From an uncultured Clostridia bacterium (GTDB lineage Bacteria; Bacillota; Clostridia; Christensenellales; Borkfalkiaceae): a stretch of 42,354 nt of DNA. Made by a program: the position numbers and the translations under genes. The stretch covers positions 1-42,354 of the forward strand of contig CALVWU010000004.1 of the NCBI GenBank assembly GCA_944367955.1. Direction: 5' to 3'. Positions 1-42,354 of the stretch are shown here, piece after piece; position 1 is the stretch's first letter; every line of letters begins with the position of its first letter. A model generated the notes under the pieces. It saw only the letters and a program-made list of their open reading frames with translations. It was not told the origin of the DNA and did not search any database.

Positions 1-1353
1 CTTGATGTACTGTGCCTGCTGACGCTCGTCGGATACATAGTAAATCGTAGAAGGCTCTTTCTTCTGCTCTTTTTTATTCTCTTTTCCCTCCGTTGAAGAA
101 TCCCCGCCGGTCTCGCTGCTCTCTTCGGCATTTTCGCCCTCCGCAGGCAAACCGAGGAACTCGTTGATGTTCTTGTAGTTGCCTTCAAGATCCTTATAAA
201 TGATTATGTCTTTTACGCGCTGATAAAAATCCTCGTCCTTTATGCAGCCGAACTTGACAAAGTTTGCCAAATCAGTCCAACATTCCTCAAACTTCTTTCT
301 GTCCGTTTTAAAGAGCGAAACAAGTTTGTCGGCCACCTTTCTCGTGATGTACTTGGATATGCGCTGCACCTGTCTGTCGTTTTGCAGAAAGGAACGCGAC
401 ACGTTTAAGGGGATGTCGGGGCAGTCGATAACGCCGTTTAAAAGCATAAGGAATTCGGGAATAACTTCCTTTATATTGTCGGCTATGAATACCTGATTGC
501 AGTACAGCTTTACCTTGCCGCGCTCAAGCTCCACCTTATTCTTCACCTTGGGGAAGTATAAAATGCCCTTCAACTTAAACGGATAGTCCATATCGAGGTG
601 CACCCAGAATATGGGCTGATTGAAATCCATGAATGTATCCGTATAGAACTCTTTATATTCCTCTTCGGTGCACTCCTTAACGGGCTTTGCATATAGCGGA
701 AGCGTAGTATTCAAAGGCTTATCCTTGCCGTCGCCCTTATAATCGACATAGATATTGTAGGGCATGAACGAGCAATACTTTTTAACGAGCTCCCTTATTT
801 TGCCCTCCTCCAAGAATTCCTTTTCGGAGTCGGAAATGTGCATTACAATCTTTGTGCCGCGCTCCGCCTTGTCACACTCTTCAACGGTATATTTTTTGTT
901 GCCGTCGGACTGCCAGTGCACTGCGGGGCTGCCGTCGTAAGACTTTGTGAATATATCCACGCTGTCCGAAACCATGTACGCGGAATAAAATCCCAAACCG
1001 AAATGTCCTATAATGCCGTCGCCGCCCGCCTTTTCGTATTTTGCAAGGAAGTCGGATGCGCCCGAAAAGGCTATCTGGGTTATATATTTTTCCACCTCTT
1101 CTTCGGTCATGCCTATGCCGTTATCTTCAACGGAGAGCGTTTTCGCATCCTTATCCACATATATTTTAATGCAGTATTCCTCTCCGTCCTGTTCGGCGGC
1201 ACTGCCCATGGATATGAGTTTTTTCAACTTGGTTATGGCGTCTATACCGTTTGCGACGATCTCTCTTAAAAAAATGTCTTTATCCGAGTACAGCCACTTT
1301 TTTATGATCGGCATCATGTTTTCGCTTGAAATCTTGATATTGCCTTCTTTCAT
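1..1353 (-). CDS. htpG: Molecular chaperone HtpG (Hsp90), C-terminus beyond window
   Basis: Cytosolic ATP-dependent Hsp90 chaperone. I translated this from the minus strand: it opens MKEGNIKISSENMMPIIKK, followed by LYSDKDIFLREIVANGIDA, the Hsp90 ATP-site helix with its conserved Glu, Asn and Asp. Further on come DNGIGMT (GHKL motif), GHFGLGFYSAYMVSD (the lid and glycine motif) and RSFLQND, typical of the middle domain. About 451 codons are visible; the family usually has about 620 to 640, so the C-terminal dimerisation part lies left of position 1. The start at 1353 is chosen from a GGAGG site nine bases upstream. An unusual acidic, Ser/Gly-rich stretch of about 30 residues (around residues 400-433, positions about 55-155) sits just before YYVSDERQQAQYIK. 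The gene stands alone behind the ispH terminator, with a possible -10 TATAAT at 1383-1388 but no convincing -35. Confidence 0.95.
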   Translation of the reverse strand, partial: MKEGNIKISSENMMPIIKKWLYSDKDIFLREIVANGIDAITKLKKLISMGSAAEQDGEEYCIKIYVDKDAKTLSVEDNGIGMTEEEVEKYITQIAFSGASDFLAKYEKAGGDGIIGHFGLGFYSAYMVSDSVDIFTKSYDGSPAVHWQSDGNKKYTVEECDKAERGTKIVMHISDSEKEFLEEGKIRELVKKYCSFMPYNIYVDYKGDGKDKPLNTTLPLYAKPVKECTEEEYKEFYTDTFMDFNQPIFWVHLDMDYPFKLKGILYFPKVKNKVELERGKVKLYCNQVFIADNIKEVIPEFLMLLNGVIDCPDIPLNVSRSFLQNDRQVQRISKYITRKVADKLVSLFKTDRKKFEECWTDLANFVKFGCIKDEDFYQRVKDIIIYKDLEGNYKNINEFLGLPAEGENAEESSETGGDSSTEGKENKKEQKKEPSTIYYVSDERQQAQYIK

Positions 1354-1437
1354 GATATTAAGCCTCCGTGTGTTTTAACATAATTATATATAACCGACGG
1401 GCGGCGCGATTAAACGCCGTATAAACCCAAATATGCA

Positions 1438-1468
1438 AAAAGTTCTCCGCATTTTGCGGAGAACTTTT
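1438..1468 (-). terminator. Rho-independent terminator of the ispH-S1 transcript
   Basis: A perfect 13-base-pair inverted repeat (arms 1438-1450 and 1456-1468, loop of five) lies 17 bases past the ispH-S1 stop. Read on the minus strand it contains GTTCTCCGC/GCGGAGAAC and ends in a run of five T. It separates the cmk-plsC-ispH transcript from htpG. Confidence 0.9.
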
Positions 1469-1484
1469 AACAATAATTACATTA

Positions 1485-3578
1485 TTACTTGTTGTTCTTT
1501 TGAGCGTTGGCAAGGATGTCGCCAAGCGAAGTGCCGATGGATATGGAGCCCTCGTTCCAGTCGGAATATTCGTCATCGGACTTTCTGGGAGCGCGGCTCT
1601 TTCTGGGAGCGGATTCATCGCCGTTCCTTTCGGCTCTGGGCTTTCTTTCGGGTTCGGGAAGAACGGCTTTAATAGAAAGGTTCATCTTCTTCGCTTCAAT
1701 GTCGAGGGAAATTATCTTTGCGTCTACTTCGTCGCCGACATTGAGAACGGAAGCGGGTGTTTCGATCCTCTCATAGCTTATCTGCGAAACATGAACAAGG
1801 CCGTCGACGCCCTTTTCAACTTCAACAAACGCACCGAAGGGAACAAGGCGGACAACTTTGCCGTGGATAACTTCGCCCACCGAATACTTTTCGGCAACGA
1901 GATCCCAAGGCTGAGGCTGAAGCTGCTTGTAACCGATGGAAACCTTTTTGTGCTCCTGATCGACTTTAAGTACCTTAAACTGATACGTTTTGCCTATTTC
2001 GAGAACATCGGTAACAGCCTTTGCGCCCGTCCACGAGAGGTCGGAGATATGAGCAAGGCAATCGAAACCGTTTACGGATACGAACGCGCCGAACGAGGTA
2101 ACTCTTTCAACTTTGCCTTCAACGACGTCGCCTTCGGCGATATTTGCAAAGAACTCTGCTTCTTTTGCTGCTTTTGCCGCTTCTTTAGCTTCTCTCTCCT
2201 CCTGAAGGATAACGCGCTGGGAAGCGATTATTTCCTTTCTTCTGCCGTCCTTTTTAACTTCGAGAGCGCGCAGACGAAGGGTTTTGCCCACATATTTGGT
2301 GAGATCCTTTACAAAGCTGGGACGGATCTCCTTTGCGGGAACGAATACCGAATAAGTACCGAGCGCAGATGTAAGGCCGCCCTTATTGTAGCCCGTGCAT
2401 TCCACCTGGAATTCTTTGCCTGCCTCTATGTCGGCAAGCTTGGCTTCTTCTTCGGCGAGCAGCTTTATCATCTTCTGCGAGAGCTTTAAAGAGGGTTTAA
2501 GCTCAACAACAAGCAAATCGATGGGTTCGCCTATCTTGCCCGCATACTCGGCAGCATTGTATTCTTCGCAGTCGAGCTCGTCCTTATTTAAAAGTATCTC
2601 TTTCTTCGAGAAGGGCAAAAGGATCTGCAGGCCTTCGTCGGTAGCATCCGAAATCGTCGCGGTTACTATCTGACCCTTTTTGAACTTCGATTCGTTGTCG
2701 ATCTTTGCAACCACTTCCTCCATGGAATTGGCTGCGTTTACTTCTGTGCTTTTTTCTTCCATCTTTAAGAGAACCTCCCGGTTTTGCGCCATCGGGGTTG
2801 ACGCCCCTGAAACAATACCTACACTTTTAAAATTTTTAATTTTATCGAAATCCAGGTCGTCGGGACCCGAAAGCCGAAACACATTTTTGCAATTTGCGGC
2901 GCACACGTCAAAAAGCTTGTTCGTGTTGCTGCTGTTCAGCCCGCCTATTACGAGCATTGCCTCGCACCCGCGCGCAAGCTGCTCTGCTTCAAATTGCCGA
3001 TCATAAGTAGTATAACAAATTGTTTTGAAAACAGCAACTGTTTTTTCACACAGATTTTTAATATTTTTGATTATTTTTTCAAATTTTTCTACGGAAAAGG
3101 TAGTTTGAGCAACTACGCACACATCTTTGTCCTTTAAAATCGTAAAATCAAACGAAGGATCCTTTACCACAAGCGCGCTGCCCGAACACCAGCCCCGCAA
3201 CCCCACAACTTCGGGATGCGTAGCCTCGCCCACTATGACTATAAATTTTCCGTGTTCCGATTGTTCCTTTACGATGCGCTGGGTATTGCGCACAAAACCG
3301 CACGTGCAGTCGATGACCTCTATGCCGCGGCTACGGCACTCGTCGTAATAGTGCGCGGGAACCCCGTGCGAACGAAAGATAACGGTTGCTCCGTCCGGAA
3401 CTTCTTCAAGCGATTCGACGGTGATTATCCCGCGCGACTTTATTTTGTCGACGACGTAAGAGTTGTGGATTATTTCACCGAGAACGTATGTGTTTTCGGG
3501 CGGAACGCTCATAGCGGTATCCACGGCGTTTTGAACGCCGCGGCAAAATCCGCTGTGTTTTGCAATTATTACCTGCAT
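1485..3578 (-). CDS. ispH: 4-hydroxy-3-methylbut-2-enyl diphosphate reductase fused to S1 RNA-binding domains (IspH-RpsA)
   Basis: The N-terminal part (residues 1 to about 275) is IspH (LytB), the iron-sulfur enzyme of the last step of the MEP isoprenoid pathway. The three cluster cysteines are at C12 (GFCRGV), C93 (DCTC) and C188 (KTICYTTYDRQ). The substrate-site motifs ATHPE (H121, E123) and SSNTNK are also present. The rest (about 300-640) holds four S1-type OB folds. The last two are canonical (each with a SFGAFV or PFGAFVEV core) and the first two are divergent. The tail is Arg/Lys/Glu/Ser-rich. IspH-S1 fusions next to cmk are a known Firmicutes/Clostridia arrangement; the S1 part is thought to act with the ribosome. 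The start overlaps the plsC stop by one base (TAATG), which suggests translational coupling. Confidence 0.95.
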   Translation of the reverse strand: MQVIIAKHSGFCRGVQNAVDTAMSVPPENTYVLGEIIHNSYVVDKIKSRGIITVESLEEVPDGATVIFRSHGVPAHYYDECRSRGIEVIDCTCGFVRNTQRIVKEQSEHGKFIVIVGEATHPEVVGLRGWCSGSALVVKDPSFDFTILKDKDVCVVAQTTFSVEKFEKIIKNIKNLCEKTVAVFKTICYTTYDRQFEAEQLARGCEAMLVIGGLNSSNTNKLFDVCAANCKNVFRLSGPDDLDFDKIKNFKSVGIVSGASTPMAQNREVLLKMEEKSTEVNAANSMEEVVAKIDNESKFKKGQIVTATISDATDEGLQILLPFSKKEILLNKDELDCEEYNAAEYAGKIGEPIDLLVVELKPSLKLSQKMIKLLAEEEAKLADIEAGKEFQVECTGYNKGGLTSALGTYSVFVPAKEIRPSFVKDLTKYVGKTLRLRALEVKKDGRRKEIIASQRVILQEEREAKEAAKAAKEAEFFANIAEGDVVEGKVERVTSFGAFVSVNGFDCLAHISDLSWTGAKAVTDVLEIGKTYQFKVLKVDQEHKKVSIGYKQLQPQPWDLVAEKYSVGEVIHGKVVRLVPFGAFVEVEKGVDGLVHVSQISYERIETPASVLNVGDEVDAKIISLDIEAKKMNLSIKAVLPEPERKPRAERNGDESAPRKSRAPRKSDDEYSDWNEGSISIGTSLGDILANAQKNNK

Positions 3579-4282
3579 TATTTATTCTTTTCCTTTTTGG
3601 GCTTTAACGGTTTTAAAACGGGATTGTACTTATCGATAAATGCCTGCCGCATGTTCATCATAACTTCGCGCAGCCATGCGTCGATCCTGTCAAGCTCCTC
3701 GGCCGTAAGCCGCTTGCCGTAATACTTGTTCAGATATATCGGATCGCCGTAAATTACGTCCACCTTGTGCAAAAAACGTATTCTCTCCACTTCCACCACG
3801 GGAATGACGGGCGTCTGCGTCTTGATGGCGAGAGCCGCCGCGCCGCCGTGAAATGGCAAAAATTCTTCATAGGAATGATTGCGGGTACCTTCGGGAAAAA
3901 TATTGACGACTTCGCCGTTTTTAAGGTAGCGCAACGCCGTCTTTATCGCCTGCACGTCGGTCCCGTCCCTCTTTACGGGGATACACTCCAACCACCTCAT
4001 TGCGGCCTCGCCGAACTTCCAGCCGAATATCTTTACATTCAACAACTCGCTCTTTGCCATGTAATGCACGGCCCTGTCGGTAGTCATTGCGGCGGGAACT
4101 ACGTCCCAGATGCTGTAATGATTGCCTATTATTATAAGCGAGCCGTTGTTGTACCTCTTTAAATTTCCGTGCTTTTTATACGGAAACAAAGGCCTGTAAA
4201 TTATCTTTTCGGCAAATCTTAATCCGTCAAATATTCTGCGCAACTTTTTCGCGCGCTTAGCCTCGTCGTGTTCGACAGCCAT
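3578..4282 (-). CDS. plsC: 1-acyl-sn-glycerol-3-phosphate acyltransferase (PlsC)
   Basis: Membrane-associated acyltransferase that converts lysophosphatidate to phosphatidate in phospholipid synthesis. The 234-residue protein has the HX4D catalytic motif in GNHYSIWDVVPAAM, a substrate-binding block FPEGTRNHSYEEFLPFHGG and the PVIPVV block, all in family order. Length is typical. The start at 4282 has a GAGGAGG site five bases upstream. It lies 85 bases downstream of cmk and shares its stop with the ispH start. The order cmk-plsC-ispH-S1 is characteristic of Clostridia. Confidence 0.93.
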   Translation of the reverse strand: MAVEHDEAKRAKKLRRIFDGLRFAEKIIYRPLFPYKKHGNLKRYNNGSLIIIGNHYSIWDVVPAAMTTDRAVHYMAKSELLNVKIFGWKFGEAAMRWLECIPVKRDGTDVQAIKTALRYLKNGEVVNIFPEGTRNHSYEEFLPFHGGAAALAIKTQTPVIPVVEVERIRFLHKVDVIYGDPIYLNKYYGKRLTAEELDRIDAWLREVMMNMRQAFIDKYNPVLKPLKPKKEKNK

Positions 4283-4367
4283 ATTGCCTCCTCGTAAATG
4301 CGGTGTACGACCGCTGAAAAATCTGCGCGCTTAAAAACGCACATGCTAAACACACATTTAAACGATA

Positions 4368-5375
4368 TTAAATCTTTTGCTGTATCGCTTTACATATAGT
4401 TGCGGCAACTTCTTCCGCCGTCATATGCGAAGTGTCGATCACCACAGCATCGTCGGCGCGTTTGAGCGGCGCGACGGCCCTGTTCGAATCCTGTCTGTCG
4501 CGCTCGACTATCTGTTTTAAAACTTCTTCATAGCTTTGTTTTGAACCCTTCGCCCTGTCCTCGTCGAACCTGCGGCCCGCGCGTATTTCAGGCGTAGCCG
4601 TAAGAAAGAACTTGAACGGACAATCGGGCAAAACGTTCGTGCCGATGTCCCTTCCGTCGAGAATGCACGAAACTCTCTTTGCTATCTCGCGCTGCAATTC
4701 AACCATCTTCGAACGCACAAACGGATAGGCGGAGACGTAAGAAGCGAGCATCGAAACCTGTGCCGTTCTTATATCGTTTGAAACGTCCTCGCCGTCAAGC
4801 AGAGTAAGCTGCTTGCCGTCGCGGTATTCCACCCGAAGGTCGATATTTTCTATCACAGCCTCCACCTGGCTTTTTTCGGAGTAATCAACTCCCGCCCTTA
4901 TGCATTTGAGCGCGGCGGCGCGATACATCGCGCCGGTATCCAGGCTGAGAATATCAAGCTTATTTGCGACAAGCTTGGAAACCGTGCTCTTACCGCTGCC
5001 TGCCGGGCCGTCGAGAGCGATGTTTATAACCTCGCTGAGATCTTTGCGCAGAACTTTAGCACCGTGCAGATATACATGCACGGGCTTTGCGTCAAGTCCG
5101 GCAAGAACCATTACCCTTACGCACAGCGGCAGAGAACCTTCGATGGGCGGTTCGAGCGATGAAAAAAGCGCGCATTCTGAAAAGCCTGCCTCCCTTGCAG
5201 CCTTGGCGGGATACAGCGATTTTATATCGGCCGTCGACGAAAGCATTATGCACACGGCTCTATCCTTCGCAAGCCCGTTGTCTTTAAATACCTTTTCAAG
5301 CAATTCACCAACTTTTGCCCTGACCTCCTCGGCACTGTCGCGCAAAAGAGTGGTCGCTCCTCTGATAGCAATCAT
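4368..5375 (-). CDS. cmk: Fusion of AroH-type chorismate mutase and (d)CMP kinase
   Basis: One uninterrupted 335-residue frame with two enzymes. Residues 1 to about 115 match the trimeric AroH class of chorismate mutase (chorismate to prephenate). Against Bacillus subtilis AroH it keeps R5 (R7), R61 (R63), E75 (E78), R87 (R90) and Y102 (Y108). Position 72 is Ser where that enzyme has C75, and Tyr replaces Phe57 at residue 55. Residues about 117-335 are cytidylate kinase, with the P-loop GPAGSGKST (residues 123-131), a DTGAMYRAAA block and RDIGTNVLPD. The kinase half alone has the normal length for Cmk, so neither half is truncated. The start at 5375 has a weak GGGTG site. cmk often neighbours aroA and other aromatic genes in bacteria, which makes an adjacency-born fusion plausible. 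Both activities are inferred, not shown. Confidence 0.9.
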   Translation of the reverse strand: MIAIRGATTLLRDSAEEVRAKVGELLEKVFKDNGLAKDRAVCIMLSSTADIKSLYPAKAAREAGFSECALFSSLEPPIEGSLPLCVRVMVLAGLDAKPVHVYLHGAKVLRKDLSEVINIALDGPAGSGKSTVSKLVANKLDILSLDTGAMYRAAALKCIRAGVDYSEKSQVEAVIENIDLRVEYRDGKQLTLLDGEDVSNDIRTAQVSMLASYVSAYPFVRSKMVELQREIAKRVSCILDGRDIGTNVLPDCPFKFFLTATPEIRAGRRFDEDRAKGSKQSYEEVLKQIVERDRQDSNRAVAPLKRADDAVVIDTSHMTAEEVAATICKAIQQKI

Positions 5376-5447
5376 AATTCACACCCGTAAATAGAATTTC
5401 AACGGTAAACATTTCCGTCATCGGTTATAATAATCGTTGCAACGATT

Positions 5448-6671
5448 TTAAGGTTTGATGCTGCTGCCGGCGGCAAATCCGGTGGCAAATGCTATATGCA
5501 TATTGAATCCGCCAGTAAATGCGTCAACATTCAACACTTCGCCGCAGAAATACAGGCCCGAAACGAGCTTGCTTTCCATCGTTTTGGGCGATATTTCCCT
5601 CAAATCGACACCGCCCGCCGTAATAATGGCCTCTTCAAAACCGCGCAACGACGTAACGATCATATCAAATTTTTTCAGAGTTGTCAACAAAGCCCGACGC
5701 TCCGCTCTGGTAACAGAATTAACTTTTTTATCCTGTGCGATGCCTGCCCTGTTCAACACGGGCACAACAGCCGAAACCGGCAAAAGCCCTTTAAGGCAGT
5801 TAGCCATATCTCTGTTTTCGGCTTCGGAAAAATCACGCAAAATGCGGGCATCGAGCGTATTTTCATCAAGGGCGGGTTTAAAATCGAGAAAAAGCTCCAA
5901 CCCGCTCAAATCCGAACCCGCAATAACGGACGAAAGCGACAATGCCAGCGGGCCGGAAATGCCAAAGTGCGTAAACAGCATTTCGCCGAGTTCGGAAAAT
6001 ATCGTTTTTCCCCCTCTGCGGGCCGTCAATTTAACGTTTTTCAACGATAAGCCCTGCATTGCGGCGCAAAACGACCCCGAAATATTCAAACCGCACAACG
6101 ACGGCACGGGCGCAACGATTTTGTGACCCGCTTTTAGAGCAAACTTATATCCGTCGCCCGTCGAGCCGGTCGAGGGATAGCTGAGTCCGCCGGTGCAAAC
6201 TATGATTTTATCGACAGGATAACGGCCTTTTGAGGTTATTATGTCTGACACAATACTGTTTAAAATTGTGTAATCACACACTTCTTCATCCAAACAGATG
6301 CGCACACCTGCATTTTTACAGTATTTTTCAAGACACTTTGTAACATCGCTGGCCTTATCCGACGAGGGAAAAGCGCGGTTTCCGCGCTCGACTTTTACAG
6401 GCATTCCTCCCCTTTTAAAAAAATCGATCGCCGCGTCGGGCGGAAACGAGTAGAGCGCGCCGGTAAGAAACTTTCCGCCGCGCACGATTTTTTGCATAAA
6501 ATCCTGCGGAGATACGGCATTTGTAAAATTACACCTACCCTTGCCGGTTATATATATTTTTTTTCCGCATTTATTATTTTTTTCATATACGGTTACGTCA
6601 TTTCCGCAACTTGCGGCGGCATAAGCCGCCATAAGTCCCGACGCACCGCCGCCGATTACCGCAACTTTCAT
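5448..6671 (-). CDS. NAD(P)/FAD-dependent oxidoreductase, HI0933/YhiN (aminoacetone oxidase-like) family
   Basis: A 407-residue flavoprotein. The N-terminal dinucleotide fold is clear in VAVIGGGASGLMAAYAA followed by an acidic strand end (VTVYEK). Family hallmarks follow: GKKIYITGKGRCNFTN at about residues 36-51, an FTHFGISGPLAL block in the middle, and a C-terminal FAD-closing segment GLYFCGEVLNVDAFTGG. Members are widespread in Firmicutes and of unproven physiological role; the name aminoacetone oxidase comes from a few members only. The gene lies just upstream of the chorismate mutase-cmk fusion, a frequent neighbourhood in Clostridia. The start has GGA seven bases upstream. Confidence 0.88.
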   Translation of the reverse strand: MKVAVIGGGASGLMAAYAAASCGNDVTVYEKNNKCGKKIYITGKGRCNFTNAVSPQDFMQKIVRGGKFLTGALYSFPPDAAIDFFKRGGMPVKVERGNRAFPSSDKASDVTKCLEKYCKNAGVRICLDEEVCDYTILNSIVSDIITSKGRYPVDKIIVCTGGLSYPSTGSTGDGYKFALKAGHKIVAPVPSLCGLNISGSFCAAMQGLSLKNVKLTARRGGKTIFSELGEMLFTHFGISGPLALSLSSVIAGSDLSGLELFLDFKPALDENTLDARILRDFSEAENRDMANCLKGLLPVSAVVPVLNRAGIAQDKKVNSVTRAERRALLTTLKKFDMIVTSLRGFEEAIITAGGVDLREISPKTMESKLVSGLYFCGEVLNVDAFTGGFNMHIAFATGFAAGSSIKP

Positions 6672-6725
6672 CTTCTATCCGTTTTAATTATCCGTATCGC
6701 CCGCAGAACATACCGCGGGCGACAT

Positions 6726-7703
6726 TTAATCTTCGTTATTTGTATTATTGTTATTTTTATCTTCACCATCGGCCGCGTCGTCATCCGAAAGACTGCGCTC
6801 GCCAAATTTGAATTTACTCTTTAAAAATGCGTCGATAGCGTCGGAATACTTCATAACGAGCCAAAACGCAAGCACCACCAGCGCAAATATTATTATCCAC
6901 GTCAGAATGCCCCACCATTCGGTAAACGGTATGAGGTCGAACGAAAGCGACACCGTAAAACAGGAAATCACCCTCGTTATCACTATCATCACCAAAAAAT
7001 ACGGCCACGTCATGGACGAAAGTCCGGCAACAAAGCACAGCACGTCGTCGGGGAACATGGGCAGCAAAAACATGAGCGACAAGATAAGATAGTCCTTGCC
7101 CTTAATTTTATTCAGCCATTTATCCAGATCGTCTTTGCCTACTATCCAGCACACCGCCTTGTATCCGAGAACTCTGCCTATCGCAAAAGCGACTATCGAG
7201 CCTATTACAATTCCGATGAAACTGTATATCGCGCTCTCCAACCAGCCGAACATAGCAACGCCCGCAGCAACCGTGGCGGAACCCGGCACGGGAAGCACAA
7301 CCACCTGCAAAAAGGAAAACACTATAAATGCGGCAACGGCCCAGCTTCCGAAACCGTCGATATACTCCTGCAAAGCCTCTACGCTTGTAAGTTTTGCAAG
7401 CAAACCCGTCGCACTTGCGATATAAAATATCAAAGCAAACACGTCGGCGCAGATTATGGCGCAAAAAATCAACCTGTACCACGCCTGCTTACGCATCAGA
7501 TACAGCACCATGTACGCCACGACCGAACCCACGATTATTATGCATACAAGCCACGCAAGCAAAACCCTGTGGTCTGCAATGAACTGCAAACTGTCGAACC
7601 TAAGTCCGAGCAGACAAAACAGCAGGGCAATTGCGGCAAGCAGCACCGTTACGACGACATTTGTAATCTCCTTTACAAGAGCCAGCCCGGACTTTTTATC
7701 CAT
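6726..7703 (-). CDS. VTT-domain (TVP38/TMEM64, DedA-related) membrane protein
   Basis: A 325-residue polytopic membrane protein. Several hydrophobic segments are visible: one near residues 10-30, others around 45-70 and 80-105, then the VTT core. The core has the signature FLQVVVLPVPGSATVAAG, a glycine-rich re-entrant region (FGWLESAIYSFIGIVIGS) and LLPMFPDDVLCFVAGLSSM. The C-terminus is short, acidic and Asn-rich (ending NNNNTNNED). VTT proteins are inner-membrane proteins linked to lipid transbilayer movement; the function of this one is not known. It is first in the run leading to ispH-S1 and sits 54 bases from the flavoprotein gene. Confidence 0.85.
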   Translation of the reverse strand: MDKKSGLALVKEITNVVVTVLLAAIALLFCLLGLRFDSLQFIADHRVLLAWLVCIIIVGSVVAYMVLYLMRKQAWYRLIFCAIICADVFALIFYIASATGLLAKLTSVEALQEYIDGFGSWAVAAFIVFSFLQVVVLPVPGSATVAAGVAMFGWLESAIYSFIGIVIGSIVAFAIGRVLGYKAVCWIVGKDDLDKWLNKIKGKDYLILSLMFLLPMFPDDVLCFVAGLSSMTWPYFLVMIVITRVISCFTVSLSFDLIPFTEWWGILTWIIIFALVVLAFWLVMKYSDAIDAFLKSKFKFGERSLSDDDAADGEDKNNNNTNNED

Positions 7704-7733
7704 ATTCTTTCATACCTTATTATATAACTGATA

Positions 7734-8195
7734 TTACGCCTGCGCATCCCCGTCGTTTTTCGCAAAATTTTTTACGGCGTCGGTGGCAAGCTTATCGCAC
7801 AGATTGTTATACTCGTTGTCGGCATGCCCCTTGACCTTGATAAATTTTACGCGGTGGATTCTTGTAAGCTGCAAAAGCTGCCGCCATAAATCGTCGTTCA
7901 ATACGGGTTTATTGTCGGATTTTTTCCACCCGGAACTTTCCCAGCCATACACCCAGCCGTTGTTAAAACCGTTCACCGTATAGGCAGAATCACTGTAAAC
8001 TTCGACTTCGCACGGTTCTTTAAGCGCGGATAATCCGGTTATGACTGCATACAACTCCATGCGGTTGTTCGTGGTTTCGGCAAATGCGCCCGAAAGCCGT
8101 TTTTCGTGCCCGTTATACATCAGCACACACCCGTAACCGCCCACTCCCGGATTGCCGGAACACGCCCCGTCGGTATACAAAGTAACTTTTTTCAT
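7734..8195 (-). CDS. rnhA: Ribonuclease HI
   Basis: Endonuclease that cuts the RNA strand of RNA-DNA hybrids. The carboxylate set is present: D in YTDGACSGNPG, E in NNRMELYAVI, D in VYSDSAYTVNG, and D in NLCDKLATDAV. The family histidine is in VKGHADNEYN. I chose the start at 8195 (MKKVTLYTDG) because family members begin at this point. A longer in-frame start at 8240 would lie inside proC and adds residues with no family match. No strong ribosome site is visible, so expression may depend on coupling to proC, whose stop is 11 bases upstream. Length is about 153 residues, normal for type I. Confidence 0.93.
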   Translation of the reverse strand: MKKVTLYTDGACSGNPGVGGYGCVLMYNGHEKRLSGAFAETTNNRMELYAVITGLSALKEPCEVEVYSDSAYTVNGFNNGWVYGWESSGWKKSDNKPVLNDDLWRQLLQLTRIHRVKFIKVKGHADNEYNNLCDKLATDAVKNFAKNDGDAQA

Positions 8196-8206
8196 CAATT
8201 CAAAAA

Positions 8207-9019
8207 CTATTTCGATAATTCTTTCGAGCGGTTGACGCATGCCTCTACCGCATCATCCACTATCCCGCACAGATCGCGTTCTTCAAGTATTTTAACCGCC
8301 TCTATTGTCGTGCCGCCCTTGCTGCACACGCTTTTTATAAGTTCGGGTATCGGCTTATCGCCGTTCAGCAGAAGCTCCGCACTGCCGAGCACCGTCTGTG
8401 CGGCTAAAGTAGTGGCTTCGTCTCGCGTTAACCCGCGCTTTGCGCCCGCCTCTATAAGGCCGTCGATAAACATAAATACATATGCCGGCGCACTGCCGCT
8501 TATGCCCGTTACTGCATCCAGTTTGTCCTCGGAAAGGCTTAAAACCACCCCCAAACAATTGAAGAGCATGGTTATAAACTGGGTATCATCGGGATTTTCA
8601 TTGAAATCCGACATGTCCACGCCCATAGCCCCGCTGCCTATGGAACAGGGCAGATTGGGCATGCAGCGAGCTACTTTTATCAGTCCGACGCCGAGAGAAT
8701 TTTTAATATAACTTTTACTCAACCCGGCCATTATCGAAATAACTTTATCGACGCTGACATGGGATATTTCAGACGCAATCTCTTCGAAATTTTGCGGCTT
8801 TACGGCAAACAGCACATATTCGCTTTCGGCAGCCACAATTGAATTATCGTCGGTAACGTCCACCCCCAGCTCGTCGGCCACACCGTCGAGCTTTTCAATG
8901 CTTTTGTCGCTGACTATCACTTTGCGCGGATTGATAAAATCGGAGAGTACCGCGCCTTTAAGAATGGCTTGCGCCATAAAACCACAGCCGACCACTCCCA
9001 ATTTATATCTTTTTTTCAT
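8207..9019 (-). CDS. proC: Pyrroline-5-carboxylate reductase
   Basis: Last step of proline synthesis: NAD(P)H reduction of pyrroline-5-carboxylate. The 270-residue protein starts with a Rossmann fold (LGVVGCGFMAQAILKG), then the VLFAVKPQNFEE strand, ISIMAGLS, RCMPNLPCSIGSGAMG, and the C-terminal helical dimer domain with TGISGSAPAYVFMFIDGLI and VCSKGGTTIEAV, all family signatures. The start has GGAG nine bases upstream. It is transcribed away from the tRNA-Trp gene, with rnhA following 11 bases later. Confidence 0.95.
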   Translation of the reverse strand: MKKRYKLGVVGCGFMAQAILKGAVLSDFINPRKVIVSDKSIEKLDGVADELGVDVTDDNSIVAAESEYVLFAVKPQNFEEIASEISHVSVDKVISIMAGLSKSYIKNSLGVGLIKVARCMPNLPCSIGSGAMGVDMSDFNENPDDTQFITMLFNCLGVVLSLSEDKLDAVTGISGSAPAYVFMFIDGLIEAGAKRGLTRDEATTLAAQTVLGSAELLLNGDKPIPELIKSVCSKGGTTIEAVKILEERDLCGIVDDAVEACVNRSKELSK

Positions 9020-9037
9020 AATTGATCTCCAAAACAG

Positions 9038-9066
9038 TTGACTAAAACGTGTGGATATTATATACT
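9038..9066 (+). promoter_or_regulatory. Sigma-A type promoter of tRNA-Trp
   Basis: TTGACT at 9038-9043 and TATACT at 9061-9066 with a 17-base spacer. The predicted start is near 9073, about 11 bases before the mature tRNA 5' end. It lies in the 64-base gap between divergent proC and the tRNA. Confidence 0.75.
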
Positions 9067-9083
9067 GTATAAGCTAACTTTTT

Positions 9084-9158
9084 AGGGGAATAGCTCAACG
9101 GTAGAGTCGCGGTCTCCAAAACCGTCGGTTGCATGTTCGAATCGTGTTTCCCCTGCCA
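9084..9158 (+). tRNA. tRNA-Trp (anticodon CCA)
   Basis: A full cloverleaf can be drawn by hand. The acceptor AGGGGAA (9084-9090) pairs perfectly with TTCCCCT (9148-9154), followed by discriminator G and an encoded CCA. The D stem is GCTC/GAGT with one G-U pair. The anticodon stem GCGGT/ACCGT encloses the loop CTCCAAA, giving anticodon CCA. The T stem GCATG/CGTGT encloses the loop TTCGAAT. Several G-U pairs make the stems weaker than usual, but every invariant position is present. Confidence 0.95.
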
Positions 9159-9298
9159 GACGCTCAAGCAATTAGCTTGGGCGTTATTTTTAGCCTTGTT
9201 GCACAATTCAGCCCTATTTTTACGCGCCCGGCCGAACGGCAGAGTAGCGTTTCCCACCAAAGCCACCGGTGCATGACGGAATCGCGCTTCCCCTGCCA
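9159..9298 (+). repeat. Tandem repeat unit 1: terminator, spacer and decayed tRNA-Trp copy
   Basis: A 140-base unit directly after the real tRNA. Its right half (about 9229-9298) aligns with tRNA-Trp: AACGG, AGAGT, GCATG, GAATCG and the end TTCCCCTGCCA are all kept in order. However, the 5' acceptor strand, D stem, anticodon stem and T loop (ACGGAAT instead of TTCGAAT) are broken, so it cannot form a cloverleaf. The anticodon region reads CCACCAAAG. The left half carries the tRNA terminator hairpin. It differs from unit 2 by about eight substitutions and one base insertion. Confidence 0.85.
9160..9191 (+). terminator. Terminator of tRNA-Trp (first of three copies)
   Basis: Ten-pair stem ACGCTCAAGC/GCTTGGGCGT with loop AATTA and one G-U pair, followed by TATTTTTA. 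It begins two bases after the tRNA CCA. Confidence 0.85.
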
Positions 9299-9439
9299 GA
9301 CGCTTAAGCAATTCGCTTGGGCGTTATTTTTAGCCTTGTTGCACAATTCAGCACTATTTTTATGCACCCGGCCGAACGACAGAGTAGCGTTTCCCTCCAA
9401 AACCACCGGTGCATGACGGAATCGCGCTTCCCCCTGCCA
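9299..9439 (+). repeat. Tandem repeat unit 2: terminator, spacer and decayed tRNA-Trp copy
   Basis: A 141-base near copy of unit 1. The pseudo-tRNA half (about 9369-9439) keeps the anticodon-loop string TCCAAAACC of the true tRNA better than unit 1 does. It shares the same damaged acceptor, D arm and T loop. Because both copies share the damage, the decayed copy must have been duplicated after it degenerated, or both copies were homogenised. Confidence 0.85.
9300..9331 (+). terminator. Second copy of the tRNA-Trp terminator hairpin
   Basis: Stem ACGCTTAAGC/GCTTGGGCGT with loop AATTC, two G-U pairs and then TATTTTT. Pairing is intact despite base changes relative to the first copy. Confidence 0.7.
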
Positions 9440-9440
9440 G

Positions 9441-9472
9441 ACGCTCAGGCAATTCGCTTGGGCGTTATTTTT
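9441..9472 (+). terminator. Third copy of the tRNA-Trp terminator hairpin
   Basis: Stem ACGCTCAGGC/GCTTGGGCGT with loop AATTC, two G-U pairs and then TATTTTT. It abuts the NUDIX stop codon. It lacks a T run in the minus direction, so it serves plus-strand transcription only. Confidence 0.7.
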
Positions 9473-9922
9473 CTATTTTACGGTGTATTCTATTAAGGGC
9501 GTACCCTTTTGAAGTGCGCACAGTGCCTCTCTTCTGTCAGGCAACAGCTCAGAGGGCAGCGCGTCAATATCAAACCAACCGATCGCCGAACACTTGCCCT
9601 CTTCGCATATCCTCGGCACACCCGAAAATTCCGCAAGGATAAAATACGGATTACAGTAAGTAATGTCTCCGTCTCGCTTGTAAACAAGCGTAAAAAATCT
9701 TAAATTTTCAGCCTTTACGTCTATGCCAAGCTCTTCGCCGCACTCCCGGATACAGGCGTCGCGCAGGCTCTCACCGCATTCGACGTGCCCGGAACACGAA
9801 AAATCCCACAATCCGTCGCCGAAGCCCGTGTTTTGTCTGCGCTGCAAAAGCACCTGCCTTTTGCCGTTGCACACTCTTTCCAAAAGCACGACAACGGCAA
9901 CAGGTACCGTAAAACGCGCCAT
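9473..9922 (-). CDS. NUDIX hydrolase
   Basis: A 149-residue nucleoside-diphosphate-linked hydrolase. The Nudix box GX5EX7REUXEEXGU is intact, running from the G of GHVECGES to the G of EELGID (about residues 44-67). The N-terminal strand VPVAVVVLLERV and the block GLWDFSCSGHVE resemble members that act on isopentenyl or nucleoside diphosphates, but the substrate cannot be read from sequence. It follows purB by one base (purB stop 9924, start 9922), with an AAGGT ribosome site inside the purB end. It is last in the comEB-purB run. Confidence 0.9.
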   Translation of the reverse strand: MARFTVPVAVVVLLERVCNGKRQVLLQRRQNTGFGDGLWDFSCSGHVECGESLRDACIRECGEELGIDVKAENLRFFTLVYKRDGDITYCNPYFILAEFSGVPRICEEGKCSAIGWFDIDALPSELLPDRREALCALQKGTPLIEYTVK

Positions 9923-9923
9923 T

Positions 9924-11360
9924 TTATACCTTGACTTCGCCCTTTACGCCGAGAACGTCGGCATTTGCCTTTAATATAGGGTCAATTTCCGCAGATATAA
10001 ATTCCTCGACTTGCGCGGGTGCACGGCCGATGAATTTTTTGGCATCAAGTATTTCGTCTATATTGTCACGAACGGAAGCAAACATATCGTCGGCCTTGAT
10101 AAGGTCGATAAGATTGTTTTCCAACCCCCTCTCTTTAACGTTTCTGCCTGCCTCCATAGAAAGCACTCTGATTCTTTCATGCAGCTCCTGCCTGTCGCCT
10201 CCCACCTTTACGCACTCCATCATGATGTTTTCAGTAGCCATAAAGGGCAGCTCCGCTGCGATATGCCTGGCAATTACCTTATCGTAGACGACAAGATTTT
10301 CGCTTACGTTGAGATAAATATTCAAAATACCGTCGAGCGCAAGGAAGGCCTGCGCATTTACTATTCTTCGGTTTGCCGAATCGTCAAGAGTGCGTTCAAA
10401 CCATTGGGTGGATGCCGTGACGGCCGTATTCACGGGCAGCGAGATTACAAAGCGGGCAAGCGAACCCATTCTTTCGCTGCGCATGGGATTGCGCTTATAG
10501 GCCATGGCCGAAGAACCTATCTGCGATTTTTCGAACGGCTCTTCTATCTCTTTCATATTCTGCAATATGCGTATGTCGTTTGAAAATTTGTACGCGCTCT
10601 GCGCTATCTGCGACAGTACGCACAGTACATTGTAATCGAATTTTCTGGGATAGGTCTGACCGGTAACGCCGTACACTCTGTCGCAACCCATCTTTTTAAC
10701 GACGCGGCGTTCAAGCTCTTTAACTTTTTCACCGTCGCCGTTGAAAAGTTCCATAAAGCTGGCCTGCGTACCCGTTGTGCCCTTTACGCCGCGAAGCTTG
10801 AAACATTTTTCGAGATGCACGAGGTTTTCATAGTCCATCATAAGATCCTGCAGCCACAGCGTTGCGCGCTTTCCGACGGTGGTAAGCTGCGCCGGCTGCA
10901 GATGCGTGAAGCCGAGCGTGGGCATATCTTTATATTTTAACGCAAACGCTTTAAGCTTATCTATAACGTTTACAAGCTTTACCTTTATTATTTTAAGAGC
11001 GTCGCGAAGAATGATCAGCTCGGAATTGCAATCAACAAAACAACTTGTGGCACCGAGGTGTATTATAGCCTTTGCCGATTTTGCCTGATCGCCGAACGCC
11101 TTGACGTGCGCCATCACGTCGTGACGCACCTCGCGCTCATACTTTTCGGCGGCGTCGTAATTTATATCGTCGGCGTATTTCTTCATTTCGGCGATCTGTT
11201 CGGGCGTAATATTAAGCCCCAGCTCCATTTCCGACTCGGCAAGAGCTATCCACAGCTTGCGCCAAAGTTTGAAACGCTTGTCGTCCGAAAAATTTTCCGC
11301 CATCTGTTTGCCGGCATACCTGGTTATAAGTGGATTGTTATAAACCGAATTATCTGTCAT
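9924..11360 (-). CDS. purB: Adenylosuccinate lyase
   Basis: Fumarate-releasing lyase used twice in purine synthesis (SAICAR to AICAR, and adenylosuccinate to AMP). The 478-residue protein shows HDVMAHVKAFGDQ, then IIHLGATSCFVDCN, the catalytic-His region TLGFTHLQPAQLTTVGKR and the fumarase/aspartase-superfamily signature loop GSSAMAYKRNPMRSE. Length is at the longer end of the family, as in the eukaryote-like and clostridial group. The start has GGAGT six bases upstream and follows the small membrane protein stop by two bases. Confidence 0.95.
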   Translation of the reverse strand: MTDNSVYNNPLITRYAGKQMAENFSDDKRFKLWRKLWIALAESEMELGLNITPEQIAEMKKYADDINYDAAEKYEREVRHDVMAHVKAFGDQAKSAKAIIHLGATSCFVDCNSELIILRDALKIIKVKLVNVIDKLKAFALKYKDMPTLGFTHLQPAQLTTVGKRATLWLQDLMMDYENLVHLEKCFKLRGVKGTTGTQASFMELFNGDGEKVKELERRVVKKMGCDRVYGVTGQTYPRKFDYNVLCVLSQIAQSAYKFSNDIRILQNMKEIEEPFEKSQIGSSAMAYKRNPMRSERMGSLARFVISLPVNTAVTASTQWFERTLDDSANRRIVNAQAFLALDGILNIYLNVSENLVVYDKVIARHIAAELPFMATENIMMECVKVGGDRQELHERIRVLSMEAGRNVKERGLENNLIDLIKADDMFASVRDNIDEILDAKKFIGRAPAQVEEFISAEIDPILKANADVLGVKGEVKV

Positions 11361-11362
11361 AT

Positions 11363-11665
11363 TTACTCCGTTTTGTCATTATTTTGAATATTATTGCCGT
11401 TCAGATCTTTCAATCTGCCGTATATCGCTATTCCGAGCAAAGCCAGCACCGCCATACCGAGCGACGCGCAGCCTACCATCATGATTAACATTCCGAGGCG
11501 CATCGAAGCGGCGCGCTCTTTAACGAGGACGGCATAATCCTGCGCTCCCGTCTGCGGCAGCGAACCGAGTGCGGGAAAATATGTGGCCGCGCCGATTATC
11601 AAGCATATCAGCGAAGCCGCAATAACGCCCGCAAGGATTATTTTTAACAATTTTTGGACATTCAT
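11363..11665 (-). CDS. Small two-helix membrane protein of unknown function
   Basis: I do not recognise a family. The 100-residue protein has two hydrophobic segments, about residues 8-30 (ILAGVIAASLICLIIGAA) and 60-83 (LIMMVGCASLGMAVLALLGI). Between them is a loop of about 30 residues, and the tail is polar and Asn-rich (LKDLNGNNIQNNDKTE). Its start overlaps the cyclophilin stop by one base (TAATG) and purB starts two bases after its stop, so it is embedded in a translationally coupled run. That position supports it being a real gene. No signal peptide cleavage site or lipobox is evident. Confidence 0.75.
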   Translation of the reverse strand: MNVQKLLKIILAGVIAASLICLIIGAATYFPALGSLPQTGAQDYAVLVKERAASMRLGMLIMMVGCASLGMAVLALLGIAIYGRLKDLNGNNIQNNDKTE

Positions 11666-12186
11666 TAAAATTTCACCGGCTCAGGATACTCGACGCCGAA
11701 AGTTTCAACCGCCATATTTTTGATAACCTGCGGCTTTTTAGGTCTGTCGTAATAATCGGTGGGCGTTGCCGCAATGCCGTCCACTACGTCCATCCCCTCT
11801 ATCACCCTGCCGAAAGCGGCGTATTGGCCGTCGAGATGCGACGCATTGGCATGCATTATGAAGAACTGCGAACCCGCACTGTTGGGCGACATGGAGCGCG
11901 CCATAGAAATTACGCCGCGCGCATGTTTAAGGTCGTTGCTCTTATAACCGTTCATCGAAAATTCGCCCTTAATTGTATATCCCGGCCCGCCCGTGCCGTT
12001 TCCAACGGGATCGCCGCCCTGAATCATAAATCCGCTGATTATTCTGTGAAAAGTAAGGCCGTCGTAAAAGCCGGCGGCGGCAAGACTTAAAAAGTTGTTT
12101 ACCGTATTGGGAGCCTTGTCGGGATAGAGTTCCAAAACCATCTTTCCGCCGTCTTCCATCGTTATAGTAACTTTTGGATTCATCAT
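11665..12186 (-). CDS. Peptidyl-prolyl cis-trans isomerase, cyclophilin type
   Basis: Cytosolic proline isomerase (no signal peptide). Cyclophilin core motifs are in order: FHRIISGFMIQGGDPVGNG (catalytic Arg and the FMIQGGD block), then GVISMARSMSPNSAGSQFFI and the HLDGQYAAFGRVIEGMDVV block. I chose the start at 12186 (MMNPKVTITM) rather than the in-frame ATG at 12231. AGAGGTGG lies just upstream of 12186, and the longer form would run into comEB. The gene is the second of the comEB run and its stop overlaps the next start by one base. Confidence 0.93.
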   Translation of the reverse strand: MMNPKVTITMEDGGKMVLELYPDKAPNTVNNFLSLAAAGFYDGLTFHRIISGFMIQGGDPVGNGTGGPGYTIKGEFSMNGYKSNDLKHARGVISMARSMSPNSAGSQFFIMHANASHLDGQYAAFGRVIEGMDVVDGIAATPTDYYDRPKKPQVIKNMAVETFGVEYPEPVKF

Positions 12187-12205
12187 TTTTCCACCTCTAA
12201 AAAAA

Positions 12206-12658
12206 TTATAGACTGTCGAAACGTTGAACAAGCACGTCGGCCTCTTTAAAGAGCTGCATCGAAAAATCGTCGGGATAGCCGTCTTTATACACGACGCGAG
12301 AAATGCCCGAATTTATGATGATTTTCGCGCAGATGACGCATGGTTGGTGCGTACAATAGAGCGTACAGCCTTCAACGCTGCATCCCACTCTCGCCGCCTG
12401 GATTATCGCATTCTGCTCGGCATGCACGGCATAGCAGAGTTCCTGCCTTGTACCGCTCGGCACTCCGATCTTTTGACGCATGCACTCGTGTTTGTCAACA
12501 CAGCTTGTTATGCCTTGGGGCGCGCCGTTATATCCGGTGGCTATGACCCTCTTGTTTTTAACTATTATCGCGCCGACATGCCTGTCTTCCTTATAGCAGC
12601 TTGACCACGAACCGATAAGTTCGGCCATTTCCATAAAACGCCTGTCCCACTTGTCCAT
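12206..12658 (-). CDS. comEB: Deoxycytidylate deaminase (ComEB-type)
   Basis: Zinc enzyme that deaminates dCMP to dUMP for dTTP synthesis. The zinc and catalytic motifs are HAEQNAI (His ligand and catalytic Glu) and CTHQPCVICAK (PCxxC ligands). The usual GYNGAPQG and KHECMRQK segments precede them. The start at 12658 (MDKWDRRFMEMA) is chosen because GGAGA lies seven bases upstream and family members begin here. The in-frame ATG at 12700 would place the start in the promoter. About 150 residues, normal. It is first in the run comEB-cyclophilin-membrane protein-purB-NUDIX. Confidence 0.93.
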   Translation of the reverse strand: MDKWDRRFMEMAELIGSWSSCYKEDRHVGAIIVKNKRVIATGYNGAPQGITSCVDKHECMRQKIGVPSGTRQELCYAVHAEQNAIIQAARVGCSVEGCTLYCTHQPCVICAKIIINSGISRVVYKDGYPDDFSMQLFKEADVLVQRFDSL

Positions 12659-12690
12659 ATAATTTCTCCGAATATCAAAATTACGATAAT

Positions 12691-12719
12691 ATAATAACAC
12701 AGTTTAAAATAAAATGCAA
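12691..12719 (-). promoter_or_regulatory. Promoter of the comEB-purB run
   Basis: On the minus strand TTGCAT (12714-12719) and TATTAT (12691-12696) are 17 bases apart, with the predicted start about 25 bases upstream of the comEB start codon. Confidence 0.6.
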
Positions 12720-12785
12720 TGTATATGCCAAAACACTTTAAATTTTACTTTAAATTATTTTTATTTTTATTTAAAAAATATGTGT

Positions 12786-12814
12786 TTGACGCCGATAAAG
12801 CGTGTTTATAAATA
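12786..12814 (+). promoter_or_regulatory. Candidate promoter of groES-groEL
   Basis: TTGACG at 12786-12791 with TAAATA at 12809-12814 (17-base spacer), or TATAAA at 12807-12812 with a 15-base spacer. No CIRCE repeat (TTAGCACTC/GAGTGCTAA) is present between comEB and groES, so HrcA control is not supported here. Confidence 0.5.
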
Positions 12815-12852
12815 TCAGTGAAAATAAAACTCTTATCGGAGGAAAATTTTAA

Positions 12853-14780
<1,928 letters not shown>

Positions 14781-14799
14781 TAAATAACATCCAAGCTTT

Positions 14800-14825
14800 A
14801 AGCGGCCTGCATTCGCAGGCCGCTT
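14800..14825 (+). terminator. Hairpin after groEL
   Basis: Perfect 11-pair stem AAGCGGCCTGC/GCAGGCCGCTT with loop ATTC, 19 bases past the groEL stop. Only TTT then A-rich sequence follows, so the T run is weak, but the stem is strong and well placed. Confidence 0.65.
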
Positions 14826-14920
14826 TAAAAATCTCGGTTCAAGACATTTCTCCGTCTAAACTTCCCTCCCTTGTTATTTAAATGTAAAACGACCCGATAC
14901 GCAAAAATACGCATCAAAAT

Positions 14921-14945
14921 AAAAAACGGCATTACGCCGTTTTTT
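14921..14945. terminator. Bidirectional terminator between groEL and ynbB
   Basis: Ten-pair palindrome with core AACGGC/GCCGTT, loop ATTAC, flanked by A6 and T6 runs, so it works on both strands. On the minus strand it starts at the ynbB stop codon. On the plus strand it backs up the groEL hairpin. Confidence 0.85.
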
Positions 14946-16203
14946 ATTTTGCAAGTTTATTCAAAATATTTTTAAGCGCGCATTTTCCGTGCTCGTAAGT
15001 TAATCCGCCCTGAAAATAAGCTATATATGGCGGCTTGACGGGGCCGTCGGCCGAGAGTTCTATCGACGCTCCCGAAACAAAAGTTCCCGCCGCCATGATT
15101 ATTTGACTGTCATAACCCGGCATATCCCACTGCTCGCACGTGACATAACTGTCAACCGGGGAGGCATATTGCACTTCCCTTATAAAATTTACCATATCTT
15201 CGGCGTTGCCGAACTCGATACAGCGCGTTATGTCGTATGGCATTTTATCTATCGAAGGGTAATTTTTATATCCGAGATCGGTCATAGCCCGTCCTATGAG
15301 AAGGGAGCACTTCAACGCCTGCGCCACAGTATGCGGAGCCATGAACAATCCTTGATAAAAATAGCGATACCCCTGCTCGAAAGATCCGACTTCCAGACCG
15401 ATAGACGGTGCCGTGAACCTGCGGCCTATCCTTTCGATATACCTCTGACCGCCGCAGATATATCCGCCGGTAGAAGCGATGCCGCCGCCCGCATTTTTTA
15501 TAAGCGACCCGGCAATAATATCGGCACCGCAGTCGGTGGGCTCAATCTTTTCAACAAATTCACCGTAACAATTATCCACAAAAATACAGCCGTTGAAGCC
15601 GTTTTTACGCAAAAATGCACACATTTCGCCGATCTGTTCGCACGAGAGCGCGTCACGCAGCTCATATCCGCGGGAACGCTGGATATAGACGACCACGGGA
15701 TTAATTTCATGCAACCTTTTGCCGACTGCGCCATAATCGAACAATCCGTCCGACGTGAGATCGCAAGACTCGAAAGCGATACCGTAATCCTTTAAAGAAC
15801 CGATATTTTCGCCCATGATAACGGGGCGTATGGTATCGTACGGCATTCCCGTAACGCAAAAGAGAGTATCGCCCGGCATCAACAGCCCGAAGAGCGCGAC
15901 CGAAAGCGTGTGTGTTCCCGAAAGAAGATGGGGCGAAACGATGCCGCTTTCACATCCGAACGCGGCCGCGTACAAACCGCCGAGGGTGTCACGCCCCTCG
16001 TCGCCGTAACCGTATCCCGTCGTACCTGAAAAATGGCGCACGGCCACGCGATGTTTTTGAAAGGCCGACAATACCTTCTTTTGATTGTGATATGCTATAT
16101 CGTCGATAAGTTCAAACTTATCTTTAAGCCTTTTTTCGCAACTCTTTATATAGTTTTCATTTTTGGTATCACGAAAAGTTTCTTCCACTCTCTGCTCCTT
16201 CAA
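14944..16203 (-). CDS. ynbB: PLP-dependent methionine gamma-lyase/cystathionine beta-lyase-like protein (YnbB, aluminium resistance family)
   Basis: A 419-residue fold-type I PLP enzyme. Recognised by HFSGTTGYGYGDEGRDTL near residue 57, the GIVSPHLLSGTHTLSVALF block, the aspartate-containing FVDNCYGEF strand and the PLP-lysine region GSLIKNAGGGIASTGG. The family is annotated from weak similarity to Cys/Met metabolism lyases; its real substrate is not established. The start overlaps the miaA stop by four bases (ATGA). In Bacillus and many Firmicutes ynbB follows miaA with hfq between them. Here hfq is absent. Confidence 0.88.
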   Translation of the reverse strand: MKEQRVEETFRDTKNENYIKSCEKRLKDKFELIDDIAYHNQKKVLSAFQKHRVAVRHFSGTTGYGYGDEGRDTLGGLYAAAFGCESGIVSPHLLSGTHTLSVALFGLLMPGDTLFCVTGMPYDTIRPVIMGENIGSLKDYGIAFESCDLTSDGLFDYGAVGKRLHEINPVVVYIQRSRGYELRDALSCEQIGEMCAFLRKNGFNGCIFVDNCYGEFVEKIEPTDCGADIIAGSLIKNAGGGIASTGGYICGGQRYIERIGRRFTAPSIGLEVGSFEQGYRYFYQGLFMAPHTVAQALKCSLLIGRAMTDLGYKNYPSIDKMPYDITRCIEFGNAEDMVNFIREVQYASPVDSYVTCEQWDMPGYDSQIIMAAGTFVSGASIELSADGPVKPPYIAYFQGGLTYEHGKCALKNILNKLAK

Positions 16204-17102
16204 CAGTTTAAAAGCTTTAAAATATTTTCAGGCGAGGCTTCGTCGGCGTCCATCCATACGATGCCCGGCAATTTTTTAAAAAACGTTATCTGACGCTTTG
16301 CATAATGACGGGTGTTGCGTTTGATTATGTCACGCATAGTACATTGTGAATCACCGTTTTTTAGACCTTGAATTACTTCTTTATAGCCTATCGCCTGCAT
16401 GCTTTGGCAATTTTCGTCTATTCCGGCGGACATTAACGCCTTTACTTCTTCTACAAGGCCGTCCTTGAACATTTTATCGACTCTTTCGTCGATGCGGCGG
16501 TAAAGCCTTTGACGCTCAAACGAGAGCGCGACGGCGACATAATCGAAGCGAGGCTTAAATCCGTCGTTCAACTCCGATTTTTTTATCCCGCTTACTTCCA
16601 ATATTTCAAGCGCGCGGATGACCCGCTTTATGTCGTTTTTGTGTATTTTTTCGGCCGACGCGCGATCGGCTTCGCACAGCAGCGAATAGACGTACTCCCC
16701 GCCTTTTTCGGCACAGAGTTTTTCGTACTTCGCCCTTACCGCGCCGTCGGCGGGCGCGCTTCCGTATGAGTAGTCAAACAGCAGCGAATTTATATAAAAC
16801 CCCGTGCCGCCGCAGATTACCGGCGTTCTGCCCGCATTCAGCTCGTTTTCAATCGGCAAAAGAGCGGCGTCGCGGAAATCCGAAACCGAAAATCGCGCGT
16901 CGGGCGGTACAATATCTATCATTTCGTGCCTTATACCGCACATCTCTTCGCGCGTGGGCTTGGCCGTTCCTATATTCAGACCGCGATAAATCAGCTGTGA
17001 ATCCGCGGAAACCACACAGCTGTTTAACAATTTTGCACACTTTACCGCAAGAGCAGACTTCCCGGTGGCGGTCGCGCCGCATATCACAAGCACCCGCTTC
17101 AC
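16200..17102 (-). CDS. miaA: tRNA dimethylallyltransferase
   Basis: Adds the dimethylallyl group to A37 of tRNAs reading UNN codons. The 300-residue protein has the P-loop GATATGKSALA (residues 9-19), then SADSQLIYRGLNIGTAKPT, the catalytic Asp region, VICGGTGFYINSLL, and the substrate loops NDIKRVIRALEI and MQAIGYKEV. The C-terminal RNTRHYAKRQITFFKK helix is standard. It starts two bases after the mutL stop and precedes ynbB with a four-base overlap. MiaB, which acts on its product, is encoded at the head of the same run. Confidence 0.96.
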   Translation of the reverse strand: MKRVLVICGATATGKSALAVKCAKLLNSCVVSADSQLIYRGLNIGTAKPTREEMCGIRHEMIDIVPPDARFSVSDFRDAALLPIENELNAGRTPVICGGTGFYINSLLFDYSYGSAPADGAVRAKYEKLCAEKGGEYVYSLLCEADRASAEKIHKNDIKRVIRALEILEVSGIKKSELNDGFKPRFDYVAVALSFERQRLYRRIDERVDKMFKDGLVEEVKALMSAGIDENCQSMQAIGYKEVIQGLKNGDSQCTMRDIIKRNTRHYAKRQITFFKKLPGIVWMDADEASPENILKLLNC

Positions 17103-17104
17103 GG

Positions 17105-19105
17105 TCAGACTATCCTTTTAAACATCTTTTCTATCTGCTTTTTGCTAAGCTGTACGCATACGGGTCTGCCGTGTGGACATTTGAGCCCGACGTCGCCTTT
17201 AATCATATCCATCAACTTATCGCGTTCGGCCTCGGTAAGCTCCATTCCGCCCTTTATCGCATGCTTGCATGCCGTGGACGCTATCTTTTCACGCATCACG
17301 TCTTCGATGGAAATGGATTTCAATCCCTCTATATCCGACAGCAAGTCGTCAAAGAAAGCTTTAAGGTCTATCTCCTGCAGATCCAAAGGCACCTCGCCGA
17401 TGCGGTACGAAGTCATTCCGAACGGCTCTATCCCGAATCCCATAGCGCGGATCAGTCTGATATTCTGTTCGATAAACGCCGCTTCAGCGGTATTGAGGTC
17501 GAGAATATACGGAACAAGCATACCCTGCCGCGCCACCCTTTCGCGGTTTTTCAATTTTTCGATAAGCGAATCGAAGATGAGCCGTTCATGCGCGGCATGC
17601 TGATCGATAAAATATACCGAATCGCCCATTTCGTATAAAAGATAGGTATTGAACAGCGTCCCCCTGTACTTCCAGCTCTCGTACAGAATGCGGGCCTGCT
17701 CCGCCTTTGCGCGCTTCTCCTCTTCAATCCTTACGGGCAGAGGCTTTATGCCTCCGCAGACGACCATCGTATTCTCTTCGCGGGCGGCGGGGAAAGCCTT
17801 GTACACTGGAAGTTCTTTAACCGATTTTATCTTGCCGTCCGCAAAACCTGAGCCGGGGACGTTCAAGCCCGCGGGAACGGTACCGCCGAACGGCTCGCCT
17901 CCGGCTCGACCGTCGGCTGGCGCGAACTTGTTCTCCGCACCGCCTTTAACTTTGCCTTCCGACGTGAACTTTGGAATATTAACATCATCGAAATTTTTAT
18001 CGTATATTTTGCCGCTCTGCGTATAATCGGCTGCATATACGGCATTTTTTGAATTTTTGTCGGCAAACGTAGACTTTATTTCGGGGACGACCGTACTGTC
18101 CACAACAAATTCGGTTGCCTTGGCCGTGCCGTCGAGCACGGATGAAATAACTTTGTACACCGTGCCGAAGATGAGTTGATTATCCGTAAAACGCACGTCG
18201 GCCTTGTTGGGATGAACGTTTACGTCCACCATATCGGAAGGAACGTCTATAAACAGCGTGTATACGGGAAAATTCTTTTTCATCGCGTACGGCGCATAAG
18301 CCTGCGCAATCGCCGTCGAAATAACGTTGTTAGAAATGCATCTGCCGTTCAAGAATATGTGCTGATACGACTTGTTCGGTTTAAAAAAATTCTGATTGCC
18401 TATAAAGCCGTAAATTTTTAAATCGTTTCTGTCCGCGCTTATCTTGAACGACTGCGGCAGATAGCCCGCCCCGTAAACCTGCGCAATCGCTTCTTCCAGA
18501 CCGCCGCCGTAAGACTGCAAAGCCGGCTTGCCGTCGATATAATATTTGAAAGCAATGGTAGGATTGCCGAGAATGTAATTCGTGACAAACGCCGTTATAT
18601 CGCTCTCCTCTTTTTTGTCCGTCTTTAAAAATTTGCGGCGCACGGGGGTATTGAAAAAGATGTTGCGAACGGTTATCTGAGTGCCCTTTTGAAAGGCTGC
18701 GGGCTGAACTTTGCCTATAAATTCGCCGTCGCATTCGACCTTCCACGCATCGTTGCCTTCGGTAGCACTGATAAGCTCCACCTGTGCGATGGCGGCAATC
18801 GTTGCCAAAGCTTCGCCGCGAAAACCGAGAGTATGGATGTTGTCTATGTCTTCAAGGGTGGATATTTTACTTGTTGCATGCGAATAGAACGCGGCGCGCA
18901 TATCCTCTTTTTCGATACCGCTGCCGTTATCGATCACCCTGATAAGATCTTTTCCGCCCCGCTCGATGTACACCTCGATTTCGGTGGCACCCGCGTCGAT
19001 GCTGTTTTCTATCATCTCTTTTACGGCCGAATAAGGCCTGTCGATTACCTCGCCCGCCGCTATTCGGTTGCAGATGATTTCGGACAAAATATTTATCTTT
19101 GCCAT
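17105..19105 (-). CDS. mutL: DNA mismatch repair protein MutL
   Basis: GHKL ATPase that couples MutS recognition to strand incision. The N-terminal domain shows AAGEVIDRPYSAVKEMIEN, DNGSGIEKEDM and TLGFRGEALATI. A linker of about 150 residues is low-complexity, Gly/Ala/Pro-rich. The C-terminal endonuclease domain has DQHAAHERLIFD near residue 500, the ACKHAIKGG block and CPHGRP. The second acidic residue of the DQHA(X2)E(X4)E motif is Asp rather than Glu, a conservative change. Endonuclease function is therefore likely, as expected in a genome without MutH. It starts one base after the mutS stop. Confidence 0.96.
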   Translation of the reverse strand: MAKINILSEIICNRIAAGEVIDRPYSAVKEMIENSIDAGATEIEVYIERGGKDLIRVIDNGSGIEKEDMRAAFYSHATSKISTLEDIDNIHTLGFRGEALATIAAIAQVELISATEGNDAWKVECDGEFIGKVQPAAFQKGTQITVRNIFFNTPVRRKFLKTDKKEESDITAFVTNYILGNPTIAFKYYIDGKPALQSYGGGLEEAIAQVYGAGYLPQSFKISADRNDLKIYGFIGNQNFFKPNKSYQHIFLNGRCISNNVISTAIAQAYAPYAMKKNFPVYTLFIDVPSDMVDVNVHPNKADVRFTDNQLIFGTVYKVISSVLDGTAKATEFVVDSTVVPEIKSTFADKNSKNAVYAADYTQSGKIYDKNFDDVNIPKFTSEGKVKGGAENKFAPADGRAGGEPFGGTVPAGLNVPGSGFADGKIKSVKELPVYKAFPAAREENTMVVCGGIKPLPVRIEEEKRAKAEQARILYESWKYRGTLFNTYLLYEMGDSVYFIDQHAAHERLIFDSLIEKLKNRERVARQGMLVPYILDLNTAEAAFIEQNIRLIRAMGFGIEPFGMTSYRIGEVPLDLQEIDLKAFFDDLLSDIEGLKSISIEDVMREKIASTACKHAIKGGMELTEAERDKLMDMIKGDVGLKCPHGRPVCVQLSKKQIEKMFKRIV

Positions 19106-19106
19106 T

Positions 19107-21689
19107 TTATTTTACCTTTTCGACCAGATCGCCCAGTATCATAAACGCCTGCATGGGCGAAACGGCATTCATATCCGTTTCCTTTAATATTTTTTCCACT
19201 TCGCTGTCGCCGCTTTGCAAAGGCTCGTCATTCGCCGCGGCCGCAGGCGGGGCGGAAACGACCGCGCCGCCCTTTTCTATGCCCTTTAAAATGACCTTCG
19301 CCCTGTCGGTGACCGACGAGGGTACCCCGGCCAAAGCAGCAACCTCTATGCCGAAACTGCGGTTCGCACCGCCTCGCATGATCTTACGCAGAAACACTAT
19401 GCCGCCGTTTATCTCGCGCACGGCTATCTTGTAATTCTTTATGCCGTCGAGCTTATTTTCCAACTCGGTCAGTTCATGGTAATGGGTGGCGAACAGCGTT
19501 TTCGCGCCTATCCTCTCGGTTATATCCTCCACCACGGCCCAGGCTATCGAAAGCCCGTCGTAAGTACTTGTACCCCTGCCGACCTCATCCAAAATGATAA
19601 GACTGTTTTTTGTGGCGTTACGCAAGATCGATGCCACCTCTATCATTTCAACCATGAAAGTACTCTGGTCGGAAATGAGATTATCGCTTGCGCCCACCCT
19701 GGTAAAAATGCGGTCGAGCACGGGGATCTCCGCACTCTTTGCCGGCACGAACGAACCGATGTGAGCCATCAGCGCGATTATCGCCACCTGCCGCATATAA
19801 GTGCTCTTTCCGGCCATGTTTGGGCCGGTTATTATCATAGTACGGTTTTCGCCCTCGTCAAGCAGCGTGTCGTTGGGAACAAATTTGTCCTTTGAAATTT
19901 TTTCCACAACGGGGTGACGCCCCTCTCGTATTATCAGGGGACTGCCCGAAGCGACTATCTTGGGTCGGCAGTATTTATTCGATTTTGCAACTTCGGCAAG
20001 CGATACCAACACATCGAGCCGCGCCACCGCGCCGGCTATCTCCTTAAATATGCCTATCTTCGACAGGAGCAGGCTTTTCAGCTCGTCGTATATCGCGCTT
20101 TCGAGTTTCAGCGACAGTTCCTCGCTGTTGAGTATTTTATCTTCGAGCTCTTTAAGCTGTTCGGTGATGAATCTTTCGGAATTCGCGAGAGTCTGGCGGC
20201 GTTGATATGTTGAAGGTACTTTGTCCTTAAACGATTTACTCACTTCAATATAATAGCCGAACACTCGGTTAAAGCCTATCTTTAAAGTGCGTATACCCGT
20301 TCTGTCGCGCTCGCTCGCCTCCATGTCGGAAAGTATTTTTTTGCTGTTCTCCTTTACTGAGCGCAGCTCGTCAAGTTCCGCGCTGTATCCTGCCCTGATG
20401 TAGCCGCCGTCCTTCATTGTCGGGGGCGGAGTTTCGTCCACTACGTTCAAGATGTGCTGCGCCACGTCGGTCACGTCGTGCAATTCGGCGTTTATATCGT
20501 TGATGGCCGCACTGCCGAATCCGGCAAGCTGAAAGGCGAGATTCGGCACGGCAAGCAGTGAACGGGCAAGAAGCAGGCAGTCGACCGGCATGATGCCGCC
20601 GTTGGAAATTTTACCCGTAAGCCTTTCGATGTCTTTAACCTGCGACAGCATGTCGGCCAGCCCCACCCTGACTACCGTGGAATCGACAAGCTCCTCCACG
20701 CCGTCAAGACGATAGTCGATCTCTTCTGCTCTACCGAGAGGCGACAGCACCATACTGCTTAAAAGTCTTGCACCCATGGCCGTCTTCGTCTTATCCAAAA
20801 GCCACAAAAGCGAGCCGTACTTTTTACCCTCCGACATACTCTTTACCACTTCGAGATTGCGCACGGCCGCATTATCGAGTTGCAGCCTGCCTCCGTCGGA
20901 GATATATTTAATTCCGTCGATGTTCGCAAGCGCGTGTTTCTGCGTTTCCTTTAAATATTCTATCAAGGCCCCGCTCGCGCACACCGCGCCTTCGGCTTCG
21001 GACAGGGAAAACGCTTCAAGACTGCTTGTGTGCACCTGGGTTAAAAGCGTCTTTTTTGCCGCCGCAAATCCGAACGCCCACGACGGATAGTTTGAAAACG
21101 GAGGCAAAACGCCGCGCGCGACTTCGGGCAGATCCCTGCACGCAAACAACATGTCGTCGTTGCCGATAACTTCCCTTACGGAGAGTTTTACGAACAGTGA
21201 AATTACCTTTTTTACGGCGTCGCCGCCGCTGTATTGAGTGCAGTTGAACTCGCCTGTGGTAATGTCGGCCCACGCAGCGGCGCAAACTTCGCCCTGCATG
21301 CATGCGCATGCAATAAAATTATTGCTCTTTGCGTCGAGAAAATTTTCATCGGTGATCGTTCCGGCAGTTACCACTTTTATTACTTCGCGGGCGACCATGC
21401 CCTTTGCCGTGGCGGGATCCTCAACCTGTTCGCATACGGCGACTTTAAAGCCCGCCGAAACAAGCTTTGCGATGTATGCGTCGGCGGCATGATAGGGTAC
21501 GCCGCACATCGGCGCACGCTCCTCAAGCCCGCAGTCCCTGCCCGTCAAGGTAAGATCGAGTACCCGCGACGCCGTTTTAGCGTCGTCGAAAAACATTTCG
21601 TAAAAATCGCCCAGGCGATAAAATATCAAACAATCTTTATACTTTTCCTTTACCGAAAAGTAATGCTGCATCATTGGTGAAAGAGCCAT
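19107..21689 (-). CDS. mutS: DNA mismatch repair protein MutS
   Basis: Mismatch-binding ATPase. The 860-residue protein has the N-terminal mismatch-contact motif in CLIFYRLGDFYEMFFDDA (F-x-E within). The connector and lever domains follow. The ATPase comes next: P-loop GPNMAGKSTYMRQ, LISDQSTFMVEM and Walker B DEVGRGTSTYDGLSIAW, then THYHELTEL. The extreme C-terminus keeps a short clamp-binding or tetramer segment. Length is normal for MutS1. AGGT lies upstream of the start; miaB ends 43 bases away. Confidence 0.97.
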   Translation of the reverse strand: MALSPMMQHYFSVKEKYKDCLIFYRLGDFYEMFFDDAKTASRVLDLTLTGRDCGLEERAPMCGVPYHAADAYIAKLVSAGFKVAVCEQVEDPATAKGMVAREVIKVVTAGTITDENFLDAKSNNFIACACMQGEVCAAAWADITTGEFNCTQYSGGDAVKKVISLFVKLSVREVIGNDDMLFACRDLPEVARGVLPPFSNYPSWAFGFAAAKKTLLTQVHTSSLEAFSLSEAEGAVCASGALIEYLKETQKHALANIDGIKYISDGGRLQLDNAAVRNLEVVKSMSEGKKYGSLLWLLDKTKTAMGARLLSSMVLSPLGRAEEIDYRLDGVEELVDSTVVRVGLADMLSQVKDIERLTGKISNGGIMPVDCLLLARSLLAVPNLAFQLAGFGSAAINDINAELHDVTDVAQHILNVVDETPPPTMKDGGYIRAGYSAELDELRSVKENSKKILSDMEASERDRTGIRTLKIGFNRVFGYYIEVSKSFKDKVPSTYQRRQTLANSERFITEQLKELEDKILNSEELSLKLESAIYDELKSLLLSKIGIFKEIAGAVARLDVLVSLAEVAKSNKYCRPKIVASGSPLIIREGRHPVVEKISKDKFVPNDTLLDEGENRTMIITGPNMAGKSTYMRQVAIIALMAHIGSFVPAKSAEIPVLDRIFTRVGASDNLISDQSTFMVEMIEVASILRNATKNSLIILDEVGRGTSTYDGLSIAWAVVEDITERIGAKTLFATHYHELTELENKLDGIKNYKIAVREINGGIVFLRKIMRGGANRSFGIEVAALAGVPSSVTDRAKVILKGIEKGGAVVSAPPAAAANDEPLQSGDSEVEKILKETDMNAVSPMQAFMILGDLVEKVK

Positions 21690-21732
21690 TTATACGCTAC
21701 CTGTAATCAATTATTCCATAAAAAAACACAAC

Positions 21733-23046
21733 TCAGACGACCTTGCCGGTAAGCGACACGCCGTTCGCGCCGTCGACAAGTATATCGACAAACTTGCCCA
21801 CAAGATTCTCGTCGCTTGCAAAATATCCCATTCTGCCGAATTCGTCCCTTCCGAGATACAAACCGCGCTTTTCGTCATAACCTTCGCACAAAATTTCAAC
21901 CGTTTTGCCGATGTAGGTCTGCGACATTGCGCGCGTCTGCGAATTGACAAGTTCGACAAGTTCGATTATGCGCGCTTTCGAAACCTCTTCCGGCACCTGA
22001 TCGGGCATCTCAGCGGCCCGTGTGCCCGCACGCTTTGAATACACAAACGTAAACGCCGAAGCAAACCCCACCTTTTTTACAAGTTTTAAAGTATCCTTAA
22101 AATCGCCGTCCGTTTCGCCGGGGAATCCAACGATAAGGTCTGTGGTAACGGCGCATTCAGGAATCGCGGCTTTTAGCATTCTCACCTTTTCGAGATAGTC
22201 CGCCGAGGTGTATCTTCTGTTCATTTCGCGCAAGATCCTGTCCGACCCGCTCTGAACGGGAAGGTGCAGACAGCGGCATATCTTTTTAGGATATTTTGCC
22301 ATCACCTCGATAAGTTCAAGCGAAAAATCTTTGGGATGCGAAGTCATAAACCTTATGCGAAATTTGCCTTCGATAAGAGCTATACGTTCAAGAAGTTGGG
22401 GAAAAGTAAGCTCTCCGCGATAGGAGTTCACGTTCTGACCGAGCAGCGTGATCTCCTTGTAACCCTCCGCCACAAGCGAGCGCACCTCCTCTATTATCTT
22501 CTCGGAACTGCGGCTGCGCTCCCTGCCGCGAACATAGGGGACGATGCAGTATGAGCAAAAGTTGTTGCACCCGTACATTATGTTTACCCACGCGTTGGGA
22601 TAACTTGTGCGAAGAGGTTTGTCGTCCTCGCAAATTTCACCCTCGCGCTCATCTATCTGTATAACCGTCTTTTTGCGGCCGAGTTTAAGCTTAATAAGTT
22701 CTTTTAAATTGTGAAGATTGTGCGTGCCGAATATTATATCCACATACGGGAACTTTTCGTGCAGATTTTCGGCCTTGTTCAGCTGCTGAGGCAGACATCC
22801 TCCGACGGCTATAAGCATATCTTTTCTTCTGCTTTTAAGCTTTTTTAACATACCTATATTGCCAAAGGCATGATTTTCGGCGTTTTCGCGTATACAGCAG
22901 GTATTAAAAACAACTATATCGGCCTGTTCGGGGCTGTCGCAGTGTTTATAGCCGAGCTCGGACAATATGCCCGCTATTTTTTCGGACTCGTGCACATTCA
23001 TCTGGCAGCCGTAGGTAACAATATGATAAAACTTTTCCATACGCAT
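21733..23046 (-). CDS. miaB: tRNA-2-methylthio-N6-dimethylallyladenosine synthase
   Basis: Radical SAM methylthiotransferase that converts i6A37 to ms2i6A37. N-terminal UPF0004 domain cysteines are in TYGCQMN, FNTCCIREN and VGGCLPQQ. The SAM cluster motif CxxxCxxC is in YGCNNFCSYCIVPYVRGRE. The TRAM RNA-binding domain is at the C-terminus. The ATG at 23046 and one two codons later at 23040 are both possible starts. The second gives MEKFYHIVTYGCQMN, closer to family members. No Shine-Dalgarno sequence precedes either, because the promoter -10 box lies only a few bases upstream, which suggests a leaderless message. First gene of miaB-mutS-mutL-miaA-ynbB. Confidence 0.95.
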   Translation of the reverse strand: MRMEKFYHIVTYGCQMNVHESEKIAGILSELGYKHCDSPEQADIVVFNTCCIRENAENHAFGNIGMLKKLKSRRKDMLIAVGGCLPQQLNKAENLHEKFPYVDIIFGTHNLHNLKELIKLKLGRKKTVIQIDEREGEICEDDKPLRTSYPNAWVNIMYGCNNFCSYCIVPYVRGRERSRSSEKIIEEVRSLVAEGYKEITLLGQNVNSYRGELTFPQLLERIALIEGKFRIRFMTSHPKDFSLELIEVMAKYPKKICRCLHLPVQSGSDRILREMNRRYTSADYLEKVRMLKAAIPECAVTTDLIVGFPGETDGDFKDTLKLVKKVGFASAFTFVYSKRAGTRAAEMPDQVPEEVSKARIIELVELVNSQTRAMSQTYIGKTVEILCEGYDEKRGLYLGRDEFGRMGYFASDENLVGKFVDILVDGANGVSLTGKVV

Positions 23047-23048
23047 TA

Positions 23049-23077
23049 ATTATATAATTTTTTGCAACTATTTTCAA
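23049..23077 (-). promoter_or_regulatory. Promoter of miaB-mutS-mutL-miaA-ynbB
   Basis: Minus-strand TTGAAA (23072-23077) and TATAAT (23049-23054) with a 17-base spacer. The predicted start, near 23042, falls between the two candidate miaB start codons. Overlapping it on the plus strand is a weak PBP promoter (TTTTCA, 17 bases, TATAAA ending near 23099). The inverted repeat ATTGTT/AACAAT spans 23077-23092. Confidence 0.65.
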
Positions 23078-23119
23078 TTGTTTTGCAACAATTTATAAAT
23101 TTTAAAGATACTAATTTTA

Positions 23120-25321
23120 ATGAAAACTTTCGCTAAATGCGCACTCGCGGCAACAATCGCGGCGGCGGTACTCGCTTTTTCGGCATTTGCAGCCTATTTT
23201 GCCGTTACTAACGACGTTAAATTAGACACAAATAAACTTATAAATTACGGACAGAGCATAACCTTTTACGACACCGACGGAAACAAGATAGACAGTTCGT
23301 CGCTAATAGGAAACCGAAGCTCGGTAGGAATAAAAGATCTGCCGGATCATGTAAAAAACGCGTTTATCGCCTCGGAGGACAGAAAATTTTATTCGCACGG
23401 CGGCCTCGACGTAATGAGGATGCTTAAAGCGGCCTATAAGAACATCTCCTCGCTTTCATTCAAAGAGGGAGCATCGACCATAAGCCAGCAGCTGATAAAA
23501 AACACCCACCTGTCGAACGATAAAACAATCGTGCGCAAACTTAAAGAAATAAGGCTTGCGGGACAGCTTGAAAAAAAGTATTCCAAGGACGAAATTTTGG
23601 AAATGTATCTGAACACGATATATTTCGGGCACAGCTGTTACGGCCTGCAGAGCGCGGCAAGATTCTATTTCGATACCGACGCGGAACAGCTGACCCTCGC
23701 ACAGGGAGCCGCACTTGCAGGACTTTTATCTTCGCCCAACAACTACTCCCCCTTCAAAAACGCCGAAAAATGCCTGCAAAGGCGCGACATCGTGCTTGAA
23801 AATATGTTAAAATGTGAGCTGATAACCCAAAACGAATACAACGACGCACGCAGTCAACCCCTCGGCGCGGTAGCAGGAGGCAATACGCGAAAGCGCGGGG
23901 ATTATATACGCGCCGTTACAGAGGAACTTGAAGAACTTAACCTTAACTGTTATACCGATCTTGCGGGCTGTTCGGTATATACCTATATGACCGACGAATT
24001 GCAGGACTTTATCGAAAATCTTGCCTTCGAAAACGACAGCGCGGTTATAATAACAGATAGCGAGAACGGCGTATGCGCGTATACAAATACGGCGGGCGGA
24101 ATAATGCGGCAACCTGGTTCGGCGATAAAGCCGTTGCTTGTATATGCGCCCGCAATTGAAGAAAAGAAAATACACACATTTACGAAAATTGTAGACGAAC
24201 GTGCGAATTTCGGAGGGTATTCGCCCGAAAATCACGATAAAAAATATCACGGCGCGGTTACGGTGCAGGAGAGCCTTGCAAAGAGCTACAACATACCCGC
24301 AGTAAAAATTTTAAACGGCCTGACGGTGGCGCGCGCTGCGGAATACGCAAAAAAACTGAATGTGACGCTTGACGAAGAGGATAAAAATCTTTCGCTTGCA
24401 CTGGGCGGAATGAAACACGGAACGACGCTTAAAGCATTGTGCGACGGATATACGACGTTCAGACGGAACGGCATGTATTCCCCCTCCCGCTTCATAAAAA
24501 AAATAACGGACAAAAACGGCAACGTGATATACTGCGCGCCGGAAAACAAACGCAGAGTATTTTGCGAAGGCACTTGCTCGCTGATGAACGAGATGCTGAT
24601 GCAGACCGCAAAAAACGGCACAGCAAAAAAATTGAAAAACATAAGCTTCGATATTGCGGCAAAAACGGGCACCGTCGGCGACGAAAGCGGCAATACCGAC
24701 GCCTATGCAATAGGTTATACCGCGCAAAACACGATAGCAGTGTGGACAGGCGACAAAAACAATAAAAAATACCAAATATCGGGCGGGGGAATATGCTGTC
24801 AAAAGCTTAAAGAAATAGCGGAAAAAATATATAAAGATAAAAAACCTGCAAAGCTCGACGTTGCAAGCGGTACAAAGGTGATTGAAATAGACCGCGGCGA
24901 CTATCAAGCCGACGGACGAATAGTGCTTGCCGACGGAATCGCGCCAAAATTAAACAAATTGCAGGTAAAATGCCTTAAAAACAATATTCCTACTCAAAAA
25001 AGCGATAAATTCAGTCATCCCGCAATAAAAAAACCGACGATAATAGTCGATAAATCAACAGTTTCAATAGTACTATGCAAAACATATTACTATTCATATC
25101 TAATAAAAAGAAATAACAATGTTGTGTATGACGGCGAATATTTACCTCAATTCAGGGAAACGCTTGCGGACGGCATATACAATTATTCGGTTACCCCCTA
25201 CTACTCTTTCGGCGGCAAAAAATATTTTGGAAAAACGGAAAGATTGGGGAACATTATCATTGGCTCATCTACGCCTTCGCAGCTCCCTCCGCCCATAACG
25301 CGCGGAGATTGGTTCAATTAA
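23120..25321 (+). CDS. Class A penicillin-binding protein (transglycosylase/transpeptidase)
   Basis: Bifunctional peptidoglycan polymerase anchored by one N-terminal membrane helix (about residues 8-29) with a very short cytoplasmic end. GT51 glycosyltransferase: SEDRKFYSHGGLD with catalytic E86, then GASTISQQLIKN and RKLKEIRLAGQLEKKYSKDEIL, and YLNTIYFG. Transpeptidase: active-site S334 in QPGSAIKP, S389-Y-N in KSYNIPAV and K515-T-G in AAKTGTVGD, all three penicillin-binding motifs. After about residue 560 a C-terminal extension ends in a beta-rich, Tyr-rich segment and a Pro-rich tail. It resembles a small Fn3-like or PBP-C module, but I cannot assign it. No clear ribosome site precedes the ATG. 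Transcribed divergently from miaB. Confidence 0.93.
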   Translation: MKTFAKCALAATIAAAVLAFSAFAAYFAVTNDVKLDTNKLINYGQSITFYDTDGNKIDSSSLIGNRSSVGIKDLPDHVKNAFIASEDRKFYSHGGLDVMRMLKAAYKNISSLSFKEGASTISQQLIKNTHLSNDKTIVRKLKEIRLAGQLEKKYSKDEILEMYLNTIYFGHSCYGLQSAARFYFDTDAEQLTLAQGAALAGLLSSPNNYSPFKNAEKCLQRRDIVLENMLKCELITQNEYNDARSQPLGAVAGGNTRKRGDYIRAVTEELEELNLNCYTDLAGCSVYTYMTDELQDFIENLAFENDSAVIITDSENGVCAYTNTAGGIMRQPGSAIKPLLVYAPAIEEKKIHTFTKIVDERANFGGYSPENHDKKYHGAVTVQESLAKSYNIPAVKILNGLTVARAAEYAKKLNVTLDEEDKNLSLALGGMKHGTTLKALCDGYTTFRRNGMYSPSRFIKKITDKNGNVIYCAPENKRRVFCEGTCSLMNEMLMQTAKNGTAKKLKNISFDIAAKTGTVGDESGNTDAYAIGYTAQNTIAVWTGDKNNKKYQISGGGICCQKLKEIAEKIYKDKKPAKLDVASGTKVIEIDRGDYQADGRIVLADGIAPKLNKLQVKCLKNNIPTQKSDKFSHPAIKKPTIIVDKSTVSIVLCKTYYYSYLIKRNNNVVYDGEYLPQFRETLADGIYNYSVTPYYSFGGKKYFGKTERLGNIIIGSSTPSQLPPPITRGDWFN

Positions 25322-25741
25322 TTTTTCCCGTGCCGCGGCATGGTCGTTGCAGGGATATTGTATATTTTCAATAGGAATAGCGCGACAAAATTATTATCGA
25401 GTCTAAGCTTACCGTCGGTGAACAAGCGTTAAAAATATTTTAGCTTAATTCTTCTTATATGTATGCCGCCGCGCACCCACCCTTTTTATCGCGAATGAAT
25501 ACGTTCAATTAATTTTGCAATTTTATGCCGAGCGGAGCTGTTTTTAACTGAAATTGCAAATTTAACAGCAAATATTTTTCTTGTAAGAAATTTTGTCAGA
25601 GTATGGCGCAAAGTTTTACATGAAACATTTTGCCATTATAAACTTTTTGTGCCTTACACAATATTTTTTATAACAACACGGTTAAAAATTTTCGCAAAAT
25701 TATTCCCTTTTAAAACTTTTTTCTCTCTGATCAGGCGATTG
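25322..25741. other. AT-rich noncoding stretch with several inverted repeats
   Basis: Convergent intergenic DNA between the PBP and thiI genes. I find no credible gene; the frame at 25649-25831 has no ribosome site and a composition like random AT-rich DNA. Visible structure: TGCCGCGGCA palindrome at 25331-25340; TTTGCAATTT/AAATTGCAAA arms around 25513-25559; an interrupted hairpin ATGGC...GCCAT at 25603-25635. No RNA family is recognised. It may be decayed sequence or a 3' untranslated region. Confidence 0.6.
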
Positions 25742-25783
25742 AAAATAGCGAAGAGCACATTTAAACCCGCTCTCCGCTATTTT
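25742..25783. terminator. Bidirectional terminator between PBP and thiI
   Basis: Arms AAAATAGCG-A-AGAGC and GCTCT-C-CGCTATTTT (one A-C mismatch, loop of 12), flanked by A and T runs on both sides, so it can end transcripts from either direction. It lies 87 bases past the thiI stop. Confidence 0.75.
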
Positions 25784-25869
25784 TCTTTATATATTTTACA
25801 AACTTATGTTCAATTTATATCGATGATTTAAATTCAAACTTTTGTTTTAATGCTTAAATATCGCCGAAA

Positions 25870-27024
25870 TCAGATTTTTACAATCTCTAACGTTCCTAAT
25901 GCCTCGTCTACGAGTGCTTCGACGTCGAGCTTTGCTTCCTCGGCCTCCACATCCGAAAGTTTGGGTTTTGTTACGGGGTGTTTGGGCAAAAATACCGTGC
26001 AGCAGTCTTCGTACGGCAAAATAGAAATATCATACGCGCCCATCGCCTTACTGCGAGCGATAATCTCGTTTTTATCAAACCCGCACAGCGGCCTTAAAAC
26101 GGGCAGGCTGCGTATTACGGCATTCGAGGACGTCATGCCCTCTATCGTCTGGCTGGCCACCTGTCCCAGGCTTTCGCCCGTAATTATGCACTGAGCCCCG
26201 CACTTTATTGCAATTTTTTCGGCAATGCGCATCATAAAACGCCTTAAAAGCGTTACCATATATTCGCCGTTGCACTTTTTGTGTATCTCTTCCTGTATGT
26301 GCGTGACTTTGATTATGTTCAAAGTAGTTCCGCAAGTATAGCGCGAAAGCACCTCGGCAAGCTCGATAACCTTTTCCTTGGCCTGCATGTTGGTATACGG
26401 ATAGCTGTGAAAATGAAGACATTCTATGCTCATGCCTCGCTTTGCTATCATATGGCCCGCCACAGGACTGTCGATACCGCCGGAAATGAGCAACAAGCCC
26501 TTTCCGGCCGAACCCACGGGCATGCCGTCGGCACCCTTTATAAACGACCCGAAGACAAGCGTTGTGCCGTTTTCGCGTATATCGATATTCACCAAATTCT
26601 GCGGTTCGTGCACGTCCACCGACAGGCCTTTGTATACGTCGAGCAGTCTGCCGCCGATTTGCGCACTCACCTGCATGGAATTCAGCGGAAAAGTTTTATC
26701 CGCACGGTGTGTTTCCACCTTAAATGTGCCGGATTTCTGAGAAACTTCACTGGCTGCGGCAAAAATTTCGCCCATATCGCTTTTAACTTTCAGCGCAACC
26801 GACAGGGTATGTATTCCGAACACCTTTAGCAGACGCGAAATAATATCTTCCGTTTCGCTTTCATCAAAATTTTCTATTAAATATCTGCCGCTCTGACGAC
26901 GGATCTCGTGCTTAACGCCCTTTAACGCTCTTTCCATGTTTACAGCAAAGATCCGCTCGAAATATCCCCTGTTTTTGCCCTTCAAATGCAGCTCGCAGTA
27001 TCTTATTATTATAACCTTTTCCAT
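25870..27024 (-). CDS. thiI: tRNA 4-thiouridine synthase ThiI
   Basis: Adenylates and thiolates U8 of tRNA, and may feed thiazole synthesis. The N-terminal ferredoxin-like and THUMP domains span about residues 1-165 (RYCELHLKGKNRGYFE near the start). The PP-loop ATPase motif SGGIDSPVAGHMIAKRG follows, with CIITGESLGQVASQT in the C-terminal half. There is no C-terminal rhodanese domain, as in Bacillus ThiI, so sulfur must come from a partner desulfurase. That partner is the nifS gene immediately upstream, one base away. 384 residues, normal for this type. Confidence 0.95.
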   Translation of the reverse strand: MEKVIIIRYCELHLKGKNRGYFERIFAVNMERALKGVKHEIRRQSGRYLIENFDESETEDIISRLLKVFGIHTLSVALKVKSDMGEIFAAASEVSQKSGTFKVETHRADKTFPLNSMQVSAQIGGRLLDVYKGLSVDVHEPQNLVNIDIRENGTTLVFGSFIKGADGMPVGSAGKGLLLISGGIDSPVAGHMIAKRGMSIECLHFHSYPYTNMQAKEKVIELAEVLSRYTCGTTLNIIKVTHIQEEIHKKCNGEYMVTLLRRFMMRIAEKIAIKCGAQCIITGESLGQVASQTIEGMTSSNAVIRSLPVLRPLCGFDKNEIIARSKAMGAYDISILPYEDCCTVFLPKHPVTKPKLSDVEAEEAKLDVEALVDEALGTLEIVKI

Positions 27025-27025
27025 G

Positions 27026-28150
27026 CTAACCCATTATTTCCAATCTGTTTTTTACCAATTTATTGAGAATTGCAGCGGCCCGAACAACCTCTTCAATTGT
27101 GTTATCGGGTGAAAACGACAGTCGCAAAATACCGTCTGCCGTATGCTCGTTTACTCCGCAGGCCAAAATCACGCGAGAATAGCGTTTCTTTTCGTTGGAC
27201 GAACAGGCCGACCCCGTGCCTATAATCAGTCCTGCGTCGTCGGCCTCATGCAAAATCGTTTCGCCTCGCACACCGGCAGCAGCCACGGTCAATATATACG
27301 GCGAACCGCCGTCGGGTGAAATTTTTGTAAACAATTCTTTATCCAATTCTCCCCACAGCGTCTGCCACAACTGACGCACATGGTTAAAATTTTCATTTAA
27401 ATGCTCATATCGCTTACATGCCGCGCACGAAAACATCATTATACCGAACACGTTTTCGGTGCCGCTGCGCATGCCGTTCTCCTGACCGCCGCCGTAAATA
27501 TAGGGTTTTAGTGAAAGCGTCTTTCGTCTGATAAGCGCGCCGGTACCCTTCATTCCGCCTATCTTGTGCGCCGACACCGAATAGAGATCTACATCCGCGC
27601 CAAGTTTAAACGGTATCTTGCCGAATGCCTGCACTCCGTCGGAATGAAACACAGTGTTCTTGTTTTTGCGCTTGACCATGGCCGCAATTGCGTTAATATC
27701 GTTGACCGCACCCGTTTCGTTGTTTACATGGATTACCGACACAAGCGAGGTCTTTTCATCGACAAGCTTTAAAAGCTCTTCAATATCTACGCTGCCGTCA
27801 CAGTTGAGGGGTGCGAAGCGCACTTCGATTGCACGCTGTTTAAGCTCGGAGACAGCCGAAAAGACGGCCGAATGCTCGCCGAGCGTGGTAACGACGTTGC
27901 CCCTTCGCCCGGCACAGAAGATAGCATGGTTGTCCGCCTCGGTTCCGCACGACGTAACGGTTATATCGAAATTGTCGTTGGCTATGCAGTGCAGAATATC
28001 CTTTTTTGCACGTTTTAAAGTCAAATGCAAATTATAACCTTCCGCGTAGAGCGCGGAAGGATTATAATAATTTTCATAAATAAATTGTTTTGCCTTGTCC
28101 AAGCATTGTCCGTCGGGCCTTGTGGTCGCGGCATTGTCGAGATAAATCAT
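27026..28150 (-). CDS. Cysteine desulfurase (NifS/IscS-like, partner of ThiI)
   Basis: PLP enzyme that moves sulfur from cysteine to a protein persulfide. The 374-residue protein opens MIYLDNAATTRPDG and has GTEADNHAI, HVNNETGAVNDI and HSDGVQAFGK. The PLP lysine is in SAHKIGGMKGTGAL and the catalytic Cys in GTGSACSSNEKK. Pairing with thiI matches the NifZ-ThiI arrangement of Bacillus, which supports a role in 4-thiouridine synthesis rather than general Fe-S assembly. Its start overlaps the carB stop by one base (TGATG). Confidence 0.93.
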   Translation of the reverse strand: MIYLDNAATTRPDGQCLDKAKQFIYENYYNPSALYAEGYNLHLTLKRAKKDILHCIANDNFDITVTSCGTEADNHAIFCAGRRGNVVTTLGEHSAVFSAVSELKQRAIEVRFAPLNCDGSVDIEELLKLVDEKTSLVSVIHVNNETGAVNDINAIAAMVKRKNKNTVFHSDGVQAFGKIPFKLGADVDLYSVSAHKIGGMKGTGALIRRKTLSLKPYIYGGGQENGMRSGTENVFGIMMFSCAACKRYEHLNENFNHVRQLWQTLWGELDKELFTKISPDGGSPYILTVAAAGVRGETILHEADDAGLIIGTGSACSSNEKKRYSRVILACGVNEHTADGILRLSFSPDNTIEEVVRAAAILNKLVKNRLEIMG

Positions 28151-31100
28151 CAGATTTCAATTATACCTTTAAAGGCCTGCTTTACGGGGCCGTCTACTTC
28201 GGTAGTGCCGTCGTCGTTTATTCTTACGAACAGATCGCCGCCCTTTACTTTTACGGTGATTATTTCGCCTCGGCGACAATCTCCGCGATCTATTGCGGCA
28301 AGCGCGGCAGCAACGGCCGCCGTACCGCACGACCATGTTTCGCCGTTCACTTTGCCGAACACGCGCATTCTTACGGTGACATTGTTCACCACTCTCACGC
28401 ATTCGATAAAATCGGCATTCTGATGCAGCGCGTTATCGGCAGCGTTTATTTCCTGCGTAAAGTCTTCGAAATCAACGTCGTCTATTTTATCGCAGAATGT
28501 GACAAGGTGATTTTTACCGAGGGCTATCTTATATCCGGAAGAACCGTTGCCTCCCCACTTTTTATACGAGGCAAGTTCGGGCAATTCAATTTTGCTCATG
28601 CGCGCGCAACCGAGGTTGACGCATACCGAGCTGGCTTCGTTATTGAAGCACGAAACCGTAAGCTTTACAACCCCGCCGTCGCTTTCAAGCGTAACTTCCT
28701 CGCCCTGCACCATCTTGCTGTCATAAAGATATTTTGCGGCTATCCTTAAAGGGTTTGCCGCCATGCCCGCATCGGAGCCGTCGCGGTTGAATACCCTTAC
28801 TTTTGCGTCGGCAACGTCCGACTTTTCAATAAGAATTATTCCGTCGCCGCCTATCGCATAGTGCCTGTCGGCAAAGTTTATCGCAAGCGATTCGGGACAG
28901 GTGATATGTCCCTCCATGTTGTTAAAGAATATATAGTCGTTGCCGCACGAATGCATCTTGTTGAATTGCAGTTTAAGCTTTTCGGTTCTTAAATGATTTA
29001 TATCCACAAGCTCGGTATTGAACTGATTATACCTGCCGGCTATAACGTCGGCAAGGGCGTTTGTGGTATCGAGCGACGTAAGAACGGTTATGCCGAGAAG
29101 TATTGCATGGTGATGCAGCGAAATATAGTTGGTTATTGACTCTATGTCGGTTTTGCCCGTATAAACGATATAGTCTATTTTACCTTCGTCCATCAGCTTG
29201 AATATCTCGTCGTTGGACGAAAGCCTTGCAACCTCGGTGCATTCTATGCCGAGACTGCGTATAACGTTGGCCGTACCCTTTGTTGCATAGAAAGTAAGCC
29301 CCAAATCGGCAAATTTTTTAACTATATTTACAATTTCGAACTTGTCCTGATCGTTTATTGTAAAATAGATACCCGAAGGGTTTTGTTTGGTGGGATGCTT
29401 CATATTGAAGCCCGCCGAAACAAGCCCCTTGAACAGAGCCTCTTCTATGGTTTTGCCTATGCCGAGCACTTCGCCCGTGGACTTCATTTCGGGGCCGAGC
29501 TGCGAGTTTACGTCGTTGAGTTTTTCAAACGAGAACACAGGCACTTTTACCGCAACATAGGGCGAATTTTTATAAAGCCCCGTGCCGTAACCCAAACGCT
29601 TTAACTTTGCGCCCACCATTATTCTGGTGGCAAGATCCACCATGGGTACACCCGTAACCTTTGAAATGTACGGAATCGTGCGCGATGCCCTGGGGTTGAC
29701 TTCGATAACATACAGCTCGTTGTGATAGATGAGATACTGTATATTTATAAGCCCCTTCGTCTTCATGGAAAGCGCGAGATTTGTGGATATTTCCACAACT
29801 TTTTTAAGCATCGCGTCGCTTAAACTGTATGGCGGATATACGGCGATTGAGTCGCCGCTGTGAACGCCCGCGCGCTCGATATGCTGCATGATGCCGGGAA
29901 TGAGAACATCCACGCCGTCGGAAATGGCGTCCACTTCGAGCTCGGTGCCCATAAGATACTTGTCGCAGAGTACGGGGTTTTCGATATTCTGCGCCAAAAT
30001 TACATCCATGTAACGCTCTATATCGTTCTGCGTAAAGGCAATGGTCATGTTTTGACCGCCTATAACATACGAGGGGCGCAGCAACACGGGATAACCCAGC
30101 GTTTCGGCCGCATGCACGGCCTCTTCCTTGGTCATTACGGTAAGCCCCTTGGGACGCGCTATGTGGAATTTTTCCAACAGCTCGTCGAACCTCTCCCTGT
30201 CTTCGGCAAGGTCGATGGAGTCGGCGGGAGTGCCGAGTATCTTGACGCCCTTTTTATCGAGATAGCCGCAGAGTTTTATGGCCGTTTGACCGCCGAAAGT
30301 TACCACCACGCCGTACGGCTTTTCGACGTCGATGACGTTTTGTACGTCTTCGGGAGTAAGACTTTCAAAGTACAGCCTGTCGGCGGTATCGAAGTCGGTC
30401 GAAACCGTTTCGGGATTGTTGTTTATTATTATAACTTCATAGCCCAGCCTCTTCAAAGCCCAAACGCAGTGAACGGAAGAATAGTCGAACTCTATGCCCT
30501 GGCCTATTCTTATGGGGCCCGATCCTATTACTATTATCCTCTTCTTTTTGTTTTTGCGGCTTTCTACAACATAGGGAAGGGCTTCGTCGTGCTCCTTTTC
30601 GTCGTATGTCGAATAGAAATATGGCGTCTGCGCGGCGAACTCGGCGGCGCAGGTATCAACCATCTTGAACGCTGCGTCTACATGCTTTGGCAGAGCATTG
30701 CCCGAAATGCGTTCGAGGGCCTTATCGGGATAACCCATCTTTTTGCCCTTGATGTATTCGGCTTTGCTCAGCTTTTTGCCCGCGATGCCGGCCTCGTAAT
30801 CGGAAAGATTTTTAAGCTTATTTAAGAACCATTCGTCTATTTTGGTTATCGCATAGATCTCGTTTATGTCGAATCCGCGCTTTATGGCCTGATACACGAC
30901 GAACAGTCTTTCATCGGTAAGTTCGTGCAGCTTTTCGCGTATTTCGCCGTCGGAGAGTTCCTCCATTTTGGGCATGTTTAAGGTATCGAGCGAAATTTCG
31001 GCACCGCGCACGGCCTTCATGATAGCCATTTCAAAGCTTGTGCCTATGGCCATCACTTCGCCCGTGGCCTTCATTCTCGTGCCGAGCGTGCGCTTTGCAT

Positions 31101-32202
31101 ATAAGAATTTATCGAAAGGCCACTTGGGGAGTTTTACTACAACATAGTCCAAAGTAGGCTCGAAGCAGGCATAAGTTTTGCCGGTGACGTCGTTTTTGAT
31201 TTCGTCGAGCGTGTAACCGAGAGCTATTTTGGCCGCCACTTTGGCTATCGGATAACCCGTAGCTTTCGATGCGAGAGCGGACGAGCGCGAAACTCTTGGA
31301 TTGACTTCGATTACGGAGTATTCGAACGAATCGGGATTGAGCGCGAACTGGCAATTGCAGCCGCCCTCTATGCCCAACTCGGTTATTATATTTAAAGACG
31401 CCGTTCTGAGCATCTGATACTCTTTGTCCGAAAGTGTTACGGCGGGTGCGATGACTATCGAGTCGCCCGTGTGGATACCCACGGGATCGAAGTTTTCCAT
31501 GGAGCATACGGTGAGCACGTTGCCCGCGCCGTCGCGCAGCACTTCGAACTCTATCTCTTTCCAGCCGCCTATGTACTTTTCGATAAGCACCTGGGTTATG
31601 GGCGAAAGCATAAGGCCGTTGTGCGCTATAAGCCTTAACTCCTCTTCGTTATGGGCAACGCCGCCGCCCGCGCCGCCGAGCGTATATGCGGGACGGACTA
31701 TAACGGGATAGCCGCCTATCTTTTCGGCGACGGCCACGCATTCGTCCACGGTGTAGGCGATGTCCGAAGGAACGACGGGCTGGCCTATCTTGTTCATGGT
31801 TTCCTTGAACAGCTCCCTGTCCTCGGCCCTGTCGATGGAATCGACGTTTACGCCGATAAGCTTTACGCCGTATTCATCGAGGAAGCCCTCTTTTGCAAGT
31901 TTGCAGCCGAGAGTGAGACCGGTCTGTCCGCCGAGAGAGGCCAAAAGGCTGTCGGGCCTCTCCTTTATGATTATTCTTTTAAGCGTTTCAACCGTGAGCG
32001 GTTCGAGATAGATCTCGTCGGCAAGCGCGCTGTCGGTCATTATCGTTGCGGGGTTGGAGTTGCAGAGTACAACGTTCAGCCCTGCATCCTTCATCACGCG
32101 GCAGGCCTGCGCGCCTGCATAATCGAATTCGGCCGCCTGACCTATGACAATGGGGCCGGAACCTATTACGAGTACTTTCTTTATGTCTTCTCTCTTAGGC
32201 AT
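28150..32202 (-). CDS. carB: Carbamoyl phosphate synthetase large chain fused to a degenerate DapF-like domain
   Basis: Residues 1 to about 1070 are full-length CarB: two ATP-grasp halves (VLVIGSGPIVIGQAAEFDY near the N-terminus, its repeat VIGSGPIRIGQGIEFDYSS in the middle) and the C-terminal MGS-like allosteric domain. Residues about 1077-1350 form a complete diaminopimelate epimerase fold (KMHSCGNDYIFF, VFNRDGSDAG, GETWSCGTAA). Against Escherichia coli DapF the second catalytic Cys is kept (C1292 for C217), but the first is Ala1148 (MAANPLRI instead of the CGNG motif). E208-R209 become G1283-K1284 and N157 becomes K1230. N11, N64 and N190 equivalents remain. Epimerase activity is therefore unlikely. 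The frame is continuous, overlaps carA by eight bases and touches nifS, so this is not an assembly join visible here. Confidence 0.93.
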   Translation of the reverse strand: MPKREDIKKVLVIGSGPIVIGQAAEFDYAGAQACRVMKDAGLNVVLCNSNPATIMTDSALADEIYLEPLTVETLKRIIIKERPDSLLASLGGQTGLTLGCKLAKEGFLDEYGVKLIGVNVDSIDRAEDRELFKETMNKIGQPVVPSDIAYTVDECVAVAEKIGGYPVIVRPAYTLGGAGGGVAHNEEELRLIAHNGLMLSPITQVLIEKYIGGWKEIEFEVLRDGAGNVLTVCSMENFDPVGIHTGDSIVIAPAVTLSDKEYQMLRTASLNIITELGIEGGCNCQFALNPDSFEYSVIEVNPRVSRSSALASKATGYPIAKVAAKIALGYTLDEIKNDVTGKTYACFEPTLDYVVVKLPKWPFDKFLYAKRTLGTRMKATGEVMAIGTSFEMAIMKAVRGAEISLDTLNMPKMEELSDGEIREKLHELTDERLFVVYQAIKRGFDINEIYAITKIDEWFLNKLKNLSDYEAGIAGKKLSKAEYIKGKKMGYPDKALERISGNALPKHVDAAFKMVDTCAAEFAAQTPYFYSTYDEKEHDEALPYVVESRKNKKKRIIVIGSGPIRIGQGIEFDYSSVHCVWALKRLGYEVIIINNNPETVSTDFDTADRLYFESLTPEDVQNVIDVEKPYGVVVTFGGQTAIKLCGYLDKKGVKILGTPADSIDLAEDRERFDELLEKFHIARPKGLTVMTKEEAVHAAETLGYPVLLRPSYVIGGQNMTIAFTQNDIERYMDVILAQNIENPVLCDKYLMGTELEVDAISDGVDVLIPGIMQHIERAGVHSGDSIAVYPPYSLSDAMLKKVVEISTNLALSMKTKGLINIQYLIYHNELYVIEVNPRASRTIPYISKVTGVPMVDLATRIMVGAKLKRLGYGTGLYKNSPYVAVKVPVFSFEKLNDVNSQLGPEMKSTGEVLGIGKTIEEALFKGLVSAGFNMKHPTKQNPSGIYFTINDQDKFEIVNIVKKFADLGLTFYATKGTANVIRSLGIECTEVARLSSNDEIFKLMDEGKIDYIVYTGKTDIESITNYISLHHHAILLGITVLTSLDTTNALADVIAGRYNQFNTELVDINHLRTEKLKLQFNKMHSCGNDYIFFNNMEGHITCPESLAINFADRHYAIGGDGIILIEKSDVADAKVRVFNRDGSDAGMAANPLRIAAKYLYDSKMVQGEEVTLESDGGVVKLTVSCFNNEASSVCVNLGCARMSKIELPELASYKKWGGNGSSGYKIALGKNHLVTFCDKIDDVDFEDFTQEINAADNALHQNADFIECVRVVNNVTVRMRVFGKVNGETWSCGTAAVAAALAAIDRGDCRRGEIITVKVKGGDLFVRINDDGTTEVDGPVKQAFKGIIEI

Positions 32203-33268
32203 TATACTTACCCTCCGTCATATTTTTAATGAACTTGTCGAAAAGGAATGATGCGTCCTGAGGCCCGCCGCAGGCTTCGGGATGGAACTGAACGGTATAC
32301 GCGTTAAGCTGGGGATATTCGAAGCCTTCGCAAGTGTTGTCGTTGGCGTTGACATAGCTCAACTGCCCGATCCCTTCAAGACTGGACGATATGACTTCGT
32401 AGCCGTGGTTCTGGCTGGAAATATACACCCTGCCAGTTGCAAGACACTTTACGGGCTGATTTGCGCCGCGGTGACCGTACTTCATCTTTTTAGTCTTGCC
32501 GCCCATAGCGAGCGCAAAGAGCTGATGGCCGAGACAGATGCCGAATACGGGAAGTTTTCCCGCAAGTTTTTTAAGATTTGCTATCACTTCAACGTTCTCT
32601 TCGGGATCGCCGGGGCCGTTGCACAGCATCAGTCCGCGGGGCTCCAAGGCAAGTATCTGTTCGGCGGTGTATGATGACGGCACCTTTATGCAGTAGCAGC
32701 CGCGCTTTACAAGTTCGCGCACGATGTTGTCCTTCGCACCGAAATCCCAAACAACTACTTTCAGGCCAGAAGGATCGCCGTAATATTCGGGCGCGGTGCA
32801 GCTTACGCTCTTTACCGCGTTCTTTATTGTATACGACTTCACATCGGAAAAATCGACAAGCGGTCTTGTGGTTATTGCGGCATTCATAACGCCCGACTCC
32901 CTTACTATTTTTGTAAGCTCGCGCGTATCGATGCCGTACACGCCGATTATACCGTTATCTTTAAGGTATTTATCGAGCGTATCCTCGCACCTGAAATTTG
33001 AGGGCATGTCGCACTTTTCCCTTACCACATAGGCCGAAACCCACGGCTTTTTACTTTCAAAATCGGGCGTCACGCCGTAATTTCCTATCAAAGGGAATGT
33101 TTGCGTTACTATCTGCCCGTAATAGCTGGGGTCGGTGAGCGTTTCGATATAGCCCGTCATGCCGGTGGTAAACACCAACTCGCCTATAACGTCGCCGCTT
33201 GCGCCGAAGCGCGAACCTACAAACTGCTTTCCGTTTTGCAGCGTTAAATAAACTTTGCCGTTTTCCAT
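32195..33268 (-). CDS. carA: Carbamoyl phosphate synthetase small chain (glutaminase)
   Basis: Releases ammonia from glutamine and channels it to CarB. The N-terminal CarA domain shows GELVFTTGMTGYIETLTDPSY cut as usual, and DTRELTKIVRESG. The class I glutamine amidotransferase domain has GPGDPEE, the nucleophile Cys in FGICLGHQLFALAMGG, and the His-Glu pair in QFHPEACGGPQD. 357 residues, normal. AAGGAAAGG precedes the start. It lies 37 bases after argF and overlaps carB by eight bases. Its place among arg genes suggests that this CPS serves arginine synthesis. Confidence 0.96.
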   Translation of the reverse strand: MENGKVYLTLQNGKQFVGSRFGASGDVIGELVFTTGMTGYIETLTDPSYYGQIVTQTFPLIGNYGVTPDFESKKPWVSAYVVREKCDMPSNFRCEDTLDKYLKDNGIIGVYGIDTRELTKIVRESGVMNAAITTRPLVDFSDVKSYTIKNAVKSVSCTAPEYYGDPSGLKVVVWDFGAKDNIVRELVKRGCYCIKVPSSYTAEQILALEPRGLMLCNGPGDPEENVEVIANLKKLAGKLPVFGICLGHQLFALAMGGKTKKMKYGHRGANQPVKCLATGRVYISSQNHGYEVISSSLEGIGQLSYVNANDNTCEGFEYPQLNAYTVQFHPEACGGPQDASFLFDKFIKNMTEGKYNA

Positions 33269-33305
33269 TTATCCTTTCCTTGAATTTAATATTTTCGATG
33301 TTAGA

Positions 33306-34208
33306 TTACTTTAAAAGCTTAACCATTACAGCCTTTTGCGCATGCAGCCTGTTTTCGGCCTCGTCAAATATCTCCTTTGCATGAGCTTCGAACACATCGT
33401 CGGTTATCTCTTCGCCGCGGTGCGCGGGCAGGCAGTGCATCACCATCGCGTCGGGTTTGGCGTACTTCATGTTTTCGGCATTGACCTGATAGCCCGCAAA
33501 CGCAGCTATACGCTTTTGACGTTCGCTCTCCTGACCCATCGAAGCCCACACGTCGGTATACACTACGTCTGCATCCGCAATCGCCTCTTTTACGCTGTGC
33601 GTAATGGTAAATTCGCCGTTTTCTTCCGCCCATTTCATTATTTGAGCATCCGGCTCGTAACCTTCGGGGCAGGCAATGGCAAACGACATTCCCGTCTTTA
33701 CGGCACCCACCGCAAGACTGTTTGCCATATTGTTTCCGTCGCCTATAAACGCCATTTTAAGTCCCTTGAACGACCCTTTGTATTCGCGTATGGTCATAAG
33801 ATCTGCAAGTACCTGGCAGGGATGGGCATAATCGGTGAGTCCGTTGATCACGGGGATAGAGCCGTATTTGGCCAGATCTTCCACCTCCTGCTGGGCGAAA
33901 GTTCTAATCATTATGCCGTCGAGATAGCGCGAAAGCACCCTTGCGGTGTCCTGCACAGGCTCTCCCCTGCCTATCTGCAGATCGCTGCTTGAAAGAAAGA
34001 GACCGTAACCGCCGAGTTCATAGATGCCCACTTCGAACGACACCCTTGTGCGCGTTGAGGCCTTTTGAAATATCAGCCCCATCTTTTTACCCTTTAAATA
34101 GTCCTTTTGAACGCCGTTCAGTCTTTCGAATTTAAGCTGGTCGGCAAGGTTCAAGATTGATAAAATATCTTCGCGCGTGAGATCCTGCAATTTAAGCAAA
34201 TGCCTCAT
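33306..34208 (-). CDS. argF: Ornithine carbamoyltransferase
   Basis: Makes citrulline from ornithine and carbamoyl phosphate. The 300-residue protein has the carbamoyl phosphate loop STRTRVSFEVG, the ornithine-side VINGLTDYAHPCQVLADL block, DVWASMGQE and the HCLPAHRGEEITDDVF signature with the active-site Cys. Its start overlaps the argD stop by four bases (ATGA), with GAGGT located inside argD. carA follows, so the enzyme that makes carbamoyl phosphate is co-located with the one that uses it. Confidence 0.97.
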   Translation of the reverse strand: MRHLLKLQDLTREDILSILNLADQLKFERLNGVQKDYLKGKKMGLIFQKASTRTRVSFEVGIYELGGYGLFLSSSDLQIGRGEPVQDTARVLSRYLDGIMIRTFAQQEVEDLAKYGSIPVINGLTDYAHPCQVLADLMTIREYKGSFKGLKMAFIGDGNNMANSLAVGAVKTGMSFAIACPEGYEPDAQIMKWAEENGEFTITHSVKEAIADADVVYTDVWASMGQESERQKRIAAFAGYQVNAENMKYAKPDAMVMHCLPAHRGEEITDDVFEAHAKEIFDEAENRLHAQKAVMVKLLK

Positions 34209-35365
34209 TTTGATATTACCTCGTTTAAAATTTTTATCGCCTGCTCCATCTCGCTCTTGCTTATATTGAGCGGCGGCAGCAGCCTTACTTTGTCATGAGC
34301 CGTAAGCACTATAAGCCCCTTTTCAAGACACTTTTCGGCAATTTCGCGGGCGGGCTTTGCGCACTCGACGCCTATCATAAGTCCAAGCCCCGAAACGGAG
34401 CGCACGTTTTTGATACGCTTTAAATTCTCGATCATGTACGCGCCCTTGCCCTGCACTTCAAGCAACAGTTCGTCGGTGATGCGCCGGACAATGCTTACCG
34501 CGCCCGCGCACGCGACGGGATTGCCGCCGAACGTTGAGCCGTGGTCGCCGTAAGTGAAGGTGTGTTCGCACTTTTCAAACATCATGCACGCGCCTATCGG
34601 CAATCCGCCGCCCAACCCCTTGGCCGTTGTGACTATATCGGGGCGGATACCTGCATGCTCATAGGCGTACATCCTGCCCGTGCGACCGTTGCCGCACTGT
34701 ACTTCGTCGCAGATGAGCAAAATATCCCGCTCTCTGCAAAATTTTTCAAGCTGTCTTAAAAAGCCGAAATCCAGTACATGCACACCGCTTTCGCCCTGAA
34801 TGCATTCGACCATAACGGCACAGGTTTTATCGGTATAACACTCTATCACCCCGTCAATGTCAGGCTCGGCATACTTAAATCCGCCGAGAAAGGGATCGAA
34901 ATACTTGTGGAACGCATCCTGCCCGGTTGCCGACAATGTTGCCATCGTTCTGCCGTGGAAGGAATTTTTTAAAGTTATTATTTCGTTCCTGCCGTATTTT
35001 AAGTTGCCGTATTTACGCGCCGTTTTTATGGCGCATTCGTTTGCTTCGGCTCCGCTGTTGGCAAAGAACACTTTCTTCGCGCCCGTCTTTTCGCAAAGCA
35101 GCTTTGCAAGCTCGGTCTGCGGCAGCGAATAATACAGATTGGACGTGTGCTGAATCTTATCAAGCTGCGACATAACGGCTTTTTTCCACTCGTCGTCGCA
35201 GACGCCGAAAATATTAACGCCTATGCCCGTGGCGCAGTCGATATACTCCCTGCCGTCGGTATCGTACAGCCTGCTGCCCTCGCCGCGCTCGAACGCCACC
35301 TTGAAGCGGGCGTAAGTAGAGGCGATATATTCGCCGTCATCGTTAAAAATCACTTCTTTATTCAT
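34205..35365 (-). CDS. argD: Acetylornithine aminotransferase
   Basis: Class III PLP transaminase, acetylglutamate semialdehyde to acetylornithine. The 386-residue protein has GVNIFGVCDDEWKK, FFANSGAEANECAIKTAR, NSFHGRTMATLSATGQ and CDEVQCGNGRTG. The PLP lysine is in TTAKGLGGGLPIGACM, followed by HGSTFGGNPVACAG. Many members also act as succinyl-diaminopimelate aminotransferase; this cannot be decided here. It lies 90 bases after argB, across a small hairpin, and overlaps argF. Confidence 0.95.
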   Translation of the reverse strand: MNKEVIFNDDGEYIASTYARFKVAFERGEGSRLYDTDGREYIDCATGIGVNIFGVCDDEWKKAVMSQLDKIQHTSNLYYSLPQTELAKLLCEKTGAKKVFFANSGAEANECAIKTARKYGNLKYGRNEIITLKNSFHGRTMATLSATGQDAFHKYFDPFLGGFKYAEPDIDGVIECYTDKTCAVMVECIQGESGVHVLDFGFLRQLEKFCRERDILLICDEVQCGNGRTGRMYAYEHAGIRPDIVTTAKGLGGGLPIGACMMFEKCEHTFTYGDHGSTFGGNPVACAGAVSIVRRITDELLLEVQGKGAYMIENLKRIKNVRSVSGLGLMIGVECAKPAREIAEKCLEKGLIVLTAHDKVRLLPPLNISKSEMEQAIKILNEVISK

Positions 35366-35429
35366 ATATAATAGATTGCCTTTATTTCTTATACCCTAAA
35401 AAATATACTATCTGAATTTAAAATAAAGA

Positions 35430-35449
35430 CTGATTTAAAAATAAATCAG
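35430..35449 (-). terminator. Weak AT-rich hairpin between argB and argD
   Basis: Eight-pair stem CTGATTTA/TAAATCAG with a four-base loop, six bases past the argB stop, then TCTTTATTTT on the minus strand. It looks like a leaky terminator or attenuator that could lower argD-argF-carAB expression relative to argGCJB. Confidence 0.45.
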
Positions 35450-35455
35450 CCAATG

Positions 35456-36301
35456 TCAAACGAACATCGTCCCACTGCCTTCGTCGGACAATAATTCTAT
35501 TAAAATGGAATGACTAACCCTTCCGTCGATAATAACGGCCTTTTTAACGCCGCGACGAATGGCATCTTTGCAGCATTCGATTTTGGGGATCATGCCGCCT
35601 GAAATTATACCCTGCTTTACGAGCGCGGGAATATCGGATACATACACCTTTTTTATAAGACTTTCGGGATTATCCTTGTCTTCGAGCAGACCCCGTATAT
35701 CCGTCATGAGAATAAGACTTTCGGCATTGAGAGCACCGGCAATGGAAGCCGCCGCCGTATCTGCGTTGACGTTATATATATTGCCGTCCTTGTCATATCC
35801 GACGGTTGCGATAACGGGAACATAACCGAGCCCCAAAAGGTCGGTTATTATCTGCGTATTCACCTGTTCGATTTTGCCCACATACCCAAGCTTTTCATCC
35901 TGCACCGAACACTTTAAAAGATGCCCGTCCTGACCGCAGATGCCCAAAGCTTTGCCGCCGTTGCGACAGATTAGATCGGTTAAAGTTTTGTTGGTTTTTC
36001 CTGCAAGCACCATACGCACGACCTCCGCCGTCTCCTTATCGGTATAGCGAAGACCGTCCACAAACCTGCTTTCCCTGCCCATCTCCCGGATGGTTTTTGA
36101 AATTTCGGGCCCGCCGCCGTGAACAAGCACGACCTTTATGCCCAACAAATTCAGCACGACGAGATCGCGCATGACGGACGATTTAAGTTCTTCGTCCTTC
36201 ATGGCGTTGCCGCCGTATTTTACGACAAGTATTTTGTTGAAATACTTTTTGATATAAGGCATTGCCTCTATCAAAAAAGCAGCCTGTTCCTGTTTATCCA
36301 T
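35456..36301 (-). CDS. argB: Acetylglutamate kinase
   Basis: Phosphorylates N-acetylglutamate, usually the feedback-controlled step when the acetyl cycle is used. The 281-residue protein has the nucleotide-loop lysine in VVKYGGNAMKDEELK, the glycine loop VLVHGGGPEISKTIREMG, then DGLRYTDKETAEVV, NVNADTAAASIAGAL and GGMIPKIECCKDAIRRG. The N-terminal helix (EQAAFLIEAMPYIKKYF) is of the kind found in arginine-sensitive hexameric enzymes, so arginine inhibition is plausible. It follows argJ after 15 bases with AAGGA nine bases before the start. Confidence 0.96.
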   Translation of the reverse strand: MDKQEQAAFLIEAMPYIKKYFNKILVVKYGGNAMKDEELKSSVMRDLVVLNLLGIKVVLVHGGGPEISKTIREMGRESRFVDGLRYTDKETAEVVRMVLAGKTNKTLTDLICRNGGKALGICGQDGHLLKCSVQDEKLGYVGKIEQVNTQIITDLLGLGYVPVIATVGYDKDGNIYNVNADTAAASIAGALNAESLILMTDIRGLLEDKDNPESLIKKVYVSDIPALVKQGIISGGMIPKIECCKDAIRRGVKKAVIIDGRVSHSILIELLSDEGSGTMFV

Positions 36302-36316
36302 TTAAAAATCCTTATT

Positions 36317-37534
36317 TCAGGTTCTGTAATCGCCGTTTATTTTAACGTAATCGTATGTGAGATCGCAGCCCCACGCCGTGGCGGAACTTTCGCCCGACCG
36401 AAGATCGATAAGCACCGTAACTTCATCCTCGGAGAGCACGCTCTTTGCAAGTTCTTCCGAAAAATCGATGCCGTATCCGTTTTTGCAGACATCTACCCTG
36501 CCCGCGCGCGAAATGAATGCCACGTCGATTTTATGTACGTCGACGTCCGCACCCGAATATCCGATCGCACACAGCACTCTGCCCCAGTTGGCGTCTGAAC
36601 CGAACATTGCGGCCTTTACGAGGGAAGACTTTATAACGCTTTTGCACACCGTGCGGGCCTGTTCAACTCCGACGGCGCCCACCACCTTGCATTCAACAAG
36701 CTTAGTCGCGCCCTCGCCGTCCTTGGCAAGCATCTTTGAAAGCTTTACCGTGCAATGATTGAGTGCTGCACAAAAAGCACGAAAATCTTCGCCGTCGCCA
36801 TCGATTAAGGCATTTCCGGCCAGCCCGTTGGCAAGCACGCAACAGGTATCGTTTGTGGACTGGTCACCGTCGACCGAAACCATGTTGAATGAACTTTTTA
36901 CATCTTCGGAAAGTGCCTTTTGAAGCATAGCGGGCGTTATTGCTACGTCTGTCGTGATAAATATAAGGTTTGTGGCCATATTGGGGCAAACCATGCCCAC
37001 GCCCTTTGCAATGCCGCCGATGCGACACCTAACGCCTCCGACTTCAAATTCGGCCGCTATCTGCTTTTTTACCGTATCGGTAGTCATAATGGCTTCCGCC
37101 GCCGCATCGCTGTTAAAACCGAGTCCCGAATAGAGCTCGCCGATATGATCTTTCATGGGCGAAAGGTCGAGCTTTTGCCCTATCACGCCCGTAGAAGCCA
37201 CGGCCACATCGCCGGAGGGGATGCCGCTGACCTTTTCAACCATTTTGCACATGCTTTCGGCAATCTCTTCGCCGTCGGCATTGCAAGTGTTGGCATTTCC
37301 GCTGTTTACAACTATCGCCCTCGCATACCCGTCGGCAAGATGCCTGCGCGTAACTGTTACGGGCGCGCCCTTGACAAGATTTTGCGTATAAACGCCCGCG
37401 GCAGCAGCTCTGACCTCGCTGACTATAAGCGCGAAATCCTTTTTTAACTTGTTTTTGCGTATGCCGCAGTGAACTCCGTTGGCCTTAAAACCCTTCGGCG
37501 CGCATACGCCTCCTTCAATCTCTGTAATCTGCAT
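36317..37534 (-). CDS. argJ: Glutamate N-acetyltransferase/amino-acid acetyltransferase ArgJ
   Basis: Transfers acetyl from acetylornithine to glutamate, closing the acetyl cycle; bifunctional members also use acetyl-CoA. The 405-residue precursor carries AIVVNSGNANTCNADGEE, VASTGVIGQKLDLSPM, the self-cleavage site before Thr in CPNMATNLIFITTD and VDGDQSTNDTCCVLANG. Because the window has no argA, ArgJ probably also primes the pathway, but I cannot see bifunctionality from sequence. It lies 115 bases downstream of argC and 15 bases before argB. Confidence 0.96.
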   Translation of the reverse strand: MQITEIEGGVCAPKGFKANGVHCGIRKNKLKKDFALIVSEVRAAAAGVYTQNLVKGAPVTVTRRHLADGYARAIVVNSGNANTCNADGEEIAESMCKMVEKVSGIPSGDVAVASTGVIGQKLDLSPMKDHIGELYSGLGFNSDAAAEAIMTTDTVKKQIAAEFEVGGVRCRIGGIAKGVGMVCPNMATNLIFITTDVAITPAMLQKALSEDVKSSFNMVSVDGDQSTNDTCCVLANGLAGNALIDGDGEDFRAFCAALNHCTVKLSKMLAKDGEGATKLVECKVVGAVGVEQARTVCKSVIKSSLVKAAMFGSDANWGRVLCAIGYSGADVDVHKIDVAFISRAGRVDVCKNGYGIDFSEELAKSVLSEDEVTVLIDLRSGESSATAWGCDLTYDYVKINGDYRT

Positions 37535-37649
37535 AATCTATTTCAACTAAAAAATCAAAACCGTCACAAAGCCCGAAGCCCGTTCCGTACCGCCGATGCG
37601 GAATAAAAATACGAACTTACCGCTAAGGCCGGAAACAACGCCCGATGAA

Positions 37650-38582
37650 TTATTCAAGACATGTGGTTTCGTCAAGTCCGAGCATTATATTCATATTCTG
37701 CACGGCCGCGCCCGAAGCTCCCTTTCCGAGGTTGTCGAACACGCTGAACAAAGCTATTTTGTCGTCGCTGCCGCAAACATAAATTTCAAGCTTGTTTGTA
37801 CCGACAATTTTGTTTGATGGCAAATAGGCGGGAATTTCGTCTTTGTTTACTATTTTTATATAATTCTGCGACGCATAGTACTCCGCAAAGTACCTCGTTA
37901 TATCGGAAACGCTATACTTTTTGGTCATTAACCGAGGGAAAAGAGGAACGCATACACACATGCCGCAGTAGTAATCGCACACAATCGGCGTGAACGCGGG
38001 GGCGAATTTTAAACCGCACTCCCTGATCATTTCCGGAAGGTGCTTATGTTCGAGAGCGAGCGCGTAATGACGCGGAGCATCGAATTCCGCACTCCTGTTC
38101 TTATCTTCGTATTGCGCAATACCTTTTTTGCCCGCACCTGAATAGCCGCTTAACGCATGACACGTAAACGGATAATCCGAATCGACCAATCCGCCGCGAA
38201 CGAGAGGCGCGACAAGCATTATGAATCCCGTGGCGTAACAGCCCGGATTGGCAACCCTTGAAGCAGCCGCTATCTCGGCTCTGCGCTCCGCACTCAACTC
38301 AGGCAGGCCGTATACCCACCCTTCCGCCGTCCTGTGCACCGTGGACGCATCTATAATTTTGGTCGAGGGATTTTTAACCAGGCCAACGGCTTCGACGGCC
38401 GCCGCATCGGGCAGACACAAAAAGCTTATATCGGACGAATTAAGACATTCGCTGCGCGCTTTTGCATCCTTTCGGAGCTCTTCGGGCAGCGTGATAAGAT
38501 TTATATCACTTCGGCGGGAGAGTCTTTCACAAATCTGCAGACCGGTCGTACCCTCCCTGCCGTCGATAAAAACATTGTACAT
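37650..38582 (-). CDS. argC: N-acetyl-gamma-glutamyl-phosphate reductase, short (type 2) form
   Basis: NADPH-dependent reduction of acetylglutamyl phosphate. The protein is 310 residues, shorter than the common type 1 (about 345). It starts YNVFIDGREGTTGLQICERL, the type 2 opening. Active-site Cys is in ANPGCYATGF, followed by a HALSGYSGAGKKG block and a histidine block (ALEHKHLPEM). The C-terminus has FDNLGKGASGAAVQNMNI, typical of the family. It begins eight bases after the argG stop, with only a weak AAAG ribosome site, so coupling to argG is likely. Confidence 0.94.
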   Translation of the reverse strand: MYNVFIDGREGTTGLQICERLSRRSDINLITLPEELRKDAKARSECLNSSDISFLCLPDAAAVEAVGLVKNPSTKIIDASTVHRTAEGWVYGLPELSAERRAEIAAASRVANPGCYATGFIMLVAPLVRGGLVDSDYPFTCHALSGYSGAGKKGIAQYEDKNRSAEFDAPRHYALALEHKHLPEMIRECGLKFAPAFTPIVCDYYCGMCVCVPLFPRLMTKKYSVSDITRYFAEYYASQNYIKIVNKDEIPAYLPSNKIVGTNKLEIYVCGSDDKIALFSVFDNLGKGASGAAVQNMNIMLGLDETTCLE

Positions 38583-38590
38583 CTGAATAA

Positions 38591-39811
<1,221 letters not shown>

Positions 39812-39840
39812 ATGCCTTTTTCCGTAAAATTTATTATACA

Positions 39841-39859
39841 TTCGGGGCTCTGCCCCAAA
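39841..39859 (-). promoter_or_regulatory. Stem-loop at the extreme 5' end of the argG message
   Basis: Eight-pair stem (TTTGGGGC/GCCCCGAA on the minus strand, one G-U pair) with a three-base loop. It begins one or two bases after the predicted transcription start, a position typical of RNA-stabilising 5' hairpins. No T run follows. Confidence 0.5.
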
Positions 39860-39867
39860 CCTGAACA

Positions 39868-39896
39868 ATTATACAATATATATATCGGCAAGTCAA
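39868..39896 (-). promoter_or_regulatory. Strong sigma-A promoter of the arg cluster
   Basis: Minus-strand TTGACT (39891-39896) and TATAAT (39868-39873) with a 17-base spacer. Predicted start near 39861, giving a leader of about 50 bases before argG. Confidence 0.8.
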
Positions 39897-39993
39897 GCGA
39901 ATTGCAAACAAAAATTAAGTTTTGGCACCTCGCACATGAATAATCTTGCATTAACTTTCGATATAATTTATAAAAATTCAAATATGCAACTTT

Positions 39994-40011
39994 TTATGAA
40001 TATTTATTCGT
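39994..40011. promoter_or_regulatory. Candidate ARG box (ArgR/AhrC operator)
   Basis: TTATGAATATTTATTCGT fits the ArgR operator pattern TGAAT-four A/T-ATTCA with one mismatch. It lies about 100 bases upstream of the argG -35. A weaker half-site (TGAAT at 39937-39941) is nearer. AT-rich context makes this a tentative call. Confidence 0.4.
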
Positions 40012-40021
40012 CTTTGTTCCG

Positions 40022-40678
40022 TCAGTACATCCGAGCGAGAAACGAATAGTCTTTAAGCTCGCGTTCGAGCACGCTTTTTTGAGGCAAAACAGACAAAACC
40101 AGCCCGTTAAATGCGGGCGAATGGTCGCGGCGGCGGGTGTGGCACAGTTCGTGCACGATAATATAAGTTTGCAACCTTTCGGGAAGCATCAAAATTTTGT
40201 AATTGAACGTTATTCTGTTTTCGCCGTCGCAGCAACCCCATCTGCTCCTGTACGAGCGAAAGCCCCAGGCGGCAGCGCGCATGCCGCAGCGCGAAGCGAT
40301 ACTTTCAGCCATCTTTAAAAATTGATCGCCGAGGGCGGAAACGTATACTTTTTTGAGGTTTTTTATATCGTGTACCCGCACGCTGCCGTTAAAAATACCC
40401 TCAATACCCGCCTTATCGACGCAAAGACAGACCTCTCTTCCGCAGACGAAAATAGTGCGCCCCGACATCACTTCGCCGAAAACGTTGCGCAGTAGGGAGT
40501 TCTTATTTAAATTCGCTTCTATCCACCCCTTCTTGGCATTCAAAAAACGAATTATCTCCGCCTGCGGCACACTATACGGGCTGCGCACGGTGATAACGTT
40601 GTCGGGCGAAACCGACACCGACAGCGTACGCCTTGCCGAACGGATAAGCTTATAGTCAAACGCGCTTGAATTCGACAT
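40022..40678 (-). CDS. YgjP-like zinc metallopeptidase (DUF45/WLM-related)
   Basis: Predicted soluble metallopeptidase. The zinc motif HELCHTRRRDHSPAF (HExxH, then a third His) lies near the C-terminus. It is preceded by the family block SRWGCCDGENRITFNYKI and RLQTYIIVHE. The N-terminal half follows the usual pattern RTLSVSVSPDNVITVRSP, then FLNAKKGWIEANL. I chose 40678 (MSNSSAFDYKLI) over the in-frame ATG at 40759, because the extra residues lie wholly inside the thioesterase gene and match nothing. Even so, it overlaps the thioesterase end by 23 bases, so the two are probably coupled. Physiological substrate is unknown. Confidence 0.88.
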   Translation of the reverse strand: MSNSSAFDYKLIRSARRTLSVSVSPDNVITVRSPYSVPQAEIIRFLNAKKGWIEANLNKNSLLRNVFGEVMSGRTIFVCGREVCLCVDKAGIEGIFNGSVRVHDIKNLKKVYVSALGDQFLKMAESIASRCGMRAAAWGFRSYRSRWGCCDGENRITFNYKILMLPERLQTYIIVHELCHTRRRDHSPAFNGLVLSVLPQKSVLERELKDYSFLARMY

Positions 40679-41393
40679 GAAACTGCACCCGCAGCTCCTC
40701 GCCCGCCCTGCCTTCGACGACCCACTCTTCGTCACCGACTTGCAGCCTGTAAAAATCAATCCTGTCGCCGCACCTGCACTGTTTGATATACGAAATACCG
40801 AATTTGCTCACCCATCTGTCGCGCAACTCATCCAAGGAAAACGCGTCCATGAGCAGATCGGCATACTTTGTGTTGTTGGCGTGATTGTAGTGGTCACAGT
40901 CCGAATATGAAATAACTTTGCCGTAAGTGCGTTCGCCGCCTTCGGAGCGGGCTATCTTCCATGCGCAAAAATCCGTCGAACGGTTGGGATTATAGTCAAT
41001 ATCCTTATCTCCGAAAACCGCCGAAGCGGGCAAGAGCGAGAAATTTGCCAGATTAACTATACACCAGCGCGACGTGCCAACGCCCACCTTTTCGTCGCCG
41101 ATGAACAGTTCAAAGTCGCGCAGCACAATGAGTTTTTTGGGTTTCACGGGCCATGTGTGAACTGTGAGCACCTCGTTGTATGCAACGGGTCTGAAAAGTT
41201 CGACATACCAGTTTGAGAGAATAAAACCAATATTTTTCGGCTGAAGATCCAAATAGCCGAAACCCAGCTCGTCAGCGGAAAGACAGGCCGACTCCTGCAT
41301 TACCGAAAGAAAGGCCGCGGGCCTTATTCTGTCTTTAAAGTCAGCATCTGTATAACGAAAAGCATAATCCTTTGAATGGCAGTAATCGCTCAT
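40656..41393 (-). CDS. Acyl-ACP thioesterase
   Basis: Hydrolyses acyl-ACP to free fatty acid and ACP (FatA/FatB-like double hotdog fold). The protein opens YAFRYTDADFKDRIRPAAFL, then LGFGYLDLQPKNIGFILS, and WPVKPKKLIVLRDFEL in the first hotdog. The second hotdog has the catalytic region YSDCDHYNHANNTKYADLL with the D-x-N-x-H type residues. I chose 41393 (MSDYCHSKDY), with AAAGG about ten bases upstream. The in-frame ATG at 41519 would start upstream of the predicted promoter. About 245 residues, normal for bacterial members. Confidence 0.92.
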   Translation of the reverse strand: MSDYCHSKDYAFRYTDADFKDRIRPAAFLSVMQESACLSADELGFGYLDLQPKNIGFILSNWYVELFRPVAYNEVLTVHTWPVKPKKLIVLRDFELFIGDEKVGVGTSRWCIVNLANFSLLPASAVFGDKDIDYNPNRSTDFCAWKIARSEGGERTYGKVISYSDCDHYNHANNTKYADLLMDAFSLDELRDRWVSKFGISYIKQCRCGDRIDFYRLQVGDEEWVVEGRAGEELRVQFHVEFKRV

Positions 41394-41431
41394 GAAACAT
41401 AAACCTTTTTTTACTTGATTTGTTTTAATAA

Positions 41432-41460
41432 ATGATACCACCTTTTTGTCGATAAGTAAA
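41432..41460 (-). promoter_or_regulatory. Promoter of the thioesterase-metallopeptidase pair
   Basis: Minus-strand TTTACT (41455-41460) and TATCAT (41432-41437) with a 17-base spacer, giving a leader of about 30 bases. Confidence 0.65.
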
Positions 41461-41494
41461 CAGTTTAACACGAAAAAGAAGTAATTATGTGTGA

Positions 41495-41530
41495 CATAGT
41501 ACCGTTTAACTGACCGCATAGTACCATTTA
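41495..41530. promoter_or_regulatory. Phased direct repeats between divergent promoters (candidate operator)
   Basis: CATAGTACCGTTTA (41495-41508) and CATAGTACCATTTA (41517-41530) differ at one base and are offset by 22 bases, two turns of the helix. Just left, TATGT-GTG-ACATA (41486-41498) is an inverted repeat overlapping the first copy. The group sits between the thioesterase and padR -35 boxes. The bound protein is unknown. Confidence 0.5.
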
Positions 41531-41543
41531 TTTTGTTATATCA

Positions 41544-41572
41544 TTGACTTTTTTTGCATTATGTGGTAAAAT
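41544..41572 (+). promoter_or_regulatory. Promoter of the PadR-family gene
   Basis: TTGACT (41544-41549) and TAAAAT (41567-41572) with a 17-base spacer, about 28 bases before the start codon. Confidence 0.75.
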
Positions 41573-41599
41573 ACAGATAAACTACGGAGGAAATACGCA

Positions 41600-42354
41600 A
41601 TGGCAGACAATTCTTTCGAAGACGACAAGAAAAACGAAGAAGAACAGCCCGAAAGCGCGGCCGAACCCAAGGATGACAGCGCGAAGAGTGCGATAAGCGC
41701 GGATCTTATTCGCGGCCATATAAACACGATAATTTTACGCACCCTTGACGAACGCGACAAATACGGCTATGAGATAATGAACGAAATCGAAGAAAAATCA
41801 CACGGCCAGTATACGCTTAAACAACCCACGCTTTACAGCGCGCTCAAAAGGCTGGAAACGCAGGGTTACATTAAGGCCTACTGGAAGACCGACGAAGTTT
41901 CTTCGGGCGGGCGCAGAAAATACTTTACCCTCACCGAACTCGGCAGGGAATACTCCGAAAAAAATCAATCGGAATGGGAATATTCGAGAACGGTAATAGA
42001 CAGCCTTATATCAGACAGGTCTTTCGACTTTTCGCAACCCGCCCCAACAGCCGTCGATTTTAATCTGCTGAAAAAATCCGTAACGAGAGTTTACACGGGC
42101 GGCGGAAAGGACGGCGAAGATCCGGAAGAAGCCGGCGAAAGCGACGATATTCAAAGCAAGCTTTCGAACAAATACAGCGCAATTGAAAACGCACCAGTCA
42201 AAGACGAATATACGATTTCGACCGCAAGCGACGTCTGCGACGTAGTTGTGGGCAAGACCGACGAAGAAAACAAAGACGACAATAGTGCGCAGCAATCGGA
42301 CAAAGGAGCCCCCACACACGAAAGCGCAGCCGAAAACGCGTCACAGACCGAACC
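41600..42354 (+). CDS. PadR-family transcriptional regulator with long acidic extensions, C-terminus beyond window
   Basis: Translated by hand from the ATG at 41600, with GGAGG nine bases upstream. After an acidic N-terminal stretch of about 30 residues (MADNSFEDDKKNEEEQ onward), residues about 33-115 are a PadR winged helix. Its hallmarks are HINTIILRTLDERDKYGYEI, then QPTLYSALKRLETQGYI and SSGGRRKYFTLTELGRE. From about residue 140 on, the visible protein is acidic and Ser/Glu/Asp/Lys-rich with no recognisable domain, and it is still open at the window edge (251 codons). PadR proteins usually act as repressors and often regulate themselves; a role over the divergent thioesterase promoter is an inference from position only. 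Confidence 0.88.
   Translation, partial: MADNSFEDDKKNEEEQPESAAEPKDDSAKSAISADLIRGHINTIILRTLDERDKYGYEIMNEIEEKSHGQYTLKQPTLYSALKRLETQGYIKAYWKTDEVSSGGRRKYFTLTELGREYSEKNQSEWEYSRTVIDSLISDRSFDFSQPAPTAVDFNLLKKSVTRVYTGGGKDGEDPEEAGESDDIQSKLSNKYSAIENAPVKDEYTISTASDVCDVVVGKTDEENKDDNSAQQSDKGAPTHESAAENASQTE

Follow-up and report, generated by a model that had tools for sequence, protein, structure and literature searches.

The window analyzed here, a stretch of 42,354 nt from an uncultured gut Clostridia bacterium of Candidatus Coproplasma (GCA_944367955.1, contig CALVWU010000004.1), encodes what is, judging by its sequence, a large subunit of carbamoyl phosphate synthetase (CPS) that ends in a pseudo-DapF domain (Table 1). 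CarB-DapF fusions are widespread in Clostridia, and the evidence tips modestly toward a CPS-epimerase that was inherited as a bifunctional protein and in which the epimerase domain has repeatedly lost catalysis and become a module regulating CPS or its conformation.

Table 1. Features of the CarB-DapF locus, numbered along the window
Feature	Positions	Strand	Basis or remark
CarB-DapF fusion ORF	28150-32202	minus	1350 aa, single uninterrupted frame
CarB core (CPS large subunit), residues 1-1055	29038..32202	minus	NF003671 and TIGR01369
Allosteric MGS-like domain within CarB, residues 956-1041	29080..29337	minus	Pfam PF02142
CarB-DapF linker, residues 1056-1078	28969..29037	minus	Short; without stop or frame change
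C-terminal DapF-derived domain, residues 1077-1350	28153..28974	minus	TIGR00652, PDB DapF chains
Ala1148 (GCG), at catalytic Cys73 position	28759..28761	minus	Residue mapping, alignments
Lys1230, at N157 position	28513..28515	minus	Residue mapping
Phe1265, at N190 position	28408..28410	minus	Residue mapping
Gly1283-Lys1284, at E208-R209 positions	28351..28356	minus	Residue mapping
Cys1292, second catalytic Cys (C217), kept	28327..28329	minus	Residue mapping
CarA, CPS small subunit	32195..33268	minus	ORF list; NF009475, TIGR01368

The initial annotation described one continuous frame joining a complete CarB to a complete DapF domain, and the ORF, NCBIfam, and Pfam data all bear this out. Two NCBIfam profiles match the CarB part at full length and above their curated cut-offs (NF003671, residues 1-1055, 1446 bits, cut-off 599; TIGR01369, residues 2-1052, 1401 bits, cut-off 1027), and the gene adjoins carA, which overlaps its start by 8 bases and scores 436 bits with NF009475 (cut-off 221) and 413 bits with TIGR01368 (cut-off 307.35). 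The DapF equivalog TIGR00652 likewise matches the fused domain at full length (residues 1079-1348, 159.5 bits, cut-off 114.65), and Pfam DAP_epimerase is found twice in the protein. The domain matches 17 PDB sequences, of which 16 carry the name diaminopimelate epimerase and the other that of O-ureido-serine racemase; the best E to DapF chains is 9.4e-38. A chance joining can be dismissed because 181 fused rows were collected (one per genome, the window's included), and a frameshift or assembly error was rejected, as the identical frame is seen again in many assemblies.

Residues are given in the usual DapF numbering, with equivalents in the fused domain assigned by script, and the substrate pocket is taken to comprise N11, N64, N157, N190, E208, and R209. 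The two DapF cysteines are C73 and C217 according to an excerpt of PMC4227774. The first of these is replaced in the window by Ala1148, exactly as had been claimed, leaving Cys1292 as the only catalytic cysteine of the two that an active DapF has. The replacement of N157 by Lys and of E208-R209 by Gly-Lys, and the survival of several Asn (N11 and N64), were also read correctly; the H159 equivalent is kept as well. Two further changes were absent from the initial annotation, namely Phe1265 at the N190 position and the conversion of the CGNG motif to AANP, so that four of the six pocket residues differ. The view that the domain has lost its epimerase center while keeping its fold and escaping decay is supported, the loss being judged by sequence.

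Within Coproplasma, Ala is fixed at the Cys73 position (31/31 informative rows), and the window's genome carries a separate, intact dapF. Together with a low dN/dS (0.084 for the window's domain, against G029), these observations argue that the fused gene is not a damaged allele. Cys217 is kept in 30/31 rows and the full domain length is retained through the C-terminal IEI, while the pocket is further altered at N190 and R209 and, in one subclade, at N157 and E208. Twelve genomes of the genus were searched for CarB: all six with a CarB had it fused, one was cut by a contig end, and five had no match. Neither separate carB and dapF genes with a frameshift at the fusion site nor a fused domain with both cysteines was seen within the genus.

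Other families present a different picture. Status was tabulated for 140 fused genomes, drawn from the 141 among the matches listed with G028 left out; further Coproplasma genomes and another 17 genomes with fusion rows lie outside this table. The fused DapF is intact, with no other dapF found in the assembly, in 62 genomes; it is broken and accompanied by a separate dapF in 55, broken without one in 19, and intact beside a separate dapF in four, the last class counting against our preferred explanation. A Fisher test on this table gives p 1.8e-17 (kinship ignored and intactness strictly defined; G670, G072, and G238 keep Cys73, have other residues changed, and so are not scored as intact). 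A separate dapF is counted in 59 genomes, in two of them (G042, G230) on the basis of fragments. That relatives might keep both cysteines holds for other families (66 of the 140 fused domains are fully intact) and fails for Coproplasma. It follows that the fusion predates the loss of the cysteine and that the early fusion protein probably had both functions. The CarB tail seems to be a working epimerase in many relatives, and on their sequences the domain should be one in the 62 genomes where it is the only DapF found.

Among separate DapF genes (83 rows, the best per genome, second copies left out), 82 have both cysteines, and the remaining one is truncated by the end of its contig. One such second copy, L072 of G056, has Ser at both positions, and no fused gene was seen in that genome. 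Length or upstream rules excluded the fused pieces found in G005, where Ala stands at Cys73, and in G019. Side-by-side carB and dapF genes in the same frame with a stop between them occur in three genomes of other families (G204, L242; G373, L298; G592, L299). The data do not mark these as direct precursors of the fusion: the three dapF genes cluster with other separate ones, in a group of 11 that lies apart from the fused clade, and the closest relatives of the fused domains are others.

DAP dehydrogenase bypasses DapF, and the enzyme is encoded in 13/19 genomes whose fused domain is broken and unaccompanied (6/19 lack it). It is also found in 11/20 genomes with an intact domain and no separate dapF, in 6/12 with a broken domain and a separate dapF, and in 3/4 with both intact and separate forms. 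It is therefore not clearly commoner in the broken-alone genomes than in other classes, which counts against our preferred explanation, and as a full account of those genomes it was rejected, since 13/19 have the gene yet so do 11/20 intact ones.

At least 11 changes of state at Cys73 map onto the tree, the alternatives to Cys being Ala, Ser, Gly, or (at two loci) Thr; since Cys73 is retained in separate DapF genes, we interpret these changes as losses. In an independent-pairs test of Cys73 against absence of a separate dapF, run on the tree of the CarB part, 10 pairs were obtained, 6.5 going the same way and 0.1 the other (median p 0.031, range 0.008-0.22); under the strict definition of intactness the median p was 0.0625, which weighs against our preferred explanation. 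Elsewhere in the pocket, N64, G74, N75, N157, N190, E208, R209, and C217 are all unchanged in 51/71 Ala, Ser, or Gly cases from all families. In a dead clade outside Coproplasma (33 rows, median identity 0.53) eight pocket columns exceed random ones in conservation (p 0.00013), although this could come partly from fold constraint. An earlier test (46 rows, p 2e-5) used text-pattern classes that mixed lineages and was superseded by this single-clade test. In Coproplasma (31 rows), pocket columns are no more conserved than random ones (p 0.14), which weakens, for the genus, the amino-acid binding suggested in the initial annotation; this result lowered our estimate both of the preferred explanation and of a diaminopimelate-sensing role, and raised that of a purely structural one.

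On sequence grounds, DapF was joined to the CarB C-terminus, mostly in a single origin, and the intact fused domain should serve as epimerase where the assembly shows no other DapF. Where a second dapF is present, the first catalytic cysteine has usually been lost and the domain retained; outside Coproplasma, the rest of the pocket has usually been retained too. Freed from epimerase duty, the domain may be kept for service to CPS; its most likely role would be to regulate the enzyme or its conformation from a position directly behind the allosteric MGS domain. Diaminopimelate would be the natural candidate ligand of copies in which Cys73 alone is missing, and its binding would couple pyrimidine (UDP-sugar) supply to the diaminopimelate supply for peptidoglycan. 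Because the Coproplasma pocket is further changed, the domain there, including that of the window, probably binds another ligand or acts through structure alone.

It is tempting to go further and to speculate, quite tentatively, on a new form of CPS regulation, in which a bifunctional CPS-DAP epimerase arose in Clostridia, loss of one cysteine repeatedly yielded a diaminopimelate sensor that matches the supply of carbamoyl phosphate (pyrimidine, UDP-sugar) to that of cell-wall precursors, and, in a large clade containing Coproplasma, the sensor took over from the nucleotide-effector loop of MGS. In the column table of 179 fused proteins, the window's MGS loop reads YTG...H against the common fused form STS-KGR...RR. 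This change is essentially that of one clade, which counts against our preferred explanation, and since the three unfused CarBs compared show a third loop form, the form prevalent among fused proteins is not necessarily the ancestral one. Searching the PDB with the isolated MGS segment gave weak matches only. Classes based on text patterns were ad hoc and left 13 rows unclassed, and alignment columns were used instead.

Or, perhaps the domain is a structural passenger that senses nothing and is kept as CarB stability or CPS oligomerization depends on it. We regard this as doubtful, if a serious contender: all six CarB-bearing Coproplasma genomes are fused, and the altered, unremarkable Coproplasma pocket sits in a domain that is yet constrained, but a pure scaffold would not need a kept pocket, and most Cys73-less copies outside the genus keep theirs. 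It is unlikely that the remaining cysteine drives a one-base reaction (a lyase, elimination, or irreversible isomerization) on DAP or another amino acid. Cys217 is kept in the window and in 44/54 Cys73-less copies outside its family, and precedents appear in an excerpt of the review PMC8142540, where a racemase with one Cys replaced by Thr acts irreversibly and single-Cys glutamate racemase mutants eliminate; but the lost cysteine is replaced in 88/106 changed rows by Ala or Gly, incapable as acid or base, and Cys217 is itself Ser, Ala, or Asn in 10/54.

Selection on the fused domain is purifying (dN/dS around 0.1), with a median dN/dS of 0.134 and a maximum of 0.25 across 78 close pairs, and fused and separate DapF are similar in this respect (0.140 and 0.152, 16 pairs). 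Evolution at a neutral rate was not seen in the 78 pairs, and decay of the domain as a whole was rejected on these values. A regulatory pseudoenzyme would be expected to be a conserved, non-catalytic homolog under purifying selection, and on these points the fused domain conforms. Across the 16 pairs, dN in the fused domain exceeds both that of CarB (ratio about 3.8) and that of separate DapF (ratio 1.27), which counts against our preferred explanation. This faster evolution, the drifting Coproplasma pocket, and the coincidence of Cys73 loss with a second dapF could be read as slow neutral decay of a domain made redundant, a reading rendered very improbable by the dN/dS range, the full length, and the lack of stops in the fused rows listed. 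Least credible of all is that the domain still epimerizes DAP in the window's organism through Cys217 and another base, for Cys217, N11, N64, and H159 are kept but Cys73, N157, N190, E208, and R209 have all changed, a separate intact DapF is present, and E. coli DapF with both cysteines changed does not catalyze (excerpt of PMC4227774).

The fusions form a natural series, from an apparently working two-enzyme protein through copies short of one Cys that retain the pocket to a remodeled pocket, which allows tests of how an enzyme domain turns into a regulator or structural part. For many Clostridia, the carB tail is the sole dapF found, and searches for a short dapF gene could miscall such organisms as deficient in lysine and peptidoglycan precursor synthesis; conversely, dead copies could be annotated as epimerases, that of the window scoring above the threshold of the DapF equivalog. 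Should diaminopimelate indeed control CPS, nucleotide and cell-wall synthesis would be directly tied. Neither a CarB-DapF fusion nor a dead DapF was found among the literature matches listed; an excerpt of PMC9026213 mentions DapF and the PLP-dependent DapF2, and no CarB-DapF fusion appears in it.

The window protein shares all domains of known CarB (TIGR01369; 973 bits to PDB 1BXR), from which it differs by an additional 274-aa C-terminal DapF domain and by a diverged second half of MGS: its alignment to 1BXR ends at residue 1016, compared with 1054 for G049, a fused CarB with an intact DapF. Relative to DapF (TIGR00652), the domain is a full-length match, whereas it is fused to CarB and has the first catalytic cysteine and four pocket residues changed. 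E. coli DapF(C73&217A) is catalytically dead and yet binds and stimulates RppH (excerpt of PMC4227774), and the role that we propose for the window's domain, that of a catalysis-independent partner stimulating another enzyme, is similar; in the excerpted E. coli case, however, the proteins are separate, the partner is an RNA pyrophosphohydrolase, and DapF is naturally active. UMP, IMP, and ornithine act as effectors of CPS at its C-terminal domain (excerpt of PMC6245113). In that system, as excerpted, the MGS-like domain stands alone, whereas in the window's CPS a DapF-derived domain has been added behind it, and the fusion may likewise control CPS from its C-terminal end.

The assembly (1.35 Mb in 85 contigs, the window being contig C4) carries carA directly upstream of carB-dapF. 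CarB models match residues 1-1055 in profile searches, far over their cut-offs, the DapF equivalog model matches residues 1079-1348, over its cut-off, and Pfam places carbamoyl-phosphate synthase (CPS) domains, an MGS-like allosteric domain (956-1041) and two DAP_epimerase repeats on the frame. Residue mapping bore out each site named in the initial annotation (Ala1148, Lys1230, Gly1283-Lys1284 and Cys1292), and added Phe1265. The head-to-tail order of carA, carB-dapF, a cysteine-desulfurase-like gene and thiI, with overlaps of 8 bases (carA/carB-dapF) and 1 base (carB-dapF/cysteine-desulfurase-like gene), suggests a single translationally coupled operon.

Features of the carB-dapF locus (residues in CarB-DapF numbering; replaced or kept sites in the usual DapF numbering)
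Feature	Position	Strand	Remark
Operon-like run carA, carB-dapF, cysteine-desulfurase-like gene, thiI	25870-33268	-	head to tail
CarB-DapF ORF	28150-32202	-	single frame, 1350 residues
Cysteine-desulfurase-like gene	27026-28150	-	NifS-type models match, below their cut-offs
thiI	25870-27024	-	model match over cut-off
Ala1148	28759-28761	-	for Cys73, codon GCG
Lys1230			in place of N157
Phe1265			in place of N190
Gly1283-Lys1284			in place of E208-R209
Cys1292			C217, kept

The nearest named species among the matches listed belong to Candidatus Coproplasma (C. avicola, 80%, and C. excrementipullorum, 79% domain identity), which NCBI taxonomy places in Clostridia, Eubacteriales incertae sedis, and the more distant ones to Candidatus Borkfalkia and Gallimonas; from these names we infer that Coproplasma is the window's genus. 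A scan of named genomes, covering the best 80 of 423 loci, also held a Clostridia locus (L109) with 81% identity to the window's domain. The Cys73 site is Ala in all 31 informative Coproplasma fused rows, one more being cut before the site, and in those best 80 of 423 loci, which reach beyond the genus, it is Ala in 70, Gly in 6, Ser in 2 and Thr in 2. The window's Lys157-Gly208-Lys209 set is common to four named loci with AAN and to L107, which has Ser at 73. In comparison with the relative G029, dN/dS was 0.019 for CarB and 0.084 for the fused domain; within the genus, 78 of the 127 close pairs were usable, and their medians were 0.033 and 0.134 (largest 0.25). The 16 pairs that also have a separate dapF, a gene unfused to carB, gave 0.032 for CarB, 0.140 for the fused domain and 0.152 for separate DapF, the ratio of the fused domain's dN to the dN of separate DapF being 1.27 and to the dN of CarB 3.8. 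All of these values are rough, as they come from a simple count method with dS often >1. In Coproplasma the Cys-to-Ala change, whose fixation the initial annotation proposed to check, is fixed, and the domain is not decaying, as that annotation had argued.

The CarB-DapF fusion is ancient and widespread. When relatives were searched with an MGS and DapF alignment, counting a match to both parts in one frame as fused, fusions were found in at least 88 of the 297 order-level genomes (two partial), in at least 57 of 391 of the class (limit 1e-100; four common to the order set) and, among 398 of the phylum, in at least 17 that lie outside the class (limit 1e-110). On a DapF tree of 264 rows, built with FastTree after removal of the listed catalytic columns and with some weak branches, the fused/separate label switches only 3 times: there is one main fused clade, which also holds a single separate gene (G341), while the fused pair G567/G616 falls elsewhere. 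At E 1e-30 no CarB match was obtained for nine family members, five from the genus itself and six >95% complete (G009, G017, G018, G035, G229, G078, G138, G168, G251), an apparent loss of CPS.

The state of the fused domain is linked with the presence of a second dapF. Defining intact as retention of C73, C217, E208, R209, N64, N157 and N190, and listing DapF matches for 140 fused genomes, we found 62 intact without separate dapF (53 of these >=90% complete), 4 intact with it, 55 broken with it and 19 broken without it (Fisher p 1.8e-17, kinship ignored). A tree of the CarB part for 138 genomes requires at least 11 changes at Cys73, a count that carries no direction by itself; the changes are read as losses because separate DapF genes keep Cys73. 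Both cysteines are present in 82 of 83 separate DapF rows (best per genome), the remaining row being truncated by the end of its contig. The tree gave 10 supported independent pairs differing in Cys73, of which on average 6.5 had separate dapF distributed as expected and 0.1 oppositely (median p 0.031); the strict intact definition gave 9 pairs, 5.2 versus 0.1 and median p 0.0625. Fused DapF is mostly intact where it is the only copy and usually broken where a second dapF exists. The window's genome has the second intact gene that the initial annotation proposed to look for; it lies on contig C40 and retains the two cysteines as well as the listed residues of the pocket. Outside the 83-row count, G056 carries an unfused DapF-like gene with Ser at both catalytic Cys positions (L072) beside an intact dapF, the latter being the row counted. 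In G204, whose fused carB has Ser at Cys73, an unfused second carB is directly followed by a separate intact dapF (L242); similar carB-stop-dapF pairs occur in L298 and L299.

DAP dehydrogenase makes meso-diaminopimelate (meso-DAP) without DapF. A search of 55 of the 140 fused genomes found it in 13/19 broken and 11/20 intact genomes without separate dapF, and in 6/12 broken and 3/4 intact genomes with one, so that it may offer a route for most broken genomes without separate dapF, with no clear enrichment there. It was not found in six of those 19 (G312, G221, G427, G692, G457 and G670; 96, 91, 65, 88, 65 and 99% complete). G670 (L294), whose fused DapF keeps Cys73 with most other pocket residues changed, has neither a separate dapF nor a dehydrogenase match, so that no source of meso-DAP was recognised in it. 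Nine intact genomes have neither gene and all have a LysA match (two below the model cut-off, one a fragment); there the fused domain is presumably active, as it is the only meso-DAP route recognised. One sister pair fits well with the dehydrogenase as an alternative route: G098 is intact and has no dehydrogenase, and G118, which is 70% complete, has the dehydrogenase and carries Gly at Cys73.

The Cys73 site is Cys in 74, Ala in 67, Gly in 21, Ser in 18 and cut in 1 of 181 fused rows, and no bulky residue was seen there or in the best 80 of 423 named loci, although a single base change in a Cys codon can give six amino acids of which four are bulky. Two named loci, L156 and L162, combine Thr at Cys73 with Asp at N64. 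Another route is seen in G072 (L219) and G238 (L210), where Cys73 is kept, C217 is Ser and E208 and R209 are changed; both genomes have DAP dehydrogenase. N64, G74, N75, N157, N190, E208, R209 and C217 are unchanged in 51 of 71 Ala/Ser/Gly genomes of the 140-genome set. Eight pocket columns are more conserved than random in the main dead clade beyond Coproplasma (p 0.00013; 33 rows with a median identity of 0.53), whereas in Coproplasma (31 rows) they are not (p 0.14), N64, N75 and H159 being invariant, C217 varying once, and N190 and R209 mostly changed. Most dead lineages therefore seem still to use the pocket, though not for catalysis, whereas in Coproplasma it looks remodelled or released.

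The allosteric loop of CPS also varies. All 71 fused rows keeping C73, E208, R209 and C217 have the form STS-KGR...D...RR, as do 40 of the 108 others; in the remaining 68, the window included, the loop is altered, typically to YTG...H. On the CarB tree 41 of 43 altered-loop rows form one clade, and therefore one main event; a third form occurs in the three unfused CarBs included for comparison, so that the STS-KGR form is not necessarily ancestral. CPS effectors bind the C-terminal domain, and UMP control of E. coli CPS involves Thr977 and Lys993 (PMC6245113, section 9).

The sequences show that the two genes are fused, that the epimerase centre has been lost, that the domain is nonetheless conserved, and that the loss is linked with a second dapF. 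Since the domain follows the allosteric domain and is maintained, since most dead copies keep the pocket, and since E. coli DapF interacts with the RNA pyrophosphohydrolase RppH, we lean slightly towards a regulatory or conformational module of CPS of some kind. Diaminopimelate is a plausible ligand for copies that have lost only the Cys, and a less plausible one in Coproplasma; as a general statement, a diaminopimelate sensor seems rather unlikely. No report of a CarB-DapF fusion was found among the listings of the open-access literature searched. The precedent is an E. coli DapF double-Cys mutant that still binds RppH and stimulates it, although it is catalytically dead (PMC4227774). The families of both parts, CarB and DapF, and dead regulatory domains as a kind are already known; what would be new, within the open-access literature searched, is the variant, a CarB-DapF fusion with a dead DapF.
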